From positions 558,001-622,000 of the forward strand of contig NZ_CP088156.1 in NCBI RefSeq assembly GCF_021088345.1: a stretch of DNA of 64,000 nucleotides, read 5' to 3'. This document shows positions 1 through 64,000 of the stretch, piece after piece. The DNA is from Bradyrhizobium ontarionense. GTDB taxonomy: Bacteria; Pseudomonadota; Alphaproteobacteria; Rhizobiales; Xanthobacteraceae. Under the pieces are notes generated by a model. The model worked only from the letters and a program-made list of their open reading frames with translations. It was not told where the DNA came from and did not search any database. A program made the translations under genes and the position numbers. Every line of letters begins with the position of its first letter. Within the stretch, counting starts at the first letter, position 1.

Positions 1-314
1 GGGCCCCAGTCCTGCGACCAGCGGCTCAGATAGACCTCCTGGTACACGCGCTCGATCAGGGCCTCCTTGCTGGGAAAGTGCCGATAGATCGCCGAGTGCG
101 CGATGCCCATGCGCTTGGCCAGTTCCCTCGTCTGGCCCTCGAAGCCGCGCTCCGCGAAGAAGCGGATTGCTTCATCGAGGATCAGCCGCTCGCGGTCGGC
201 CGCGCGCATGTTGCGACGCCGTCCCTGCGGCAGAACCCTGGGCTTCGACGTCCGTCGAGGTCGGCGACGGCCGGCGGCCTCGTTCACGCGTGCTGTCTTG
301 GTGGTCTTGGCCAT
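1..314 (-). CDS. TetR-family transcriptional regulator, C-terminus cut off by window edge
   Basis: The minus-strand frame opens with an ATG at 314 and runs off the window start, so about 104 N-terminal residues are visible. After a basic leader of about 35 residues there is a typical TetR helix-turn-helix: ILDEAIRFFAERGF, then TRELAKRMGIAHSAIYRHFPSKEALI. The ligand-binding domain lies outside the window. The gene is divergent from the molybdenum hydroxylase operon that starts at 487, so it probably represses that operon. A 13-bp inverted repeat in the shared intergenic region is a candidate operator. Confidence 0.85.
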   Translation of the reverse strand, partial: MAKTTKTARVNEAAGRRRPRRTSKPRVLPQGRRRNMRAADRERLILDEAIRFFAERGFEGQTRELAKRMGIAHSAIYRHFPSKEALIERVYQEVYLSRWSQDWG

Positions 315-362
315 GCCCTGAATCGATCGCAACGCAACGACAGTGCTTCAAATAGCGGAAAG

Positions 363-447
363 CAGATTTGTGACCAAACGTTCATTTGCGGTTGACCGGA
401 GCGGGCAGGCCGTGCAAATCTTTTGAGACCAGATGGTCACAAATCTG
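363..447. promoter_or_regulatory. Divergent control region with a 13-bp perfect inverted repeat
   Basis: CAGATTTGTGACC at 363-375 is repeated in inverted orientation (GGTCACAAATCTG) at 435-447, with 59 bases between the arms. It lies between the divergent TetR gene and the hydroxylase operon. The arms could be two operator sites for the TetR protein or one looped site. The assignment rests on position and symmetry only. Confidence 0.45.
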
Positions 448-486
448 GCCATTCGGGCCGATGAGCCCTGGAATGAGGAAACGGCG

Positions 487-1347
487 ATGAAAGCGAGGGC
501 TTTCAGCTATTTTCGTGCCGGTACGATCGAAGAAGCGCTGGATACTCACGCGCGGGCCGGCGACGATGCGCGCTTCATTGCCGGCGGACAGAGCCTGGTG
601 CCCGCGCTTGCGCTGCGGTTGCAGGCGCCGCGGCTGCTGATCGACATCAACCACATCGACGACCTCAGGGGCGTGCGTTGCGAGGGCGAGTGGCTGCGGA
701 TCGGCGCCTTGACGCGGCATTGCGAGATGTTGACCGAGCCGCTCATCACCGAGTTCGCACCGTTGCTGCGGGCGGCGGCACCGTTCGTGGCGCATCCCGC
801 CATTCGCAATCGCGGCACGCTTGGCGGCAGCGTCGCGCTGGCCGACCCGGCGTCCGAGTTTCCTGCCATGATGCTGGCGCTCGATGCCGAGATCGAAATT
901 GCGGGCGCCTCCGGACGGCGCCGTGTCCGGGCCGACGACTTCTTCGTCGATCTGTTCGAAACCGCAGTCGGGCCGGGCGAGCTCGTGACGGCGATTTTCG
1001 TGCCGCTGTTCCGCAGCAACCAGCGCGTCTGCTTCGACGAGCTGGCCCGCCGTCGCGGCGACTATGCGCTGGTCGGCTGCGGCATGCTGGCGACCTGCAA
1101 GGACGGTGTGATCGAGGCCATCCGCATGGCGTTCTTTTCGGTCGGCAACGTGCCGACCCGCGCCAGGACGGCGGAGGCCGTGCTGAGCGGTGTCCGTATC
1201 GATGCCGAGCGGATCGCGACAGCGCAGGCCGCGCTCGACGGCGATCTCGCGCCGCCCGAGAGCGATGAGGTGCCGCCGGCCATGCGCCTGCATCTCGCGC
1301 GGGTGCTGCTCGGTCGGATGCTGGGACGGCTGGGCGAGGCGGCATGA
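487..1347 (+). CDS. FAD-binding subunit of a xanthine dehydrogenase/CO dehydrogenase-family hydroxylase (CoxM type)
   Basis: This 286-residue protein is the medium, flavin-carrying subunit of a molybdenum hydroxylase. It passes electrons from the iron-sulfur subunit to FAD and on to an acceptor. The family FAD motif is seen as FIAGGQSLVPALALR near residue 35, followed by the second FAD-contact motif (IRNRGTLGGSVALADPASE) near residue 105. The C-terminal CO-dehydrogenase flavoprotein domain follows. I chose ATG 487 because GAGGA lies 7 bases upstream; an in-frame ATG at 433 has no ribosome site. It overlaps the 2Fe-2S gene by 4 bases. The substrate of the enzyme is unknown. Confidence 0.9.
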   Translation: MKARAFSYFRAGTIEEALDTHARAGDDARFIAGGQSLVPALALRLQAPRLLIDINHIDDLRGVRCEGEWLRIGALTRHCEMLTEPLITEFAPLLRAAAPFVAHPAIRNRGTLGGSVALADPASEFPAMMLALDAEIEIAGASGRRRVRADDFFVDLFETAVGPGELVTAIFVPLFRSNQRVCFDELARRRGDYALVGCGMLATCKDGVIEAIRMAFFSVGNVPTRARTAEAVLSGVRIDAERIATAQAALDGDLAPPESDEVPPAMRLHLARVLLGRMLGRLGEAA

Positions 1348-1874
1348 GCAGCGATATCGACGAGGCCGAGGAGGCGGTGCGGGTCCGCTTCATCGTCAAC
1401 GGCAGCAAGGTCACCTGCGCGGTCGCGCCGCGTGACACGCTGGTTGATTGCCTGCGCAACTCACTCGAATTGACCGGGACACATGCCGGTTGCGAAATGG
1501 GGGCCTGCGGCGCCTGCCTGGTGCAGCTCGATGGACGCGCCGTGCACGCTTGCCTGATGTTCGCCGTGCAGGCCGACGGCGCGCGGGTCGACACCATCGA
1601 GGGGTTGTCCGAAAGCGGCGCCATCGCCGACCTGCAAGCGGAGTTTCATCGGCGCAACGCGCTGCAGTGCGGGTTCTGCACGCCGGGCATGCTGATCAAC
1701 GCCCACGAGCTGCTGGCCCGCGTCGCCGAGCCGAGCCGCGAGGCCATCCGCGATGCGCTCTCCGGAAATTTCTGCCGCTGCACCGGCTACGAGGCGATCA
1801 TCGATGCCATCGCTGCGGTGGCCGAGGCCCGCGTGGACCGGGCGGCGCAGGAGCGGGAGGCCGCGTCCCGATGA
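1344..1874 (+). CDS. (2Fe-2S)-binding subunit of the molybdenum hydroxylase (CoxS type)
   Basis: This 176-residue small subunit carries two [2Fe-2S] clusters. The N-terminal plant-ferredoxin-type cluster site is GCEMGACGACLVQLDG with a further Cys in VHAC. The C-terminal all-helical cluster site is CGFCTPGM plus NFCRCTGYE. The length and cluster order match the family. It starts inside the end of the FAD subunit gene (ATGA overlap), and its stop overlaps the start of the large subunit, which indicates translational coupling of all three subunits. Confidence 0.93.
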   Translation: MSSDIDEAEEAVRVRFIVNGSKVTCAVAPRDTLVDCLRNSLELTGTHAGCEMGACGACLVQLDGRAVHACLMFAVQADGARVDTIEGLSESGAIADLQAEFHRRNALQCGFCTPGMLINAHELLARVAEPSREAIRDALSGNFCRCTGYEAIIDAIAAVAEARVDRAAQEREAASR

Positions 1875-4246
1875 GTGCACCTCTCACCTCGCTCGATCGT
1901 CCGAACTCCTATATCGGTCGCGCCGTGCCGCGTCCCAACGCGAAGCGTTTGCTTGCCGGCCGCGGCCGATACGTTACGGACATCCGTCTGCCGCGCATGC
2001 TGCATGCCGCATTCCTGCGCAGCCCGTATGCGCATGCGCGCATCGTCGCCATCGACACCGGGCAGGCCCGTGCGCTCGCCGGCGTTCATCTGGTCGCCGC
2101 CGGCACGGATATCGCGAAGGTCTGCACGCCGTGGACCGGCACGCTCGATCATTTCAAGGGCATGACCTCGGAGCCGCAGTTGCCGCTGCCGCTCGACCGT
2201 GTGGTCTGGGCCGGGCAGGCGGTCGTCGCCGTGGTCGCCGAGAGCCGGGCGATCGCCGAGGATGCGCTGGAGCTGATCTCGGTCGACTATGAAGAGCTGC
2301 CTGCGGTGGTCGATCTGGATGCCGCGCGCCAGCCCGGCACGCCGCGCGTCAATCCGGCTGGACAGTCCAACATCTGCTTCCGCACCCAGCTCGACAGCGG
2401 CGGTGTGGATGAAGCCTTTGCGGCCGCCGCGCATGTGATCGAGCAGGAGTTCAGCTTCGGCCGTCACACGCCTGTCACGCTCGAGCCGCGGGCCATCGTC
2501 GCGGATTACGATCCCGAGGCCGGCATGCTGACCGTGCATCACGCCACGCAGACGCCGTATCAGTTCCAGGATCTCTACGCCCGTCACTATGGCATTCCGG
2601 AAGCGCGCGTGCGCGTGATCGCGCCGGACATCGGCGGCTCGTTCGGGCTGAAGCTGCACGTCTATCACGAGGACATGGCGGTGGTCGGCCTCTCGATGCT
2701 GCTCGGCCGTCCCGTGAAATTCGTCGCTGACCGCATCGAGTCGTTCGTCTCGGACATCCACGCGCGCGATCACCGCGTCCGCGCCCGGATGGCGGTCGAT
2801 GCTGATGGCAAGATCCTCGCGATGGACGTCCACGACGCCACGGCCATCGGCGCCTTCTCGACCTATCCGCGCACCAGCGTGGTCGAAGGCAACCAGGTGA
2901 TCCGCCTGATCGGCGCGCCCTATGATTTCAAGTCCTATCGGGCGGCGCTTGAGGTCGTGTTCCAGAACAAGGTGCAGACCAGCCAGTATCGTGCGGTCGG
3001 ACATCCCATTGCCTGCGCGGTGACCGAGCGGATGGTCGATCTCGCCGCTGCCAGCGTCGGCCTCGATCCCTTCGCGATCCGGGCCCGGAACGTCATCCCC
3101 GATGATGCCTATCCGACGGCGTCGCCGACCGGCTACAAGTTCGAGGCACTGTCGCACCAGGTCTGCCTGCAGCGGTTGCATGAGATCATGAACTACGATG
3201 CGCTGCGCGCCGAGCAGGCTGAGTTGCGTCAGCGCGGCATCCATCGCGGCATCGGCATTGCGACCTTCGTCGAGATCACCAATCCGAGCCCGGCCTTCTA
3301 TGGCGTCGGCGGCGCGCGCATTTCGTCCCAGGACGGTGCGACCATCAGCCTCACGCCTTCGGGCGAGGTGCGATGCGCGATCTCAGTTACTGAGCAGGGG
3401 CAGGGGACCGAGGCGATCATCAGCCAGATCGTCGCCGACCAGCTCGGCCTCGCCCAGGAGCATGTCAAGGTCATCACCGGGGATACCGAGGTCACGCCGC
3501 ATGGCGGCGCGACCTGGGCTTGCCGCGGTGCCGGCATCGGCGGCGAGACCGCGCTGCAGGCCGCGCGAAAGCTCAAGGCGAACATCCTGGAGATCGCGGC
3601 GCTGGTGCTGCAGGAGCAGCCGGCGGCGCTCGACATCATCGACGGCGAGGTCGTCAACGCCGCGACGCGGCAGCCGCGCCTGGCCATCGCCGAGATCGCG
3701 CGGATCGCCTATTTCCGCTCCGATACGTTGCCGCCGGGCACCCAGGCACAACTCACGGTTAGTCATCATTTCGCGCCACAAGGCTATCCTTTCGCCTTTA
3801 CCAATGGGATACAGGGCTGCTACGTCGAGGTCGACGTCGACACCGGATTCATCAAGTTGCTGAAGCATTTCGTCGTCGAGGATTGCGGCCGCATCATCAA
3901 TCCGATGCTCGTCGACGAGCAGGTGCGCGGCGGCGTCGTCCAGGGGCTTGGGGCCGCGCTGTTCGAGGAATGCCGCTACGGCGAGACCGGTCAGTTGCTC
4001 AACGGATCGCTCGCCGACTATCTCGTGCCGATGGCGATGGAGATGCCCGACATCGTGATCGCGCATGTCGAGACGCCGACGGCCGACACCGCGCTCGGCG
4101 CCAAGGGCTGCGGCGAAGCCGGGACCGCCGCGGCATCGGCCTGCGTCCTCAATGCGGTCAATGATGCACTCGCGCCATTTTGTGCATCCATCAATGCCGT
4201 TCCGATCACGCCCGCGCGGGTGCTCGAAGCGCTCGGGCGATTTTGA
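1871..4246 (+). CDS. Molybdopterin-binding large subunit of a xanthine dehydrogenase-family hydroxylase (CoxL-like)
   Basis: This 791-residue catalytic subunit should bind the Mo-molybdopterin cofactor and hydroxylate an unidentified substrate. The aldehyde oxidase a/b hammerhead domain is at the N-terminus (RPNAKRLLAGRGRYVTDI), and GGSFGLKLHVYHED and GCGEAGTAAA, with the family's catalytic Glu, are present. The active-site loop reads SQYRAVGHP rather than the AYRCSFR of true CO dehydrogenase, so it is not a CO dehydrogenase. ATG 1871 overlaps the 2Fe-2S gene stop. A longer open frame extends upstream to 1448 but only shadows the small subunit. The transporter genes follow after 24 bases. Confidence 0.9.
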   Translation: MSAPLTSLDRPNSYIGRAVPRPNAKRLLAGRGRYVTDIRLPRMLHAAFLRSPYAHARIVAIDTGQARALAGVHLVAAGTDIAKVCTPWTGTLDHFKGMTSEPQLPLPLDRVVWAGQAVVAVVAESRAIAEDALELISVDYEELPAVVDLDAARQPGTPRVNPAGQSNICFRTQLDSGGVDEAFAAAAHVIEQEFSFGRHTPVTLEPRAIVADYDPEAGMLTVHHATQTPYQFQDLYARHYGIPEARVRVIAPDIGGSFGLKLHVYHEDMAVVGLSMLLGRPVKFVADRIESFVSDIHARDHRVRARMAVDADGKILAMDVHDATAIGAFSTYPRTSVVEGNQVIRLIGAPYDFKSYRAALEVVFQNKVQTSQYRAVGHPIACAVTERMVDLAAASVGLDPFAIRARNVIPDDAYPTASPTGYKFEALSHQVCLQRLHEIMNYDALRAEQAELRQRGIHRGIGIATFVEITNPSPAFYGVGGARISSQDGATISLTPSGEVRCAISVTEQGQGTEAIISQIVADQLGLAQEHVKVITGDTEVTPHGGATWACRGAGIGGETALQAARKLKANILEIAALVLQEQPAALDIIDGEVVNAATRQPRLAIAEIARIAYFRSDTLPPGTQAQLTVSHHFAPQGYPFAFTNGIQGCYVEVDVDTGFIKLLKHFVVEDCGRIINPMLVDEQVRGGVVQGLGAALFEECRYGETGQLLNGSLADYLVPMAMEMPDIVIAHVETPTADTALGAKGCGEAGTAAASACVLNAVNDALAPFCASINAVPITPARVLEALGRF

Positions 4247-4270
4247 GACACATCATTCAGGGAGAACATC

Positions 4271-5521
4271 ATGCCAAGGCGCGACACGAAGCTGCGACGG
4301 ACGGGAGTGTCCCGGCGAACGGCGCTCATGGGAATGTCGGCAGGTCTCGCCAGCCTCGCAATGCCGCGCCTGGGACGTGCGGCGGATGACACCATCCGCA
4401 TCGGCTTTCCGACGCCGCTCACCGGCCCATTCGCGGCGGAAGCCCGTGACCAGGTCAAATGCGCCGAGCTGGCCGTCAAGCTGGTCAATGACAAGGGCGG
4501 CGTCGCCGGCCGCAAGGTCGAGCTGCTGGTGCGCGACGACAAGCTCAATGCCGGCGAGGCGGCGACGCGGACGCTCGAGCTGATCGAGAAGGACAAGGTT
4601 CATGCCGTCGTCGGCGCGCTCTCCAGCGCGGTCCAGCTTGCGGTCAACGAGGTCACCCGCGCGCGCAGCGTGATCTACGTGTCGATCAGCCAGTCCGACA
4701 CGATCAACGAGGCCAAGGATTTCAGCAAATACACCTTCCACGAGGCGCTGAATCCGCACATGACGACGGGGGCTGTGGCACGTCAGACCATGAAGAAGGG
4801 CATGAAGGTCGCCCATCTCGTGGCCGACTACGCCTATGGTCATGAGATGCTGCGCGGCTTCAAGCGCGCGCAGGGCACCATCGGCGCCGAGACCGTCGGC
4901 GAGATCCTGCATCCATTCGGTGCCGCCGACTATTCGACCTTCATGCCGCGCCTGATGTCGCTGCGACCGGACGTGCTGTGCATCAGCAATTTCGGCCGCG
5001 ACCAGGCCAATGCGATCAAGCAGGCGGTCGATTTCGGCATCAAGCAGCAGATGAAGATCGTGGTGCCCGTGATCCTGCACAATCAGCGCCTGGCGGTCGG
5101 TCCCGACGTGTTCGAGGGTGTCGTCGGCGGCGCCAATTACTATTGGGGGCTGGAGACACAGAACAAGACGGCGGCCGAGTTCAACGCGGCGTTCAGGGCC
5201 GCCAATGGCGGCGCGATCCCGACCGATTACGGCGCCTATGGCTATTCCGGCGTCGGCTCGCTGCTGCAGGCCATGCAGGCCGCGGGTGGTACCGACACCG
5301 ACAAGGTGATCGCCGCCCTGGAGGCGCTCAAATACGACCTGACCAAAGGGCCGCAGCAATATCGCAAATGCGACCACCAATCGGTGCAGTCGGTGCTGGT
5401 GCTGGAGTCCAAGAAGAAGTCGGCGATGGCCAACGACAACGATCTGTTCGCGATCGTAGCCAGCGATGCCGGCACCGAAGACCTGCTGCGAAGCTGCAGC
5501 GAGCTCGGCCACCCGACCTGA
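4271..5521 (+). CDS. Branched-chain-type ABC transporter substrate-binding protein with Tat signal
   Basis: This 416-residue periplasmic receptor belongs to the Leu/Ile/Val-binding (type I) family. It begins with a twin-arginine export signal (SRRTALMGM, hydrophobic stretch, then GRA before ADDTIRIG). The mature start, IRIGFPTPLTGPFA, and DDKLNAGEAATRTLELIEKDKVHAVVG are characteristic. Tat export suggests folding before export. It sits 24 bases after the molybdenum hydroxylase and begins a complete Liv-type set, so it probably delivers the hydroxylase's substrate. Its real ligand cannot be read from sequence. Confidence 0.88.
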   Translation: MPRRDTKLRRTGVSRRTALMGMSAGLASLAMPRLGRAADDTIRIGFPTPLTGPFAAEARDQVKCAELAVKLVNDKGGVAGRKVELLVRDDKLNAGEAATRTLELIEKDKVHAVVGALSSAVQLAVNEVTRARSVIYVSISQSDTINEAKDFSKYTFHEALNPHMTTGAVARQTMKKGMKVAHLVADYAYGHEMLRGFKRAQGTIGAETVGEILHPFGAADYSTFMPRLMSLRPDVLCISNFGRDQANAIKQAVDFGIKQQMKIVVPVILHNQRLAVGPDVFEGVVGGANYYWGLETQNKTAAEFNAAFRAANGGAIPTDYGAYGYSGVGSLLQAMQAAGGTDTDKVIAALEALKYDLTKGPQQYRKCDHQSVQSVLVLESKKKSAMANDNDLFAIVASDAGTEDLLRSCSELGHPT

Positions 5522-5534
5522 TCCGCGTTGTCGC

Positions 5535-6407
5535 ATGGACCTCTCGCTGATCATCATGCAGCTGTTTTCAGGCATCGCCCTCGGGGCGGTGCTGGTGATC
5601 ACCGCGCTTGGCCTGACCATCGTGTTTGGCATGCTGGGCGTGGTCAATTTCGCCCATGGCGCTCTGTTCATGATCGGAGCCTATGCCGGGCTGTATCTGG
5701 CATCGCTGACCGGGAGCTTCTGGTGGGGGCTGCTGCTCGCACCCGTGCTGGTCGGCGCATTCGGCATGCTGATCGAGTTCGTGCTGGTCCGGCGCCTGTA
5801 CGGCCGTTCGATCGATGATCCGCTGCTGCTGACCTTCGGGCTCAGCTATATCCTGGTCGAGGGCGTGCGCATCGTGTTCGGCAGCGACGGCATTCCGTTT
5901 CCGACGCCGTCGCAGCTGGTCGGCGTCGTCGATCTCGGCGTCGGCTTCTTTCCCAAATATCGTTTGTTCGTGATCGCGCTGGTTGCCGTCGTGCTGGTGG
6001 TGCTCTGGCTGATGCTGGAAAAGACCCGCGTCGGTCTCATCGTCCGCGCCGGCGCGCGCGACCCGATGATCATGCGCGTGCTCGGCGTCGACATCGGCAA
6101 GGTCTGGCTCGCGATCTTCGGCCTCGGCGTCGGCCTCGCCGCGCTCGGCGGCGTGCTGGCCGGGCCGATGCGCAGCGTCAACCCGGAGATGGGAACGCTG
6201 GTGCTCGCGGAAGCGTTCGTCGTCACCGTGATCGGCGGTCTCGGCTCGATCGTCGGCGCCGTCGTGGCCGGACTGATGGTCGGAATCTGCATCAGCATGG
6301 TGGCGCTGTTCGCGCCCGAGATGGCCACCATCGTGATGTTCGCGTTGATGGCGGCCGTGCTGCTGGTCCGGCCGCAGGGCCTGTTCGGCCTCAAGGGGAG
6401 AGCGTGA
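5535..6407 (+). CDS. Branched-chain-type ABC transporter permease (LivH-like)
   Basis: This 290-residue inner-membrane permease has about eight hydrophobic segments. The family signature NFAHGALFMIGAYAGLY is near residue 38, and GGLGSIVGAVVAGLMVG near residue 235 is the usual coupling-loop region. The ATG at 5535 lies 13 bases after the receptor gene's stop and matches normal LivH N-termini. Its stop overlaps the start of the LivM-type gene. Confidence 0.9.
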   Translation: MDLSLIIMQLFSGIALGAVLVITALGLTIVFGMLGVVNFAHGALFMIGAYAGLYLASLTGSFWWGLLLAPVLVGAFGMLIEFVLVRRLYGRSIDDPLLLTFGLSYILVEGVRIVFGSDGIPFPTPSQLVGVVDLGVGFFPKYRLFVIALVAVVLVVLWLMLEKTRVGLIVRAGARDPMIMRVLGVDIGKVWLAIFGLGVGLAALGGVLAGPMRSVNPEMGTLVLAEAFVVTVIGGLGSIVGAVVAGLMVGICISMVALFAPEMATIVMFALMAAVLLVRPQGLFGLKGRA

Positions 6408-7408
6408 TGACGGTGCAGTCGACCGACGAAGCACCGCCGCTTCCTCATGTACAACGCCTCTTCGCGGTGCTGGCCGATCACCGCGTGCTGGTCTCGATCG
6501 TCGCACTTGCGCTGCTGCCATGGCTGCTGCCGTCGAAGGCGCTCGCGGTCAACGTCCTGATCTACGGCGTCGTGGTGATGGGCTACAATCTCTTGTTCGG
6601 CTACACCGGGCTGTTGTCGTTCGGCCACGCCGCGTTTTTTGGCACCGGCGCATATCTGGCCGGCATCGCCATCGGCCGCTGGGGGCTGCCATGGTTTGCC
6701 GCCGTGCCGCTCGCGGTCGCCTGCAGCACGATTCTCGGAGCTGTGATCGGCACGATCTCGACGCGCACCCGCGGCATCTATTTCTCGATGGTGACGCTCG
6801 CGCTCGCGCAATTGGTCTATTACGTGGCGTTGCAGGCCTCGTCTTTCACCGGCGGCGAGAACGGGCTGCGCGGCTTCACGGTCGATCACATCAATCTGCT
6901 CGGTGTGCAGCTCAATTTCCTCGATCCGCTCAACAAATACTACGTCCTGATGGCTTTTGCGGCGGTCGCGATTTGGGTGCAGTCGCGCATCCTCAACTCG
7001 CCGTTCGGCGCGGTGATCGAAGCCATCCGGGAGAACGAGCAGCGCGCGCGGGCCTGCGGCTATGACGTCGAGCGCTGCAAGCTGATCGTGTTCATGCTGT
7101 CGGGCGCGATCTCTGCGATTGGCGGCTGCATGTCGGCGCTGCATCTGTCGATCGTTCCGCTCGACATCCTGCATTACCAGACCTCCGGCATGATCGTGAT
7201 GATGGTGCTGCTCGGTGGCGCCCGCAGCTTCTTCGGGCCGTTCATCGGCGCCGCCAGCTTCCTGATCCTGGAGGACGTCGTCTCGCTGTGGACGCCGCAT
7301 TGGCAGATCGTCGTCGGCGCCATCTTCGTCGCCTTCGTGCTGTTCCTGCCGAAGGGCATCTGGGGCACGTTCCTGGATGTGCTGCCGATCGCGAGGGAGC
7401 GGCGATGA
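6407..7408 (+). CDS. Branched-chain-type ABC transporter permease (LivM-like)
   Basis: This 333-residue second permease has the LivM pattern: GYNLLFGYTGLLSFGHAAFFGTGAY in the first half and SPFGAVIEAIRENEQRARACGYDV near residue 205. It pairs with the LivH-type subunit. The ATG at 6407 shares its A with the upstream stop codon; a GTG at 6404 is the only alternative. The 3' end overlaps the ATPase gene by 4 bases. Confidence 0.9.
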   Translation: MTVQSTDEAPPLPHVQRLFAVLADHRVLVSIVALALLPWLLPSKALAVNVLIYGVVVMGYNLLFGYTGLLSFGHAAFFGTGAYLAGIAIGRWGLPWFAAVPLAVACSTILGAVIGTISTRTRGIYFSMVTLALAQLVYYVALQASSFTGGENGLRGFTVDHINLLGVQLNFLDPLNKYYVLMAFAAVAIWVQSRILNSPFGAVIEAIRENEQRARACGYDVERCKLIVFMLSGAISAIGGCMSALHLSIVPLDILHYQTSGMIVMMVLLGGARSFFGPFIGAASFLILEDVVSLWTPHWQIVVGAIFVAFVLFLPKGIWGTFLDVLPIARERR

Positions 7409-8152
7409 CCACCGAATTGTTGCGCGCGGACGGCATCGGCCGTCGCTTCGGCGGCTTCGTCGCGCTGGAGGACATCTCCGTCTCGTTTGTGGCCGGCCAG
7501 CTGACCTCGATCATCGGTCCGAACGGCGCCGGCAAGAGCACCTTCTTCAACATCCTGTCGGGCACGCTGCCGCCGAGCAGCGGCACGCTGCGGTTCAAGG
7601 GGCGGGATCTCAACGGCCTGCCGCAGCACCGCTTCGTGCACCAGGGCATTTCGCGCTCCTATCAGATCACCAACATCTTCCCCGACCTGTCGGTGCATGA
7701 GAACGTGCGGGTGGCGGCTCAGGCGATGCGCGTGAGCTACGACATCTGGCGCAACCGGGCTGATCTCACCGAACTCGGCGAGCGCGCCGATGCGGCGCTG
7801 GCGGCCGTTGGCCTGATCGCCAAGCGCAACGAGCTCGCGAAATTCCTCGCGCATGGCCAGCAGCGCGCGCTGGAGATCGCGATCGCGCTGGTCTCCGAGC
7901 CCGAACTGCTGCTGCTTGACGAGCCGACCGCCGGCATGGGCCCGGAAGAGACCAAGGAGATGGTCGCGCTGCTCGAGCGGCTGGCCGAGCGGCGCACCGT
8001 GCTGCTGGTCGAGCACAAGATGAAGATGGTGCTCGGCCTGAGCAAGCGAGTTTTGGTGCTGCATCACGGCCGGCTGCTCGCCGATGGTGCGCCCGAGGAC
8101 ATCAGGAGCAATCCCGACGTGCGCCGGGTCTATCTGGGACAGAGTGAAGGTT

Positions 8153-8160
<8 letters not shown>
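7405..8160 (+). CDS. Branched-chain-type ABC transporter ATP-binding protein (LivG-like)
   Basis: This 251-residue ATPase carries Walker A (GPNGAGKST), a LivG-type ISRSYQITNIFPDLSV Q-loop region, and Walker B LLLLDEPTAGMGPEET. The usual LSGGQ signature is degenerate (FLAHGQQRALE), as is common in LivG proteins. ATG 7405 overlaps the LivM-type gene stop, and the gene end overlaps the LivF-type gene by 8 bases. Confidence 0.92.
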
Positions 8161-8872
<712 letters not shown>

Positions 8873-8892
8873 GGTTTCGTGGTTCGTCGGCA

Positions 8893-9684
8893 TTATGACG
8901 AGCCATCTTTCTCCAGTGCTGGCAATTCCGGTAGGCGAGCGAGGCTGACGCCGGCCGCCTGATGGCGGAACATGCGGTCGATCAGTTCGGCTGCTTGTTT
9001 CGCAGCGTCCTCCGGCGCGAGCCCGCCTTGGCGGACATTCGAAATGCAGTTGCGCTCGGAATCGACGCGGCCGCGACGCGGCATCCAGGTGAGGTAAAGA
9101 CCCAACGAATCCGCTGCACTCAGGCCCGGCCGCTCGCCGATCAGGATGATCGACGCCGACGCGCCGAACAGCTCACCGACGTGATCGGCGAGCGCAACGC
9201 GGCCCTGCGACGCCACGATGACCGGCGACAGTCGCCGCCCGGTTGCGGCCAGGCGCGGCATCAGCGCATCGAGCACGGGCAGGGCGTTGACCTGCACCGC
9301 GCGACTGCTCAGCCCGTCGGCCACCACCAGCACGATGTCGGCCGGCGCGCGCGGTTCGGACAGCAACGCTTCGGATACAGGCGAGAGCAGGCGGCCTTCG
9401 TCCGGGCGTTGCAGATAGATGCTGCGGTCGGGCGCGCGGCTGTGCACGGCCAGGGCGGGCCAGCCGCGAGCTGCCACATCGGCTGTGAACGCGTCCGCAT
9501 CGAATGGCTTCAGCACGGCATCACGCGCCTCGGCATGCGCGGCCTGGAAGCCGAGATGGGACGACGTCGGCACGCCGGGGCCGCAACGTCCCAGCGCGAT
9601 GCGCGCCTCGGTGTAGCGCGATAGCCAGGTCCAGTCGTCTAGTGACGATGTTGCGGGTGTCTTCACATCGTCCGAGTCGCTCAT
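8893..9684 (-). CDS. eutC: Ethanolamine ammonia-lyase small (light) subunit
   Basis: This 263-residue small subunit binds adenosylcobalamin together with EutB and helps convert ethanolamine to acetaldehyde and ammonia. ARIALGRCGPGVPT near residue 30 and FQAAHAEARDAV near residue 47 are typical of EutC. ATG 9684 overlaps the eutB stop (ATGA). No other eut genes (reactivase eutA, microcompartment shell, aldehyde dehydrogenase) are nearby, so this is the minimal cytosolic eutBC form. Confidence 0.93.
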   Translation of the reverse strand: MSDSDDVKTPATSSLDDWTWLSRYTEARIALGRCGPGVPTSSHLGFQAAHAEARDAVLKPFDADAFTADVAARGWPALAVHSRAPDRSIYLQRPDEGRLLSPVSEALLSEPRAPADIVLVVADGLSSRAVQVNALPVLDALMPRLAATGRRLSPVIVASQGRVALADHVGELFGASASIILIGERPGLSAADSLGLYLTWMPRRGRVDSERNCISNVRQGGLAPEDAAKQAAELIDRMFRHQAAGVSLARLPELPALEKDGSS

Positions 9685-11069
9685 CGCTCGGCCTCCAGCA
9701 GTGGCAGCGCCGGCATCAGCCGGGCCGGCTCGAAGCGCAGCTCGCCCTGTGCATCGCTGATGCCGGTCGCCGCCAGCCATGCCTCGAACTCCGGCGCCGC
9801 GCGCTTGCCGAGCACCTTGCGGACGTAGAGCGCGTCATGGAACGACGTGCTCTGATAGTTCAGCATGATGTCGTCGGCGCCGGGCACGCCCATGATGTAG
9901 GTACAGCCGGCGACGCCGAGCAGGGTCAGCAGCGCATCCATGTCGTCCTGGTCGGCTTCGGCATGGTTGGTGTAGCAGACGTCGCAGCCCATCGGCAGCC
10001 CCAGCAGCTTGCCGCAGAAATGATCCTCCAGCCCGGCACGCATGATCTGCTTGCCGTCGTAGAGATATTCCGGGCCGATGAAGCCGACCACGGTGTTGAC
10101 CAGCAGCGGCCGGTAGCGCCGCGCCACCGCATAGCATCGCGCCTCCAAGGTCTGCTGATCGACGCCGCAATGACCGTCCGATGACAGCTCGCTGCCCTGG
10201 CCGGTCTCGAAATACATCAGGTTGGCACCATCAGGTCCGCGCCGCAGGCTCTCGGCCGCGGCGAGCGCCTCGTCGAGCAGCGACAGCGTGATGCCGAAGC
10301 CGCGGTTGGCTTGCTCGCTGCCGGCGAGCGATTGGAAGACGAGATCGACCGGCGCACGGCGCCCGATCGCCTTCAGCGCAGTCGTGACATGCGCCAGCAC
10401 GCAGGACTGGATCGGCGCGTTGGATGCGAGCCGCAAGGTCTCGATCATGTCGAGCAGCCGCATCATGGTGTCGACGTCGTCGCTCGCCGGATTGATGCCG
10501 ATGGTGGCGTCGCCGACGCCATACATCAGCCCGTCCAGGATCGAGGCCGCCACGCCCTTGGGATCATCGAGCGGATGGTTGGGCTGCAGCCGCGTCGACA
10601 TCCGCCCGGGCAGGCCGATGGTGCAGCGGAAGCGGGTGACGACCTCGCATTTGGCCGCGACCGTGACGAGGTCCTGCAGTCGCATGATCTTGCATACGGC
10701 CGCAACCATCTCCGGCGTCAGGCCCGGCGACACCGCAGCGAGCTTCGCCGCGTCGGTCGCATCCGACAGCAGCCATTCGCGGAAAGCGCCGACCGTGAGG
10801 CTCGCGACATCAGCGAAGGCGCTGCCGTCATGCTGGTCGACGATCAGTCGCGTGACATCGTCGCTCTCGTAGGGAATGACGACCTCGTTGAGAAAATGCC
10901 GCAGCGGCAGATCGGCGAGCGCCATCCGCGCGGCGACGCGCTCGGCCGCATCCTGTGCGGCAAGACCGGCGAGCACGTCGCCCGAGCGCAGCGGCGTCGC
11001 CTTCGCCAGCAGGGTCCTGAGGTCGTCGAAGCGAAAGGTCGTGCCGCTGAGCGTGTGTGAAAAGCCCAT
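9681..11069 (-). CDS. eutB: Ethanolamine ammonia-lyase large (heavy) subunit
   Basis: This 462-residue protein is the TIM-barrel catalytic subunit of B12-dependent ethanolamine ammonia-lyase, close to the usual length of about 453. Family stretches include LRSGDVLAGLAA near residue 22, ARMALADLPL, TIGLPGRMSTRLQPN, YFETGQGSELSS and NTVVGFIGPEYLYDGKQI. ATG 11069 aligns with known EutB N-termini; an in-frame ATG seven codons upstream adds a tail without family support. It is co-transcribed with eutC and divergent from the ABC importer that begins at 11379. Confidence 0.95.
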   Translation of the reverse strand: MGFSHTLSGTTFRFDDLRTLLAKATPLRSGDVLAGLAAQDAAERVAARMALADLPLRHFLNEVVIPYESDDVTRLIVDQHDGSAFADVASLTVGAFREWLLSDATDAAKLAAVSPGLTPEMVAAVCKIMRLQDLVTVAAKCEVVTRFRCTIGLPGRMSTRLQPNHPLDDPKGVAASILDGLMYGVGDATIGINPASDDVDTMMRLLDMIETLRLASNAPIQSCVLAHVTTALKAIGRRAPVDLVFQSLAGSEQANRGFGITLSLLDEALAAAESLRRGPDGANLMYFETGQGSELSSDGHCGVDQQTLEARCYAVARRYRPLLVNTVVGFIGPEYLYDGKQIMRAGLEDHFCGKLLGLPMGCDVCYTNHAEADQDDMDALLTLLGVAGCTYIMGVPGADDIMLNYQSTSFHDALYVRKVLGKRAAPEFEAWLAATGISDAQGELRFEPARLMPALPLLEAER

Positions 11070-11378
11070 TCGCGTCTCTCTGTCTCTCAACTGCCGGCGA
11101 CCGGGATCGTAGGCCCATCGATATCAGCGGCTGATGTCGTCATGGCAACGTCACGTCCCGCATGTGCGGGTCAGTGCCTGCAAACCACGCGCGAGCGTAC
11201 GGAAGGCCGAGGCGAGCGCCTGCCCATGATGCGTGCCTTCAATATAAGCAATTGCTGATTTGCACGACATATGCGCAATCATCGTAGACGCGGTTCCACA
11301 TATTTGCAAATAATCACGCAAATCCACATTCGATCGGGCGGGATCGGGCCCGCGCCGCAGCTCATGAGGAACATGACG
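11070..11378. promoter_or_regulatory. Divergent control region between eutBC and the aminoethylphosphonate-type importer
   Basis: This 309-base gap serves two divergent operons. It contains two short perfect palindromes, AGCAATTGCT at 11247-11256 and TATTTGCAAATA at 11301-11312. They are plausible operators, for example for the DeoR-family protein encoded at the far end of the importer operon. No coding potential was recognised. Confidence 0.4.
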
Positions 11379-12386
11379 ATGTTGCAGCTGTTGAAAGGCC
11401 TCTCCGCAAGTCTCGCTCTGCTTCTGCTCGGCGCGGTGGCGCAGGCGGGGACGGTGACGGTCTATACCGCGCTGGAAGAGGACGAGATCGCCGACTATGT
11501 GAAGGCGGCCAAGACCGCGCTGCCCGACGTCGATCTCAAGGTGCTCCGGCTGTCGACCGGCGATCTCGGTGCGCGCATCATCGCCGAATCCGGCAATCCG
11601 CAGCATGACGTGATCTGGGGCTGGGCCGTCACCAACATGCTCGACCCGCGCATCACCGCGCTGCTCGAACCCTATGAGGTCAAGGGCGCCGACAAGCTGC
11701 CGGGCTCCGCCAAGGGCACTGACGCCAGCTGGTTCGCCGCGACGGGTTATGTCACGGCGTTCTGCGTCAACACCGAGGTGCTGAAGGCGAAGAATCTGCC
11801 GATGCCGACCTCGTGGAAGGATCTCACCAACCCCGTCTACAAGGGCGAGGTGGTGCTGCCGAACCCCGTCTCCTCCGGCACGGGCTACATGCAGATCGCC
11901 GGCATCCTGCAGTCGCAGGGCGAGGAAAAAGGCTGGCAGTTCCTGAAAGCCCTCGACGGCAACGTCGCCCAATACATCAAGTCCGGCTCGCGGCCCTGCA
12001 AGGCGGCGCGCGCCGGCGAATTCGCCATCGGCGGCTCGCTCGCCTTCGCCGCGATCAAGTCGATCGAAGAGGGGTTTCCGATCAAGATGGTGATCCCGAC
12101 CGATGGCGCGGGCTATGAGCTCGAAGCCTCCGGGCTGATGAAGGCGGCCAAGAACAAGGCCGATGCCAAGCGCTTCCTCGACTGGACGCTGTCGCCGGAG
12201 GCAGCCGCGCTCTACACCAGCTACAAGGAGCTCGTGACCATCTCCGGCACGGCGCCGTCGAAGGCCGCGCAGACCGCGGGCTTCCCGGCCGAAATCGCCA
12301 AGACGGTCTATCCGATCGACTTTGCCCGCTCGGCCAGGGAGCGCGACGGCATCCTGAACACGTGGCAGACCAGCATCGGCCGCTGA
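11379..12386 (+). CDS. ABC transporter substrate-binding protein, putative 2-aminoethylphosphonate type
   Basis: This 335-residue periplasmic protein has a Sec signal peptide (LLKGLSASLALLLLG then AQA before GTVTVYTALEED). The iron/phosphonate-type binding fold is indicated by LSTGDLGARIIAESGNPQHD and VVLPNPVSSGTGYMQI. I recall this subfamily, with its double-length permease partner, as putative 2-aminoethylphosphonate receptors; the ligand is not proven here. Three in-frame ATGs are possible; 11379 is preferred because GAGGA lies 8 bases upstream. The receptor, ATPase, permease and DeoR genes are tightly spaced in one operon. Confidence 0.75.
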   Translation: MLQLLKGLSASLALLLLGAVAQAGTVTVYTALEEDEIADYVKAAKTALPDVDLKVLRLSTGDLGARIIAESGNPQHDVIWGWAVTNMLDPRITALLEPYEVKGADKLPGSAKGTDASWFAATGYVTAFCVNTEVLKAKNLPMPTSWKDLTNPVYKGEVVLPNPVSSGTGYMQIAGILQSQGEEKGWQFLKALDGNVAQYIKSGSRPCKAARAGEFAIGGSLAFAAIKSIEEGFPIKMVIPTDGAGYELEASGLMKAAKNKADAKRFLDWTLSPEAAALYTSYKELVTISGTAPSKAAQTAGFPAEIAKTVYPIDFARSARERDGILNTWQTSIGR

Positions 12387-12398
12387 GCTGTTGTCGTC

Positions 12399-13406
12399 AT
12401 GACGCTCGAGCTCGACCGTCTCCACAAGACCTTCGACGATTTCGTCGCGATCGACCGCATCTCGCTCACGGTCGAGGGCAGCGAGTTCGTCTGCCTGCTT
12501 GGGCCGAGCGGCTGCGGCAAGACCACCTTGCTGCGCATCATCGCCGGTCTGCTCACCCATGACAGCGGCCGGCTGCTGCTCGATGGCAGGGATCTCAGCG
12601 CGGTGCCGGCGCGCGAGCGCGGCTTCGGCATCGTATTCCAGTCCTACTCGCTGTTCCCCAACATGACCGTCGCCGAGAACATCGGCTACGGCATGCGCAT
12701 TCGCAAAGTGGATCGCGCCAGGATCGCCGCCCGCGTCGCCGAGCTGCTGGAGCTGATCAAGCTGCCTGACCTCGCCGACCGCCTGCCGTATCAGCTGTCC
12801 GGCGGCCAGCAGCAGCGCGTCGCGCTGGCGCGTGCCGTCGCGGTCGATCCACGGCTGATCCTGCTCGACGAGCCGCTGTCGGCGCTCGACGCCAAGGTGC
12901 GCGCCGATCTGCGCGTCGAGATCCGCGAACTGCAGCGTCGGCTCGGCATCCCCACCATCATGGTCACCCACGATCAGGAGGAGGCGATGATTCTCTCCGA
13001 CCGGATCGTCTGCATGAACGCCGGCCGCGTCGAGCAGGTCGGCGCACCCCAGGAGCTCTATCTGCGGCCGGCGACGCGGTTTGTCGCCGACTTCATGGGC
13101 AGCAGCAATCTGCTGCCGACCGACTGGGTGCGCGAGGCGATGCCGGCGCTGATGGCCTCGCGCCCTGATGGCGCCGATGCGGAATACCTCGCCTGCCTGA
13201 GGCCTGAACACGTCCGGCTGCAATCTTCGAGCAACGGCGAGGCGCGGGTGGTGGACATCTCCTTCCTCGGTCATATCAGCCGCACCCGCGTCGCTTGGAA
13301 GGGCCGCGAGCTGATGGTCCAGACCGGTCATGTCGAGGACCTCGCGCCAGGGGCTGCCGTCGCCGTCTCGGTCGACGCCGCCGGATGCGGCTGGGTGCGC
13401 GCATGA
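12399..13406 (+). CDS. ABC transporter ATP-binding protein, putative 2-aminoethylphosphonate type
   Basis: This 335-residue ATPase of the spermidine/iron/phosphonate class shows Walker A GPSGCGKTT, Q-loop FQSYSLFPNMTV, signature LSGGQQQRVALARA, Walker B LILLDEPLSALD and H-loop MVTHDQEEA. The C-terminal part (about residue 250 on) is the TOBE-type regulatory domain. It begins 12 bases after the receptor gene and overlaps the permease start by 4 bases. Confidence 0.85.
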   Translation: MTLELDRLHKTFDDFVAIDRISLTVEGSEFVCLLGPSGCGKTTLLRIIAGLLTHDSGRLLLDGRDLSAVPARERGFGIVFQSYSLFPNMTVAENIGYGMRIRKVDRARIAARVAELLELIKLPDLADRLPYQLSGGQQQRVALARAVAVDPRLILLDEPLSALDAKVRADLRVEIRELQRRLGIPTIMVTHDQEEAMILSDRIVCMNAGRVEQVGAPQELYLRPATRFVADFMGSSNLLPTDWVREAMPALMASRPDGADAEYLACLRPEHVRLQSSSNGEARVVDISFLGHISRTRVAWKGRELMVQTGHVEDLAPGAAVAVSVDAAGCGWVRA

Positions 13407-15091
13407 GCATCGCTGCGGTCGACGTCGCGGAGCGGAGCGGATTTCGCTTGCGACGGGCCGGCGGCGATCGTCTGCTGGTCGCCGCCGCCGTGGCGCTGCC
13501 ATGTCTCGCGCTGCTCATCTTTTTCGTCTTCCCGCTCGCCATGATGCTGTGGCGCAGCCTGGTCGCCGATGACGGCACGATCGGCTTTGCCAACTACGTC
13601 GCTCTGGTGCGCACGCCCGGCATCGTCAAGGCGACCGTCAACAGCCTCACGCTCGGGCTTGCCACGACCGCCGTGTGTCTCCTGCTTGGCTTCGTGCTGG
13701 CCTATGCGATGACCCGGACCCGCGTGCCCGGACCGCGCGTCACCGCCGCGGTGCTGGCACTGCCGATGCTGGCGCCGTCGCTGGTGCTCGGCCTCGGGCT
13801 GATCTTCCTGCTCGGCCGCAACGGCCTGATCAGCGGCATCATCGGCAAGCGCATCGACATCTACGGCTTCCCGGGCCTGCTGATCGCCGACGTGCTCTAC
13901 GCGCTGCCGCAGGCGGTGCTGATCCTGAAAGCCGCGCTCGCCCATGCCGACGCCCGCTATTACGACGCCGCCGAGGTGATGGGCGCCGGGCGCTGGCGCC
14001 AGTTCTTCGACATCACCCTGCCGAACGTGAAGTTCGGTCTGCTCAGCGCCGGCTTCGTCGTGTTCACGGTCACGATCACCGATTTCGGCAACGCCGCCGT
14101 GATCGGCGGCGACTATGCGGTGCTGGCGACCGAGATCTACAACCAGGTCACCGGGCAGATGAAGTTCGGCATCGGCGCCGTGGTCGGTCTCTTGCTGCTC
14201 GCGCCGACCGGGATCGCGGTCTACATCGAGCGCGTCGCCGCGCAGCGCCAGTTCGGTGGCGGAGCCGAAGGCGCCGTGCCGCCGCAGTTGCGCTTCATCC
14301 CGGCGCGCGACGTGCCGCTGTCCATCGTCACCGGTCTCGTGACGCTGTCTGTGCTCGCCGTCATCGGCGTCGTCGTCTACGCGAGCTTCATGCGGCTGTG
14401 GCCGTACCGTCTGACCTTCACGCTCAAGCATTACGACATCACCCTGAGCGGCGGCTACGCGCCGCTGTGGACCTCGCTGCTGGTGTCGCTGATGGCCGCC
14501 GGACTCGGCACTCTGCTGCTGTTTGCGCTGGTCTATGGCATCCGCCGGCTGCCATCGCTGGCGGCCAAGATCGTCTATCTCGTCGCGGTGATGCCGGTCG
14601 GCGTGCCCGGCCTGGTGCTCGGCCTGTCCTACATCTTCGCCTTCAACATCGCGGGATCGCCGCTGTCGGTGCTCTACGGCTCGACGCTTCTCCTCGCGCT
14701 CTGCAACTTCTACCACTATCACACCCAGGGTTTCCTCACGATGGTGACCGGCATGCGCGCCGTGCCGCCGGCTTTGGAGGAGGCCGCAACTTGCCTCGGC
14801 AGCGGTGCGGGCCAGGTGCTCGCCAACGTCATCATTCCGGTGATGACGCCGACCTTGGTCTCGGTGTTCTTCTTCCTGTTCATGCGCTCGATGGTGACGT
14901 TGTCCGCGGTCATCTTCCTGGTCACGCCGTCGCTCGGCATCGCCGCGGTGTCGGTGATGCGGCTCGACGAGGCCGGCTTCGTGTCGCAGGCCGCGGCGTT
15001 CTCGACCTGCATCATGCTGGTGGTCTGCATGGCGGCGCTGGCGATGCAGCTGGCGCTGAAATGGCTCGCGGCGCGCGGCGGGCGCCGATGA
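13403..15091 (+). CDS. Double-length ABC transporter permease, putative 2-aminoethylphosphonate type
   Basis: This 562-residue permease fuses two membrane domains. Each half carries a permease coupling motif: YYDAAEVMGAGRWRQFFDITLPN near residue 190 and LEEAATCLGSGAGQVLANVIIP near residue 460. About twelve hydrophobic segments are visible. The fused architecture is usual for iron- and aminoethylphosphonate-type importers. ATG 13403 overlaps the ATPase stop, and the gene end overlaps the DeoR gene. Confidence 0.85.
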   Translation: MSIAAVDVAERSGFRLRRAGGDRLLVAAAVALPCLALLIFFVFPLAMMLWRSLVADDGTIGFANYVALVRTPGIVKATVNSLTLGLATTAVCLLLGFVLAYAMTRTRVPGPRVTAAVLALPMLAPSLVLGLGLIFLLGRNGLISGIIGKRIDIYGFPGLLIADVLYALPQAVLILKAALAHADARYYDAAEVMGAGRWRQFFDITLPNVKFGLLSAGFVVFTVTITDFGNAAVIGGDYAVLATEIYNQVTGQMKFGIGAVVGLLLLAPTGIAVYIERVAAQRQFGGGAEGAVPPQLRFIPARDVPLSIVTGLVTLSVLAVIGVVVYASFMRLWPYRLTFTLKHYDITLSGGYAPLWTSLLVSLMAAGLGTLLLFALVYGIRRLPSLAAKIVYLVAVMPVGVPGLVLGLSYIFAFNIAGSPLSVLYGSTLLLALCNFYHYHTQGFLTMVTGMRAVPPALEEAATCLGSGAGQVLANVIIPVMTPTLVSVFFFLFMRSMVTLSAVIFLVTPSLGIAAVSVMRLDEAGFVSQAAAFSTCIMLVVCMAALAMQLALKWLAARGGRR

Positions 15092-15858
15092 TGCTGCAGG
15101 AGGACCGTCATCAGCGCATCCGCGCGCTGCTCGCCACCGTCGGCCGCGCGACCACCGACCGCATCGCCACCGATCTCGGCGTCTCCCGCGAGACCGTACG
15201 CCGCGACGTGCTCGCGCTGGAAGCGCGCGGCGAGCTGCGCCGTGTCCATGGCGGCGTCGCAGCGATCGCCGAGCCCGAGCCGCCGATCACGGTTCGCGCC
15301 CGGGTGCGCCTCGCTGAGAAGACGCGCATCGCTCAGGCCGCGGCGCGTCTCGTCAGCCCCGGCCAGACGCTGTTTCTCGATGTCGGCTCGACGGTCTCGA
15401 TTCTTGCGCGCGAGCTCGCGACGCTGTCTGGCTTGACCATCGTCACCAATTCCTTCGAGGTCGCCACCATCATCGGCGGGTCGTCCGGTGAGCGCAGCAA
15501 TCGCGTCATCGTGCTCGGCGGCGAGCTCGGCAGCACGATGCCGGCGACGTTCGGCTCGACCACGGTCGCGGAGATCCAGCGCTGGCAGGCCGATGTCGCG
15601 CTGCTGTCGCCGGTCGGGATCGACCATCGCTATGGCGCCACCAGCTTCGACCTCGAGGAGGCGAACGTCGCCCGCGCGATGGTCGCAGCGGCGAAGCGCG
15701 TGCTGATTCTCGCCGACCACAGCAAGATCGGTCAGACCAGCCGCGTCGCCTATTGCGCACCCGACCGCATCGACAGCCTGATCACCGATGCGCGCGCCGC
15801 AGAGGATGCTGCGCTCGGCGCGTTGCGCACTGTGGTCGGGGGTGTCGTCATCGCCTGA
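15088..15858 (+). CDS. DeoR-family transcriptional regulator
   Basis: This 256-residue protein has an N-terminal DeoR helix-turn-helix (RIRALLATVGRATTDRIA, then VSRETVRRDVLALEARGEL, then RRVHGG). A sugar-phosphate-isomerase-like sensor domain follows, with LFLDVGSTVSILAREL and ILADHSKIGQ. It overlaps the permease stop by 4 bases and is probably the regulator of the importer. Whether it also controls eutBC is unknown. Confidence 0.92.
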   Translation: MMLQEDRHQRIRALLATVGRATTDRIATDLGVSRETVRRDVLALEARGELRRVHGGVAAIAEPEPPITVRARVRLAEKTRIAQAAARLVSPGQTLFLDVGSTVSILARELATLSGLTIVTNSFEVATIIGGSSGERSNRVIVLGGELGSTMPATFGSTTVAEIQRWQADVALLSPVGIDHRYGATSFDLEEANVARAMVAAAKRVLILADHSKIGQTSRVAYCAPDRIDSLITDARAAEDAALGALRTVVGGVVIA

Positions 15859-15930
15859 GCTTCGGTTGCGCTTCGCAACGAGCGGGTTAAGGTCGCGCCA
15901 AGCGACCACGCAAACCGAGGGGAAGCCGAC

Positions 15931-16275
15931 ATGGCGCGCATCCGCTGTATCACCGAGATGGGCATGGGCGTCGACGTCCATGGCCGCGACGCCACTAAGG
16001 CCGCCAAGCGCGCGGTGTCGGATGCGATCCGCCATTCCAGCCTCGGCTTCTTCCGCATGGTCGGCAAGACGCCGCAGGACATGCTCGTCGACGTCACCAT
16101 CGGCGTGCCGAATCCGGAGGCGGTGGACACTGCGGCTGTCGCCAAGGAACTGCCCTATGGCACGGTGACCGTGACCGCCGTGAAGGGCGGACTGGAAATT
16201 CCCGCCGAGGCCGGCAGCGACGCCATCATCATCGCCAATGCTGCTGTTCTCGTCAGCCTCGATGACGGCAAGTGA
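15931..16275 (+). CDS. Lin0512 family protein
   Basis: This 114-residue protein matches the small Lin0512 family: RIRCITEMGMGVDVHGRDATKAAKRAV at the start, then a two-repeat alpha/beta pattern ending DAIIIANAAVLVSLD. Its biochemical function is unknown. ATG 15931 follows GAGGGGAAG with normal spacing. It lies 72 bases after the DeoR gene on the same strand and could be read through from that operon. Confidence 0.8.
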   Translation: MARIRCITEMGMGVDVHGRDATKAAKRAVSDAIRHSSLGFFRMVGKTPQDMLVDVTIGVPNPEAVDTAAVAKELPYGTVTVTAVKGGLEIPAEAGSDAIIIANAAVLVSLDDGK

Positions 16276-16319
16276 CAGCCTGAGCGCAGGCATCATGCAC
16301 GTGTCGTTCTGATGTGAAT

Positions 16320-16870
16320 GTCAAACAGCAGGACAGCGAAGCGCGATCCCGCGGCGTTTGATGCGCCCGGGTGATGCTCTCAATCTGTCCCTCATCGAGA
16401 GTGAGGGCGCAGGGAAGACCGGGTATCCGCTGATACCCGCGGCCCCCGTGCGTGAAGAAGTGCACGGGGCAGGAACCACAGGCTCAGCCGGACATTCCGG
16501 CCTTCCCTGCGCAACGGTTTTCCGGCTTATACGTGCTCTCCCCGGGGACCGGCTTTGTTGCCCCCGTCGCCTGCTGATCATCATCTCAGCCGGCTTGACC
16601 TCAGCATCGGGAGGCCAGGACCACACGATTTCGCCGGCGCATCCTGCCGTTCGTCTGCACGGGACAACCATGCTGCGGCAGAACTGCGCCCATCGCATCA
16701 CCGCCTCCACGTTCGTGACGATCGCGAAGCGCCCCTCATGGCGAGGCGGGACGCGGTGACTGTCTCATGATTTTCGGAAAAACGAAAGCAGAATTTTTGC
16801 CTGTTGGGACCGGGGGCGGTGAACGCATTGAGACCATTGCCGGAAAAATGCTTCTCGCGCGATCGTGCGC
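16320..16870. repeat. Remnant of a dispersed Bradyrhizobium/Rhodopseudomonas intergenic repeat
   Basis: A plus-strand pseudo-reading frame at 16358-16759 translates to GAGKTGYPLIPAAPVREE, then HSGLPCATVFRLIRALPGD, and ends VTIAKRPSWRGG. I recall this recurring spurious protein from many loci of rhizobial genomes, where the same DNA is repeated. I therefore read this stretch as repeat DNA, not a gene. A genome-wide search for copies would settle it. Confidence 0.5.
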
Positions 16871-16980
16871 GCGGGTCCTCCGCGTTACGGACCCCTGTGT
16901 CACGGCACTTCGAACGTGAGCCGCCCGACGGCACGTCGTCCGGCGATCACGGATGCCACCTTCGTTGCTCGACCATTTCG

Positions 16981-17090
16981 GCCTTATGGTTCGAGGCGCG
17001 CCGCCCGTCACCATGGGGATATCAGATTGCACTCCGAGTTCAGCCCTCATCCTGAGGGCCCGCTGCCAGCGGGCGTCTCGAAGGTCGGTT
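16981..17090. repeat. Second dispersed intergenic repeat, bipartite
   Basis: The two halves, TTATGGTTCGAGGCGCGCCG followed by CACCATGGGGAT, and CCCTCATCCTGAGGGCCCGC followed by GCGTCTCGAAGG, match a short paired repeat common between genes in Bradyrhizobium. Each half can form an imperfect stem. With the neighbouring repeat remnant it accounts for most of the gene-free stretch 16276-17226. Confidence 0.55.
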
Positions 17091-17226
17091 GCAGCGGAGC
17101 ATATGCCCGTGGCGAGAGAGGTGCGGGCACATCTTCTCTCCAGTGGACAGGTGCGTCGTTGATGCGCTTGATGCCGCGCGAGCGGGATCGAACATGGTAA
17201 GATCGTCGTCCACGAGAGGAAGGCTC

Positions 17227-18918
17227 ATGGGACAACCTCGCCAGGAAACCGCCCCCAGCGCACGCTTCGACGTTGCGAGTCTGCGCGAGCGGGCCGGCGA
17301 CAAGGCGTTCACGCGCGGCGAAAGCTATTTTCGCGACGGCGAGGTCGAGATCCTGTCGGTGGAGCCCGCACGCGTGCTGGCGCGGGTCGCCGGTACCGAA
17401 GATTATCGCGCGGAGCTGAAGGGCGGCGGAAAGACGTTCCTCGGTCATTGCTCCTGTCGCGCCTTTGCGGATTGGGGCTTCTGCAAGCACTTGGTCGCGG
17501 TCGGGCTGGCGGCCAACGCCGCGGGCGACGGCGAGATGGCAGAGTCCGACGCCACGTCGCGGATCCGCGCTCATCTGAAATCCCGCGGGGTCGATGCGCT
17601 CGTCGACATGATCGTGCAGATCGCCGAGAACGACGTGAACCTGTTCCAGCGATTGTCGCTGGCCGCGACGGCGTTTGAAGGCAGCGACGCGGTCGTCGAG
17701 CGGAAACTCGGCAAGGCCATCGACGGTACGATCCGCGTGCGAGGATTCGTCGACTATTCCGAGGCCGGCAACTGGGCCAGCGGTGTCGACGACGTGTTGG
17801 AGACGATCGAGGCGCTGGTGCCCGCCGGACGAGGCGCGCTCGCGCTCAAGCTCGTCGAGCGGGCGATCGATCGCATCATGCAGGCGCTGCCGCATGTCGA
17901 CGATTCCGATGGTGAGGGCAGCGATCTGCTCGGGCGTGCGGCCGGGATCCATCTGTCGGCTGCGGAGCAGTCGCGGCCCGAACCGGTCCAGTTTGCGAAG
18001 CATCTGTTCGCGCGGGAGATGGCGGAGGAGGTTGCTTGTCTGGGCGGTGCGCTCGACACCTATGCCGCTGTGCTGGGCGAGCCGGGCCTTGCCGCATACC
18101 GTGCCGCGGCCGAGCGGGCCTGGCGCAAGCTGCCGGCGCTGACGCCGCGATCGCGCGAGCAGCCGGCGAACTATTCGCAGCTGATGGAGATCATGGATTT
18201 CTTCGCCGCGCGCGACGGTGACCTCGACGCGCGCATTGCGCTGCGTGCGAGGGATCTCTCGACGCCGCACAGCTATCGTCGTCTCGCCGAATTCTGTCTC
18301 GCCAGTGGCCGCAAGGACCTGGCTCTGCGCTATGCGGAGGAAGGGCTTTGGACGTTCGAGGATGATGATCGGCAGGACGATCGGCTGGTCCGCTTTGTCG
18401 TCGATCTTCTGTTGCAGGATGGCCGCAAGGCCGACGCGGAGGCGCACCTCTGGCGCGTGTTCGGCAAGGACCCGGACCTGGGCCTCTATGAACTGCTCTG
18501 CAAGGTCGGTGGCGAGACCGTCAAGCAGCGCGCGATCCGGGTTCTGGAGGAGCTCGCAGCCAAGCCTTTGCCTGGGGTTCGGATCGCGCGGGCGCCCAAT
18601 CTCCTCGTCAAGGTTCTGTTGACCGAAGGCCTGTTCGACCGGGCCTGGGCCATTGCGAGCCGTTTCCCGCTGGCGCGCGATCTGGAGGAGGAGCTTGCCC
18701 GGGCGACCGAGAAGACACATCCTGCGCAGGTGCTCGCTATGTATCAGCGGTGGGCCGAGCAGTTGGCGAATAGTGGAGACAATCTTGGTTATGAGAAGGC
18801 TGCCGAGCTGATCCGGCGCATGGCCACGCTGCGGCCGGCCAAGGAGCACGTGACGTATGTGCTCGAGTTCAAAGTGCGCCATGGGCGCAAGCGCAACCTG
18901 ATGAAGCTGCTGGGATGA
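17227..18918 (+). CDS. SWIM zinc-finger protein
   Basis: This 563-residue protein has a SWIM zinc-binding motif near its N-terminus: Cys75, Cys77, Cys86 and His88 (CSCRAFADWGFCKHL). SWIM domains are known to bind nucleic acids or proteins. The remainder is mostly helical and repeat-like, with TPR-like segments such as LAEFCLASGRKDLALRYAEE. ATG 17227 is preceded by GAGGAAGG at good spacing. It ends one base before the nucleotidyltransferase-like gene, so the two are probably co-expressed. The cluster converges on the Pnkp-Hen1-Ro60 RNA-repair genes. Confidence 0.8.
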   Translation: MGQPRQETAPSARFDVASLRERAGDKAFTRGESYFRDGEVEILSVEPARVLARVAGTEDYRAELKGGGKTFLGHCSCRAFADWGFCKHLVAVGLAANAAGDGEMAESDATSRIRAHLKSRGVDALVDMIVQIAENDVNLFQRLSLAATAFEGSDAVVERKLGKAIDGTIRVRGFVDYSEAGNWASGVDDVLETIEALVPAGRGALALKLVERAIDRIMQALPHVDDSDGEGSDLLGRAAGIHLSAAEQSRPEPVQFAKHLFAREMAEEVACLGGALDTYAAVLGEPGLAAYRAAAERAWRKLPALTPRSREQPANYSQLMEIMDFFAARDGDLDARIALRARDLSTPHSYRRLAEFCLASGRKDLALRYAEEGLWTFEDDDRQDDRLVRFVVDLLLQDGRKADAEAHLWRVFGKDPDLGLYELLCKVGGETVKQRAIRVLEELAAKPLPGVRIARAPNLLVKVLLTEGLFDRAWAIASRFPLARDLEEELARATEKTHPAQVLAMYQRWAEQLANSGDNLGYEKAAELIRRMATLRPAKEHVTYVLEFKVRHGRKRNLMKLLG

Positions 18919-18919
18919 G

Positions 18920-19516
18920 ATGATCACGCGCGCCGAGATCAAGAGGCAGGACGAATATCTGCTGCGGCAGCAGCATGACTTCCGCAGGGCCGCCGACATC
19001 GTCACCGATGCGCTGGCGAAGTTCGACGAGATCGAGGCGGTCGCGGTGATCGGTTCGGTCGCCAAGCCGCTGTGGAAGGAGGTGCCGCGCTTTCGCGACT
19101 TTCGCCACGCCGGCATCGAGGTCTGGCACGAATGCAAGGATGTCGATCTCGCGGTGTGGATCAGCTCGCAGCATCGGCTGGGCGACATCCGTCGCGCCCG
19201 CGATGGCGCCCTGGCCGCCGCCTACAAGGCCGGCACCGGGCCGAGCACGGCCAATCACCAGGTCGAGATCTTCCTGATCGAGCCGGGGACCGATCGCTAT
19301 CTCGGCCGCCTCTGCAACTTCAACAGCTGCCCCAAAGGCAAGCCGAAATGCGAAGTTCCCGGCTGCGGCGAGATCGCCTTCAACGCGGTCATCGACGGCT
19401 TCGAACCCTATCCCGACCTGTTGGCATCAGCGGCCCACGCGACCTTGTATCGCCGCGGGCAGGGACGGCTGCGCTCGGCCCTCGACCTGCCGGGACCGAT
19501 CGAGGATCGTGATTGA
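18920..19516 (+). CDS. Nucleotidyltransferase-fold protein with a four-cysteine segment
   Basis: This 198-residue protein has the pol-beta-type nucleotidyltransferase signature: Gly45-Ser46 (VIGSVAKPL), then Asp74-x-Asp76 (CKDVDLAVW). After it, CNFNSCPKGKPKCEVPGCGE holds four cysteines spaced like a zinc-binding knuckle, which is not a standard part of the fold. Substrate unknown; candidates are RNA ends, tRNA or small molecules. It starts just after the SWIM gene stop. Pairing with a SWIM protein near an RNA-repair locus hints at nucleic-acid work, but that is inference. Confidence 0.7.
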   Translation: MITRAEIKRQDEYLLRQQHDFRRAADIVTDALAKFDEIEAVAVIGSVAKPLWKEVPRFRDFRHAGIEVWHECKDVDLAVWISSQHRLGDIRRARDGALAAAYKAGTGPSTANHQVEIFLIEPGTDRYLGRLCNFNSCPKGKPKCEVPGCGEIAFNAVIDGFEPYPDLLASAAHATLYRRGQGRLRSALDLPGPIEDRD

Positions 19517-19731
19517 AACGCAGGCTTCGTGGCGAGCCAGTGGCGCGAGAGGGTCTCTTCGTGCCGTTCGAGCCGTGCGCCATCATCGATCATCTCGCGC
19601 GCGACGTCTCGGGCGTTTTCCTCGCCGGCCTGGTCTCGCAAGATGGTTGTCGGTTGCTGGAAATCTGGCATACGGGGCCCATGTCGAGCCACAGTCATTG
19701 GGCGTGCTTGGATTGCGAGCGTCGGTCTTGA
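19513..19731 (+). CDS. Possible small hypothetical protein (TTG start)
   Basis: A 72-residue frame starts at TTG 19513, overlapping the upstream stop (TTGA), with GAGGA about 7 bases before it. The sequence (LFVPFEPCAIIDHLARDV, then LEIWHTGPMSSHSHWACLDC) is not one I recognise. It would fill an otherwise 228-base gap. It could equally be chance. Confidence 0.3.
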   Translation: MKRRLRGEPVAREGLFVPFEPCAIIDHLARDVSGVFLAGLVSQDGCRLLEIWHTGPMSSHSHWACLDCERRS

Positions 19732-19744
19732 GGAATTTTGCGTG

Positions 19745-20290
19745 ATGACGATCGAAGACGTCGAGGCCCTGAAGCAGGCGATCGCCTCCGGCCGAACGCC
19801 GGCGTTTCTGCTGTTCTGGGGACACACCGCAAAGACGGACGAGATCGGCAAGCACGTGCTCAGCCAGTGGTGGCCGGCGGCGTTCTCGCTCGATGGCCGG
19901 ACCTATGCGACCGCCGAGCACTACATGATGGCGCACAAGGCCGAGTTGTTCGGAGACCAGGAGACGCGCGACGCCATTCTGGCGGCGCCCGGTCCGTCGC
20001 AGGCAAAAACTCTCGGGCGGGCGGTGCGCGGCTTCGACGACGATCGCTGGATCGCACACCGGTTCGATGTCGCGGTGCGCGGCAATGTCGCCAAGTTTGG
20101 CCAGAACCCGGAACTCGCGGCGTGGCTGCGATCGACCGGCGACGCCGTGTTGGTCGAAGCGAGCCCGGTGGACCGCATCTGGGGCATCGGCCTCGCGGCC
20201 GATGACGCGCGGGCGCGCGAACCGGCGCGCTGGCGCGGCCTCAACCTGCTCGGCTTCGCGCTGATGAAGGTGCGCGCCGCGCTCCAATGA
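19745..20290 (+). CDS. NADAR family protein (YbiA-like N-glycosidase)
   Basis: This 181-residue protein is a clear NADAR domain: LSQWWPAAFSLDGRTYATAEH, MMAHKAELFGD, VEASPVDRIWGIGL and WRGLNLLGFALMKVR. Known NADAR proteins cleave N-glycosidic bonds in riboflavin-pathway intermediates, and some remove ADP-ribose from guanine. ATG 19745 fits the family's start. It converges on the Pnkp gene with a 19-base gap. The setting beside RNA repair makes a nucleic-acid substrate worth testing, without proof. Confidence 0.88.
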   Translation: MTIEDVEALKQAIASGRTPAFLLFWGHTAKTDEIGKHVLSQWWPAAFSLDGRTYATAEHYMMAHKAELFGDQETRDAILAAPGPSQAKTLGRAVRGFDDDRWIAHRFDVAVRGNVAKFGQNPELAAWLRSTGDAVLVEASPVDRIWGIGLAADDARAREPARWRGLNLLGFALMKVRAALQ

Positions 20291-20309
20291 GCGCGACGCT
20301 CAGTCTTGC

Positions 20310-22871
20310 TCACAGCCGCGGATCGATCGGCTCGCTCTCCAGCGCCAGCACCGCGAACACGCATTCATGCACGCGCCGCAGCGGCTCGCGCGCGACGAAG
20401 CGCGTGAGCGCCTCGTGGCCGAGGGCGAATTCGCGCAAGGCGAGCTTGCGCTTGCCGTCGAGCTTGCGCTGGCGCAGCCGGATGATGTGCTCCGGCGCGT
20501 CGTATTCCGGGCCGTAGATGATGCGCAGATATTCTGACCCGCGCACCTTCAGCGCCGGCTGGATCAGGCCCTTCGGCCCGCGTGCGACGAAGTCTTTGGG
20601 CTTCACCACCATGCCTTCGCCACCGCCGGCCGTGAGTTGCTCCCACCAGGCGATGGCGTCCGCGACGGCCGCGTCATCCGCCAACGTCACCGTGCGCCAA
20701 TGCGTGCGCGTGACGACCGACTGAGATGCGGCGGCGAGCCGATCGGCGATGCCCATGTGCCAGACATGATCCTGGTCGAACCAGACCCGGCCTTCGCTGG
20801 CCAGCAGATGGAACGGCGCGACCTTCAGATCATCGACGCCCGAGACCGGCCAGATATAGGGCGCCCAGGCCTCGCCATAGCGCGCCACACGCTGCACACG
20901 ATCGCGAAAGTGATCGCCGAGTGCAGCGACGTCGAGCCCGCGACGGGCGGCGCGCGCCAGCGCTTCCGCCGCCGCACCGAGACCAGCGACCGATGACGCC
21001 GCGACCGGCGCATACTGGCTCTCGATCAGGCTGCCAGCCTTGGCCGACCACGGCATGATCTCGGCGTCGAGCAGAACCCAGTCGGATTGCAGCTCCTGCC
21101 ACAGGCCGGCATCGTCGAAGGCCTGTCGCAGCCGCGCCAACAGCGCCTCGGTCATCGCGGCATCGTTGAAGAAGGCGCGCCCGGTGCGGGTCCAGATCGC
21201 GCCGCTCTCATCTCCGGCGATGTTGAAGCGGGCCTTCGCAACGTCGGTGCTCCGGCACAGCGCGATCACGGCGCGCGAGCCCATGTGCTTCTCCTCGCAC
21301 ACGACCTCGCTGACGCCGCGGTCACGGAAATGCGCGAACGCCTCCTCGGGCCGCTCCAGCCAGCCTTCGCGGGCGCTGGTCTCCGACGGCGACATCGTCG
21401 GCGGCAGGTAGGCCAGCCATTGTGGCGCGAGCGCGAACCGGCTCATGACTTCCAGCGCGGCGGCGGCGTTCTCCTCGGCGACCACCACGCGGTTCAACAA
21501 AGTGGTGTCGATCCAGCGCCGGCCGCTGACATCCGCGATGTCGAGCAGCTGGTCGGCCTCGGCCTGCGCCGAGACCGCGCCGGCGCGCGCGGCAAGCGGA
21601 CGGATCGGCTCGCACCAGACGCGCTCGGCGTCGACGTCGACGATCTCGCGCTCGGGCCAGCGCAGCGCCGTGAGCCTGCCGCCGAATACGCAGCCGGTGT
21701 CGAGGCAGAGCGTGTTGTTGACCCATTCGGCGTTGAGCACCGGCGTGTGGCCGTAGACAACGCTGGTTGGCCCGCGATAGTTCGCGGCCCAGTCGGCGCG
21801 CACGGGCAGGCCGAACTCGTCGATCTCGCCGGTGGTCTCGCCATAGAGCGCGAACTCGCGTACCGCGCCGGAGCCGCGGCCGATCATCTCCTCCTTCAGC
21901 CCGGCATGCGCGACCGCGAGCCGGCCGCCATCGAGCCAGACATGGCTGCGCAGGCCGTCGAGGAACGCGGGCAGCGTGTCGCGGAAGCTGCGATCCTCGC
22001 TGGCGAGCTGATCGATCGTCGCCTGCAGCCCATGCGCGATCGTAACCTTGCGCCCGGCAAGCCAGCGTCCGAATTTGCGGTCGTGGTTGCCCTGCACGGC
22101 ATAGGCGGTGCCGGCCGCAACCATGCTCATGATGATGCGCAGCACGTCGGGCGATTGTGGGCCGCGGTCGACGAGATCGCCGACGACAACGAGCTTGCGG
22201 CCGGCGGGCGGTGTCACCGTGACAGTGCGATGGCCCGTGGCCTCGCTCCATGTCACCTGGTAGCCGAGCTTCGCCAGCAGCGCCTGCAATTCGCTAGCGC
22301 AGCCATGGATGTCGCCGACGATGTCGAACGGACCATTGTCGTGGCGCTTGTCGGTCCACAGTGGCTGCCGGGCGATGGTCGCGGCCTCGATACGCTCGAC
22401 GCTGTCGAGCTTCCAGACCTGGCGGAAACCCTCGCGCTGCAGGCCACCGAGGCCGCGGCGGATTTCCGAGACCATGCGCTGCACCACCGGGCCGCCGAAA
22501 GTGCGCTCCGGCCGCGTCTTGTTTCTGTCGATGCAGATGTCGATGCCGGGATCGAACACGATCGCGACCGGCAGCGCATGCCATTTGCGCGCCAGCTCCA
22601 CCCAGCCCTTGCGGTCGGCGGGGCGCACATTGGTGGCGTCGATCACCGCAAGCCTGCGATGCTTGAGCCGCCGGCCGGCGATCTCGCGCACGATGTCGAA
22701 GGCGTCGGCCGACACGCTCTGATCGGTCTCGTCGTCAGCAACCAGCGCGCGGCAATGATCCGAGGAGATCACCTCGGTGGGAAGGAAGTGACTGGCGGCG
22801 AAGGTCGACTTGCCGGAGCCGGTCGAGCCGATCAGCACGACCAGCGAGAAGTCGGGAATTTCGATGTTCAT
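20310..22871 (-). CDS. pnkp: Polynucleotide kinase-phosphatase-ligase of the Pnkp/Hen1 RNA-repair system
   Basis: This 853-residue protein has the three-part Pnkp layout. The kinase domain carries a P-loop at residues 15-23 (GSTGSGKST). A calcineurin-like phosphatase follows from about residue 183: DIVGDIHG, GDLVDRGP, GNHD, AHAG and YGHTP. The C-terminal ligase domain has a KxxG motif at Lys528 (EEKHMGSRAV), the expected adenylation site. Known Pnkp proteins heal broken RNA ends, and the ligase acts together with Hen1. ATG 22871 aligns with family N-termini and lies 8 bases after the hen1 stop, indicating one operon. Confidence 0.95.
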   Translation of the reverse strand: MNIEIPDFSLVVLIGSTGSGKSTFAASHFLPTEVISSDHCRALVADDETDQSVSADAFDIVREIAGRRLKHRRLAVIDATNVRPADRKGWVELARKWHALPVAIVFDPGIDICIDRNKTRPERTFGGPVVQRMVSEIRRGLGGLQREGFRQVWKLDSVERIEAATIARQPLWTDKRHDNGPFDIVGDIHGCASELQALLAKLGYQVTWSEATGHRTVTVTPPAGRKLVVVGDLVDRGPQSPDVLRIIMSMVAAGTAYAVQGNHDRKFGRWLAGRKVTIAHGLQATIDQLASEDRSFRDTLPAFLDGLRSHVWLDGGRLAVAHAGLKEEMIGRGSGAVREFALYGETTGEIDEFGLPVRADWAANYRGPTSVVYGHTPVLNAEWVNNTLCLDTGCVFGGRLTALRWPEREIVDVDAERVWCEPIRPLAARAGAVSAQAEADQLLDIADVSGRRWIDTTLLNRVVVAEENAAAALEVMSRFALAPQWLAYLPPTMSPSETSAREGWLERPEEAFAHFRDRGVSEVVCEEKHMGSRAVIALCRSTDVAKARFNIAGDESGAIWTRTGRAFFNDAAMTEALLARLRQAFDDAGLWQELQSDWVLLDAEIMPWSAKAGSLIESQYAPVAASSVAGLGAAAEALARAARRGLDVAALGDHFRDRVQRVARYGEAWAPYIWPVSGVDDLKVAPFHLLASEGRVWFDQDHVWHMGIADRLAAASQSVVTRTHWRTVTLADDAAVADAIAWWEQLTAGGGEGMVVKPKDFVARGPKGLIQPALKVRGSEYLRIIYGPEYDAPEHIIRLRQRKLDGKRKLALREFALGHEALTRFVAREPLRRVHECVFAVLALESEPIDPRL

Positions 22872-22879
22872 GAATTTGC

Positions 22880-24259
22880 TCAGCGGGTGAAGACGGCCAT
22901 CTGGGTCGGCGCGCCCAACGTTTCGTCGTGATGGCCGATGCCGGAGACGGCGACTTGATAGTTGAAGCTTGTGCAGATGCGTTGCGCCCAATCGGCGAAT
23001 TCGGCGCGCGTCCACTCGAAGCGGTGATCGCGATGGCGGAACTGACCGGCGGGAAGGCTCGGAAACAACGCGTTGTAGTCGGCGTTCGGCGTGGTCACGA
23101 TGACGGCGCGCGGGCGCGCGGCGCCGAACACGACGCGCTCGACCAGCGGCAGCCGGTCGGGATCGAGATGCTCGATCACCTCGACCAGCGCCGCGGCGTC
23201 GGCGCCGGCCCAGCGGTCGTCGCGATAGGTCAGCGAGCCATGCAGCAGCGTGATACGGCCCTCCTGAGGGCCGCCCGGCAAGCCCAGCTTCAGCCGCTTG
23301 GACGCGCGCTCGAGCTCGCGGGCGGCGGGATCGAGCCCGATCACGCGCTCCACCCAGCGCTCGCGGACGAGAAGCTGCAGCAGCTTGCCTTCGCCGCAGC
23401 CGAGATCGGCGATCGTCTTGGCGCCGGTGGCGCGCAGCGCCTCGACGGCGGCGGCCATGCGCAGGTCATTGAGCCGGATCGGCGTCTCCAGCGTGTCCTC
23501 GGTCTCGCTGCGCGCATCGGGATCGAGCGCCTCATCCTGCGTCTCCGGCGCCAGCCGCGCCAGCGCCGCGCGTGCGAGCACGCCGCGATGGCGCAGGTAG
23601 CGGCGCACGATCAGCTCCTTGGCCGGATGCGCGTCGAGCCAGCCTTCGCCGCGCTTGAGCAGCTTGTCGATCTCCTCATCGCCGACCCAGTAGTGCTTGG
23701 CGTCGTCCATCACCGGGATCAGCACGTAGAGATGGTTCAAGAGCGCGCTGAGCCGGGCGCTGCCGCGCAAGGTCAGTCGGACATAGCGGCTCGATGGATC
23801 GCCCTGCGGTCCAGGCACCGGCGCCAGCTCCATTTGCCAGCCCAACGGCTCGAACAGCTGCCGCAGCACGGCTTCGCCGCCGCGCAGCGGCAGCGGCGTC
23901 ACGACCGCTTCGAGCGGAATGGCGCTGTCGGCGAGCTCCTGGCGCGCGCTGCTGACGCCGTTCATCGCGGTCCGGAACGCCTTGTTCAAGGCGACGGAGA
24001 GGAAGGACGACGCGGCGTAGGGCCGGTCGTTGACATATTGATCGAGCAGCCCGTCGCTCTGGCCCTTGCCGCGCACGAGACCGATCGGATCGACGTCGAG
24101 CACCAGCGCCGCCTCGCAGCGGCTCTCGCTGGCCTCGGGATAGACGATCAGCGCCTTGCCATAGGTGAGCGCGAGCTCATGCAGCCTGTCGGGATGCTTG
24201 TTGAGCAGGTAGCCGAGATCGGTGGCGGGCTGATGTGTCGTGGCGATGGACAGAAACAT
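22880..24259 (-). CDS. hen1: 3'-terminal RNA ribose 2'-O-methyltransferase
   Basis: This 459-residue bacterial Hen1 has the N-terminal ligase-activating region (start MFLSIATTHQPATDLGYLLN; then ALIVYPEASESRCEAALVLDVD) and a C-terminal methyltransferase. The SAM motif ADLGCGEGKLL is near residue 286. The metal-binding motifs are EVIEH near residue 360 and RHRDHRFEW near residue 410. In known systems Hen1 marks the 3' end of cut RNA with a 2'-O-methyl group before ligation, protecting the repaired site from recutting. ATG 24259 gives the standard N-terminus. Confidence 0.95.
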   Translation of the reverse strand: MFLSIATTHQPATDLGYLLNKHPDRLHELALTYGKALIVYPEASESRCEAALVLDVDPIGLVRGKGQSDGLLDQYVNDRPYAASSFLSVALNKAFRTAMNGVSSARQELADSAIPLEAVVTPLPLRGGEAVLRQLFEPLGWQMELAPVPGPQGDPSSRYVRLTLRGSARLSALLNHLYVLIPVMDDAKHYWVGDEEIDKLLKRGEGWLDAHPAKELIVRRYLRHRGVLARAALARLAPETQDEALDPDARSETEDTLETPIRLNDLRMAAAVEALRATGAKTIADLGCGEGKLLQLLVRERWVERVIGLDPAARELERASKRLKLGLPGGPQEGRITLLHGSLTYRDDRWAGADAAALVEVIEHLDPDRLPLVERVVFGAARPRAVIVTTPNADYNALFPSLPAGQFRHRDHRFEWTRAEFADWAQRICTSFNYQVAVSGIGHHDETLGAPTQMAVFTR

Positions 24260-24289
24260 GGGGTCACTTATTCCTACTGAGTCACAACC

Positions 24290-24441
24290 GCCGTCATTCC
24301 GGGACAAGGCCGAGAGGCCTTGAACCCGGAATCTCGATATTGTCTTGCGTCCATTCCTGACAATCTCGAGATTCCAGGTTCAATCGTCAACGCGTCGCCG
24401 CTTCGCGCGGACGCATTGACGATTGCCCCGGAATGACGGCG
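24290..24441. repeat. Dispersed inverted repeat between ro60 and hen1
   Basis: GCCGTCATTCCGGG with CAA near 24290-24306 is inverted at 24423-24440 (TTGCCCCGGAATGACGGC), and nested stems lie between. The CCGTCATTCCGGG motif is a well-known Bradyrhizobium-type intergenic repeat. It fills the roughly 300-base gap between the ro60 stop and the hen1 start and may end or attenuate ro60 transcription. Confidence 0.6.
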
Positions 24442-24557
24442 AAACCACAACCGCCCAGCTCCTTGTGATGCAGGATGACTGAACCAATGCGCGCCGTCCG
24501 ATCCACTTTGTGGAAGGAGACCCGGGCGCGTCTGTGACGCGTCCGGGTCCGTTATCG

Positions 24558-25898
24558 TCAATGCAGGGTGGCCCCGCGCAAGCTCTCCTCCTGCGCCGCG
24601 ATCCAGGCGATCACGGCCTCGGAGAAGCCGTCGACCCGCGTCCAGGGCCCGTAACCGACCCCGTGCTGGTACGACGCCACGTTGACCATGGTCCCGCGCG
24701 CCTTCGGCGACGGCACCGCATCGTGGCTCTGCTCGTCGGTGAAGACAATCAGGCGGTCACCCCCACGGTCGATGTCCTTGACCGCACGGCCGAGATAGGT
24801 CCCGGAATGCGGCTGCGAACTGAGGATCGCATCGCGCAGCGCAAATCCCCGGCGCGGCGGCACCTTCACGACCTCATTGCTGAACGTGAAGATCTCCACC
24901 TCGTCGCAGACCTCGCGGGCGAGGATCGCCAGTCCGCAGGCCGCCTCCGCGCGCGTCATTTCCGACTGCGCGGACAGCCTCGCGAACATCGAGCCGGACA
25001 CGTCGATCAGGAGCCGCGTGCGGCCGGGCAGCCGTGCGTAGCCCTTGATCGACCGGAGCATCGCGCCCTCGAGCTCGGGCTCGAAGTCGGGCGCATGCCG
25101 TGCCGCCGTGATGAAGCGATACGGCAGGACACGGTCCGTCCGCATCGTCTCGATCGCGGCCGCGATGGTTGCCCGCGGCACGCCCGCCTGCTGCATGAGG
25201 CGCAGGTTGCGCAGCAGCGCCAGCGCGCCGAGCCGCTTCTCAGCGAGCAGCCGCTCGAAGCTCGCGCGCTTGTCCGCGCCGGCCGAAAGCGCGACCTCCC
25301 AGGTGTCGGGCGAGGGCAGCTCGCCCTGGGCAAGCTGCTTCCACACTGCCTCCTGGGCGGCATCCTTCGGTCTGGCGTGCACCAGGAACAGGACGTCGCG
25401 GAGCCGCACCGGCCCCTCGCGATCATACTTCGCGAGCTGATAGGCGTCGAACTTCGCAAACGCCTTCGCCAGCCCCTTCTTGACCTGTGCCGAGACCGGC
25501 TGCCGCTTGCGCTGCTGCTGAGGACCGAGAGAATCCGCCCAGTAGATCGCGAGCAGCTCGGTCATCTCGTTCGGCCGCTGGATGATACGCGACAGCGTCT
25601 CGGCGACCAGCGCACGGTGCGACGGCAGCCGCGCCATCTCGCGGGCGACGAGCAGCGGCGCATGCCGCAGCTTCATCTCCTCGCGCGCACGGACCGCGAG
25701 ATCAGTGACCTCGCGCGGTGCGACCTGGGGCACCAGCGCCTTGATGCGCTCGGCGATCGACACGCCGTCCTCGTAAAACTGGTCCTCCCACAGCAGGCAG
25801 CTCATCAGTGTACGCTGCAGCGCCTGTGCCGGCGCGAGCTGCCGGGTGCGCGCACCCTCATGGGTGAAGGCGCGCAGGGACTTGTTGAGCCTGACCAT
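24558..25898 (-). CDS. rsr: TROVE-domain Ro60-like RNA-binding protein (bacterial Ro/Rsr)
   Basis: This 446-residue protein has a TROVE (HEAT-like ring) domain from the N-terminus (QALQRTLMSCLLWEDQFYEDG; VREVARLP-like helix VAREMARLPSHRALVAETL) and a C-terminal von Willebrand A domain. An intact MIDAS motif begins at Asp299 (DVSGSM). Known bacterial Ro60 proteins bind Y RNAs and misfolded RNA and can guide exonucleases. ATG 25898 has AGGAGG 6 bases upstream. The gene lies 35 bases after the RNA array at 25933-26809, which very probably encodes its RNA partners. Confidence 0.93.
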   Translation of the reverse strand: MVRLNKSLRAFTHEGARTRQLAPAQALQRTLMSCLLWEDQFYEDGVSIAERIKALVPQVAPREVTDLAVRAREEMKLRHAPLLVAREMARLPSHRALVAETLSRIIQRPNEMTELLAIYWADSLGPQQQRKRQPVSAQVKKGLAKAFAKFDAYQLAKYDREGPVRLRDVLFLVHARPKDAAQEAVWKQLAQGELPSPDTWEVALSAGADKRASFERLLAEKRLGALALLRNLRLMQQAGVPRATIAAAIETMRTDRVLPYRFITAARHAPDFEPELEGAMLRSIKGYARLPGRTRLLIDVSGSMFARLSAQSEMTRAEAACGLAILAREVCDEVEIFTFSNEVVKVPPRRGFALRDAILSSQPHSGTYLGRAVKDIDRGGDRLIVFTDEQSHDAVPSPKARGTMVNVASYQHGVGYGPWTRVDGFSEAVIAWIAAQEESLRGATLH

Positions 25899-25932
25899 GA
25901 TGGCCTCCTCTTGGGGTTGATGATGGATGGGG

Positions 25933-26072
25933 TGCCGGGGAACGGACGAGGCTGACCTGCCATTGCTGGCAACCACATGCTCGATCCGACGAGCTGCGGA
26001 CGGATGACGTCCGGGAGGAGTCGAACCTCCAACCTTGTGGTCCCGAAGTAACAGCGCTCTTCACCACCGGCA
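25933..26072 (-). ncRNA. Y RNA-like unit E with a permuted Pro-CGG-like tRNA domain
   Basis: This unit reads on the minus strand towards ro60. It opens with the conserved GGTGGTGAAGA (26068-26058). P2 is 26059-26052 with 25954-25948, and a short P1 is 26072-26069 with 25936-25933. Inside, the 3' half of a tRNA comes first: loop end CGGGA at 26045, anticodon-stem strand 26040-36, T arm 26030-14, acceptor strand 26013-07. The 5' half follows: acceptor 26003-25997, D arm 25994-79, anticodon-stem strand 25977-73, TT. The anticodon stem TGTGG/CCACA exists only between the two halves. The joined loop TTCGGGA reads anticodon CGG (Pro). A GNRA-capped hairpin lies at 25971-58. Confidence 0.75.
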
Positions 26073-26073
26073 G

Positions 26074-26110
26074 TGACGCATGATCGTCTCTTGCGAGCGA
26101 TCATGCGTCA
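26074..26110. other. 13-bp perfect hairpin between RNA units D and E
   Basis: TGACGCATGATCG at 26074-26086 is exactly inverted at 26098-26110 with an 11-base loop. No T-run follows on either strand, so it is not a standard terminator. Its place between units D and E suggests a processing signal or part of unit E's leader. Confidence 0.6.
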
Positions 26111-26117
26111 GGATGGA

Positions 26118-26279
26118 CCACGCGCCGGGAACGGGCGAATGCTGAGCTCCGCTCCACTCGCGTGGACCGGACAGTGCTCTGCCGCTGAGCTACCGGCGCA
26201 TGGAACGCCGGATGGGAGTCGAACCCACGACCTCTCGATTAGCAATCGAAGTATCAGCACTCTTCACCACGGCACGTGG
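26118..26279 (-). ncRNA. Y RNA-like unit D with a permuted tRNA domain, Ser-GCU-like loop and encoded CCA
   Basis: P1 pairs 26279-26271 with 26126-26118 (9 bp with one G-U) and P2 pairs 26261-26254 with 26145-26138. The motif GTGGTGAAGA is at 26270-61. The 3' half comes first: anticodon loop TTGCTAA 26245-39, T arm 26228-12, acceptor CCGGCGT 26211-05, then T and CCA (26203-01). One base later the 5' half starts: acceptor GCGCCGG 26199-93, then TA, D stem GCTC/GAGC with GG in its loop, ending CT at 26173. The acceptor strands pair over all 7 positions (one G-U). A GCGA-capped hairpin follows at 26171-48. The short variable loop does not fit a true tRNA-Ser. Confidence 0.75.
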
Positions 26280-26287
26280 AAGGGGTG

Positions 26288-26318
26288 GGCGGGGAATCGA
26301 CGATGCTGTTGCTGCCCC
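26288..26318. repeat. 31-base leader repeat, copy 2, upstream of unit D
   Basis: This copy is identical to 26518-26548 at 29 of 31 positions. On the minus strand it reads GGGGCAGCAACAGCATCG then ATTCCCCGCC, and the GGGG/CCCC ends could close a small stem. It precedes unit D by nine bases and may be a 5' leader or promoter-proximal element. Confidence 0.6.
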
Positions 26319-26350
26319 ACCCATAATAGGCGTTCACGCATTGAGATGGA

Positions 26351-26509
26351 CCACGAGCCGGGAACGGGCGATGACTGAGATCCGGTCCAGTTGCGTGGAC
26401 CGGAAAGCGCTCTGACCTCTGAGCTACCGGCAGAACGCCGGGCGGGATTCGAACCCGCGACCTCTCGCGTGGAAGGCGAAGTAACAGTCATCTTCACCAC
26501 GGCTCGTGG
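26351..26509 (-). ncRNA. Y RNA-like unit C with a permuted Gly-UCC-like tRNA domain
   Basis: P1 is a perfect 9-bp pairing of 26509-26501 with 26359-26351. P2 is a perfect 8-bp pairing of 26492-26485 with 26377-26370. The motif GTGGTGAAGA is at 26500-26491. The tRNA 3' half runs 26478-26435: loop CTTCCAC (anticodon TCC), variable AGGTC, T arm GCGGG-TTCGAAT-CCCGC, acceptor CCGGCGT. After a single base the 5' half follows (26433-26406): acceptor CTGCCGG, TA, D arm with GG. Joining CT at 26407-06 to CGC at 26478-76 restores a perfect anticodon stem with GCGAG. A 9-bp hairpin follows at 26404-26381. Confidence 0.75.
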
Positions 26510-26517
26510 ATTGGTTC

Positions 26518-26548
26518 GGCGGGGAATAGGCGATGCTGTTGCTGCCCC
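26518..26548. repeat. 31-base leader repeat, copy 1, upstream of unit C
   Basis: This is the partner of 26288-26318 (29 of 31 identical). It precedes unit C by nine bases, the same position as the other copy relative to unit D. Unit E lacks it. The pattern suggests tandem duplication of a leader-plus-RNA block. Confidence 0.6.
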
Positions 26549-26552
26549 ATCG

Positions 26553-26600
26553 GGGCGCTCGGGTTTCAGACGAAGTAACAGACATCTTCACCACCGCCTG
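26553..26600 (-). pseudogene. Truncated RNA unit B
   Basis: This stretch holds the conserved GGTGGTGAAGA, a P2-like strand GATGTCTG, TTACTT and an anticodon-arm-like CGTCTGAAACC (loop resembling Phe-GAA). It then stops: there is no T arm, no 5' half, and no complementary P1 or P2 strand. It is best read as a decayed copy left by tandem duplication. Confidence 0.5.
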
Positions 26601-26634
26601 GCCGCTCGGCCGTAGCCGGGCGACGATTGATGGC

Positions 26635-26809
26635 ATGCTGGGGAACGGGCGATCTCGGCGGTTCGACAATCGATGGCAGGTTCAGCTTGAAGCCTTAACC
26701 GAGACCCGCGACACGCCCATCTTGCCGGATGGGCTCCACGGTACGATCGACTGACGGCGGCTTGTCGCCGCAGGGGAGGCGAAGGAGCCGATATCTTCAC
26801 CACCAGCAT
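26635..26809 (-). ncRNA. Y RNA-like unit A without a tRNA domain
   Basis: P1 pairs 26809-26803 with 26641-26635 over 7 perfect bases. P2 pairs 26795-26788 with 26658-26651 at 7 of 8. The motifs GTGGTGAAGA (26803-26794) and CGCCCGTTCC (26651-26642) are both present. The interior, 26659-26787, folds into local hairpins such as GCCCATC/GATGGGC and GCGGC/GCCGC, but has no D or T arm. It resembles the second, non-tRNA-like Y RNAs that accompany YrlA in some bacteria. Confidence 0.6.
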
Positions 26810-26811
26810 CT

Positions 26812-26895
26812 CCCGGCCGCGGACGGCCGGGATTTGAATAACGTTTCTATGCGGCGCTGGACTGCGCCGCGAATTGCGAGCTCCAAGGAGCTCGC
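26812..26895. other. Three consecutive strong stem-loops upstream of the RNA array
   Basis: Perfect inverted repeats lie at 26812-26831 (CCCGGCC/GGCCGGG), 26851-26870 (GCGGCGC/GCGCCGC) and 26876-26895 (GCGAGCTCC/GGAGCTCGC). They come just before unit A in the direction of transcription. They may be a further structured RNA or leader elements. No coding sense was found in 26896-27057 either. Confidence 0.5.
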
Positions 26896-27057
26896 TCTGT
26901 CATCGGTGTCCGGCGCTCACGCCTTCGTTCCCTCCGACAGGCCCCGCGCGCTTGGGCGCGCGCATCACCTGCGCGAGCCCCGGGATCCGGGTCTCCCGTT
27001 CCGGCTGATCGCCGGGACTTCTGTTGGTTTCGCCGTGCAGCCATCTCGCGTGAGGGC

Positions 27058-27094
27058 AATAAAAAACCCTCCGGAGCGGCTGGCTCGGGAGGGT
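27058..27094 (-). terminator. Rho-independent terminator, minus strand
   Basis: On the minus strand ACCCTCC pairs with GGAGGGT (7 bp), with an inner GAGC/GCTC stem, followed by TTTTTTATT. It would stop transcripts from 27100-27400 before the RNA array, or act as an attenuator ahead of it. Confidence 0.8.
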
Positions 27095-27404
27095 CCGTGT
27101 GATGCGGACTGTCGATCCTGGCTTACGCAAGATCGTTCCCATGAGCCTGGCGTGCGCCATCCGTCGGCATGACGCCGTTGGACGGACGAATGAGATGTTC
27201 ATATCTGCAGGACATCGTCGTGCTCATGATCGGTTGCGAACCCAGATGTTCGCGAGGTCGCGGCATGTACGCTGGTTTGTTGTTGCTGTCAACAGCGTGA
27301 TGCGCGCGATCGGCGATCGGCCTTGATCTGCCACAACACGCACGGACCATGGCGGGCCTATTCATGTCCGGCGAAGAGAAGTTCGAACGCGCGAGTGCTG
27401 CCCG
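27095..27404. other. Gene-free stretch upstream of the nitroreductase-like gene
   Basis: No convincing gene was seen. A minus-strand frame starting at 27202 runs into the terminator at 27094, so a short untranslated RNA or leader transcript ending there is possible. Promoter elements for the plus-strand gene at 27405 should lie here too, but none is clear. Confidence 0.4.
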
Positions 27405-28484
27405 ATGAATCGACGTCACGTCCTGATAGGCGCGGGCGGCATGATTGCCGCGGCCTCACTCGGCGCCGTTGCCTGGCGCGAGGCCACGGGAACGATGACG
27501 GCGTACGATGACTACAATACGCGACTGCGCGCGCCGCTGTCGCCAGACATCGCCGACGTGATCCGTCTCGCGACGCTCGCCGCCAACAGCCACAACACCC
27601 AGCCGTGGCGCTTCCGCCTGACGCGCGATGTCATCGACATCCTGCCGGATCTGTCGCGCCGGACGCCGGCGGTCGATCCCGACGACCATCATCTGTTCGT
27701 CAGCCTCGGCTGCGCCGCCACCAACCTCGCGATTGCGGCGACCGCGAGCGGTCGTCCGGGCGAGGTGACGATCGACGGACAGACGGTGCGATACAGCTTC
27801 ACCGGCGGTCAGCCGCATGATGACCCGCTGCTTGCGGCGATCCTCCGCCGGCAGTCGACTCGGTCCGAGTATGATGGGCGCGCCGTTGCGAGCGCAGATC
27901 TCGCGGCGCTGCAGGCCGCGGCCGCCATGCCCGGCGTCGCTGTCGCTGTTGTCACCGAACGCGCCGCGGTCGCGAAGATTCGCGATCTCGTCGTCGCCGG
28001 CAACGATGCGCAGATGCACGATGCAGCCTTCATGCGCGAGCTGAAGAGCTGGCTGCGCTTCAATCCACGCAGCGCGATGGAGATGGGAGATGGTCTGTTC
28101 GCAGCCGCGAGCGGCAATCCGTCGCTGCCGACAGCGCTCGGTGGCATTGCCTTTGACCATCTCTTCAAGGCGGCGGCAGAGAATGACAAATATGCGCGCC
28201 AGATCGGCTCCTCGGCAGGCGTTGCGATCTTCACAGCAGACGCAGCCGATCCCTCGCACTGGATCAGGGTGGGGCAGGCCTGTCAGCGCTTCGCACTCGA
28301 AGCGACGCGGCTGGGGCTCAAGCTCGCCTTCATCAACCAGCCGGTCGAAGTGGCCGCGTTGCGTCCCGAGCTGGCCCGCTTGATCGGGACCAACAGGCGG
28401 CCGGATCTCGTGCTGCGCTTCGGCTATGGCCCCGCGCTGCCTTATGCGCCACGGCGGCCTGTCCCCGATGTGCTGGGTTCATGA
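27405..28484 (+). CDS. Nitroreductase-fold (Acg-like) protein with Tat-like signal
   Basis: This 359-residue protein starts with a twin-arginine-like leader (NRRHVLIGAGGMIAAASLG). The body resembles Acg-type FMN-binding nitroreductases: LAANSHNTQPWRFRL near residue 63, RRQSTRSEYDGRAV near residue 150, and GQACQRFALEATRLGLKLAF near the C-terminus. The substrate is unknown. The leader suggests export or membrane anchoring. It is transcribed away from the RNA array. Confidence 0.8.
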   Translation: MNRRHVLIGAGGMIAAASLGAVAWREATGTMTAYDDYNTRLRAPLSPDIADVIRLATLAANSHNTQPWRFRLTRDVIDILPDLSRRTPAVDPDDHHLFVSLGCAATNLAIAATASGRPGEVTIDGQTVRYSFTGGQPHDDPLLAAILRRQSTRSEYDGRAVASADLAALQAAAAMPGVAVAVVTERAAVAKIRDLVVAGNDAQMHDAAFMRELKSWLRFNPRSAMEMGDGLFAAASGNPSLPTALGGIAFDHLFKAAAENDKYARQIGSSAGVAIFTADAADPSHWIRVGQACQRFALEATRLGLKLAFINQPVEVAALRPELARLIGTNRRPDLVLRFGYGPALPYAPRRPVPDVLGS

Positions 28485-28536
28485 GTCGTTCCTGTCAATC
28501 TTGACGGATTTGCGACTCGGTGCATTGCTTCTTGGC

Positions 28537-28791
28537 ATGTTCGAGAACACCCGATTGGCACGCATGAGCGACGGGCATTATTGCCTGGTGCGCGACCTTG
28601 GCCTGGTTAAGGGCGGCAAGGGCATGCGCCATCATGAGGTCGTGGTCGATTTCAGCGCGCGTGGCATCAAGGTGTTCGCGAAGCAGGGCGCCTCGGCGCT
28701 GATGCACCGTGTCGCGGCGAAGCTGGCGCAGCATGGCGCCACGGCGAAGCTGCCGGCGCTGTTGCGCGTGCGCCTGCGCGAGCCGCAATAG
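28537..28791 (+). CDS. Small conserved hypothetical protein
   Basis: This 84-residue basic protein contains VVVDFSARGIKVFAKQG and is probably a small alpha/beta fold. I do not recognise the family. An internal ATG at 28564 is also possible as the start. It ends 2 bases before the convergent gene at 28794. Confidence 0.5.
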   Translation: MFENTRLARMSDGHYCLVRDLGLVKGGKGMRHHEVVVDFSARGIKVFAKQGASALMHRVAAKLAQHGATAKLPALLRVRLREPQ

Positions 28792-28793
28792 CA

Positions 28794-29171
28794 TCAGCGC
28801 TTCCGCCCGGGTTTGCGGCTGCGAGGCGTCGCGATCGACCGCTTCGGGCCGTAGGGGCTGTCTGGATTGACGTCGACCTCGACTTCAGCGACGCAATGTT
28901 GCGGCTGCCGGTGGCTGCTGCCGGAGTGCCAGCGTCCCTCGCGCAGCTCGACCTCGCTCATGTCAGCGACATCGAAGCACTTCCATTGTCCGCCGGGAGG
29001 CAATCCCCGGCTCGCGCCGCCCGCGAACTGGAACGCCAGCACGCGCTCGCGGCCCACGGTATGACCGAGGATGATCGGGCAGAGCGCACGGGCGAAACCG
29101 CGATACATGCACAGAATCTGCCGGCGCGCGATCATCGCCTGTATGATCAGCTGGTAGGTTGCACTCGGCAT
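28794..29171 (-). CDS. Hypothetical protein with WYL-like core
   Basis: This 125-residue protein opens with a region resembling the ligand-sensing core of WYL domains: YQLIIQAMIARRQILCMYRG, then CPIILGHTVGRERVLAFQF and WKCFDVADMSEVEL. It has no DNA-binding domain. The C-terminus is basic (PRSRKPGRKR). A stand-alone WYL-like sensor is a tentative reading. The ATG at 29171 was chosen over longer frames without support. Confidence 0.55.
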   Translation of the reverse strand: MPSATYQLIIQAMIARRQILCMYRGFARALCPIILGHTVGRERVLAFQFAGGASRGLPPGGQWKCFDVADMSEVELREGRWHSGSSHRQPQHCVAEVEVDVNPDSPYGPKRSIATPRSRKPGRKR

Positions 29172-29295
29172 GCCGGCTTTCTGCACGTGGTGACCAAATA
29201 AGACCGGCTCGCCCGCCCTGGTTCCGCATACACCTTGCGGCGCTGCCATCAGGCCCTAGATTGGATCGATCAACGCGAGCGCGAGCAAGCCCATC

Positions 29296-30000
29296 ATGTC
29301 CGACCTCTCCAGCTTCCCCATCACGACGCGCTGGCCGGCGCAGCATCCCGACCGCATCCAGCTCTATTCGCTGCCGACGCCGAACGGCGTGAAGGTCTCG
29401 ATCATGCTGGAGGAGACGGGGCTGGCCTACGAGCCGCACGCGATCGATTTCGGCAAGGACGATCAGAAGACGCCGGAGTTTCTCTCGCTCAATCCGAACG
29501 GCAAGATCCCGGCGATCATCGATCCCGACGGTCCCGGCGGCGAGCCGCTCGGCCTGTTCGAATCCGGTGCGATCCTGCAGTACCTTGCCGAGAAGACCGG
29601 AAAATTCCTCCCGGCCGATCCGGCGCGGCGCTGGCAGACGCTGCAATGGCTGCATTTCCAGATGGGCGGCATCGGGCCGATGTTCGGCCAGCTCGGCTTC
29701 TTCCACAAATTCGCCGGCCGTGAGTACGAGGACAAGCGGCCGCTGCAGCGCTACGTCGCGGAATCCAGGCGGCTGCTCGGCGTGCTCGAAGCCAGGCTCG
29801 ACGGCCGGCAGTGGATCATGGACGACGACTACACCATCGCCGACATCGCGAGCCTCGGCTGGGTGCGCAACCTGATCGGCTTCTACGGCGCACGCGAGAT
29901 CGTCGCCTTCGATGAGCTGACGCATGTCCCGGCTTGGCTCGAGCGCGGCCTGGCGCGGCCGGCCGTGCAGCGCGGGCTGGAGATCCCGAAGCGGCCGTGA
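29296..30000 (+). CDS. Glutathione S-transferase (YghU/GstB-like)
   Basis: This 234-residue protein has an N-terminal thioredoxin-like domain (IQLYSLPTPNGVKVSIMLEE; NGKIPAIIDPD; FESGAILQYLAEK) and a C-terminal helical domain (DDYTIADIASLGWVRN). The threonine- and asparagine-rich TPNGVK segment is typical of the YghU/YfcG group, known for disulfide-bond reductase activity with glutathione. The gene's stop overlaps the GTG start of the following gene. Confidence 0.9.
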   Translation: MSDLSSFPITTRWPAQHPDRIQLYSLPTPNGVKVSIMLEETGLAYEPHAIDFGKDDQKTPEFLSLNPNGKIPAIIDPDGPGGEPLGLFESGAILQYLAEKTGKFLPADPARRWQTLQWLHFQMGGIGPMFGQLGFFHKFAGREYEDKRPLQRYVAESRRLLGVLEARLDGRQWIMDDDYTIADIASLGWVRNLIGFYGAREIVAFDELTHVPAWLERGLARPAVQRGLEIPKRP

Positions 30001-30977
30001 TCGTCAGCGAGGCGGATTTCGAACGTTGCATGGACGAGGTGTTGTCCGCGCCCGCGGTGGCGGGTGATGGCGTGCTCGGCCCGGACAGCGTGATGTGGCG
30101 TGTGCATCGCGAGGCGGCGTTGTTTCTCGGCGCCGGCCGCGCGCTGCTGCTGCAGCTCGCCCATCCCTGGGTCGCGGCCGGCATCGCCGAGCAGTCGAAA
30201 GTCTTCGCCGATCCGCTCGGCCGTTTCCATCGCACGTTCGGCATCGTCTACACGATGGTGTTCGGCACCCGTGCGCAGGCGGTCGCGGTGGCGCGCCGGC
30301 TTTACCGGCGTCATGCCGCGGTCGACGGCGTCATGCCGGAGACCGTCGGACCGTTCGCGGCCGGCTCACGCTTTCTAGCCAACGATGTCGATGCGCTGCG
30401 CTGGGTTCATGCGACCTTGGTCGAGACAGCGATGATGTCGTACGGCCTGTTGTGTCCGCCGCTGACCGCAGCCGAGCGTGAGCAATATTGGAGCGAGGCG
30501 ACGCGCTTCGCGCGCCTGTTCGGGATTCCGCAAGAGGTGCTGCCGCCGGACTGGGATGCGTTCAAGGCCTACACGGCTGACATGATGGACTCCGAGACGC
30601 TCACCGTCGGTCCCGCGGCGCGCGACATCGCGCAGCGGATCTTCTCCGGTGAGGCGACCTGGATCGGACCGCCGCGCTGGTTCACCGCGCTGACCGCCGA
30701 GATGCTGCCGGAGCGCCTGCAGCTGGCGTTCGAGTTGCCCTACGGGATGCGCGAGCGCCGCAGCGCCGCGCGTGCGCGCGTCTGGCTGCCGCGCGCCTAT
30801 GGATTGCTACCGAACCGGCTGCGCACCGTCGGCCCCTATCAGGAAGCGCTGGCGCGCATCCGCGGCGACGACTGTCCGCTGTTCACGCGCCTGCTCAACC
30901 ACGCCTGGATCGGCCAGTCGCGCATGCCCGCAGCAAGCACCGATCGCAACGGATCGCCGCGTCGAGCCCACAGCTGA
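29997..30977 (+). CDS. Oxygenase MpaB-like (DUF2236) family protein
   Basis: This 326-residue protein matches the MpaB/DUF2236 family: HREAALFLGAGRALLLQLAHPWVAAGIAEQS near residue 36, RTFGIVYTMVFGTR, and RWVHATLVETAMMSY near residue 138. Conserved His residues (HP, HR, HAT) are probably heme- or metal-linked. GTG 29997 overlaps the GST stop, suggesting coupled expression. Confidence 0.8.
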   Translation: MIVSEADFERCMDEVLSAPAVAGDGVLGPDSVMWRVHREAALFLGAGRALLLQLAHPWVAAGIAEQSKVFADPLGRFHRTFGIVYTMVFGTRAQAVAVARRLYRRHAAVDGVMPETVGPFAAGSRFLANDVDALRWVHATLVETAMMSYGLLCPPLTAAEREQYWSEATRFARLFGIPQEVLPPDWDAFKAYTADMMDSETLTVGPAARDIAQRIFSGEATWIGPPRWFTALTAEMLPERLQLAFELPYGMRERRSAARARVWLPRAYGLLPNRLRTVGPYQEALARIRGDDCPLFTRLLNHAWIGQSRMPAASTDRNGSPRRAHS

Positions 30978-31084
30978 AGGTGCTTTCGGCAGGACCTGAC
31001 CGGCAACCTGTGATCGAGTTCATAGAGCCCCCTGATCGCTTGCACTACGATGTCGGCCCCAACCTTTACGCGCGGGAGTATCCC

Positions 31085-31675
31085 ATGGATGCATTGACGC
31101 TCCTGATCATCCGTCACGCCGAGAAGCCCGATGGTGACGCGACCGGCCCCGGCCTGACGCACCTGGGCAAGCCGGATGCGAAGTCGCTGGTGATCTCCGG
31201 CTGGGAGCGGGCAGGGGCCTGGACCGCACTGTTCGGCGCCGGATTGGGCGGAACGACCTATCCGGCTCCGCAGGCGGTCTATGCCGCCGATCCGGACAGC
31301 ACCAAGGACGGCTCCGAGCCGAGCCGTCGGCCTTATGAAACGGTGCTGGAACTGGCCGCCCGTGTCGGGCTCGCCAAGCCGAACACGTCCTTCGCCAAGG
31401 GGCAGGAGGCGGCGCTGGTCGAGGCGCTGCTGCCGTTATCCGGTACCGTGCTGGTGGCGTGGGAGCACAAGGCGATCATCTCGGATATCCTGCCGCGACT
31501 GCCGGTGACCAATACCGGTGATCTCCCGACGCATTGGTCCGGCAAGCGCTTCGATGTCGTGCTGCGGTTCGATCGCGCCGCCGGGGAGATCGACTTCACC
31601 TTCACCGAGCTGTTCCCCTGCCTGATGCCGGGCGATTCCAACAAGCCGCTGAAGAACGATCCCATCGACGAATAA
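31085..31675 (+). CDS. Histidine phosphatase family protein
   Basis: This 196-residue protein starts with the phosphatase motif LLIIRHAEKPDG (His near residue 10 as the expected phospho-acceptor) and has a later catalytic-type segment VLVAWEHKAIISDIL near residue 124. The family includes phosphoglycerate mutase-like and broad phosphatases. The substrate is unknown. The ATG at 31085 begins at the fold's first strand. Confidence 0.8.
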   Translation: MDALTLLIIRHAEKPDGDATGPGLTHLGKPDAKSLVISGWERAGAWTALFGAGLGGTTYPAPQAVYAADPDSTKDGSEPSRRPYETVLELAARVGLAKPNTSFAKGQEAALVEALLPLSGTVLVAWEHKAIISDILPRLPVTNTGDLPTHWSGKRFDVVLRFDRAAGEIDFTFTELFPCLMPGDSNKPLKNDPIDE

Positions 31676-31738
31676 TGAATGAGGAGGGCGGGCGAGCGTC
31701 ACGCCGCGCGGGACGCTCCGTGGCATGCATCGTGTCCG

Positions 31739-31939
31739 TTATGCCAGCGCGATACGCTCGCGGTCGCGCGTCTCCTCGACCCAGGCATGGGCGGCGAACC
31801 ATTCATGATAGATGCGGCAGTGCGGACAGTAAGCGCGTGAGAAGAATACGGGCGTGCGCTGAAAGCGCTCGGCATCCATTTCCATCCCCGTCTCGATGCT
31901 GCGGCCGGTCTGCGGACAACGTGTCATGATCTTGCCCAT
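31739..31939 (-). CDS. Small cysteine-containing conserved protein
   Basis: This 66-residue protein has TRCPQTG near residue 6 and YCPHCRIYHEWF near residue 43, a likely zinc ribbon. Similar small proteins are common in Bradyrhizobium, with no known function. The start at 31939 is the last ATG before the conserved core. The 218-base gap upstream to 32157 holds no other recognised feature. Confidence 0.65.
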   Translation of the reverse strand: MGKIMTRCPQTGRSIETGMEMDAERFQRTPVFFSRAYCPHCRIYHEWFAAHAWVEETRDRERIALA

Positions 31940-32157
31940 CGCGGTCTCCTGTTCGTGGGCCAGATACGCCGGGGATGCGAAGAAAATGTAATGCTCAGCC
32001 GACAGTTTCGTGGCAAAGGTCGGAGTGAATTCCGACTGCGGAACGAGTGGTGTCGGCCGCATCAAAAGCGAGTGAATCGCACTGCAAAATGCGGGGCCGA
32101 TTGTCACAACATGGCACATCCGCAGCGGTCGGACACGATTGTTTGAGGGCGCGAGGC

Positions 32158-32514
32158 ATGAGCATCACGATCTACGGAATCAAGAACTGCGACACGATGA
32201 AGAAGGCGCGCGCCTGGCTCGACGATCACGGTGTGCGTTACGAGTTTCACGACTACAAGACCGCCGGAATCGACAAGGCGACTCTCAAGGCATGGAGCGA
32301 GGAGGTCGGCTGGGAGGTGCTGCTCAATCGCGCCGGCACCACGTTCAAGAAGCTGCCCGACGCCGACAAGGACGGTCTCACCGAAAGCAAGGCGATCGCG
32401 CTGATGCTGGCGCAGCCCTCGATGATCAAGCGGCCCGTGCTCGATCTCGGCGGCAGGCGCGTGGTCGGCTTCAAGCCGGACGTCTATGCCAAGAACGTCA
32501 AGACAGCGAAGTGA
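32158..32514 (+). CDS. ArsC/Spx-family reductase-like protein (YffB type)
   Basis: This 118-residue protein has the ArsC-like fold with a single active-site-type cysteine (IYGIKNCDTMKKARAWLDD). FHDYKTAGIDKATL and IKRPVLDLGGRRVVGF follow as expected for the YffB subgroup. Its physiological substrate is not known. ATG 32158 follows GAGGC. It converges on the symporter gene with a hairpin between the two. Confidence 0.88.
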   Translation: MSITIYGIKNCDTMKKARAWLDDHGVRYEFHDYKTAGIDKATLKAWSEEVGWEVLLNRAGTTFKKLPDADKDGLTESKAIALMLAQPSMIKRPVLDLGGRRVVGFKPDVYAKNVKTAK

Positions 32515-32520
32515 GCATCA

Positions 32521-32561
32521 CGGCTGCAGCGGCAGGGTGGGAGACCTTGCCGTTGCAGCCG
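32521..32561. terminator. Hairpin between convergent genes
   Basis: CGGCTGCAGCGGCA at 32521-32534 is inverted at 32548-32561 with a single G-U position and a 13-base loop. It lies between the stops of the ArsC-like and symporter genes. T-runs are lacking, so it may act as a weak bidirectional terminator. Confidence 0.4.
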
Positions 32562-32573
32562 GATCATGTCGTG

Positions 32574-34157
32574 CTATGCCGCGCTCTTGGCGTCGTTGCG
32601 GGGCGCTGTCAGCGGCCGTAACGGCCCGAACAGCATGCGCTGCTGCATCTCGTCGAACGTCTGGTCGGCGTTCTTCTCGGCCGTGAACAGCGACAGGATG
32701 ACAGCTGTGCAGAACGACAACGGCATGCAGATGATGGCCGGGTTGCGCAGCGAGACGAACCACCACGCGTGCTCGATTTGCGCAAGCGGTTTGCCGAGCA
32801 CGTCGACCTGGATGGTCGGCGACAGATAGATCAGAACCAGCGAACTCAGGGTGCCCACCAGGATGCTTGCCACGGCGGCGGAGGTCGTGAAGCGGCGCCA
32901 GGTGATGGCCAGAACCAGCGCGGGGAAGTTGGCGGCGCAGGCGATCGAGAACGCAAGGCCCGCCATGAACGCGACGTTCTGGCCCTCGAACGCAATGCCG
33001 AGCACGATGGCGAGGATCGAAATCGCGATCGTGGCGACGCGCGCCACTTTGAGCTGTTCGGCTTCCGGCGCGGTGCCATTCCTGACCACGTTGGTCCAGA
33101 CGTCGTGGCAGACCGTGGCGACACCCGAGAGCGTCAGGCCGGCGACGACGGCGAGCATGGTTGCGAAGGCGACGGCGCAGATGAAGCCGAAGAAGGCATT
33201 GCCGCCGACGGCCAGTGCGAGCAGCGGCGCGGCCATGTTGCCGCCGCCACCGGCTTTTGCGACCGCCTCCGGGCCAACCAGGACCATCGCGCCGAAGCCG
33301 ATGATGAACACCATGAGGTGAAACACCCCGATCAGCCCGGTTGCGTAGAGGATCGATAGCCGTGCGGCCTTGGAATCCTTCACCGTATAGGCCCGCATCA
33401 GGACGTGCGGCATCGCCGCGGTCCCGAACATCAAACCAAGACCGAGAGAAATGGCGTCCCATTGCCCTGACACGACCTTGGATCCGGGCTGCAGGACCTT
33501 GACGCCATATTTGTCCGAGGCGGCGGCGAACAGCTCGAGCGGATTCATGTGGAAATGCGTCAGCACCAGAGCCGCGAGCACGACGCCGCCGGCCATCAAC
33601 AGGGCCGCCTTCACGACCTGCACCCAGGTGGTCGCCAGCATGCCGCCGAACAGCACGTAGACCAGCATGACGCTGCCGACCAGCACGACGGACCAGGTGT
33701 AGGGCAGGCCGAACAACAGCTTGATCAGCGATCCCGTCGCGACCATCTGCGCGATCAGATAGAACAGGATCACGGCCAGCGTGCCGATGGCGCCGGCAAG
33801 GCGCACCGGTCGCTGGCGCAGGCGATAGGCAACGACGTCGGCAAAGGTGAATTTGCCGACATTGCGCAACGGCTCGACGATCAGGAACAGGATGATCGGC
33901 CAGCCGACCAGCCATCCGATCGAGTAGATCATGCCGTCGAAACCGTTCGAGGTGACGATGCCGGCGATGCCGAGTAGCGCACCTGCGCTGAGGAAATCGC
34001 CGGCCAGTGCCCAGCCGTTCTGCCAGGGTGTGACTTCGCCACCGGCGGCGAAGAAATGCTCGGTCGTGCGGGTGCGTCGCGCGGCCCAATAGGTGATCAG
34101 CAGCGTCAAGGCCATGAAGGCGAAGAAGAAGCCGATCGAAAGCATGTTGTTGCCCAT
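32574..34157 (-). CDS. actP: Sodium:solute symporter, ActP-like cation/acetate permease
   Basis: This 527-residue membrane protein has about 13 hydrophobic segments. The motifs FFAAGGEVTPWQNGWALAGDFLSAGALLGIAG near residue 35 and AISLGLGLMFGTAAMPHVLMRAYTV near residue 255 are typical of ActP. Such proteins import acetate or similar short monocarboxylates with a cation. ATG 34157 has AGGAG 7 bases upstream. It follows a DUF485 gene, the normal partner. Confidence 0.88.
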   Translation of the reverse strand: MGNNMLSIGFFFAFMALTLLITYWAARRTRTTEHFFAAGGEVTPWQNGWALAGDFLSAGALLGIAGIVTSNGFDGMIYSIGWLVGWPIILFLIVEPLRNVGKFTFADVVAYRLRQRPVRLAGAIGTLAVILFYLIAQMVATGSLIKLLFGLPYTWSVVLVGSVMLVYVLFGGMLATTWVQVVKAALLMAGGVVLAALVLTHFHMNPLELFAAASDKYGVKVLQPGSKVVSGQWDAISLGLGLMFGTAAMPHVLMRAYTVKDSKAARLSILYATGLIGVFHLMVFIIGFGAMVLVGPEAVAKAGGGGNMAAPLLALAVGGNAFFGFICAVAFATMLAVVAGLTLSGVATVCHDVWTNVVRNGTAPEAEQLKVARVATIAISILAIVLGIAFEGQNVAFMAGLAFSIACAANFPALVLAITWRRFTTSAAVASILVGTLSSLVLIYLSPTIQVDVLGKPLAQIEHAWWFVSLRNPAIICMPLSFCTAVILSLFTAEKNADQTFDEMQQRMLFGPLRPLTAPRNDAKSAA

Positions 34158-34168
34158 CTGCGTGGCTC

Positions 34169-34462
34169 CTAGCGGTTCAGGTCGCGAATGCCCGCATCGA
34201 AGACGCGGTTCGCCCACAGCACGTAGACGAGGCAAAGCAGGAACGAGGTGATGATGACGAGCGGACCGAGCACGATGCAGAGCGACAGGCCGGGCGCGAT
34301 CATGGTTCCGAGCAGCGGCTTGTCGAACGCGAACAGCCCCATGAAGCCGAAATAGACCAAGATCATGGCTGCGCTCATGATGAGTCCGAGCGAAAGTCGT
34401 CTCTTGGCCAGAGCGACGCCGCGCGGCGCCGGATCGGCCTGACTACGAATCTTGGCGTTCAC
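34169..34462 (-). CDS. DUF485 small membrane protein (YjcH-like)
   Basis: This 97-residue protein has two membrane segments (LGLIMSAAMILVYFGFMGLF and LSLCIVLGPLVIITSFLLCL), the DUF485 pattern. It commonly precedes actP. GTG 34462 is preferred because GAGGGGG lies just upstream; an ATG at 34486 is possible. The actP start follows its stop by 11 bases. Confidence 0.85.
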   Translation of the reverse strand: MNAKIRSQADPAPRGVALAKRRLSLGLIMSAAMILVYFGFMGLFAFDKPLLGTMIAPGLSLCIVLGPLVIITSFLLCLVYVLWANRVFDAGIRDLNR

Positions 34463-34551
34463 ATTGCCCCCTCTTGTCAGCTGCACGCCGGCTGTCCCAG
34501 TTCAGCGAAAGCAGGCGAAACCAGCTTCAGTCGCGCTTGGGGCAAAGGGAA

Positions 34552-35520
34552 CTACGCATTTTTGCAATCCGCCGTGCGCGGCTCCGGCATGCTCTCTGCG
34601 AGGGTCGCGCTCTCCGCAAGCGTCACCTGCATGTCCGGATCCTGTTTCAGGGTGTTCTTCAGGAATGACCTGACGGCGCGAATGCGCGGCGCGAATTGCA
34701 GGTCGCTGTGAACGTTGAGCCAGACCTCGCGGGTGGTCGCGGCGATGCCGGGGAGAACCGGAACGAGGTCCGGGCGGTCAACCGTGGCGAAGCTCGGCAG
34801 CAGCACGATGCCGAGGCCGCCGGCGGCGGCGTTCATCTGCGCGATCATGCTGTTGGAATGGAAGGCGATGCGCGGCTGATCGATGATGTCGGCGAGCCAG
34901 CGCACCGAATCCACCTGGATCAGGTCCTCGATATAGGACACGAAGCAATGATCCTGCAGTGCACGCAGGCTGGCGGGCGTGCCGTGATGATCGAGATAGC
35001 TTCTGCCCGCAAACAGGCCGAGCCGAAACTTGCCGATGCGCTCGGAAATCAGGCCTGGACCTGGAGGTTGAAAAAACGAAACGAACAGATCGGCCTCGCG
35101 CTTGTGGACGTAGACCGTCTGCGCCGAGGTCACGAGTTCGACGGTGAGCCGTGGCGCCAGCCGGCGCAGTTGGCTGAACCGTTGCGCGAGATACAGCGAG
35201 GCGATGCCTTCCATGGTCGCAAGCCGCACGGATCCCGTCAGTTCCTGGGTGTCGCCGGCGCTGGTCTCTTCGTGGATGGCGATCACGGCGCTTTCGATCC
35301 GCTCGGCATGGCGCAGCAGCCGCTCGCCGGTCTCGTTGAGCTTGAGGCCGGTGCGGTGGCGTTCGAACACGGCAATGCCGAGCGAGGCCTCCATCTGCGC
35401 GATGCGCCGGCTCACGGTCGAATGGTCGAGGCGCATGCGCTTGGCGGTCTGGCTCAGATTGCCGGCGCGGGCGGCATGCAGGAAGACCCGCAGATCGTCC
35501 CAATTGAGGGTGTCAAACAT
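34552..35520 (-). CDS. LysR-family transcriptional regulator
   Basis: This 322-residue regulator has the LysR helix-turn-helix at residues 5-65 (WDDLRVFLHAARAGNLSQTAK, LDHSTVSRRIAQMEASLGI) and a substrate-binding effector domain. It is divergent from the nitrilase at 35743, and the 222-base gap between them is the likely control region. Control of the nitrilase is inferred from position. Confidence 0.92.
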   Translation of the reverse strand: MFDTLNWDDLRVFLHAARAGNLSQTAKRMRLDHSTVSRRIAQMEASLGIAVFERHRTGLKLNETGERLLRHAERIESAVIAIHEETSAGDTQELTGSVRLATMEGIASLYLAQRFSQLRRLAPRLTVELVTSAQTVYVHKREADLFVSFFQPPGPGLISERIGKFRLGLFAGRSYLDHHGTPASLRALQDHCFVSYIEDLIQVDSVRWLADIIDQPRIAFHSNSMIAQMNAAAGGLGIVLLPSFATVDRPDLVPVLPGIAATTREVWLNVHSDLQFAPRIRAVRSFLKNTLKQDPDMQVTLAESATLAESMPEPRTADCKNA

Positions 35521-35742
35521 CGCGACCTTCCATCTGTTTCAACGCGTCTTCAGCCAGCAGACTGCCGCAGAATACTGCAAGTCCCGTTCCAGGCTCGGCG
35601 GCGGAATCGTGGAGTAAGGAGTAGATGGCTCCGATCCTCCGCAACGGGCCTTGCGACAATTCCTGTGTGGCTCGGCGAGACGAAGGTGATAGCGCTCCGA
35701 TCCCCGAAAGACCCAAAACCAAGTTCGAGACCGGACCATTTC

Positions 35743-36804
35743 ATGCTTCCCCGCTTCAAGGCTGCCGCCGTTCATGCCGCCCCCGTCTTTCTCGATCGGC
35801 AGGCGACCACCGAGAAGGCCGTCGCGATCATGCGCGAGGCCGCCAAGGCCGGCGCCGAACTGGTGGCATTTCCCGAGACCTATATTCCAGCCTTTCCGGT
35901 CTGGGCCGCGCTGTGGGCGCCGATCGACAACCATGACTTCTTCGTCCGCATGGCGGAGCACTCGGTGCTGGCGGACGGACCCGAAGTGGCGCGGATCTGC
36001 GCGGAGGCGCGGGCGCTGGGAATCATGGTTTCGATCGGCATCAGCGAGCGCTCGCCTGTCAGCGCCGGGGGACTATGGAATTCGAATCTCTTGATCGGCG
36101 AAGACGGGGAGATCCTGGTCCATCACCGCAAGCTGGTGCCGACATTCTACGAAAAGCTGATCTGGTCGTCGGGCGACGGCGCCGGCCTGAAGGTCGCGGA
36201 CACCCGGATCGGTCGGATCGGCGGCCTGATCTGCGGCGAGAACACCAACCCGTTGGCGCGCTATGCGTTGATGGCGCAAGGCGAACAGGTGCACATCTCG
36301 AGCTGGCCGCCGATGTGGCCGACGCGCCGGCCGAGCGGCGGCGGTAATTTCAACAATGTCGCCGCCAACCGCATCCGCGCCAGCGCGCATTGCTTCGAGG
36401 CCAAGGTGTTCGGGATCGTCACCGCCGGCTACATGGACGCTGCGATGCGTGATGAGCTGATCGCGCGCGACCGCACCATTGCCGACGTCATCGATCAGAC
36501 CCCGCGTGCAGCAAGCTTCTTCGTCGATCCGACCGGCGAGGTCGTCGGAGATCTGCTGCAGGACGACGAAGGCATCGCCTATGCCGAGATCGACCTCAAT
36601 CGGTGCGTGGAGCCGAAGCAGTTCCACGATGTGGTCGGCTACTACAACAGGTTCGACATTTTCGACCTCTCGATCAATCGCACCCGGCTGACGCCGGCAA
36701 AATTTCACGACGATGCACCGTCCGCCGCTTCGACCACGCCGACGCCTGCTGATGCCGTCACCCCAGGCGCGATGCAAAAGCCGGAAGGAAGCAGCGGCCG
36801 CTGA
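35743..36804 (+). CDS. Nitrilase
   Basis: This 353-residue enzyme has the nitrilase catalytic residues Glu45 (FPETY), Lys130 (HHRKLVPT) and Cys164 (GLICGEN). Together with GEQVHISSWPP this places it in the true nitrilase branch, which hydrolyses nitriles to carboxylic acids and ammonia. The C-terminal 30 residues are low complexity. ATG 35743 starts at the first strand of the fold. It faces a LysR regulator. Confidence 0.92.
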   Translation: MLPRFKAAAVHAAPVFLDRQATTEKAVAIMREAAKAGAELVAFPETYIPAFPVWAALWAPIDNHDFFVRMAEHSVLADGPEVARICAEARALGIMVSIGISERSPVSAGGLWNSNLLIGEDGEILVHHRKLVPTFYEKLIWSSGDGAGLKVADTRIGRIGGLICGENTNPLARYALMAQGEQVHISSWPPMWPTRRPSGGGNFNNVAANRIRASAHCFEAKVFGIVTAGYMDAAMRDELIARDRTIADVIDQTPRAASFFVDPTGEVVGDLLQDDEGIAYAEIDLNRCVEPKQFHDVVGYYNRFDIFDLSINRTRLTPAKFHDDAPSAASTTPTPADAVTPGAMQKPEGSSGR

Positions 36805-36997
36805 TCCCGGCGCAGACCATGCACGCAGGTGTCGACGGTGGTCCTGCGCACGCCGAAGGCCGCGACGTAGGGAGCTCCCCGCCGCCGGGAGACTTGTCGC
36901 CAAAAGCAAAAAAACGGAGCGTCACGGCCGTCTTTTGGGGTGGCAACGTGGAGATCTGCGGAAAGCTGTTGCCCGAAACCAGTGATTGAGCGACAAT

Positions 36998-37011
36998 CTG
37001 TAGCGCTACAG
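36998..37011. promoter_or_regulatory. Candidate BlaI-family operator
   Basis: CTGTAGCGCTACAG is a perfect 14-bp palindrome containing the TGTA/TACA half-sites usual for BlaI/MecI operators. It lies 23 bases upstream of the regulator's start, as expected for autoregulation. GATTGAG and CTCAATC flank it. Confidence 0.65.
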
Positions 37012-37033
37012 AGCTCAATCGCAAGGACGGATC

Positions 37034-37465
37034 ATGGACGCGAGCCTCCCCGAACTCGGCGACCTCGAACGGGAGGTCATGCAACTGGTCTGGGAGCATG
37101 GTCCGGTGACGGCCGAGACCGTCCGCGAGAAGCTGTCGCGCAAGCTCAAGGAATCGACCGTGCGCACGGTGCTGCGCCGGCTGGAAGAAAAGACCTATGT
37201 GACCCACACGGTCGACGGCCGCACCTATGTCTATTCCGCCGCCGAGCCGCGCGCGCGGGTGGCCGCCAAGGCGGTGCAGCGCATCGTCGACTGGTTCTGC
37301 AACGGCTCCGTCGAGGAGGTGCTGGTCGGCATGGTCGATAATGCGATGCTGGACCAGCGCCAGTTGCAGGCGCTCGCCGACCAGATCGCCAAGGCCAAGA
37401 ACGACAAGTCGTCAGGCAAGCCAACGGGCAAGTCAATGGGAAGGTCAACGGGCGGGAGGAAATGA
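37034..37465 (+). CDS. BlaI/MecI-family transcriptional repressor
   Basis: This 143-residue protein has the BlaI winged helix: LGDLEREVMQLVWEHGPVTA, then STVRTVLRRLEEKTYVTHTVDGRTYVYS. A dimerisation helix and a lysine-rich tail follow. It overlaps the M56 peptidase gene by 4 bases, the usual regulator-sensor pair. A palindromic operator precedes it. No beta-lactamase gene is nearby, so the regulon is unknown. Confidence 0.9.
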   Translation: MDASLPELGDLEREVMQLVWEHGPVTAETVREKLSRKLKESTVRTVLRRLEEKTYVTHTVDGRTYVYSAAEPRARVAAKAVQRIVDWFCNGSVEEVLVGMVDNAMLDQRQLQALADQIAKAKNDKSSGKPTGKSMGRSTGGRK

Positions 37466-39990
37466 TGCTCGCTGTTCTGGCGGAAGCGGCGCTTCGCACC
37501 GTCCTGCTGGGAAGTGCCGTCGCGTTGGGCTTGCGGCTGTGCCGTGTGCGCCATCCGCAGCTGCAGATGACGGCCTGGCTGGTGGTGCTGCTGGCGTCGC
37601 TGGCGATGCCGCTCGCCATGCATTGGACCACCGTCACGGTCACCGTCCGGTCCGCCGCGGCGCCGTCCGGTCCGCCCACCTGGCTGCCGGACGATGCCGC
37701 GCTCTCGGCCGCGACGCTCGCACCTGTGCCGGACGATGCCGCCAATGCGCCGGTTGCGCCGGTGGCGGCCGAGACCACCGTAAGCCCGTGGACCGTCGCG
37801 ACGCTGGTCTATCTCACGGTTGCCGGCTTCATGCTGCTGCGCCTTGTCATTGGCCTCGTCCTGACGTGGCGGCTGGTTCGCAGGGCCGAGCCGCTCCCAG
37901 GACCGGCGAAGCTGCGTCTGAGCGAGGCGATCGCGAGCCCGGTCACCATCGGCTCGACCATCCTGGTGCCGGCGCAATGGCGGTCGTGGGATGTGAAGAA
38001 GCAGGCCGCGGTGCTGGCCCACGAGGCGTCCCACATCGCCAACCGTGATTTTCATGTGCTGGTGCTGGCGGCGGTCAACCGCGCGCTGTTCTGGTTCAGC
38101 CCGTTCGCCTGGTGGCATCATCGCCGGCTGGCCGAGCTTGCCGAGATGATCAGCGACTCCAGCGCCATCGAGGCACTGGACGATCGGGTCTCCTATGCCG
38201 AGATCCTGCTCGACATCGTGCAGGCGCCGCGCGGAAGCACGGTGGCGCTGGAGATGGCGCGGCCGTCGACGGTGCTGGTGCGGATCGAGCGCATCCTGTC
38301 GGAGGCGAGCCTCCTGCCCAGGATTGCGCCGAGCCGCCGTGTCGCGCTGGCCGCGCTGCTCGTGCCGCTCGCGGTGCTGTCCGGACTTGCCATCACGACG
38401 CGGACGCAGATGGCCTCCGCCAAGGCCGTGCCTGGCGCGAGCGATCTCGGCAGCCCGGCGCAGCGGGCGGAGCGCGTCACCTTCTATGCGCTGGGCTCGC
38501 ACGGCGTGTTTGCGGTCTCGCGGCACGGAGATGCGCTGTACGGCCAGCTGACCGGTCAGCGCCGGCTGCGGCTCGCCTCGGCCGCGCCCGGCCACTACGC
38601 CTATGCCGACAATGCGGGTCTGCTCAGTTTCGTCATGGATGAGCGTCCGCCCAACGATCTCGTGCTGCATCAGCTCGATCGCGATCTGCAGGCCGCGCGC
38701 ATCACCGAGTTCGCACCGTGCGATGGTCAGTTCGAGACGTCGAACGGCGACGACTATGCCGGCTGGTACGAGCTCAACGCGAACCGGGTGCTCACGGTCA
38801 GTGCAGCCTCAGGCGGTTTGCAATTGTCGGAAACCGGGCGCGGCAGCTTCGCCGTGACGGCCGATTGCACCGATTCATTCTCCAGCAAGAACGAGGACCT
38901 CCTGCTGTTCCTGCGCGACGGCAAGGGCAGGGTGACGCGCCTTCTGGTCCAGGATCCGCTGCTCGGCGCGCGGGTGGCGCGCCGCATCGACGAGCCGCGC
39001 GCCAAGGCGATCGAGGAGACGTTTGCGCGGCGCATCGCGGAGGTGCCGGACCGCTTCCGCGAGCAGGTTCCGACCCCCGGCAGCCGTGACATGGTGCTGC
39101 GGGGAATCGCCGATCTCCGACGTGGAGAGCCGAACTACGCGCTCATGAGCCCGTCGCTGGCTGCCAACATTCGTCAGCATGCGACCTGGCTGCAGACCAC
39201 GTTCAAGACGCTTGGCGAGGTGGAGACGATCTTCTTTCGTGGTGTCGGATCCGGCGGCTACGACATCTATGGCGTGAAGTTCGCCAATGGTGCCGCGGAA
39301 TTCCGCCTGCTGATGACGCCGGACGGCAAGGCCGACGACGTGATCTTCCGTCCCGATGGCAATCAGGCGCCGGGCGAGGTGCTCGACTGCGCCAGCGAGG
39401 CGAACTTGCGGGCACGGCCTGATGCGACGCCGATCCGGCTCACGGTCTATAATGCGAGCCGGCAGGAGGTTCAGCTGTACCGGCTGGATGACCGCGGCAA
39501 GCGGATCGCGCATGCGGCGATTGGCGACGACCTGTCGTCGTCCTTCACGACCGAGATCGGCAGCCCCTGGGTGGTTGCAGATGCGTCGGGGCGCTGCCTG
39601 GAGATCGTCATGCCGGGGCGGCGCACGCGCTTCCACACGGTCGAAGCCGCAGGGGCCGGCACGGCGGCGGATCATTTCGGCGAGCGGCGGTCGGCGCCGC
39701 TGCCGGACAGCGAGGCGAAGCTGCGCAACTACATCGAGACGATCGTGCGCGGCGAGCCGGACTACGCGCATATGACCGCGGAGGTCGCGGCCTATACGCG
39801 CCAGCAATTGGCGATGAACCGGGCCATCCTGGCCCGGCTCGGCGAGATCAGGGCCGTCAGCTTCCGCGGCGTCACCGCGCTCGACAGCGACATCTACATG
39901 GTCCACTTCGCCAACGGCACGGCTGAGTGGCGCATCGGCCTCGCCCGGAATGGCGGCATCGGCCGCATCGCGCTCGGGCCGTCCTTCTGA
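37462..39990 (+). CDS. M56-family (BlaR1/MecR1-like) membrane peptidase with extended duplicated C-terminus
   Basis: This 842-residue protein has an N-terminal membrane region and a zinc-peptidase HExxH-type motif (VLAHEASHIANRD near residue 190). A further membrane segment (VALAALLVPLAVLSGLAIT near residue 298) leads into a long soluble region. BlaR1's penicillin-binding domain is absent. Instead, two related segments occur, about residues 540-632 and 746-842: RRGEPNYALMSPSLAANIRQ with DIYGVKFANGAAEFRL, and RGEPDYAHMTAEVAAYTRQ with DIYMVHFANGTAEWRI. It presumably senses a signal and cleaves the BlaI-type repressor. Confidence 0.85.
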   Translation: MMLAVLAEAALRTVLLGSAVALGLRLCRVRHPQLQMTAWLVVLLASLAMPLAMHWTTVTVTVRSAAAPSGPPTWLPDDAALSAATLAPVPDDAANAPVAPVAAETTVSPWTVATLVYLTVAGFMLLRLVIGLVLTWRLVRRAEPLPGPAKLRLSEAIASPVTIGSTILVPAQWRSWDVKKQAAVLAHEASHIANRDFHVLVLAAVNRALFWFSPFAWWHHRRLAELAEMISDSSAIEALDDRVSYAEILLDIVQAPRGSTVALEMARPSTVLVRIERILSEASLLPRIAPSRRVALAALLVPLAVLSGLAITTRTQMASAKAVPGASDLGSPAQRAERVTFYALGSHGVFAVSRHGDALYGQLTGQRRLRLASAAPGHYAYADNAGLLSFVMDERPPNDLVLHQLDRDLQAARITEFAPCDGQFETSNGDDYAGWYELNANRVLTVSAASGGLQLSETGRGSFAVTADCTDSFSSKNEDLLLFLRDGKGRVTRLLVQDPLLGARVARRIDEPRAKAIEETFARRIAEVPDRFREQVPTPGSRDMVLRGIADLRRGEPNYALMSPSLAANIRQHATWLQTTFKTLGEVETIFFRGVGSGGYDIYGVKFANGAAEFRLLMTPDGKADDVIFRPDGNQAPGEVLDCASEANLRARPDATPIRLTVYNASRQEVQLYRLDDRGKRIAHAAIGDDLSSSFTTEIGSPWVVADASGRCLEIVMPGRRTRFHTVEAAGAGTAADHFGERRSAPLPDSEAKLRNYIETIVRGEPDYAHMTAEVAAYTRQQLAMNRAILARLGEIRAVSFRGVTALDSDIYMVHFANGTAEWRIGLARNGGIGRIALGPSF

Positions 39991-40554
39991 TCTGCGTCAC
40001 GCCGGCGGTTGCGACGTGAATATGTCTGCAGCCGCCGGGGCGCGCGTGGGCTGATCAATTCAGCCAACCCAATCCCGGCTTGAATTGAGCGACTTTAACG
40101 TTGCAAATAGTAGCGTTACTGATCGAAGCCTCGGCCTCAACGAGGATCTCGCGCGCGAGATCCTCGTTCTGCATACGCTCGACACCCGCATGGTCTCCGG
40201 CAGCGCCGATGACGTGGCTTCTGGCGTGACGAGTGACGGCTTGTCGCTGTCCGGCAGCCGCCGCTGCGGATCGCGTGTCTGATCAGTCATCGGCTGCTGC
40301 GCGGATGGCCGGCCGCTGCGCCGGAGAATTCTATGTGAGCGGGAGAAGGTAAAATCCTGCAACGCAAGGTGCGCGGTCTCGCCCGCGACGCCGTTGCCCA
40401 GCTTTCCGCCTTGCCTAACTCCCTCGATTGACGGCATATTCCGGCGCGAAGCGGTCGCGGTCGGCAACGGGAATCGTCCAGCCGTCCGGTAGAGCCGCCT
40501 TAAAGGAAGAAGCGAGGGCCTGGCGCTGTGTGCGCCGGCTCGGGGGGAATCTGT
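39991..40554. other. Long gene-free stretch before the second Liv-type operon
   Basis: No credible gene was recognised in this 564-base stretch. It contains a 30-base perfect palindrome at 40139-40168. TTTAACGTTGCAAATAGTAGCGTTACT at 40094-40120 has TAACG/CGTTA symmetry and could belong to a promoter or operator. The rest shows nothing distinctive. Confidence 0.5.
40139..40168. repeat. 30-base perfect palindrome
   Basis: AACGAGGATCTCGCG followed by its exact reverse complement spans 40139-40168 without a spacer. A 15+15 palindrome of this length is unlikely by chance. As RNA it would need to open a loop, and as DNA it could be a protein-binding site. No T-run follows on either strand. Confidence 0.7.
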
Positions 40555-41302
40555 TTGGCTGACGAGTTCATTCTCGAGACCCACGGATTGACGAAGGAAT
40601 TCGCGGGATTTTTTGCCGTTCGCGATGTTTCGCTCAAGATCCGCCGGGGCACCATTCACGCGCTGATCGGTCCGAATGGGGCCGGCAAGACGACGTGCTT
40701 CAACCTGCTGACCAAGTTCCTGCGGCCCTCCGCCGGTAAGATCCTCTATAAAGGTCAGGACATTACCGCGGTGGCCCCGGCCGACGTGGCGCGTCTGGGG
40801 CTGGTCCGTTCGTTCCAGATCTCGGCGGTGTTTCCGCACATGACCGCGCTGGAGAACGTGCGCGTGGCCCTGCAGCGCCAGCATGGCGCGTCGTTCGACT
40901 TCTGGCGCTCCAAGAGCGTGCTGAACCGCTTCAACGGCCGGGCGCTGGAGCTCCTGAACGATGTGGGCTTAAGCGAGTTCGCCCATACGTCGGCGGTCGA
41001 AATGCCCTACGGACGCAAGCGGGCGCTTGAGATCGCGACCACGCTGGCGCTCGATCCGGAGATGATGTTGCTGGACGAGCCGATGGCCGGCATGGGCCAC
41101 GAGGACATCGACAAGATCGCGGCGCTGATCAAGCGCATTTCCGCCAAGTACACCATCCTGATGGTCGAGCATAATCTCAGCGTCGTCGCCAACCTCTCCG
41201 ATACCATCACCGTGCTGACGCGCGGCCAGGTGCTGACGGAGGGGCCTTATTCGGAGCTTGCCAAGGACGAACGCGTCAAGGAAGCCTATCTGGGGGCCGG
41301 AC

Positions 41303-41310
<8 letters not shown>
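40555..41310 (+). CDS. Branched-chain-type ABC transporter ATP-binding protein (LivG-like), second set
   Basis: This 251-residue ATPase shows Walker A GPNGAGKTT, LVRSFQISAVFPHMTALENV, and Walker B MMLLDEPMAGMGHED. The start is unclear: TTG 40555 after GGGGGA gives an N-terminus like other LivG proteins, while a GTG at 40528 adds nine residues. It is the first gene of an ATPase-ATPase-receptor-permease-permease operon. The gene end overlaps the next by 8 bases. Confidence 0.88.
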
Positions 41311-42049
<739 letters not shown>

Positions 42050-42092
42050 TCGGCGCCACCAACGTTTTTTCGAATGGTTTGGAAAGTAGGAC

Positions 42093-43316
42093 ATGAAAAG
42101 CAGATTCATCGCGTCACTGCTGCTGGGCACGGCGCTCACCTTCGCGGCCGGCAGCATCGCTTTCGCCGGCGACAAGACGGTCAAGATCGGCGCGCTGTCC
42201 GACCAGTCCGGACTCTACGCCGACCTCGGCGGTCCGGGCTCGACGCTCGCGGCGCAGATGGCGATCGAGGATTCCGGCCTCACCGCGAAAGGTTGGAAGA
42301 TCGACGTGATCTCAGGCGATCACCAGAACAAGCCCGACATCGGCACCTCGATCGCGCGGCAGTGGTTCGACGTCGAGAAGGTCGATGTCATCGTCGACGT
42401 GCCGAATTCCGGCGTTGCGCTCGCCGTCAACAACGTCGTCAAGGAGAAGAACGGCGTCTACATCAATTCCGGTGCCGCGACCTCCGACCTCAGCAACGCG
42501 CAGTGCTCGCCGAACACGGTGCACTGGACCTACGACACCTACATGCTGGCGCATACCACCGGCCAGGCGCTGGTCAAGGCCGGCGGCTCGACCTGGTTCT
42601 TCCTGACGGCCGACTACGCCTTCGGCGCCGCGCTTGAGCGCGACACCACGGCCGTCGTGACCGCCAATGGCGGCAAGGTGATCGGCGGCGTCAAGCATCC
42701 GCTCAACACCTCCGACTTCTCCTCCTTCCTGCTGCAGGCGCAGTCGTCCGGCGCCAAGGTCATCGGCCTTGCCAATGCCGGCGGCGACACCACCAACACG
42801 ATCAAGCAGGCCGCCGAGTTCGGCATCAACAAGGGCGGCCAGAAGCTCGCCGCCCTGTTGCTGTTCCTGACCGACGTCAAGTCGATCGGGCTCGACATCG
42901 CGCAAGGCCTCAACTTCACCGAGACCTTCTACTGGGACATGAACGACCAGACCCGCGCCTTCTCCGAGCGCTTCGCCAAACGGATGAAGAACGCCGCGCC
43001 GCCGACCATGGTTCAGGCCGGCGTCTATGCGGGCCTGTCGCATTACTTCAAGGCGCTGGACGCGCTCGGCGAGAACCCGCATGACGGCGTCAAGGTCGTC
43101 GACAAGATGAAGTCGATCCCGACCGAGGATGCGCTGTTCGGCAAGGGTGAGATCCAGCCCAACGGCCGCACCATCCACACCGCCTATCTGTTCGAGGTCA
43201 AGAAGCCCTCGGAGTCCAAGGGACCGTGGGATCTCTACAAGCTGGTCGGCTCGGTGCCGGGCGACCAGGCCTTCACGCCGCTCGACAAGAGCGCGTGCGC
43301 CCTGTTGAAGAAGTGA
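42093..43316 (+). CDS. Branched-chain-type ABC transporter substrate-binding protein, second set
   Basis: This 407-residue periplasmic receptor has a Sec signal peptide (FIASLLLGTALTFAAGSIAFA before GDKTVKIG). The type I receptor pattern KIGALSDQSGLYADLGGPGS and DHQNKPDIGTSIARQWFD follows. It differs from the Tat-exported receptor at 4271, so the two transporters probably carry different ligands. The ligand is unknown. Confidence 0.9.
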   Translation: MKSRFIASLLLGTALTFAAGSIAFAGDKTVKIGALSDQSGLYADLGGPGSTLAAQMAIEDSGLTAKGWKIDVISGDHQNKPDIGTSIARQWFDVEKVDVIVDVPNSGVALAVNNVVKEKNGVYINSGAATSDLSNAQCSPNTVHWTYDTYMLAHTTGQALVKAGGSTWFFLTADYAFGAALERDTTAVVTANGGKVIGGVKHPLNTSDFSSFLLQAQSSGAKVIGLANAGGDTTNTIKQAAEFGINKGGQKLAALLLFLTDVKSIGLDIAQGLNFTETFYWDMNDQTRAFSERFAKRMKNAAPPTMVQAGVYAGLSHYFKALDALGENPHDGVKVVDKMKSIPTEDALFGKGEIQPNGRTIHTAYLFEVKKPSESKGPWDLYKLVGSVPGDQAFTPLDKSACALLKK

Positions 43317-43395
43317 GCCGCTGCGGCTCCGGCGGCTGATGTCGCCGGGGCTGCTGTCTTTCTAGGGAAACGCCGAGAGAAAACAGAACAAGACG

Positions 43396-44259
43396 ATGCA
43401 GGCCCTCTACGCACAGCTCCTGGTCGGACTGATCAACGGCTCGTTCTACGCGCTGCTCAGTCTCGGGCTTGCCGTCATCTTCGGCATGCTCAACATCATC
43501 AACTTCGCGCATGGCGCGCTCTACATGATGGGCGCGTTTTGCGCCTATTTCCTGCTGAGCATCGGCGGGATCGGCTATTGGTGGGCGCTGCTGCTGGCCC
43601 CGATCATCGTCGGCATCTTCGGCATGGTCCTCGAACGTACCATGCTGCAATGGATTGCCGGGCTCGATCATCTCTACGGCCTGCTTCTGACGTTCGGACT
43701 GGCGCTGATCATCCAGGGCGTGTTCCAGAACTTCTTCGGCTCGTCCGGCCTGCCTTATGCGATCCCCGATCAGCTCCGCGGCGGCATGAATCTCGGCTTC
43801 ATGTTTCTGCCCGTCTATCGCGGCTGGGTCGTCATATTCTCCCTGGTCGTCTGCATTGCGACCTGGTTCCTGATCGAGCGGACCCGGCTCGGCGCCTATT
43901 TGCGCGCCGCGACTGAAAATCCGACCCTGGTGCGGGCGTTCGGCATCAACGTGCCGCGCATGATCACGCTGACCTACGGTCTCGGCGTCGGGCTCGCCGC
44001 GCTTGCGGGCGTGCTGTCTGCGCCGATCAACCAGGTCCGGCCGCTGATGGGCGAGAACATCATCATCGTGGTGTTCGCCGTGGTCGTGATCGGCGGCATG
44101 GGGTCCATCATGGGCTCCATCATCACCGGCTTCGCGCTCGGCGTGGTCGAGGGACTGACCAAATATTTCTATCCTGAGGCTTCCAACACCGTGGTCTTCG
44201 TTCTGATGGTCCTGGTGCTCCTGGTGAAGCCGACGGGTCTGACCGGACGGGCGGCCTGA
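43396..44259 (+). CDS. Branched-chain-type ABC transporter permease (LivH-like), second set
   Basis: This 287-residue permease shows INFAHGALYMMGAFCAYFLL near residue 35 and GGMGSIMGSIITGFALGVVEG near residue 236, typical LivH motifs, with about eight membrane segments. It lies 79 bases after the receptor gene and one base before the LivM-type gene. Confidence 0.92.
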   Translation: MQALYAQLLVGLINGSFYALLSLGLAVIFGMLNIINFAHGALYMMGAFCAYFLLSIGGIGYWWALLLAPIIVGIFGMVLERTMLQWIAGLDHLYGLLLTFGLALIIQGVFQNFFGSSGLPYAIPDQLRGGMNLGFMFLPVYRGWVVIFSLVVCIATWFLIERTRLGAYLRAATENPTLVRAFGINVPRMITLTYGLGVGLAALAGVLSAPINQVRPLMGENIIIVVFAVVVIGGMGSIMGSIITGFALGVVEGLTKYFYPEASNTVVFVLMVLVLLVKPTGLTGRAA

Positions 44260-44260
44260 C

Positions 44261-45229
44261 ATGACATCGATCACCGACGCGACCCTGCCGATCACCCCGC
44301 GCGCGATGCGCGACGAGATGATCGTGTTCGTCATCATGGCGGCGCTGCTCGCCATCGTGCCCTGGACCGGGCTCTACCCGTTCTTCGTCATGCAGGCGCT
44401 GTGCTTCGCGCTGCTCGCCTGCGCCTTCAACCTGCTGATCGGCTATGGCGGCCTGTTGTCGTTCGGCCATGCGATGTTCCTGGGGACAGCAGGCTACTGC
44501 AGCGCGCATGCCCTGAAAGTGTGGGGACTGCCGCCCGAGCTCGGCATCCTCGTCGGCATCGCCGGATCGTTCGTTCTTTCGGTCATCACCGGCTATATCT
44601 CGATCCGCCGCCAGGGCATCTATTTCGCGATGATCACCCTGGCGCTGTCGCAGCTTCTGTATTTCATCTACCTGCAGGCGCCGTTCACCCATGGCGAGGA
44701 CGGCATTCAGGGTATTCCGCAGGGGCGGATGTTCGGCATCCTCGACCTGTCCAAGCCGACCGTGCTCTATTACGTCGTGCTGGTGGGCTTCCTCGCCGGC
44801 TTCCTGCTGATCTTCCGCACCATCAACTCGCCGTTCGGAGAGGTGCTGAAATCGATCCGTGAGAACGAGCAGCGCGCGATTTCGCTCGGCTACAAGACCG
44901 ACCAGTACAAGCTGCTCGCCTTCATCCTGTCGGGGACGCTCGCCGGCTTTGCCGGCGCGTTGAAGGTGTTCGTTGCCCAGAATGCCTCGCTGACCGACGT
45001 CGAAGTCCCGATGTCGGGGCTGATCGTGCTGATGACCCTGGTCGGTGGTCTCGGCACGGTGTTCGGACCCGTGGTCGGTGCGTTCGTGATCGTCGGCATG
45101 CAGCAATATCTGGCCGGCTTTGGCCAGTGGGTGACGGTGATCCAGGGCACCATTTTCGTCGCCTGCGTGCTGACGTTCCGCCGCGGCGTGGTCGGCGAAA
45201 TCGCCCATTTCTTCAAGCGCTCCCTGTAA
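44261..45229 (+). CDS. Branched-chain-type ABC transporter permease (LivM-like), second set
   Basis: This 322-residue permease has CAFNLLIGYGGLLSFGHAMFLG near residue 47 and SPFGEVLKSIRENEQRAISLGY near residue 190, the LivM signature. It is the last gene of the operon. The 144 bases after it contain no clear terminator before the phosphate-transport pair. Confidence 0.92.
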   Translation: MTSITDATLPITPRAMRDEMIVFVIMAALLAIVPWTGLYPFFVMQALCFALLACAFNLLIGYGGLLSFGHAMFLGTAGYCSAHALKVWGLPPELGILVGIAGSFVLSVITGYISIRRQGIYFAMITLALSQLLYFIYLQAPFTHGEDGIQGIPQGRMFGILDLSKPTVLYYVVLVGFLAGFLLIFRTINSPFGEVLKSIRENEQRAISLGYKTDQYKLLAFILSGTLAGFAGALKVFVAQNASLTDVEVPMSGLIVLMTLVGGLGTVFGPVVGAFVIVGMQQYLAGFGQWVTVIQGTIFVACVLTFRRGVVGEIAHFFKRSL

Positions 45230-45373
45230 GCTATTGATTTGCAACAGCATCGGCCGGTCCTCAGAAACCGGTGGATGATCCGGCCATCGCTTCTGCCTGG
45301 GCCTGATCCGCGATATGACAGTTCTGTGACGGGCCGGCCCTGGCCCGTTTTCGGAATCGATGGACCTCGTCCC

Positions 45374-46018
45374 ATGCTGAACTGGTTTCGCGCCGTCCTC
45401 CCGCGGGAGGAGCGGTTTTTTGATTTGTTCGCCCGCCACAACAAGGTGGTGATCGAGGGCGCGCATGCGCTGCAGGACATGCTGCAGGGCGGCGATGACA
45501 TTCTCCGCCATTGCCAGCGCGTCAACCAGTTCGAGAACGAGGCCGACAACATCACCCGCGAGGTGCTGACCGCCGTCCGCCGCACCTTCATCACGCCGTT
45601 CGATCGCGGCGACATCAAGAACCTGATCACCTCGATGGACGACGCCATCGACCAGATGCAGCAGACGTCCAAGGCCGTGGTGCTGTTCGAGGTCAAGGAG
45701 TTCGAGCCGACCATGCGCGAGATGGGCACCTTGCTGGTCGAGTGCGCCAACCTGATCGGCAAGGCGCTGCCGCTGCTGCAGGCGATCGGACAGAACGTGC
45801 CGATGATCACCGCGATCACCGAGGAGATGACCAAGCTCGAGGGCCGCGTCGACGACCTCCACGACATCGGCCTCAAGGAGCTGTTCCTCAAGCACCGCCA
45901 CGCCAACACGATGGACTTCATCGTCGGCGCCGAGATCTACGACCATCTGGAGAAGGTCGCCGACCGCTTCGACGACGTCGCCAACGAGATCAATTCGATC
46001 ATGATCGAACAGGTCTAG
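45374..46018 (+). CDS. DUF47 (PhoU-like) phosphate transport regulator
   Basis: This 214-residue, mostly helical protein matches the DUF47 family: FFDLFARHNKVVIEGAHALQDM, ENEADNITREVLTAVRRTFITPFDR, and DHLEKVADRFDDVANEI. It resembles PhoU and usually accompanies Pit transporters, as here: pit begins 11 bases downstream. It probably modulates Pit activity. ATG 45374 begins the conserved region. Confidence 0.92.
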   Translation: MLNWFRAVLPREERFFDLFARHNKVVIEGAHALQDMLQGGDDILRHCQRVNQFENEADNITREVLTAVRRTFITPFDRGDIKNLITSMDDAIDQMQQTSKAVVLFEVKEFEPTMREMGTLLVECANLIGKALPLLQAIGQNVPMITAITEEMTKLEGRVDDLHDIGLKELFLKHRHANTMDFIVGAEIYDHLEKVADRFDDVANEINSIMIEQV

Positions 46019-46028
46019 GGGCCGCGCC

Positions 46029-47036
46029 GTGGATGCTCCGCTCGGTCTCCCGATCCTGTTCGGCCTGATCGCCGTCGCGCTCGCTTTCGACTTCCTGAAC
46101 GGCCTGCACGACGCCGCCAACTCGATCGCGACCATCGTCTCGACCCGGGTGCTGCGGCCGCAATATGCGGTATTCTGGGCCGCCTTCTTCAATTTCGTGG
46201 CGTTCACGGTGTTCGGGCTGCACGTCGCCCAGACCATCGGTACCGGCATCATCGATCCCGCCATCGTCGATGCGCAGGTGATCTTCGCCGCGCTGATCGG
46301 CGCCATCGTCTGGAACCTGGTGACCTGGGCGGCCGGCATTCCGTCATCGAGCTCGCACGCGCTGATCGGCGGGCTGGTCGGGGCGGGGATCGCCAAGGCC
46401 GGCATCTCGGCCGCCGTCTGGAGCGGCCTGTCGAAGACGATCCTGGCCATCGTGCTGTCGCCCTTCGTCGGACTGGTGCTGGCGATGATCCTGGTCGCGA
46501 TCGTGTCCTGGGCCTCGGTGCGCTCGACGCCGTTCGCGGTCGACCGCGCCTTCCGTATCCTGCAGTTCGCCTCCGCCTCGCTCTATTCGCTCGGCCACGG
46601 GGGCAACGACGCGCAGAAGACCATGGGCATCATCGCGGTGCTGCTGTACTCGCAGGGGCACCTCGGCGGCGATTTCACGGTGCCGTTCTGGGTCGTGCTG
46701 TCGTGCCAGGCGGCGATGGCGCTGGGCACGCTGATGGGCGGCTGGCGCATCGTGCGGACCATGGGCCTGCGCATCACCAAGCTGACCCCGATGCAGGGCT
46801 TCTGCGCCGAGACCGGCGGCGCCATTACCCTGTTCCTGGCGACCTTCCTCGGCGTGCCGGTCTCGACCACCCACACCATCACCGGGGCGATCGTCGGCGT
46901 CGGCGCGGCCCGGCGTGCCTCGGCGGTGCGGTGGAACGTGGCCGGATCGATCGTCTATGCCTGGGTCTTCACGATTCCGGCCTCTGCCATCGTCTCGGCG
47001 CTGACATTCTGGCTGGTGTCGGTGCTGCGGCACTGA
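46029..47036 (+). CDS. pit: Low-affinity inorganic phosphate transporter (Pit family)
   Basis: This 335-residue membrane transporter carries both copies of the Pit signature: FLNGLHDAANSIATIVSTRVL near residue 22 and LGHGGNDAQKTMGIIAVLL near residue 192, plus GIPSSSSHALIGGLVGAG and GVPVSTTHTITGAIVGVG. It moves phosphate, often as a metal-phosphate complex, with protons. The GTG at 46029 is the start. It is coupled to the DUF47 gene. Confidence 0.94.
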   Translation: MDAPLGLPILFGLIAVALAFDFLNGLHDAANSIATIVSTRVLRPQYAVFWAAFFNFVAFTVFGLHVAQTIGTGIIDPAIVDAQVIFAALIGAIVWNLVTWAAGIPSSSSHALIGGLVGAGIAKAGISAAVWSGLSKTILAIVLSPFVGLVLAMILVAIVSWASVRSTPFAVDRAFRILQFASASLYSLGHGGNDAQKTMGIIAVLLYSQGHLGGDFTVPFWVVLSCQAAMALGTLMGGWRIVRTMGLRITKLTPMQGFCAETGGAITLFLATFLGVPVSTTHTITGAIVGVGAARRASAVRWNVAGSIVYAWVFTIPASAIVSALTFWLVSVLRH

Positions 47037-47174
47037 TCCGGGTCCCGGCGAAGCTCAACTCGCCGGTTGGAGTTGCGGTGCAAAACGCCTATATGGAGGG
47101 CGCGCGACGGCCGTGATCCCGCGCGTTTCCTGTCAAATCCAACGCTCTGGCCCCGAAACGACGCCCGCCGCCTC

Positions 47175-48794
<1,620 letters not shown>

Positions 48795-48823
48795 GCTGCA
48801 GCTTCCGGTGTGTGGGTGGATCT

Positions 48824-49369
48824 CTACCGATTTCGTCCGAACACCTCGAGCACCTGTAGCAGCTGCTGGTGTCCTCGAGAGCCGACCTTATCCATCAGCC
48901 GCCGCTCGTGCTGCTGGACCAGGCTGTCGGCAAGCGCGAGCAATGCGGTGCCTGCTGCGGTGAGGTGCAGTGCATGAGTACGCCGGTCTGACGTCGGCAG
49001 GCGTTCGAGCAGCCCCCGCGACTGAAGCTCGTCGAGCGGTGGAATGATCCCCGAACGGCTGATGCCGAGCACCTCCGAGAGCGCCATTTGCGACAACCCG
49101 GGATTATCCCGGACCACAACCAAGATCGAATATTGCGCGGGGCGAATGTCGAGCGGCGCAAGCGTTCCGTTGAAGTCCTCGAACACCCAGAGCTGAGCCT
49201 GCCGGATCAGATAGCCGGCAAGGCTCGTCAGCCCATCGAGGCTGATCGGTGGCCGCTGCTCATCGGTCCCCTGCGTGGCAGGTCGTTTCCTCGGTCTGGT
49301 GAGCGTCTCGTCGGCTTTGGGGGCGCGTCTCAACGTGCGTCGGGGCTGATGGGCCAAGTGTGTTCTCAA
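48824..49369 (-). CDS. MarR-family transcriptional regulator
   Basis: This 181-residue protein has the MarR winged helix: LDIRPAQYSILVVVRDNPGLSQ, then LGISRSGIIPPLDELQSRGLLERLPTSDRRTHALHLT. The N-terminal 40 residues are basic and unconserved. The only start giving the full frame is TTG 49369; a shorter start could exist. It is convergent with prfC, and the autotransporter gene starts 230 bases upstream of it on the opposite strand. Confidence 0.85.
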   Translation of the reverse strand: MRTHLAHQPRRTLRRAPKADETLTRPRKRPATQGTDEQRPPISLDGLTSLAGYLIRQAQLWVFEDFNGTLAPLDIRPAQYSILVVVRDNPGLSQMALSEVLGISRSGIIPPLDELQSRGLLERLPTSDRRTHALHLTAAGTALLALADSLVQQHERRLMDKVGSRGHQQLLQVLEVFGRNR

Positions 49370-49598
49370 TTATGGTGCCTGCAGGCCACACATTGCCCGA
49401 GTGCGTGGCCATTTCAAATCCTCATTACGAATTGTTCTTGACCTGAACAAATCAGAAGATGAACATTATCTTCACAAGAGCGACCATATGACGCGCCGCC
49501 GTCGGAAGAACCAGGCCCATCGCAATCACGGGCTTCAATTCTCCGCCGTGGCGCCAGCAAACGCGATCAACGCGACGGCGCTCGTGGGGGAGAGACGA

Positions 49599-51662
49599 AT
49601 GCTCAATCTGGTGGGACCGGACAGGTCGAAGATTTCCAGCGGCAAAAAGGGCAGTCATCACCGGCCGGCCGGATCGACCGGCAGATCTGCTCGGAGCCGC
49701 TGCATGGTCGCTGCGGCCGTCATGACAGCAGCGGTGGTGTGCCACGCGACCGAAGTCTCCGCGCAGACCTACACGCCGACGGCCATCGTTCCGAGCCCGG
49801 ACGTCTACGCCTACATCCAGCAAAACCCATCCGTTCAGGGGCTGTTCGGTCCCCAAGTGACAGGCCAGTTTACGCGCCTGACGGTGTTCGGCGACAGCTA
49901 CGCCGATTGGGGAAATGCGCTGCGGGCCGGGTCGCCGGTCCCACCGACCGGCCGCTACAGCGCGGGGCTGTCGATGGCCGACGCTCTGCAATTCCACTAT
50001 GGTCTTCCCACCGCATCGGTCGCCAACTACGCGACCGGGGGCGCGATGAGTGGCGATACGAATGTCGGAAACCTGCTTGGACCTCCCGTTCCGGTGTTGC
50101 CCGGGACTGGCACGGAGATAAGGACGTTCCTCGCGGCGGGAGGCCATTTTGGCCCGCGCGACCTCGTCGACATCACGACCGCAGGCGGCAATGACGGCGT
50201 GCCCATCCTGTTCAACCCGGCCATCACGCAAGCCCAGATGAACGCGGCTGCTGCGCAGACCACAGCGAACATCCAGTCCGACGTTCAGCAACTCGTCCAG
50301 GCCGGCGCACGCAACCTCGCAATCCTGTCGGTCGGAGACCTTTCCTACCTGCCCATCGCTGCCGGCAACGCGAACATCCACTACTTCCAATCCACCTTGA
50401 CGCAGATGGAGCAGGCAAGCCTGGCGCCGCTGGCGCGCTCCGGCATCCGCATCTTCTTCTTCGATCTGGCCACCCTGACGCAGAAGGTGGTTGCGAACCC
50501 GTCGCTCTACGGATTCACCAATGTCACCGCCGCCTGTACGGCCGTGCCGTCCTGCGTCGGCGGGTCCGTGGCGGCGCAGAACCAATTCCTGTCCTATGAC
50601 GGCCTGCACTTCACGACCGCCGGTTTTGCGTTGATCGGGCGCTACCAGACCAACCAGATCGACGCGCCCCTGACCGTGGCGCCGCAGGGCGACGTGGCGA
50701 TGTCGATCGCCACCGGCTTCACCGGCTCGGTGTTCGGCCATATCGACGCCTATCGCAACGTCAATGGGGCGGCCAATGCGATGAACGCGATGGCCGCCGA
50801 CATGCCGGTCAAGGCGGTCCGTCCGTCCGGGCCGCAAAGTCCCTGGTCCGTCTATGGCGACGTCGCTTATGCGGGAGGCAACCGCGACTCCCAGCAGTTC
50901 CTATCCAGCTACAACTACAATTCGGTCGGCGGATGGATCGGGCTCGACTATCGCCTCTCGCCCGAGCTGATGGTCGGCGGGCTGTTCAGCTACGCCCAGC
51001 CGAACGTCAATCTCGCCGTGCAGAGCGCGCACGAGAAGATCGACGCCTATCAGATCGGCGGCTATGCCGCCTATAGCCACGCCAACTGGTTTGCGGATGC
51101 GCTTCTCGCCTACGGCCGCCAGGCGATCGCCACGGATCGTCAGGGCGTCATCGACACCATCCGCGGTTCGACCCATGCGGACACGTTCACGGTCGCCGCG
51201 CGCGGCGGCTATCTCTGGGATCTCGGCGCCTTGCGCGTGGGCCCGATCGCTGGGCTGTCCTATACCAATGCGCAAGTCGCGGGCTACACCGAAACCGGCG
51301 ACATCCTGCTCACCAACATCGTCAATCGCCAGAGCCTGGAGAGCCTGACCGGAAGCGCCGGCGTGCAGTTTCGTGCGCCATTCGCCATGGCCGGGGCGTT
51401 CTACAATCCATACCTGAACTTGACGGTTGAGCACGATTTCCTCGGCTCGGCGCGCACCCTGATCACGACCCAGGTGACGACACCCTTGTTGCCCGTGTTG
51501 ACGCCGATCGACGGACGTACCGCCACCTACGGAAAAGTCGCAGCCGGTTTCTCCGCGGCAATCACCGACAAGGTCAGTGCCAATCTTGGCGTGGTCAGCA
51601 CTTTCGCCCGATCCGACCGCAACGACTATGGCGTGAATGGCGGGGTGAAGGTGGCGTTCTGA
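49599..51662 (+). CDS. GDSL-lipase/esterase autotransporter
   Basis: This 687-residue protein begins with a long basic region and a signal segment (MVAAAVMTAAVVCHATEVSA) and continues into a GDSL esterase passenger with Ser100 (VFGDSYADWGN) and Asp334/His337 (DGLHF). From about residue 410 an autotransporter beta-barrel follows, with alternating aromatic strands and a C-terminal Phe (VKVAF). This matches EstA/ApeE-type surface esterases. ATG 49599 has GGGGGAG 5 bases upstream; longer in-frame starts exist to 49401. The enzyme should be displayed on the cell surface. Confidence 0.9.
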   Translation: MLNLVGPDRSKISSGKKGSHHRPAGSTGRSARSRCMVAAAVMTAAVVCHATEVSAQTYTPTAIVPSPDVYAYIQQNPSVQGLFGPQVTGQFTRLTVFGDSYADWGNALRAGSPVPPTGRYSAGLSMADALQFHYGLPTASVANYATGGAMSGDTNVGNLLGPPVPVLPGTGTEIRTFLAAGGHFGPRDLVDITTAGGNDGVPILFNPAITQAQMNAAAAQTTANIQSDVQQLVQAGARNLAILSVGDLSYLPIAAGNANIHYFQSTLTQMEQASLAPLARSGIRIFFFDLATLTQKVVANPSLYGFTNVTAACTAVPSCVGGSVAAQNQFLSYDGLHFTTAGFALIGRYQTNQIDAPLTVAPQGDVAMSIATGFTGSVFGHIDAYRNVNGAANAMNAMAADMPVKAVRPSGPQSPWSVYGDVAYAGGNRDSQQFLSSYNYNSVGGWIGLDYRLSPELMVGGLFSYAQPNVNLAVQSAHEKIDAYQIGGYAAYSHANWFADALLAYGRQAIATDRQGVIDTIRGSTHADTFTVAARGGYLWDLGALRVGPIAGLSYTNAQVAGYTETGDILLTNIVNRQSLESLTGSAGVQFRAPFAMAGAFYNPYLNLTVEHDFLGSARTLITTQVTTPLLPVLTPIDGRTATYGKVAAGFSAAITDKVSANLGVVSTFARSDRNDYGVNGGVKVAF

Positions 51663-51832
51663 GACTCTCGCTCTGACGACTGGGACTGGCGTCGACCTTG
51701 CACGCTTTGAAAGTCGAGCGCGATGTTCATCGCGCCCGACTTGGGCCTTGCGGTCGCTTGCCAACTCCGTTTCCTCCGTTTTCCAAGCGCGATGAATACG
51801 CTAGGCTCGGGGCAAACCAGGGGAGGTCGGCA

Positions 51833-52348
51833 GTGGTGGGCAGACTGGTTGGCCCGTTGGCGAGCATGCTCGTGATCTGGTCGGTTTTGACGACGGCGGG
51901 AGCGGCCGGGGCCGCCGAGGTGGTGGCGCTGGGCGCCAGCAACACCTATGGCAAGGGCGTCAATCGCGGTGAGGACTTTCCGGCGCAGCTCGAGGCGATG
52001 CTGCACGGCAAAGGTGTTCGTGTCAGCGTCGCCAATGCCGGCGTCAACGGCGATACCACGGCTGGCATGTTGTCCCGCTTCGACGGCGCCGTCGATGGAT
52101 CGACCCGCGTCCTGCTGCTGCAGCCCGGCGGCAATGATTTCCGCAAAGGGGTCGGCGACCAGCGCGGCAGCAACATCAGCGCCATCACGGCCAAGGCCGC
52201 GCAGCACCACATCAGGGTCGTCATGGTCGAGAACGGCATGCTCCGCGGCCTGCCGCATCAGGTCGACGGCCAGCACCTCACGCCGGACGGCTACCGGATG
52301 CTGGCGGCGGCGCTGTTGCCCAGGGTGATGAGCGGTCTGCGCAAGTAG
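51833..52348 (+). CDS. SGNH-hydrolase (TesA-like)
   Basis: This 171-residue exported hydrolase has a signal segment (SMLVIWSVLTTAGAAGAA) and SGNH blocks: ALGASNTYGKG (Ser present, but GAS rather than GDS), NAGVNGDTTAG, PGGNDFRKG, and DGQHLTPDGY. It resembles thioesterase I/arylesterase. GTG 51833 was chosen because GGGAGG lies 6 bases upstream. It follows the GDSL autotransporter, so two related hydrolases are in tandem. Confidence 0.82.
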   Translation: MVGRLVGPLASMLVIWSVLTTAGAAGAAEVVALGASNTYGKGVNRGEDFPAQLEAMLHGKGVRVSVANAGVNGDTTAGMLSRFDGAVDGSTRVLLLQPGGNDFRKGVGDQRGSNISAITAKAAQHHIRVVMVENGMLRGLPHQVDGQHLTPDGYRMLAAALLPRVMSGLRK

Positions 52349-52362
52349 TCGCGCAGACGGAG

Positions 52363-52457
52363 CGTAGCCCGCATGAGCGTCAGCCGAAGGGCGCAGGCGA
52401 TAGCGATATGCGGGGATGGTCTGTCCCCGGATATCGCCGGCGCTCATGCGGGCTACG
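52363..52457. repeat. Inverted intergenic repeat with 17-bp perfect arms
   Basis: CGTAGCCCGCATGAGCG at 52363-52379 is exactly inverted at 52441-52457. Nested stems (GGCGAT/ATCGCC and CGGGGA/TCCCCG) lie between. Similar GTAGCCCGCATGAGCG elements are a frequent intergenic repeat in Bradyrhizobium and other proteobacteria. It separates two convergent genes and may serve as a terminator. Confidence 0.7.
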
Positions 52458-52478
52458 CGTTGCAATGGGCTTTTCGCT

Positions 52479-52886
52479 CTACAGCTCGATGATCCCGCGC
52501 CGTGCGGCGTGGGCGACCGCGTCGAGGCGGCCGGTGGCGTCGAGCTTGTCGAGCAACGAGCCGACGTGGAATTTTGCCGTGTGCACGGAAATGCCGAGTG
52601 CGCGGGCGATCTCCTTGTTGGAGCAGCCTTCGGCCATCAGCGCCAGCACGTCGCGCTCGCGCGCGGTGAGCTGAAACGTGTCGATCGCGTTGCCGTCGCC
52701 ATTGCCGTTGTCGATGCGCGCCTCGTCGTCGCTGCGCGGCGTGACGACCGCGACGTCGGCGCTCTCGCCTGGCGCGACGAGCCGAAGGCCGGCGATGCCG
52801 CCGAGCAGCGCCGCCAGCCGGTCGGTTAGCTCGGCGTCGCCGACCGCGATGGCAATCGTGATCGGCGAGCTCTCGCCGTCGCTCAC
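52479..52886 (-). CDS. Small LuxR-type response-regulator-like protein
   Basis: This 135-residue protein has a short N-terminal region resembling a shrunken receiver domain (ITIAIAVGDAELTDRLAALLGGIAGLRLV) without a clear phospho-accepting Asp. A full LuxR/NarL helix-turn-helix follows: LTARERDVLALMAEGCSNKEIARALGISVHTAKFHV. It overlaps the upstream HtrA-like gene by 4 bases, so the two act together. Confidence 0.85.
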   Translation of the reverse strand: MSDGESSPITIAIAVGDAELTDRLAALLGGIAGLRLVAPGESADVAVVTPRSDDEARIDNGNGDGNAIDTFQLTARERDVLALMAEGCSNKEIARALGISVHTAKFHVGSLLDKLDATGRLDAVAHAARRGIIEL

Positions 52887-53749
52887 GCCGGCCTCTCGCC
52901 GATGGTCAGGGTCAACTTCATCGGTTCGCCGCCGCGCAAGGCGGCGACATCGACCGCCGCGCCGACGCTGCCGGGGCCGAGCTCGCGCATCAGCGCGCGC
53001 ATGCCTCTGAACGGTTCGCCGTTGAGCGACGTGATCACGTCGCCCTGGCGCAGGCCGGCCGCCGCGGCCGGACCGTTCTTGTCGATGCTCATGACCATCG
53101 CGCCGAGGCCATCGTCGAGCCTCACCGGCTGCAGTCCGGCGCCGAGATAGCCGCGCGCGATCCGGCCGTGGGTCTCGAGCCTGGCGGCGACGCGTTCGAT
53201 GGTGGCCGCGGGAATGACGAGCGTGCGGCGGGGGCCGCGCACGGCCATGCCGATCGCTCGGCCTTCTGCGTCGAGCACGAGGCCGCCTTCGGAACTGTGC
53301 CGGAGCCGGGTGTCGAGCTCGATCCGCGCATCGATGTCGCCGCCGCGCAGGCTGCGCCAGCTCCCTGCCGATTTGGCGACCATTGCCAGCGCCGCGACCG
53401 GCGTGCCCTGGTCCGCCGCGACGAGGACGGCCAGCGCGCCCAGCGGAGGCGCGTTCCCGACGAGCGGTGCGGCCGGCACCTCCTTGCCGTCGTAGCGCAG
53501 CAGGGCGACATCGGTGGTGTGATCGCGCCCGACGATCACGGCGGGACGCGTTGCGCCGTCGGCAAAGGCGAGCATGACCTCGCCTTCATCGGCGAGCGCC
53601 TCATCGGCGGTGACGACGAGGCCCGGTTTCCAGACGAAGCCGGAGGCGCGCGAGCGGTGCGAGTGGACTGAGACCACCGAAGGCGCGGCGGCGGCAACGG
53701 TCGCGGCCAGCGCCGATGACAACGAGGTGAGGGCGGACGGATCGGACAT
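52883..53749 (-). CDS. HtrA-like trypsin/PDZ protein with degenerate active site
   Basis: This 288-residue protein has a trypsin-like domain and a C-terminal PDZ domain (YLGAGLQPVRL; MVMSIDKNGPAAAAGLRQGDVITSLNGEPF). Aligned by eye with HtrA/DegP, Asp80 (DHTTDVALLRY) is kept. The His position is Glu50 (VTADEAL where HtrA has TNNHV), and the Ser position is Glu154 (SSEGG where HtrA has GNSGG). It is therefore probably not a protease but a binding or sensing protein. No convincing signal peptide is present. It is co-transcribed with the LuxR-type gene. Confidence 0.8.
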   Translation of the reverse strand: MSDPSALTSLSSALAATVAAAAPSVVSVHSHRSRASGFVWKPGLVVTADEALADEGEVMLAFADGATRPAVIVGRDHTTDVALLRYDGKEVPAAPLVGNAPPLGALAVLVAADQGTPVAALAMVAKSAGSWRSLRGGDIDARIELDTRLRHSSEGGLVLDAEGRAIGMAVRGPRRTLVIPAATIERVAARLETHGRIARGYLGAGLQPVRLDDGLGAMVMSIDKNGPAAAAGLRQGDVITSLNGEPFRGMRALMRELGPGSVGAAVDVAALRGGEPMKLTLTIGERPA

Positions 53750-53833
53750 GGACGGCTCCCTTGGTTGACCCCAATGTGGAGCGTCGGTCGGCGTTTCGGA
53801 ACTCCCCGGATGGGCAGGCAGCTCCGTCACGTC

Positions 53834-54568
53834 TCAGAGCGTCGTCCGCGCCTTCGGCAGCGGGAAGGCGAGGTCGCCATGCTTGGACGTCTTCAGCCCC
53901 AACCCAACCAGCGCTTCGGCGAAGCGCACGGCGGCGGCGACGCCGTCGATCACGGGGATACCCAATTCGGTCGAGAGGTCGTGCGCGAGATCGGCCATGC
54001 CGGCGCAGCCGAGCACGATCGCGCCGATGCCGTCCTGATCGCGCGCGGCGCGGCATTCGCCGAGCAGCGTGCCGCGCACATTGGCCTCGGGCTTGTCGAG
54101 ATCGAGCACGGCGACGTCGACCGCACGTACCTTCCGGCAATGCTGCTCCATGCCGTAATTGCGTACGAGGTGCTCGGCGATCACCTTGGTACGCGACAGC
54201 GTCGTGACGATGCTGAAATGCGTGGCGACGAAGCTCGCGGCATGCATGGCCGCTTCCGCGATGCCGAGCACCGGCACAGGCGACAACTCGCGCGCGGCCA
54301 GCAGGCCGGGGTCGCCGAAGCAGGCGATCACATGGGCGTGACACCCCTGGGCATCGCCCGTCTCGACCTCCTTCAGCATGCCGATCGTGGCAATCGCCTC
54401 GTCGTAATGACCCTCGATCGAGGCGGCGCCGAAGCGGGCGGTGCGGCCGATGATCCGCGTTGTCGGACTGGCGCTGGCCTGGGCCGCTCGAGCGATCAGC
54501 TCGGTCATCGATTCCGTCATGTTCGGGTTGATGACGTTGATCACGATCTCGCTGCTGCGGCTCATCAT
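53834..54568 (-). CDS. Asp/Glu/hydantoin racemase-family protein
   Basis: This 244-residue protein starts INVINPNMTESMTELI and has two cysteine-containing motifs, VIACFGDPG near residue 80 and IVLGCAGMADL near residue 185. These fit the two catalytic cysteines of hydantoin/Asp/Glu racemases. GIPVIDGVAAAVRFAEALVGLGL follows at the C-terminus. The start could be 54568 or the adjacent ATG 54565. The gene precedes the HtrA-like gene by 84 bases on the same strand. Confidence 0.88.
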   Translation of the reverse strand: MMSRSSEIVINVINPNMTESMTELIARAAQASASPTTRIIGRTARFGAASIEGHYDEAIATIGMLKEVETGDAQGCHAHVIACFGDPGLLAARELSPVPVLGIAEAAMHAASFVATHFSIVTTLSRTKVIAEHLVRNYGMEQHCRKVRAVDVAVLDLDKPEANVRGTLLGECRAARDQDGIGAIVLGCAGMADLAHDLSTELGIPVIDGVAAAVRFAEALVGLGLKTSKHGDLAFPLPKARTTL

Positions 54569-54727
54569 GGCGTCCGTTCGCGGTGGTTCGCCGTGTTCTA
54601 GCCGAGTTCCCCGGGCAGGGTCGAGAGGCGTTGGCGACGCGGGAACGCGCAGACGTGAACGGGATTGGGCTTGCGCCCGGATCCCGCGCAACCAGCTCAA
54701 GCCGGGTCGAACCTCGAAGTATCGTGC

Positions 54728-55324
54728 ATGCTCCGTGTCCTCATGATCCTCGTGCTGATGATCGCCGCGCCGGCCGCGACCGAGGCGCGTGATCGGGTCA
54801 ATCCGGTGCCGTTCGCGCACACGCCGTGCAGCGTGCTCGACAACCAGCCCTGCACGCCGTCGTTCTGCAGCATCTACGGGCCCTGGCCGTGCATTCCGGA
54901 GATGGACTATCCCTATGGCCAGAACCTGCAGCTGACGATCGAGAGCAGGCCGCCCAAGGACCAGGAGTCCAAGTATCAGAGGCCGGATCATGATCTCGAC
55001 ACGATCGGCGACCTGTTCGCCGAATTGCGCTCATGCTGGACGCCACCACCGCAGGACGCTGCCCGTGCGGGCATGCAGCTGACGGTGCGCTTCAGTTTCA
55101 AGCGGACTGGCGAGATTGTGGCGCCGCCACGCCTGACCTTCGCCACCTCCGGCGCGTCGGCCGACAACCGCGCGACCTATCTGAAGGCCATCAATGCCTC
55201 GCTCGATACCTGCCTGCCGCTGAAGTTCACCTCAGGGCTCGGCGGTGCGCTGGCAGGGCGGCCGATCGCGATCCGCTATGTCGACAACCGGGATTTGAAG
55301 AACACGTCGTCGGACCAGCAGTAA
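54728..55324 (+). CDS. Exported hypothetical protein with TonB-like C-terminal region
   Basis: This 198-residue protein has a signal peptide (LRVLMILVLMIAAPAATEA). A cysteine-rich segment follows (TPCSVLDNQPCTPSFCSIYGP) that may form disulfides in the periplasm. The C-terminal region (LTVRFSFKRTGEIVAPPRLTF; ASLDTCLPLKFT) looks like the TonB-C/TolA-type fold seen in many rhizobial exported proteins. Function unknown. Confidence 0.6.
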   Translation: MLRVLMILVLMIAAPAATEARDRVNPVPFAHTPCSVLDNQPCTPSFCSIYGPWPCIPEMDYPYGQNLQLTIESRPPKDQESKYQRPDHDLDTIGDLFAELRSCWTPPPQDAARAGMQLTVRFSFKRTGEIVAPPRLTFATSGASADNRATYLKAINASLDTCLPLKFTSGLGGALAGRPIAIRYVDNRDLKNTSSDQQ

Positions 55325-55450
55325 TCCGACGTTGCCTTGCGCTGTTTGCCGCGTGCTCCAGCCAAGCGCACCGCGTGTACGTTGCGAGGCCGCCCCCGGA
55401 AATGATACCGATGCCCACGCACAGGTCGTGTGCATGCGAAGGGGGACGCC

Positions 55451-56038
55451 GTGGGACTTCTGGTGATGGTGGTGGGGCTGGTGCTGTTTCTCGGCGCCCA
55501 TGTGTTCACGACCCGGCGCGCGGCGCGTGCGCAGGTCATCGCGCGGCTGGGCGAGGGCACGTATAAGCTCGCCTACACGGTCGTGGCTCTCGCCGGCCTC
55601 GCCCTGATCGTCTGGGGCTTTGCCGAGTACCGCCATGGCGGCGGTTGGATCCAGGTGTGGACGCCGCCGAAGGCGCTCAAGCACATCAATCTCGCCTTGA
55701 TGCTGCCTGCCGTGATCATGGTGGTCGCCGCCTACATCCGCGGCCGCATCTATACGGCGCTGAAGCACCCGATGCTGGCCGGCGTGAAGCTATGGGCGTT
55801 CGGGCATCTGCTCAGCAATGGCGATCTCGGCGGCATCATCCTGTTCGGCTCGATCCTGGCCTGGGCCGTGTTCGACCGCATCTCGCTGAAGCGGCGCACT
55901 GATGCCGGCGGCCCGCCGATCCCGGTCGGCGGCGTCGGCAACGACGTCATCGCGGTGGTGGTCGGCATCGTCGTCTATGTCGCGCTGGCCTTCGCGTTCC
56001 ATCCCGTTGTGCTCGGCATTCCCGTCATCGGGAGTTAG
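55451..56038 (+). CDS. nnrU: NnrU family membrane protein
   Basis: This 195-residue protein has about five to six membrane segments. NnrU-like motifs include [29 protein letters not shown], and [33 protein letters not shown]. NnrU is associated with nitric-oxide/nitrite metabolism in denitrifiers, but no denitrification genes are visible here. GTG 55451 has AAGGGGG just upstream; a GTG at 55430 is an alternative. It ends 2 bases before panB. Confidence 0.88.
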
Positions 56039-56040
56039 CG

Positions 56041-56865
56041 ATGTCGGTGCAGTCGACCATCCGGCGCAAGACGGCGCCCGAGATCCGCGCCCGCAAGGGC
56101 GGCGAGCCGATCGTGATGCTGACGTCCTACCACGCCCATACCGCGGCCCTGGTGGACCGCCATTGCGATGTGATCCTGGTGGGCGACTCCCTTGGGAACG
56201 TGATGCACGGCTTCGAGACCACCGTGCCGGTGACCCTGGAGATGATGATCCTGCAGGGCTGCGCCGTCATGCGCGGCTCGCGCCAGGCGCTGGTCGTGGT
56301 CGACATGCCGTTCGGCTCCTACGAGGCCACGAAGGAGCAGGCGTTTCATGCGGCGGTGCGGATCCTGAAGGAGACGCAATGCGGCGCGGTCAAGCTCGAG
56401 GGCGGCGCGCGGATGGCCGAGACGGTGGCCTTCCTCAGCGAGCGCGGCATTCCGGTGATGGGCCATATCGGCCTGACGCCGCAATCGATCAACACGCTCG
56501 GCTCGTTCCGTGCGCAGGGCCGCGACGAGGCGGATTGGGCCGCGATCGAGAACGATGCTGCGGCGATCGCACAGGCCGGCGCGTTCTCGGTGGTGATCGA
56601 AGCCGTGGCCGAGCCGTTGGCGCGCAAGATCACGCAGCAGATCGCGATCCCCACCATCGGCATCGGCGCCAGCGCCGCCTGCGATGGCCAGGTACTGGTG
56701 CTGGAGGACATGCTCGGCCTGTCGCCGCGCGCGCCGAAATTCGTACGCCGTTACGGCAATCTCGGTCCGGCGATCGACGAGGCGGTCGAACGTTACGCGG
56801 CCGACGTGCGCGCCCGCGCCTTTCCGGCGGCGGAACATGTGTACGGCATGAAGTCCAAGACCTGA
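56041..56865 (+). CDS. panB: 3-methyl-2-oxobutanoate hydroxymethyltransferase
   Basis: This 274-residue enzyme makes ketopantoate from alpha-ketoisovalerate and methylene-tetrahydrofolate, the first committed step of pantothenate/CoA synthesis. [40 protein letters not shown] and the catalytic-Glu region [11 protein letters not shown] match PanB. No panC is adjacent. It follows nnrU by 2 bases. Confidence 0.95.
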
Positions 56866-57029
56866 CCGGTCTCTCGCTTGGTCGCCGCTTTGGGCGGTGG
56901 TGCGGCGCGGCGGCATGGGACCGATCTCCGGCGCTGCCGGAGATAGCCAAGCGCGTCGTCCGATGGTTATGCTTGGGCTGGTCCGCATCGCGGCGAACAA
57001 CGACAAGAAGCCAAGCTCGAGGAAACGCC

Positions 57030-58622
57030 ATGGATTGGTCGACCTATGTCACGCCGCCGCTGCGGCGTGAGGCCCGTTTCGGCGACCGCGTGGTTCCGCT
57101 GTTCACGGAGCGGTCGGCGAGCATCTGGGCCATGGTCGAAGAGGCCGCCGCGCGCAACGGCGATGGCGAGGCGCTGGTCTGCGGGGCCGTGCGGCTGTCA
57201 TGGCGCGAGGTCGCCGAAACCGCGGCGCGGATCGCCGGCGGCCTGCAGGCGCGAGGCCTGCGCCCGGGCGATCGGCTGGCGCTGCTGTTCGGCAACCGCA
57301 TCGAATTCGTCCTCACGCTGTTTGCCGCAGCGAAGCTCGGGCTGATCACGGTGCTGTTGTCGACGCGGCAGCAGACGCCGGAGATCGCCTATGTGCTGAA
57401 CGACTGCGGCGCCCGGCTGCTGCTGCACGAGGCCACATTGGCGGACCGGCTGCCGGCTGCCGCGGAGACGCCGCAGCTCGCCGCGCGCATCGCCGTCGAC
57501 GATCATCCGCAGCGCTCCGGCTTCGCAGCGCTGGCCGATCATGCCGCGCATGAGGCTCGGGTCGAAGTGGCCGAAGAGGACACTGCGATGATCCTCTATA
57601 CGTCCGGCACCACCGGCCGGCCCAAGGGCGCGATGCTCGCCCATTGCAACATCGTCCACTCCTCGATGATCTACGAGGCCTGCCTCGGGCTGACACACGC
57701 CGACCGCTCGATCGCAGCCGTGCCACTCGGCCATGTCACCGGCGTGGTCGCCAACATCACCAGCATGGCGCGCTGCGCCGGCACCTTGATCATCATGCCG
57801 GAGTTCAAGGCGGGCGAGTATCTGAAGCTCGCGGCGCGGGAGCGCGTGACCTACACCGTGATGGTGCCGGCCATGTACAATCTGTGCCTGCTGCAGCGCG
57901 ACTTCGACAGCCATGATCTCTCGAGCTGGCGCATCGGCGGCTTCGGCGGCGCCCCGATGCCGGTCGCGACCATCGAGCGGCTGGCCGCCAAGATCCCGGG
58001 CCTCCGGCTGGTCAACGCCTATGGCTCGACCGAGACCACCTCGCCGGCGACGCTGATGCCGTCGGCGCTGACCGCCCGCCACATCGACAGCGTCGGGCTG
58101 CCCTGTCCGGGCGTGCGCATCCTGGTGATGGACGGGGACGGGCGGGAGCTGCCACGCGGCGAGATCGGCGAGATCTGGATCGGCGGCGGCCAGGTCATCA
58201 AGGGCTACTGGAACAATCCGAAGGCCACTGCTGAAAGCTTCACCGCCGGCTATTGGCACTCCGGCGATCTCGGCTCGATTGATGCCGACAATTTCGTCCG
58301 GGTGTTCGACCGCCAGAAGGACATGATCAACCGCGGCGGCCTCAAGATCTACTCGGCCGAGGTCGAATCGGTGCTGGCGAGTCACCCGGCGGTGGTCGAG
58401 AGCGCGATCGTCGCCCGGCCGTGCCCGGTGCTCGGCGAGCGGGTGCACGCGGTGGTCGTGACCCGCGAGCCGATGAGCGCCGAGGCCTTGCGCAGCTGGT
58501 GCGCCGAGCGGGTCTCGGACTATAAGGTGCCGGAAACCTTGACGGTGACCTCGGACCCTTTGCCGCGCAATGCCAACGGCAAGGTGATGAAACGGCAGTT
58601 GCGCGAAGGCTTGACGGCGTGA
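57030..58622 (+). CDS. Acyl-CoA synthetase (AMP-forming, ANL superfamily)
   Basis: This 530-residue enzyme activates a carboxylic acid to its adenylate and then the CoA thioester. It shows the P-loop ILYTSGTTGRPKGAML near residue 186, the NAYGSTETT motif near residue 330, GDLG and DRQKDMINRGGLKIYSAEVE near residue 430, and the catalytic Lys region NANGKVMK near the C-terminus. The acid used is not clear. ATG 57030 follows GAGGAAA; the longer upstream frame is a shadow of panB. Confidence 0.9.
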   Translation: MDWSTYVTPPLRREARFGDRVVPLFTERSASIWAMVEEAAARNGDGEALVCGAVRLSWREVAETAARIAGGLQARGLRPGDRLALLFGNRIEFVLTLFAAAKLGLITVLLSTRQQTPEIAYVLNDCGARLLLHEATLADRLPAAAETPQLAARIAVDDHPQRSGFAALADHAAHEARVEVAEEDTAMILYTSGTTGRPKGAMLAHCNIVHSSMIYEACLGLTHADRSIAAVPLGHVTGVVANITSMARCAGTLIIMPEFKAGEYLKLAARERVTYTVMVPAMYNLCLLQRDFDSHDLSSWRIGGFGGAPMPVATIERLAAKIPGLRLVNAYGSTETTSPATLMPSALTARHIDSVGLPCPGVRILVMDGDGRELPRGEIGEIWIGGGQVIKGYWNNPKATAESFTAGYWHSGDLGSIDADNFVRVFDRQKDMINRGGLKIYSAEVESVLASHPAVVESAIVARPCPVLGERVHAVVVTREPMSAEALRSWCAERVSDYKVPETLTVTSDPLPRNANGKVMKRQLREGLTA

Positions 58623-58800
58623 TAGCCGGCTTTCGACACGGTGGCAGAAGCTGGGAGTAACGCCTTGATTCGGCTGGACTCGCCTTGTCACCGCCATAAC
58701 GCCGCGGTATCCGCGCCCGCATGCGGGCGGAGCCTGCTCGCGCGGCACTTCAATACCATCCGTCCTGCGGTTTGCAGCGGATCTCACGGGATGTCCTCAA

Positions 58801-59454
58801 GTGTCTGAATTTATTGATGAAGTAGACGAGGAGGTTCGCCGGGAACAGCTCAAGAAGCTGTGGGACCGCTACTCGCTCTACATCATTGCGATCGCGGTGC
58901 TGATCATCGCCGGCGTGGGCGGTTGGCGCGGCTACGAATATCTCGAGGCCAAGAAGGCGTCCGAGGCGGGCGTCGCCTTCAATAAGGCGCTCGAGCTGTC
59001 CGAGCAGAACAAGCGCGCGGAAGCGGAAAAAGCCTTTGCCGAGGTCGCGGCGACGGCGCCGTTCGGCTACCGCATGTTGGCCCGGTTCCACCAGGCGGCC
59101 GAGGCGGCGGTGCGTGACAAGGCTGCGGCCGTCAAACTTTACGACGAGCTCGCGGCCGACCGCAGCATCGGCGCGGAGCAGCAGTCGATGGCGCGGTTGC
59201 GCGCGGCCGGGCTCCTGGTCGACACGGCGCCCTATGCTGACATCAAGCCGCGGCTCGAGAGCGAAACGGCGCCCGGCGCGCCGTTCCGTCACGCCGCCCG
59301 CGAATTGCTGGCGCTGTCGGCCTGGCGGGGCAATGACGCCGCCGCAGCCCGTCAATGGCTCGACATGATTGCGCTGGATGGTGAGACCCCGCCGGGCCTG
59401 CGCTCGCGCGCCGAGGCGCTGCAGGCGCTGCTGCCTGCCGCGGCCAAAAGCTGA
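58801..59454 (+). CDS. Membrane-anchored TPR-type protein, YfgM-like
   Basis: This 217-residue protein starts with GTG 58801. It has an N-terminal cytosolic segment (EFIDEVDEEVRREQLKKLWDRY), one membrane helix (LYIIAIAVLIIAGVGGW near residue 26), and a tetratricopeptide-like periplasmic domain. This is the YfgM layout; YfgM is known as an ancillary SecYEG-associated chaperone. In many bacteria it neighbours der, as here (667 bases upstream). Confidence 0.85.
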   Translation: MSEFIDEVDEEVRREQLKKLWDRYSLYIIAIAVLIIAGVGGWRGYEYLEAKKASEAGVAFNKALELSEQNKRAEAEKAFAEVAATAPFGYRMLARFHQAAEAAVRDKAAAVKLYDELAADRSIGAEQQSMARLRAAGLLVDTAPYADIKPRLESETAPGAPFRHAARELLALSAWRGNDAAAARQWLDMIALDGETPPGLRSRAEALQALLPAAAKS

Positions 59455-59501
59455 CCGCGAACGACCTGACGGCGAAACTGACCCTGATCGGAACGACGAC
59501 C

Positions 59502-60035
59502 ATGCGCCGCCCCCAACGTTTCATCGCCCTGACCATCCTCGTCGCGCTGTCCGGCGCGCTCGGCGGCTGCGCCGGTGGCGGTTTCGACCCGTCGGACCTG
59601 CTCGATTTCCTCGACACCAAGAAGAAGCTGCCGGGGGATCGCAAGCCGGTGTTCCCGCAAGGCGTGCCCGGTCTGGAGCAGGGCGTGCCGAAGGACATGT
59701 ATAAGGGCGCGCAGCAGCAGAACCTCGATCCCGGAGCGCAGGCCGCCGTACCGCCGCCGGCACCTCCGATGGAGGAGCCCAAGGGCAAGAAGGGCGCCAA
59801 GGGCCGGCAGCAGGCCGCGGCGCCAAGCGCCGCCCCCGCCGATCCGCAGGACGGCGAAGCCGCTGCGGTCGAGGAGGGCGCTGGAGCCGTTCCGCCGGCG
59901 CCGAAGCCCAAGAAGATCGTGCGCCGCCGCACCACCGCCCCGCCGGCGGATGATACCGCTCCCGCCGACCAGCCTGTCCGGCAATCCGGCGGCCAGTTCC
60001 AAGCCCCGGTTCCGAGCGGTTCGTTCAACCGTTAA
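59502..60035 (+). CDS. Proline/alanine-rich lipoprotein
   Basis: This 177-residue protein has a lipoprotein signal (FIALTILVALSGALGGC, Cys at residue 23). A short conserved segment follows (DLLDFLDTKKKLPGDRKPVFPQGVPGLEQGVP). The remainder is a Pro/Ala/Lys-rich tail that may span periplasm or cell wall. Related lipoproteins lie between yfgM-like and der genes in Bradyrhizobium-type genomes. Function unknown. Confidence 0.7.
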   Translation: MRRPQRFIALTILVALSGALGGCAGGGFDPSDLLDFLDTKKKLPGDRKPVFPQGVPGLEQGVPKDMYKGAQQQNLDPGAQAAVPPPAPPMEEPKGKKGAKGRQQAAAPSAAPADPQDGEAAAVEEGAGAVPPAPKPKKIVRRRTTAPPADDTAPADQPVRQSGGQFQAPVPSGSFNR

Positions 60036-60120
60036 TCTCAAGCTGCGGATCAGCCGCGCGGCGTTTCGGTTTTGCGGCCGGATGCGTTAAAGCTGCGCGC
60101 TCACGCGCACGCGGATCATC

Positions 60121-61491
60121 ATGTCCTTCACCATCGCCATCATCGGCCGGCCCAATGTCGGCAAATCGACCCTGTTCAACCGTCTGGTTGGGCAGAAGCT
60201 GGCGCTCGTCGACGACATGCCAGGCGTCACCCGCGACCGCCGCGAGGGCGAGGCCAAGCTCGCCGATCTGAACTTCACGGTGATCGACACCGCGGGCCTC
60301 GACGAGGGCCCGAAGGGCTCGCTCACCGCACGCATGCAGGAGCAGACGGAGACCGCGATCGCGCTCGCCGACGCGCTGTTCTTCGTGATCGATGCCCGCG
60401 TCGGCCTGACGCCGGCCGATCGCGACTTTGCGGATTTCGCCCGCCGCGCCAACAAGCCGGTGCTGCTGCTCGCCAACAAGAGCGAGGGCAAGCATGGCGA
60501 GCTCGGCGCGATGGAATCCTACGCACTCGGGCTCGGCGACCCCATCCAGATCTCGGCCGAGCACGGCGAGGGCATGGGCGAGCTCTACGACGCCGTCAGC
60601 GTGCTGGTGCCGCCCTCCGAGGATGAGGACGACGAGCACGAGGAGACCGACGAGGAGCGCGCCGCACGCCCGATCCGCGTCGCCATCGTCGGCCGTCCCA
60701 ATGCCGGCAAGTCGACCCTGATCAATCATCTCCTCGGCGAGGAGCGTCTCCTGACCAGCCCGGAGGCCGGCACGACGCGCGACGCGATCGCGGTCGAAAT
60801 CGAATGGAAGGGCCGCGGCTTCCGCGTCTTCGACACCGCCGGCCTGCGCCGGCGCTCGCGTATCGAGGAGAAGCTGGAAAAGCTGTCGGTTGCGGATGCC
60901 TTGCGCGCGGTGCGGTTCGCCGAGGTGGTCGTGCTGATGATGGACGCGCAGAACCGCTTCGAGGAGCAGGATCTGCGCATCGCCGACCTGATCGAGCGCG
61001 AGGGGCGGGCGCTGGTCATCGCGGTCAACAAATGGGACCTGATGGAGGCCCAGCCCGGCCAGATCTCGCTGCTGCGCCGGGACGCCGACCATTGGCTGCC
61101 GCAGATCGCGGGCGCGCCGATCGTGGCGGTGTCCGGCCTGATGGGCGAGGGCATCGACCGGCTGATGCAGGCCATCGTCGACTCCTATGCGGTCTGGAAC
61201 AAGCGCGTGTCGACCGCCGCGCTGAACCGCTGGTTCGAGGAGGCCATCGCCAACAACCCGCCGCCCGCGGTGTCTGGCCGCCGCCTCAAGCTGAACTACA
61301 TCACCCAGACCAAGGCGCGGCCGCCGAGCTTTGTGCTGTTCTGCTCGCGTGCCGATGCGATCCCGCAATCGTACTTGCGCTATCTGACCAACTCGATGCG
61401 CGAAGCCTTCGAGCTGCCGGGCACGCCGGTGCGTATTACTTTGCGCGAGAAGGCCAATCCGTTCGCGCACAAGCGCAAGCGGCCGAACTAG
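60121..61491 (+). CDS. der: Ribosome-assembly GTPase Der (EngA)
   Basis: This 456-residue protein has the two tandem GTPase domains diagnostic of Der: [10 protein letters not shown] near residue 8 with DTAGLDEG, and [10 protein letters not shown] near residue 191 with [19 protein letters not shown] and NKWD. A C-terminal KH-like domain ([19 protein letters not shown]) follows. It is needed for large-subunit maturation. A GD/E-rich acidic linker ([16 protein letters not shown]) joins the GTPase domains. Confidence 0.97.
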
Positions 61492-61748
61492 ACCGGCTCG
61501 TTTCCCCGCTCCCAGGTCTGTTTCCCGGCCGTCTGCGCATCACCGCGTGATCGCGCGCACATCCGCCTCCCTCGTCATCGCGCTAACCGGTGCGCGTCTC
61601 GCCATGTGGTCGAGACGTGTCCTGGGATTTCGCTTTGGCCGGGCGTTTCGTCGCGTCCGTCCAAGTTCACAGGCCTGCGCGATCCTATGAATTGGATCGT
61701 GTGACGGTGAGCGTCGGGCCGCACGATCGCGAAGCGTGGAGAGGTGCG

Positions 61749-62882
61749 ATGGCGCATGCCGATGACATCATCGATCTGATCGGAGACATCTACGACGCCG
61801 CGCTCGATCCGTCGCTGTGGCCGGATGTCGTCGGCCGCGCCGGACGTTTCGTCGGCGGTCAGGTGGCGTCGATCTTTTCCAAGAGCCCGATCGCAGCCGG
61901 TGGCGACGTCCTTTGCCAGTCCGGCATCGATCCGCATTTTTGCCGGCTCTATTTCGAGAAATACGTGAAGCTCGATCCGGCGACGACCGGGCAGTATTTC
62001 GCCGAGGTCGGACAGCCGATCGCGGTCTCCGACCTGATGCCGCAGGATGAGCTGCGCGAGACCCGCTTCTACCAGGAATGGGCCGCACCGCAGGGCATGG
62101 TCGATTTCATTTCGACCGTGATCGACAAGTCCGCGACCTCGGCCGCACTGTTCGGTGTGTTCCGCTACGAGTCCGACGGCCTCGCCGACGACGCGGCGCG
62201 CATGCGCATGCAACTGATCGCGCCGCACATCCGCCGAGCCGTGCTGATCGGCCGTCTGATTGATCTGAGGTCGGCGGAGGCGGCGGCCTTCGCCGAGGCG
62301 TTGGAGCGGATGGCATGCGGCATCGGTCTCGTCGACCGGCTTGGGCGGCTGGTCCACGCCAATGCGGCCGGCCGGCAGTTGCTCGAGGCGGGCGAGCCGC
62401 TGTTCACGCGTGACGGTCGCCTGGCGGCGCGCGATGGCCGAACGGATCAGGTGCTGCAGGACCTGATCGCTCGAAGCGGAGCCGGCGATGCGGCGGTGGA
62501 CAACGGCGGGACCGCCATCTTGATGACGGCGCAGGACGGATCGCATCACGTCGCTCGCGTCCTGCCGCTGACATCGCGCGGACGCCGCGCGACGCGGCAG
62601 ATGTCCGATCCGAGCGCTGCGATCTTCATGCGCCGCACCGTGCTCGACCCTGCGCAATCGCCCGAACTGATCGCCAAGGCCTATCGCCTGACACCCACGG
62701 AGTTGCGCGTGCTGCTCGGCATCGTCGAGGTCGGCGGCGTTCCCGAGGTCGCGGGTCTGCTTGGCGTTGCCGAGACCACGATCAAGACTCACTTGCGCCG
62801 CGTCTTCACCAAGACGGGGGCCGCACGGCAGGCCGATCTCGTCAGGATCGTCGCAGGCTTCGCCTCGCCGGTCGCCGGCTGA
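61749..62882 (+). CDS. LuxR-family regulator with N-terminal sensor region
   Basis: This 377-residue protein ends in a LuxR helix-turn-helix (LTPTELRVLLGIVEVGGVPEVAGLLGVAETTIKTHLRRVFTKTG). The N-terminal part (IIDLIGDIYDAALDPSLWPDVV) is the form common in Bradyrhizobium LuxR proteins with a PAS/GAF-like sensor. The signal is unknown. ATG 61749 lies after GAGAGGTG. The 257 bases before it hold no recognised feature. Confidence 0.85.
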   Translation: MAHADDIIDLIGDIYDAALDPSLWPDVVGRAGRFVGGQVASIFSKSPIAAGGDVLCQSGIDPHFCRLYFEKYVKLDPATTGQYFAEVGQPIAVSDLMPQDELRETRFYQEWAAPQGMVDFISTVIDKSATSAALFGVFRYESDGLADDAARMRMQLIAPHIRRAVLIGRLIDLRSAEAAAFAEALERMACGIGLVDRLGRLVHANAAGRQLLEAGEPLFTRDGRLAARDGRTDQVLQDLIARSGAGDAAVDNGGTAILMTAQDGSHHVARVLPLTSRGRRATRQMSDPSAAIFMRRTVLDPAQSPELIAKAYRLTPTELRVLLGIVEVGGVPEVAGLLGVAETTIKTHLRRVFTKTGAARQADLVRIVAGFASPVAG

Positions 62883-62960
62883 GCAGCTCGGATTGCCGAC
62901 CTCGGTGACGCGTGTATAAGTCGGCGCCCGCGGCCGGCACCCGCCAGCGGCGATAACCCG

Positions 62961-64000
62961 ATGGCCGTGATGTCCGATACCGAGCTGACGAATTCCGACG
63001 GCGTTTCGCCGCCGCAGGCGCCCCGCCGCGGCGCCGTCGCGTTCATCTTCGTCACCATCCTGCTCGACATGCTCGCGCTCGGGCTGATCATGCCGATCCT
63101 GCCCAAGCTGATCGAAAGCTTCGTCGGTAACGACACCGCGCAGGCGGCGCGCATCTTCGGCCTGTTCGGCACGGCCTGGGCGCTGATGCAGTTCGTGTTC
63201 TCGCCCGTGCTCGGCAGCCTGTCGGACCGTTTCGGCCGGCGGCCGGTCATCCTGCTGTCGAACTTCGGCCTGGCCGCGGACTACGTGCTGATGGCGCTGG
63301 CGCCGTCGCTCGCGTGGTTGTTCGTCGGGCGGCTGATCTCCGGCGTCACCTCGGCCAGCATCTCGACCGCGTTCGCCTACATCTCCGACCTGACGCCACC
63401 GGACCGGCGCGCGGCGATCTTCGGGCGTATCGGCGCAGCGTTCGGCGCGGGCTTCGTGCTGGGCCCCGCCACCGGCGGCCTGCTCGGCGACATCGACCCG
63501 CGGCTGCCGTTCTGGGCGGCGGCCGGGCTCAGCTTCGCCAATGCGCTGTACGGACTGCTGGTGCTGCCGGAGTCGCTGCCGTCAGAGCGGCGCAGTCCGT
63601 TCCGATGGCGAGCCGCAAGCCCGCTCGGTGCGCTGCAATTGCTGCGCTCGGATCGGATCCTCGGCGGACTGTCGGTCGTCAACTTCATCACCCAGCTTGC
63701 CCATGTCGTGCTGCCCTCGACCTTCGTGCTCTACGCGACCTATCGCTACGGCTGGGACACGCGAACGGTCGGCCTCACGCTGGCGATGGTCGGAATCTGC
63801 GCCATGGTGGTGCAGGGCGGGGCGGTGGGACTGATCGTCCGCGTGCTCGGCGAGCGCGGCGCGCTGATGCTCGGTCTGTGCGCGGGGACGATGGGCTTCC
63901 TGATCTTGGGCCTGGCGCCGACCGGGCCCTCGAGCTGGCTCGGCATCCCTGCGCTGGCGCTGTGGGGTGTCTCCGGCGCGGCGATCCAGGCGCTGATGAC
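62961..64000 (+). CDS. MFS transporter, TetA-like (TCR/Tet family), truncated at window edge
   Basis: The gene starts at ATG 62961 and runs off the window end with 346 residues visible. It has at least nine hydrophobic segments. The MFS motif GSLSDRFGRRPVILLS near residue 83 and the Tet-family segments LDMLALGLIMPILPKLIESF and AYISDLTPPDRRAAIFG identify it. Such proteins export drugs or metabolites with protons; the substrate here is unknown. ATG 62970 is an alternative start. Confidence 0.88.
   Translation, partial: MAVMSDTELTNSDGVSPPQAPRRGAVAFIFVTILLDMLALGLIMPILPKLIESFVGNDTAQAARIFGLFGTAWALMQFVFSPVLGSLSDRFGRRPVILLSNFGLAADYVLMALAPSLAWLFVGRLISGVTSASISTAFAYISDLTPPDRRAAIFGRIGAAFGAGFVLGPATGGLLGDIDPRLPFWAAAGLSFANALYGLLVLPESLPSERRSPFRWRAASPLGALQLLRSDRILGGLSVVNFITQLAHVVLPSTFVLYATYRYGWDTRTVGLTLAMVGICAMVVQGGAVGLIVRVLGERGALMLGLCAGTMGFLILGLAPTGPSSWLGIPALALWGVSGAAIQALM

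Follow-up and report, generated by a model that had tools for sequence, protein, structure and literature searches.

Why should small RNAs encoded beside a bacterial ro60 gene resemble tRNAs as far as the anticodon loop? No settled purpose for the tRNA likeness of bacterial Y RNAs is given in the parts of the literature covered here, and a locus of Bradyrhizobium ontarionense raises the question directly. The window (the whole stretch of DNA analysed, 64,000 nucleotides) contains an array of repeated units on the minus strand, directly upstream of ro60. The array is real and groups with the YrlA class of bacterial Y RNAs, a criterion of which is same-strand linkage to ro60; here the gene and the array are adjacent and share the minus strand. 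The ro60 gene (24558..25898, minus strand) encodes a TROVE domain protein of about 446 residues (PF05731, 65.1 bits, cut-off 23). Its start was set at the ATG at 25898, the translation of 24558-25901 opening with I-M-V-R. Five exact copies of a 10-mer, GTGGTGAAGA when read on the minus strand, define the array. They are located at 26058, 26261, 26491, 26585 and 26794, as the original prediction had it; these positions were given correctly for the plus strand, but the features have to be read on the minus strand, which is that of ro60. The units are numbered from the one distal to ro60 (unit 1, whose 10-mer is copy 1, 26794..26803) to the closest one (unit 5). A promoter scan found none, such a scan saying little for this lineage. 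A GC-rich hairpin followed by a T run was spotted by eye upstream of the array (about 27062-27105, minus strand); it is absent from the output of the terminator scan and may be the end of an unannotated transcript.

Units 3 and 4 (26360..26500 and 26127..26270, minus strand) each contain a complete permuted cloverleaf. From 5′ to 3′, they consist of the 10-mer, the 5′ strand of the basal stem, the anticodon arm, AGGTC, the T arm, the 3′ acceptor strand, a short loop, the 5′ acceptor strand, the D arm, an extra hairpin, and the 3′ strand of the basal stem. When rejoined, they have a 5-bp anticodon arm, a 7-nt loop with U33, a variable region of 5 nt, a TTCGANT T loop, and GG in the D loop. As read from the sequence, the permutation point is between tRNA positions 26 and 27, which is the site of insertion of the extra hairpin and of the putative Ro60-binding stem. 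This basal stem, which joins the 5′ and 3′ ends, is predicted by folding, and its contact with Ro60 is putative. The original tRNA ends are closed by a short loop at the acceptor end (5 nt in unit 4, shorter in unit 3), leaving no free acceptor end with CCA. In many relatives this loop is NCCAU, with C, C and A in 34, 32 and 33 of 49 loci at columns 68, 69 and 70 of alignment A1; the UCCAU of unit 4 (26200-26204, minus strand) occupies columns 67-71. The loop looks as if it were a fossilised 3′ CCA end.

The anticodon arm of unit 3 (26464..26480) has the loop CUUCCAC, with the triplet UCC at 26471-26473, and its pair probabilities are 0.43 for the outermost pair and 0.72-0.81 for the other four. 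That of unit 4 (26234..26250) has a 5-bp stem and the 7-nt loop UUGCUAA, with the triplet GCU at 26241-26243; the corresponding probabilities are 0.41 and 0.84-0.98. The T arm, acceptor hairpin and D arm were placed by alignment A1 at 26409..26458 in unit 3, where the acceptor has 6 bp, and at 26176..26228 in unit 4. Folding of unit 3 gives a z-score of -3.30 (0/200 shuffles as good), with the anticodon and T arms formed and a weak D stem (0.15). For unit 4 the z-score is -2.59 (3/200), and the minimum-energy fold is the permuted cloverleaf on the basal stem, plus two extra pairs within the anticodon loop. From the sequence, these two units are very probably whole permuted tRNA mimics within Ro60-linked Y RNAs of the YrlA class. 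Compared with 44 host tRNA sequences, unit 4 is closest to tRNA-Asn (score 38, next 29; 54 of 70 letters alike), as is unit 3 (35, next 30), which is suggestive only of a derivation from tRNA-Asn.

The other units are less complete. Unit 5 (25938..26067, minus strand), which adjoins ro60, shares with units 3 and 4 the predicted order of T arm, 3′ acceptor strand, 5′ acceptor strand and D arm, and its YrlA match (29.1 bits at 25953-26055) is below threshold. It has no credible anticodon arm, folding giving a pair probability of 0 at the positions expected for a canonical one, and its z-score is -0.98 (29/200 shuffles as good). A near-canonical cloverleaf had been proposed for three units; it stands for units 3 and 4, which fold better than shuffled sequence, but not for unit 5. 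Likewise, the loops read as Gly-UCC and Ser-GCU are present, while the proposed Pro-CGG loop, with a stem probability of 0, is not. Unit 2 (26520..26594, minus strand) is a short Y RNA-like element with neither T nor D arm. It has at most a weak bare anticodon arm (26558-26574, minus strand), the loop CUGAAAC being obtained only when one mismatch is allowed; the fold of 26517-26596 has a z-score of -2.29 (4/200), with three stem pairs at 0.43-0.48 and the rest at about 0. Bare arms without T or D arm are also seen in unit 2 of L036, L041, L045, L071, L076, L082 and L086, with the triplets UUU, GAA, GUC, CGA and GUG, and unit 2 of other loci has a different insert instead. In unit 1 (26640..26803, minus strand), the 10-mer and the 3′ strand are present and 26660-26806 folds with a z-score of -2.84; no tRNA-like arm is visible in this genome, and unit 1 of several relatives keeps a T arm.

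To place the array among its relatives, we collected loci from the genus. TROVE matches were found in 60 of 195 sampled genomes, the one with the window included; 61 places from the 59 other genomes make, with the window, 62 loci. A unit of the type of units 3 and 4 (10-mer, T arm, D arm spaced 44 or 45 nt) is present in 54 of the 62, in keeping with the Ro60 linkage claimed for the array, and the arrays have mostly three to five 10-mer units. The type is missing from L033, L034, L039, L042, L043, L070, L084 and L089; in the last of these, an anticodon arm of this kind belongs to a unit with a T arm outside the search pattern. A contig of Bradyrhizobium tropiciagri (L315) also carries a unit of this type.

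The paired strands are conserved in these relatives. In 47 distinct rows of the genus alignment, 98.6% of the cells of the permuted structure are paired, and sliding the partners against each other drops pairing to 24–56%. Pair 31:39 of the anticodon stem is formed in 47/47 rows as CG (24), UA (13) or AU (10). Two-sided changes at 31:39, 50:64 and one acceptor pair amount to 43 cells, compared to 12.3 in shuffles. Over the same rows, 3 pairs show a two-sided change, which is on a par with shuffles (2.4), and the further pair types (9) are fewer than the shuffles' 10.4. The D stem is invariant, and 10 of the 47 rows lack pair 27:43, the outermost of the anticodon stem.

The loops were compared in 55 units with a spacing of exactly 45 nt, chosen without any condition on the loop; two 44-nt units (L068 and L092) were excluded from this count. 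U33 is present in all 55, A37 in 51 and C32 in 46, and the entropies at positions 34, 35 and 36 are 1.38, 1.55 and 1.92 bits. A ro60 tree of 58 sequences was used to follow the triplet, with 49 triplet-bearing loci placed on it. These loci have 15 triplets (GCA 19, AUC 9, GUG 6, GAU 3, CAU 2, and ten found once), which require 21 parsimony changes, and GAU appears at three places of the tree. Positions 34, 35 and 36 take 13, 16 and 16 steps; positions 32, 33, 37 and 38 take 4, 0, 3 and 7, and pair 31:39 takes 6 on each side. For reference, the 121 four-fold sites of ro60 have a mean of 5.2 steps, a 90th percentile of 10 and a maximum of 20. Positive or diversifying selection on the triplet is unsupported. 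Positions 34-36 do not outpace the most variable of the remaining loop sites (17 steps in one D-loop column, 11 in the first acceptor-loop column), so that free drift suffices for the observed rate. Exchange of arrays between lineages would inflate all of these step counts.

By these comparisons, the loop keeps the grammar of a tRNA (U33, a mostly purine position 37, and a 5-nt variable region) while the triplet changes freely. Fixed tRNA identities are rejected, since the triplet varies between species. Within loci that have two arms with U33, the triplets differ in 9 of 10 pairs. We also considered the notion that the arms of one locus never repeat a triplet; it is rejected by L051, which has GAA twice (1/10), and a count of 0/12 repeats had required a purine at 37 and had two arms added by hand.

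Scans for the permuted T-to-D pattern in viral contigs and species genomes, an order-level search with our own model R1 and a phylum-level search with Rfam YrlA supplied a wider sample. Pairing of the acceptor strands was required of each row, and we excluded 19 rows that have a D arm upstream and 14 for which a tRNA is called downstream. The matches listed, which are a sample, gave 101 distinct rows, or 95 after removal of six from the genus. Among them, 50 of 95 have an arm at the spacing of a 5-nt variable region (at least three inner stem pairs), 45 of these with U33, whereas each of 20 other spacings gives at most 17 rows with an arm and at most 3 with U33. R1 contains the arm, and its rows could therefore favour it; without the 30 R1-found rows, 39 of the remaining 65 listed rows have an arm and 35 have U33, as against at most 11 and 3 at other spacings. 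By source, the arm and U33 are present among the matches listed in 18 and 16 of 31 rows from genome contigs, 15 and 14 of 25 viral rows, 6 and 5 of 9 rows from the Rfam search, and 11 and 10 of 30 rows from R1. Taking the best of spacings 4 to 6, 54 of the listed rows have an arm, giving 50 distinct arms, 44 of them with U33; depending on the spacing allowed, 41–45 of the 95 form none. Match tallies of R1 (197/198 genomes in a family search, 295/297 in the order search) were discarded as counts of presence, because neighbouring ordinary tRNA genes match the model at about 30–45 bits; R1 was used to locate strong matches, which were then inspected. One R1 match of 78.1 bits (L174, from a 3-Mb genome of the same order) lies inside a run of ordinary tRNA genes and resembles a tRNA array. 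An ordinary-looking tRNA-Pro(TGG) gene is located between two YrlA units in L189 (1383-1460) and L196 (1631-1708). A stricter DNA pattern gave no match in the viral contigs.

The 44 distinct arms with U33 among the matches listed have 22 triplets. U36 is present in 31 of them, compared to 10 of 55 units inside the genus, and such arms mimic tRNAs for codons beginning with A. With relatedness uncorrected, G37 goes with G36 in these 44 arms (5/2/1/36, Fisher p 1.1e-4) and A38 with U36 (30/1/8/5, p 0.006); without the R1 rows, the p-values are 0.0014 and 0.013. Both couplings are also found in real tRNAs. The triplets UUA and UCA occur, neither of which matches an ordinary sense tRNA. Carriers of arms with U33 include Streptomyces, Rhodococcus, Nocardia, Amycolatopsis, Caulobacter, Comamonas, Cupriavidus, Lysobacter, Mesorhizobium and Enterovirga. 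Members of the Actinomycetota and two phages that were checked are among the carriers. Of the 47 wider loci among the matches listed, 32 have a Ro60 match; 32 rows with U33, in 31 of the Ro60-bearing loci, lie 123–1115 nt from Ro60, all on the same strand. The 15 listed loci without a Ro60 match include four that are only about 3.1 kb long.

Genes for RNA repair are found next to the array. In the window, unit 5 and ro60 are followed on the minus strand by genes for a Hen1-type RNA-repair methyltransferase (22880..24307; PF12623, 341.1 bits) and a bacterial Pnkp with kinase, phosphatase and RNA ligase parts (20310..23015; PF16542, 581.2 bits, PF13671 and PF00149), both with uncertain starts. 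A NADAR-domain protein (PF08719) is encoded convergently to Pnkp at 19529-20290 on the plus strand. A general linkage of Hen1/Pnkp to the array was rejected: in the fetched stretches only the window, L076 and L082 have the pair, and L077 has part of Hen1 where its contig ends. One protein cluster downstream of ro60 is common to 33 of 60 loci with a Ro60 match; we call it RtcB-type after the sole member scanned, that of L048, which is RtcB (PF01139, 227.9 bits). The shared theme of the neighbours is RNA repair, not one given enzyme, and the remaining loci have other or unscanned neighbours. TROVE is also encoded on two viral contigs (95 and 66.6 bits), accompanied by a terminase gene on one and by genes for capsid, prohead protease and connector on the other. 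In the sections covered of one report, TROVE occurs in jumbo phages alongside RNA repair (PMC7824862). Phage contigs with Ro60 have chaperone-type genes as well: L346 encodes a GroEL-like protein, and in L413 the gene of a DnaJ-domain protein directly adjoins ro60.

What could such a loop be for? U33, the mostly purine position 37, the stem, the canonical spacing and the coupling of 36 with 37 and 38 describe, as far as sequence can tell, a loop that some protein must be able to take for an anticodon loop. The best mechanism we can propose, at a probability of roughly 0.4, is that the mimics are decoys or tripwires for RNases that cut anticodon loops, with Ro60 holding the Y RNAs as bait. Owing to the closed acceptor, the mimics should be neither charged nor used in translation, so they could be bound or cut instead of real tRNAs at little cost. 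With many triplets on offer, nucleases that differ in specificity would be covered, and the locus's repair enzymes (Hen1/Pnkp in the window, RtcB in many relatives) could reseal bait that has been cut; alternatively, cleavage of the bait could open the Y RNA gate on Ro60. The decoy or tripwire reading fits the loop grammar, the repair neighbours and the phage carriers, and it gives the variety of triplets a use. Against it we count the rate at 34-36, which is no higher than at the freest loop sites, the UUA and UCA triplets, the triplet shared by both arms of L051, the lack of an arm in units 1 and 5 and in 41–45 of the 95 wider rows listed, the two pairs closed within the loop in the best fold of unit 4, and the few loci with Hen1/Pnkp. 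In the parts covered of Hughes et al. (PMC7790460), anticodon-loop cleavage is linked to the Salmonella ro60 operon and its induction, and YrlA is proposed as a competitive inhibitor; YrlA fragments were undetected there, indicating that YrlA is no substrate of that anticodon nuclease, which also counts against bait.

Nearly as probable is that some protein, be it a PNPase tether, a tRNA-modifying enzyme or Ro60 itself, requires the complete shape of a tRNA, and that the anticodon arm is kept for this alone while the triplet has no function and drifts. The pace of change at 34-36 and the occurrence of UUA and UCA are in line with such drift, and the sections covered of PMC8394870 describe YrlA as a substrate of D and pseudouridine enzymes and a PNPase tether. 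A need for bare shape sits less well with the 41–45 of 95 permuted rows that do without the arm, with the G36-G37 and U36-A38 couplings, which exceed that need, or with the preference for U36 outside the genus, all three resting on the matches listed and uncorrected for relatedness. Improbable, by comparison, is a loop that pairs with codons or other RNA and so steers Ro60 or PNPase to ribosomes or chosen transcripts: the 7-nt loops look competent for it, with U33 and mostly purine at 37, but triplets differ between close species, and a clash with ribosomal sites is to be expected from the closed acceptor and from the Y stem at 26/27.

Readings of the units as genes for working tRNAs fare worse still. 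That the 3′ half precedes the 5′ half, and that an NCCAU acceptor loop occurs in unit 4 and many relatives, would suit an array of permuted genes spliced to tRNAs, as in some algae and archaea. This is very unlikely given the basal stem and hairpin at 26/27, the differing triplets between species, and the host's own Ser-GCT and Gly-TCC genes, which leave the units of the array unneeded for decoding. In addition, the GCU unit has a variable region of 5 nt, while real tRNA-Ser has a long variable arm. ARAGORN calls units 4 and 3 as linear Ser-GCT and Gly-TCC tRNAs, which might indicate ordinary or decayed linear genes with a chance likeness to Y RNAs. Their Rfam tRNA scores (24.7 and 26.3) are both below the threshold of 29, the acceptor stem of the permuted fold covaries, and the unit type stands beside ro60 in 54/62 loci; we reject plain tRNA genes on the scores and the covariation, and consider this reading the least likely of all. 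The Rfam YrlA scores of the same units (37.8 and 42.5; the latter for unit 3, at 26406-26465) exceed the tRNA scores and are themselves below the YrlA threshold of 69. The different tRNA "identities" of the original prediction thus fall, the triplet being hypervariable, the acceptor closed, the variable region of the GCU unit short, and the host provided with its own genes: the prediction holds in form, not in that word.

If the decoy or tripwire reading is correct, the holding of bait would be one role of bacterial Ro60. A broader version, which we regard as rather unlikely, is that bacterial and phage Ro60 loci hold a library of uncharged permuted mimics, with the anticodon hypervariable under nuclease pressure and paired with RNA repair. 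An arm that combines tRNA grammar with a swapped triplet suggests that the anticodon loop is a functional surface, and the loci also code for enzymes able to mend broken RNA. The role of Ro60 and Y RNAs in bacteria and phages could then be approached by asking which RNase touches the loop.

Among known systems, the array is most like the YrlA Y RNAs (Rfam RF02553; PDB 6CU1), with which it shares linkage to ro60, the permuted order of T arm, acceptor and D arm, and, by prediction, a two-ended basal stem. It differs in its multi-unit form and in the full anticodon arm with a hypervariable triplet in units 3 and 4, an arm that the Rfam consensus lacks. To our knowledge, Salmonella YrlA also has no anticodon arm, which lessens the weight of its escape from cleavage as a point against bait, and the 2018 structure paper of Wang et al. 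reportedly mentions YrlA RNAs that resemble tandem tRNAs. The array misses the gathering score of RF02553 (best 42.5 vs 69) and is thus a divergent variant of YrlA, not a plain member; several relatives within the order that bear the arm, L179, L180 and L195 among them, reach the threshold, which ties the arm-bearing RNAs to the family. The original prediction took the permuted array to be unfamiliar. The permutation as such is already known, since the crystal structure of Salmonella YrlA (6CU1) is described as a circularly permuted match to tRNA in the covered parts of PMC11472068; what is probably added is the anticodon arm with a variable triplet, no mention of an anticodon arm or variable anticodon in YrlA having been met in the literature covered.

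The rsr-yrlBA-rtcBA operon of Salmonella is similar in combining Ro60, Y RNAs and an RNA-repair enzyme, and many loci of the genus have an RtcB-type cluster. In the window its place is taken by Hen1/Pnkp, and the arrays of the genus mostly have three to five units. The permuted tRNA genes of algae and archaea, in the covered parts of a paper on which (PMC3978253) the term Y RNA is absent, also have the 3′ half ahead of the 5′ half. Those genes yield working tRNAs, whereas the units of the array, with a Y stem at 26/27, are probably never rejoined. Phage-encoded tRNAs act as shields against tRNA-cutting defences. The array resembles these in presenting anticodon loops that could occupy or replace the targets of nucleases, and differs in that its loop is carried by a Ro60-linked mimic that should not be chargeable.
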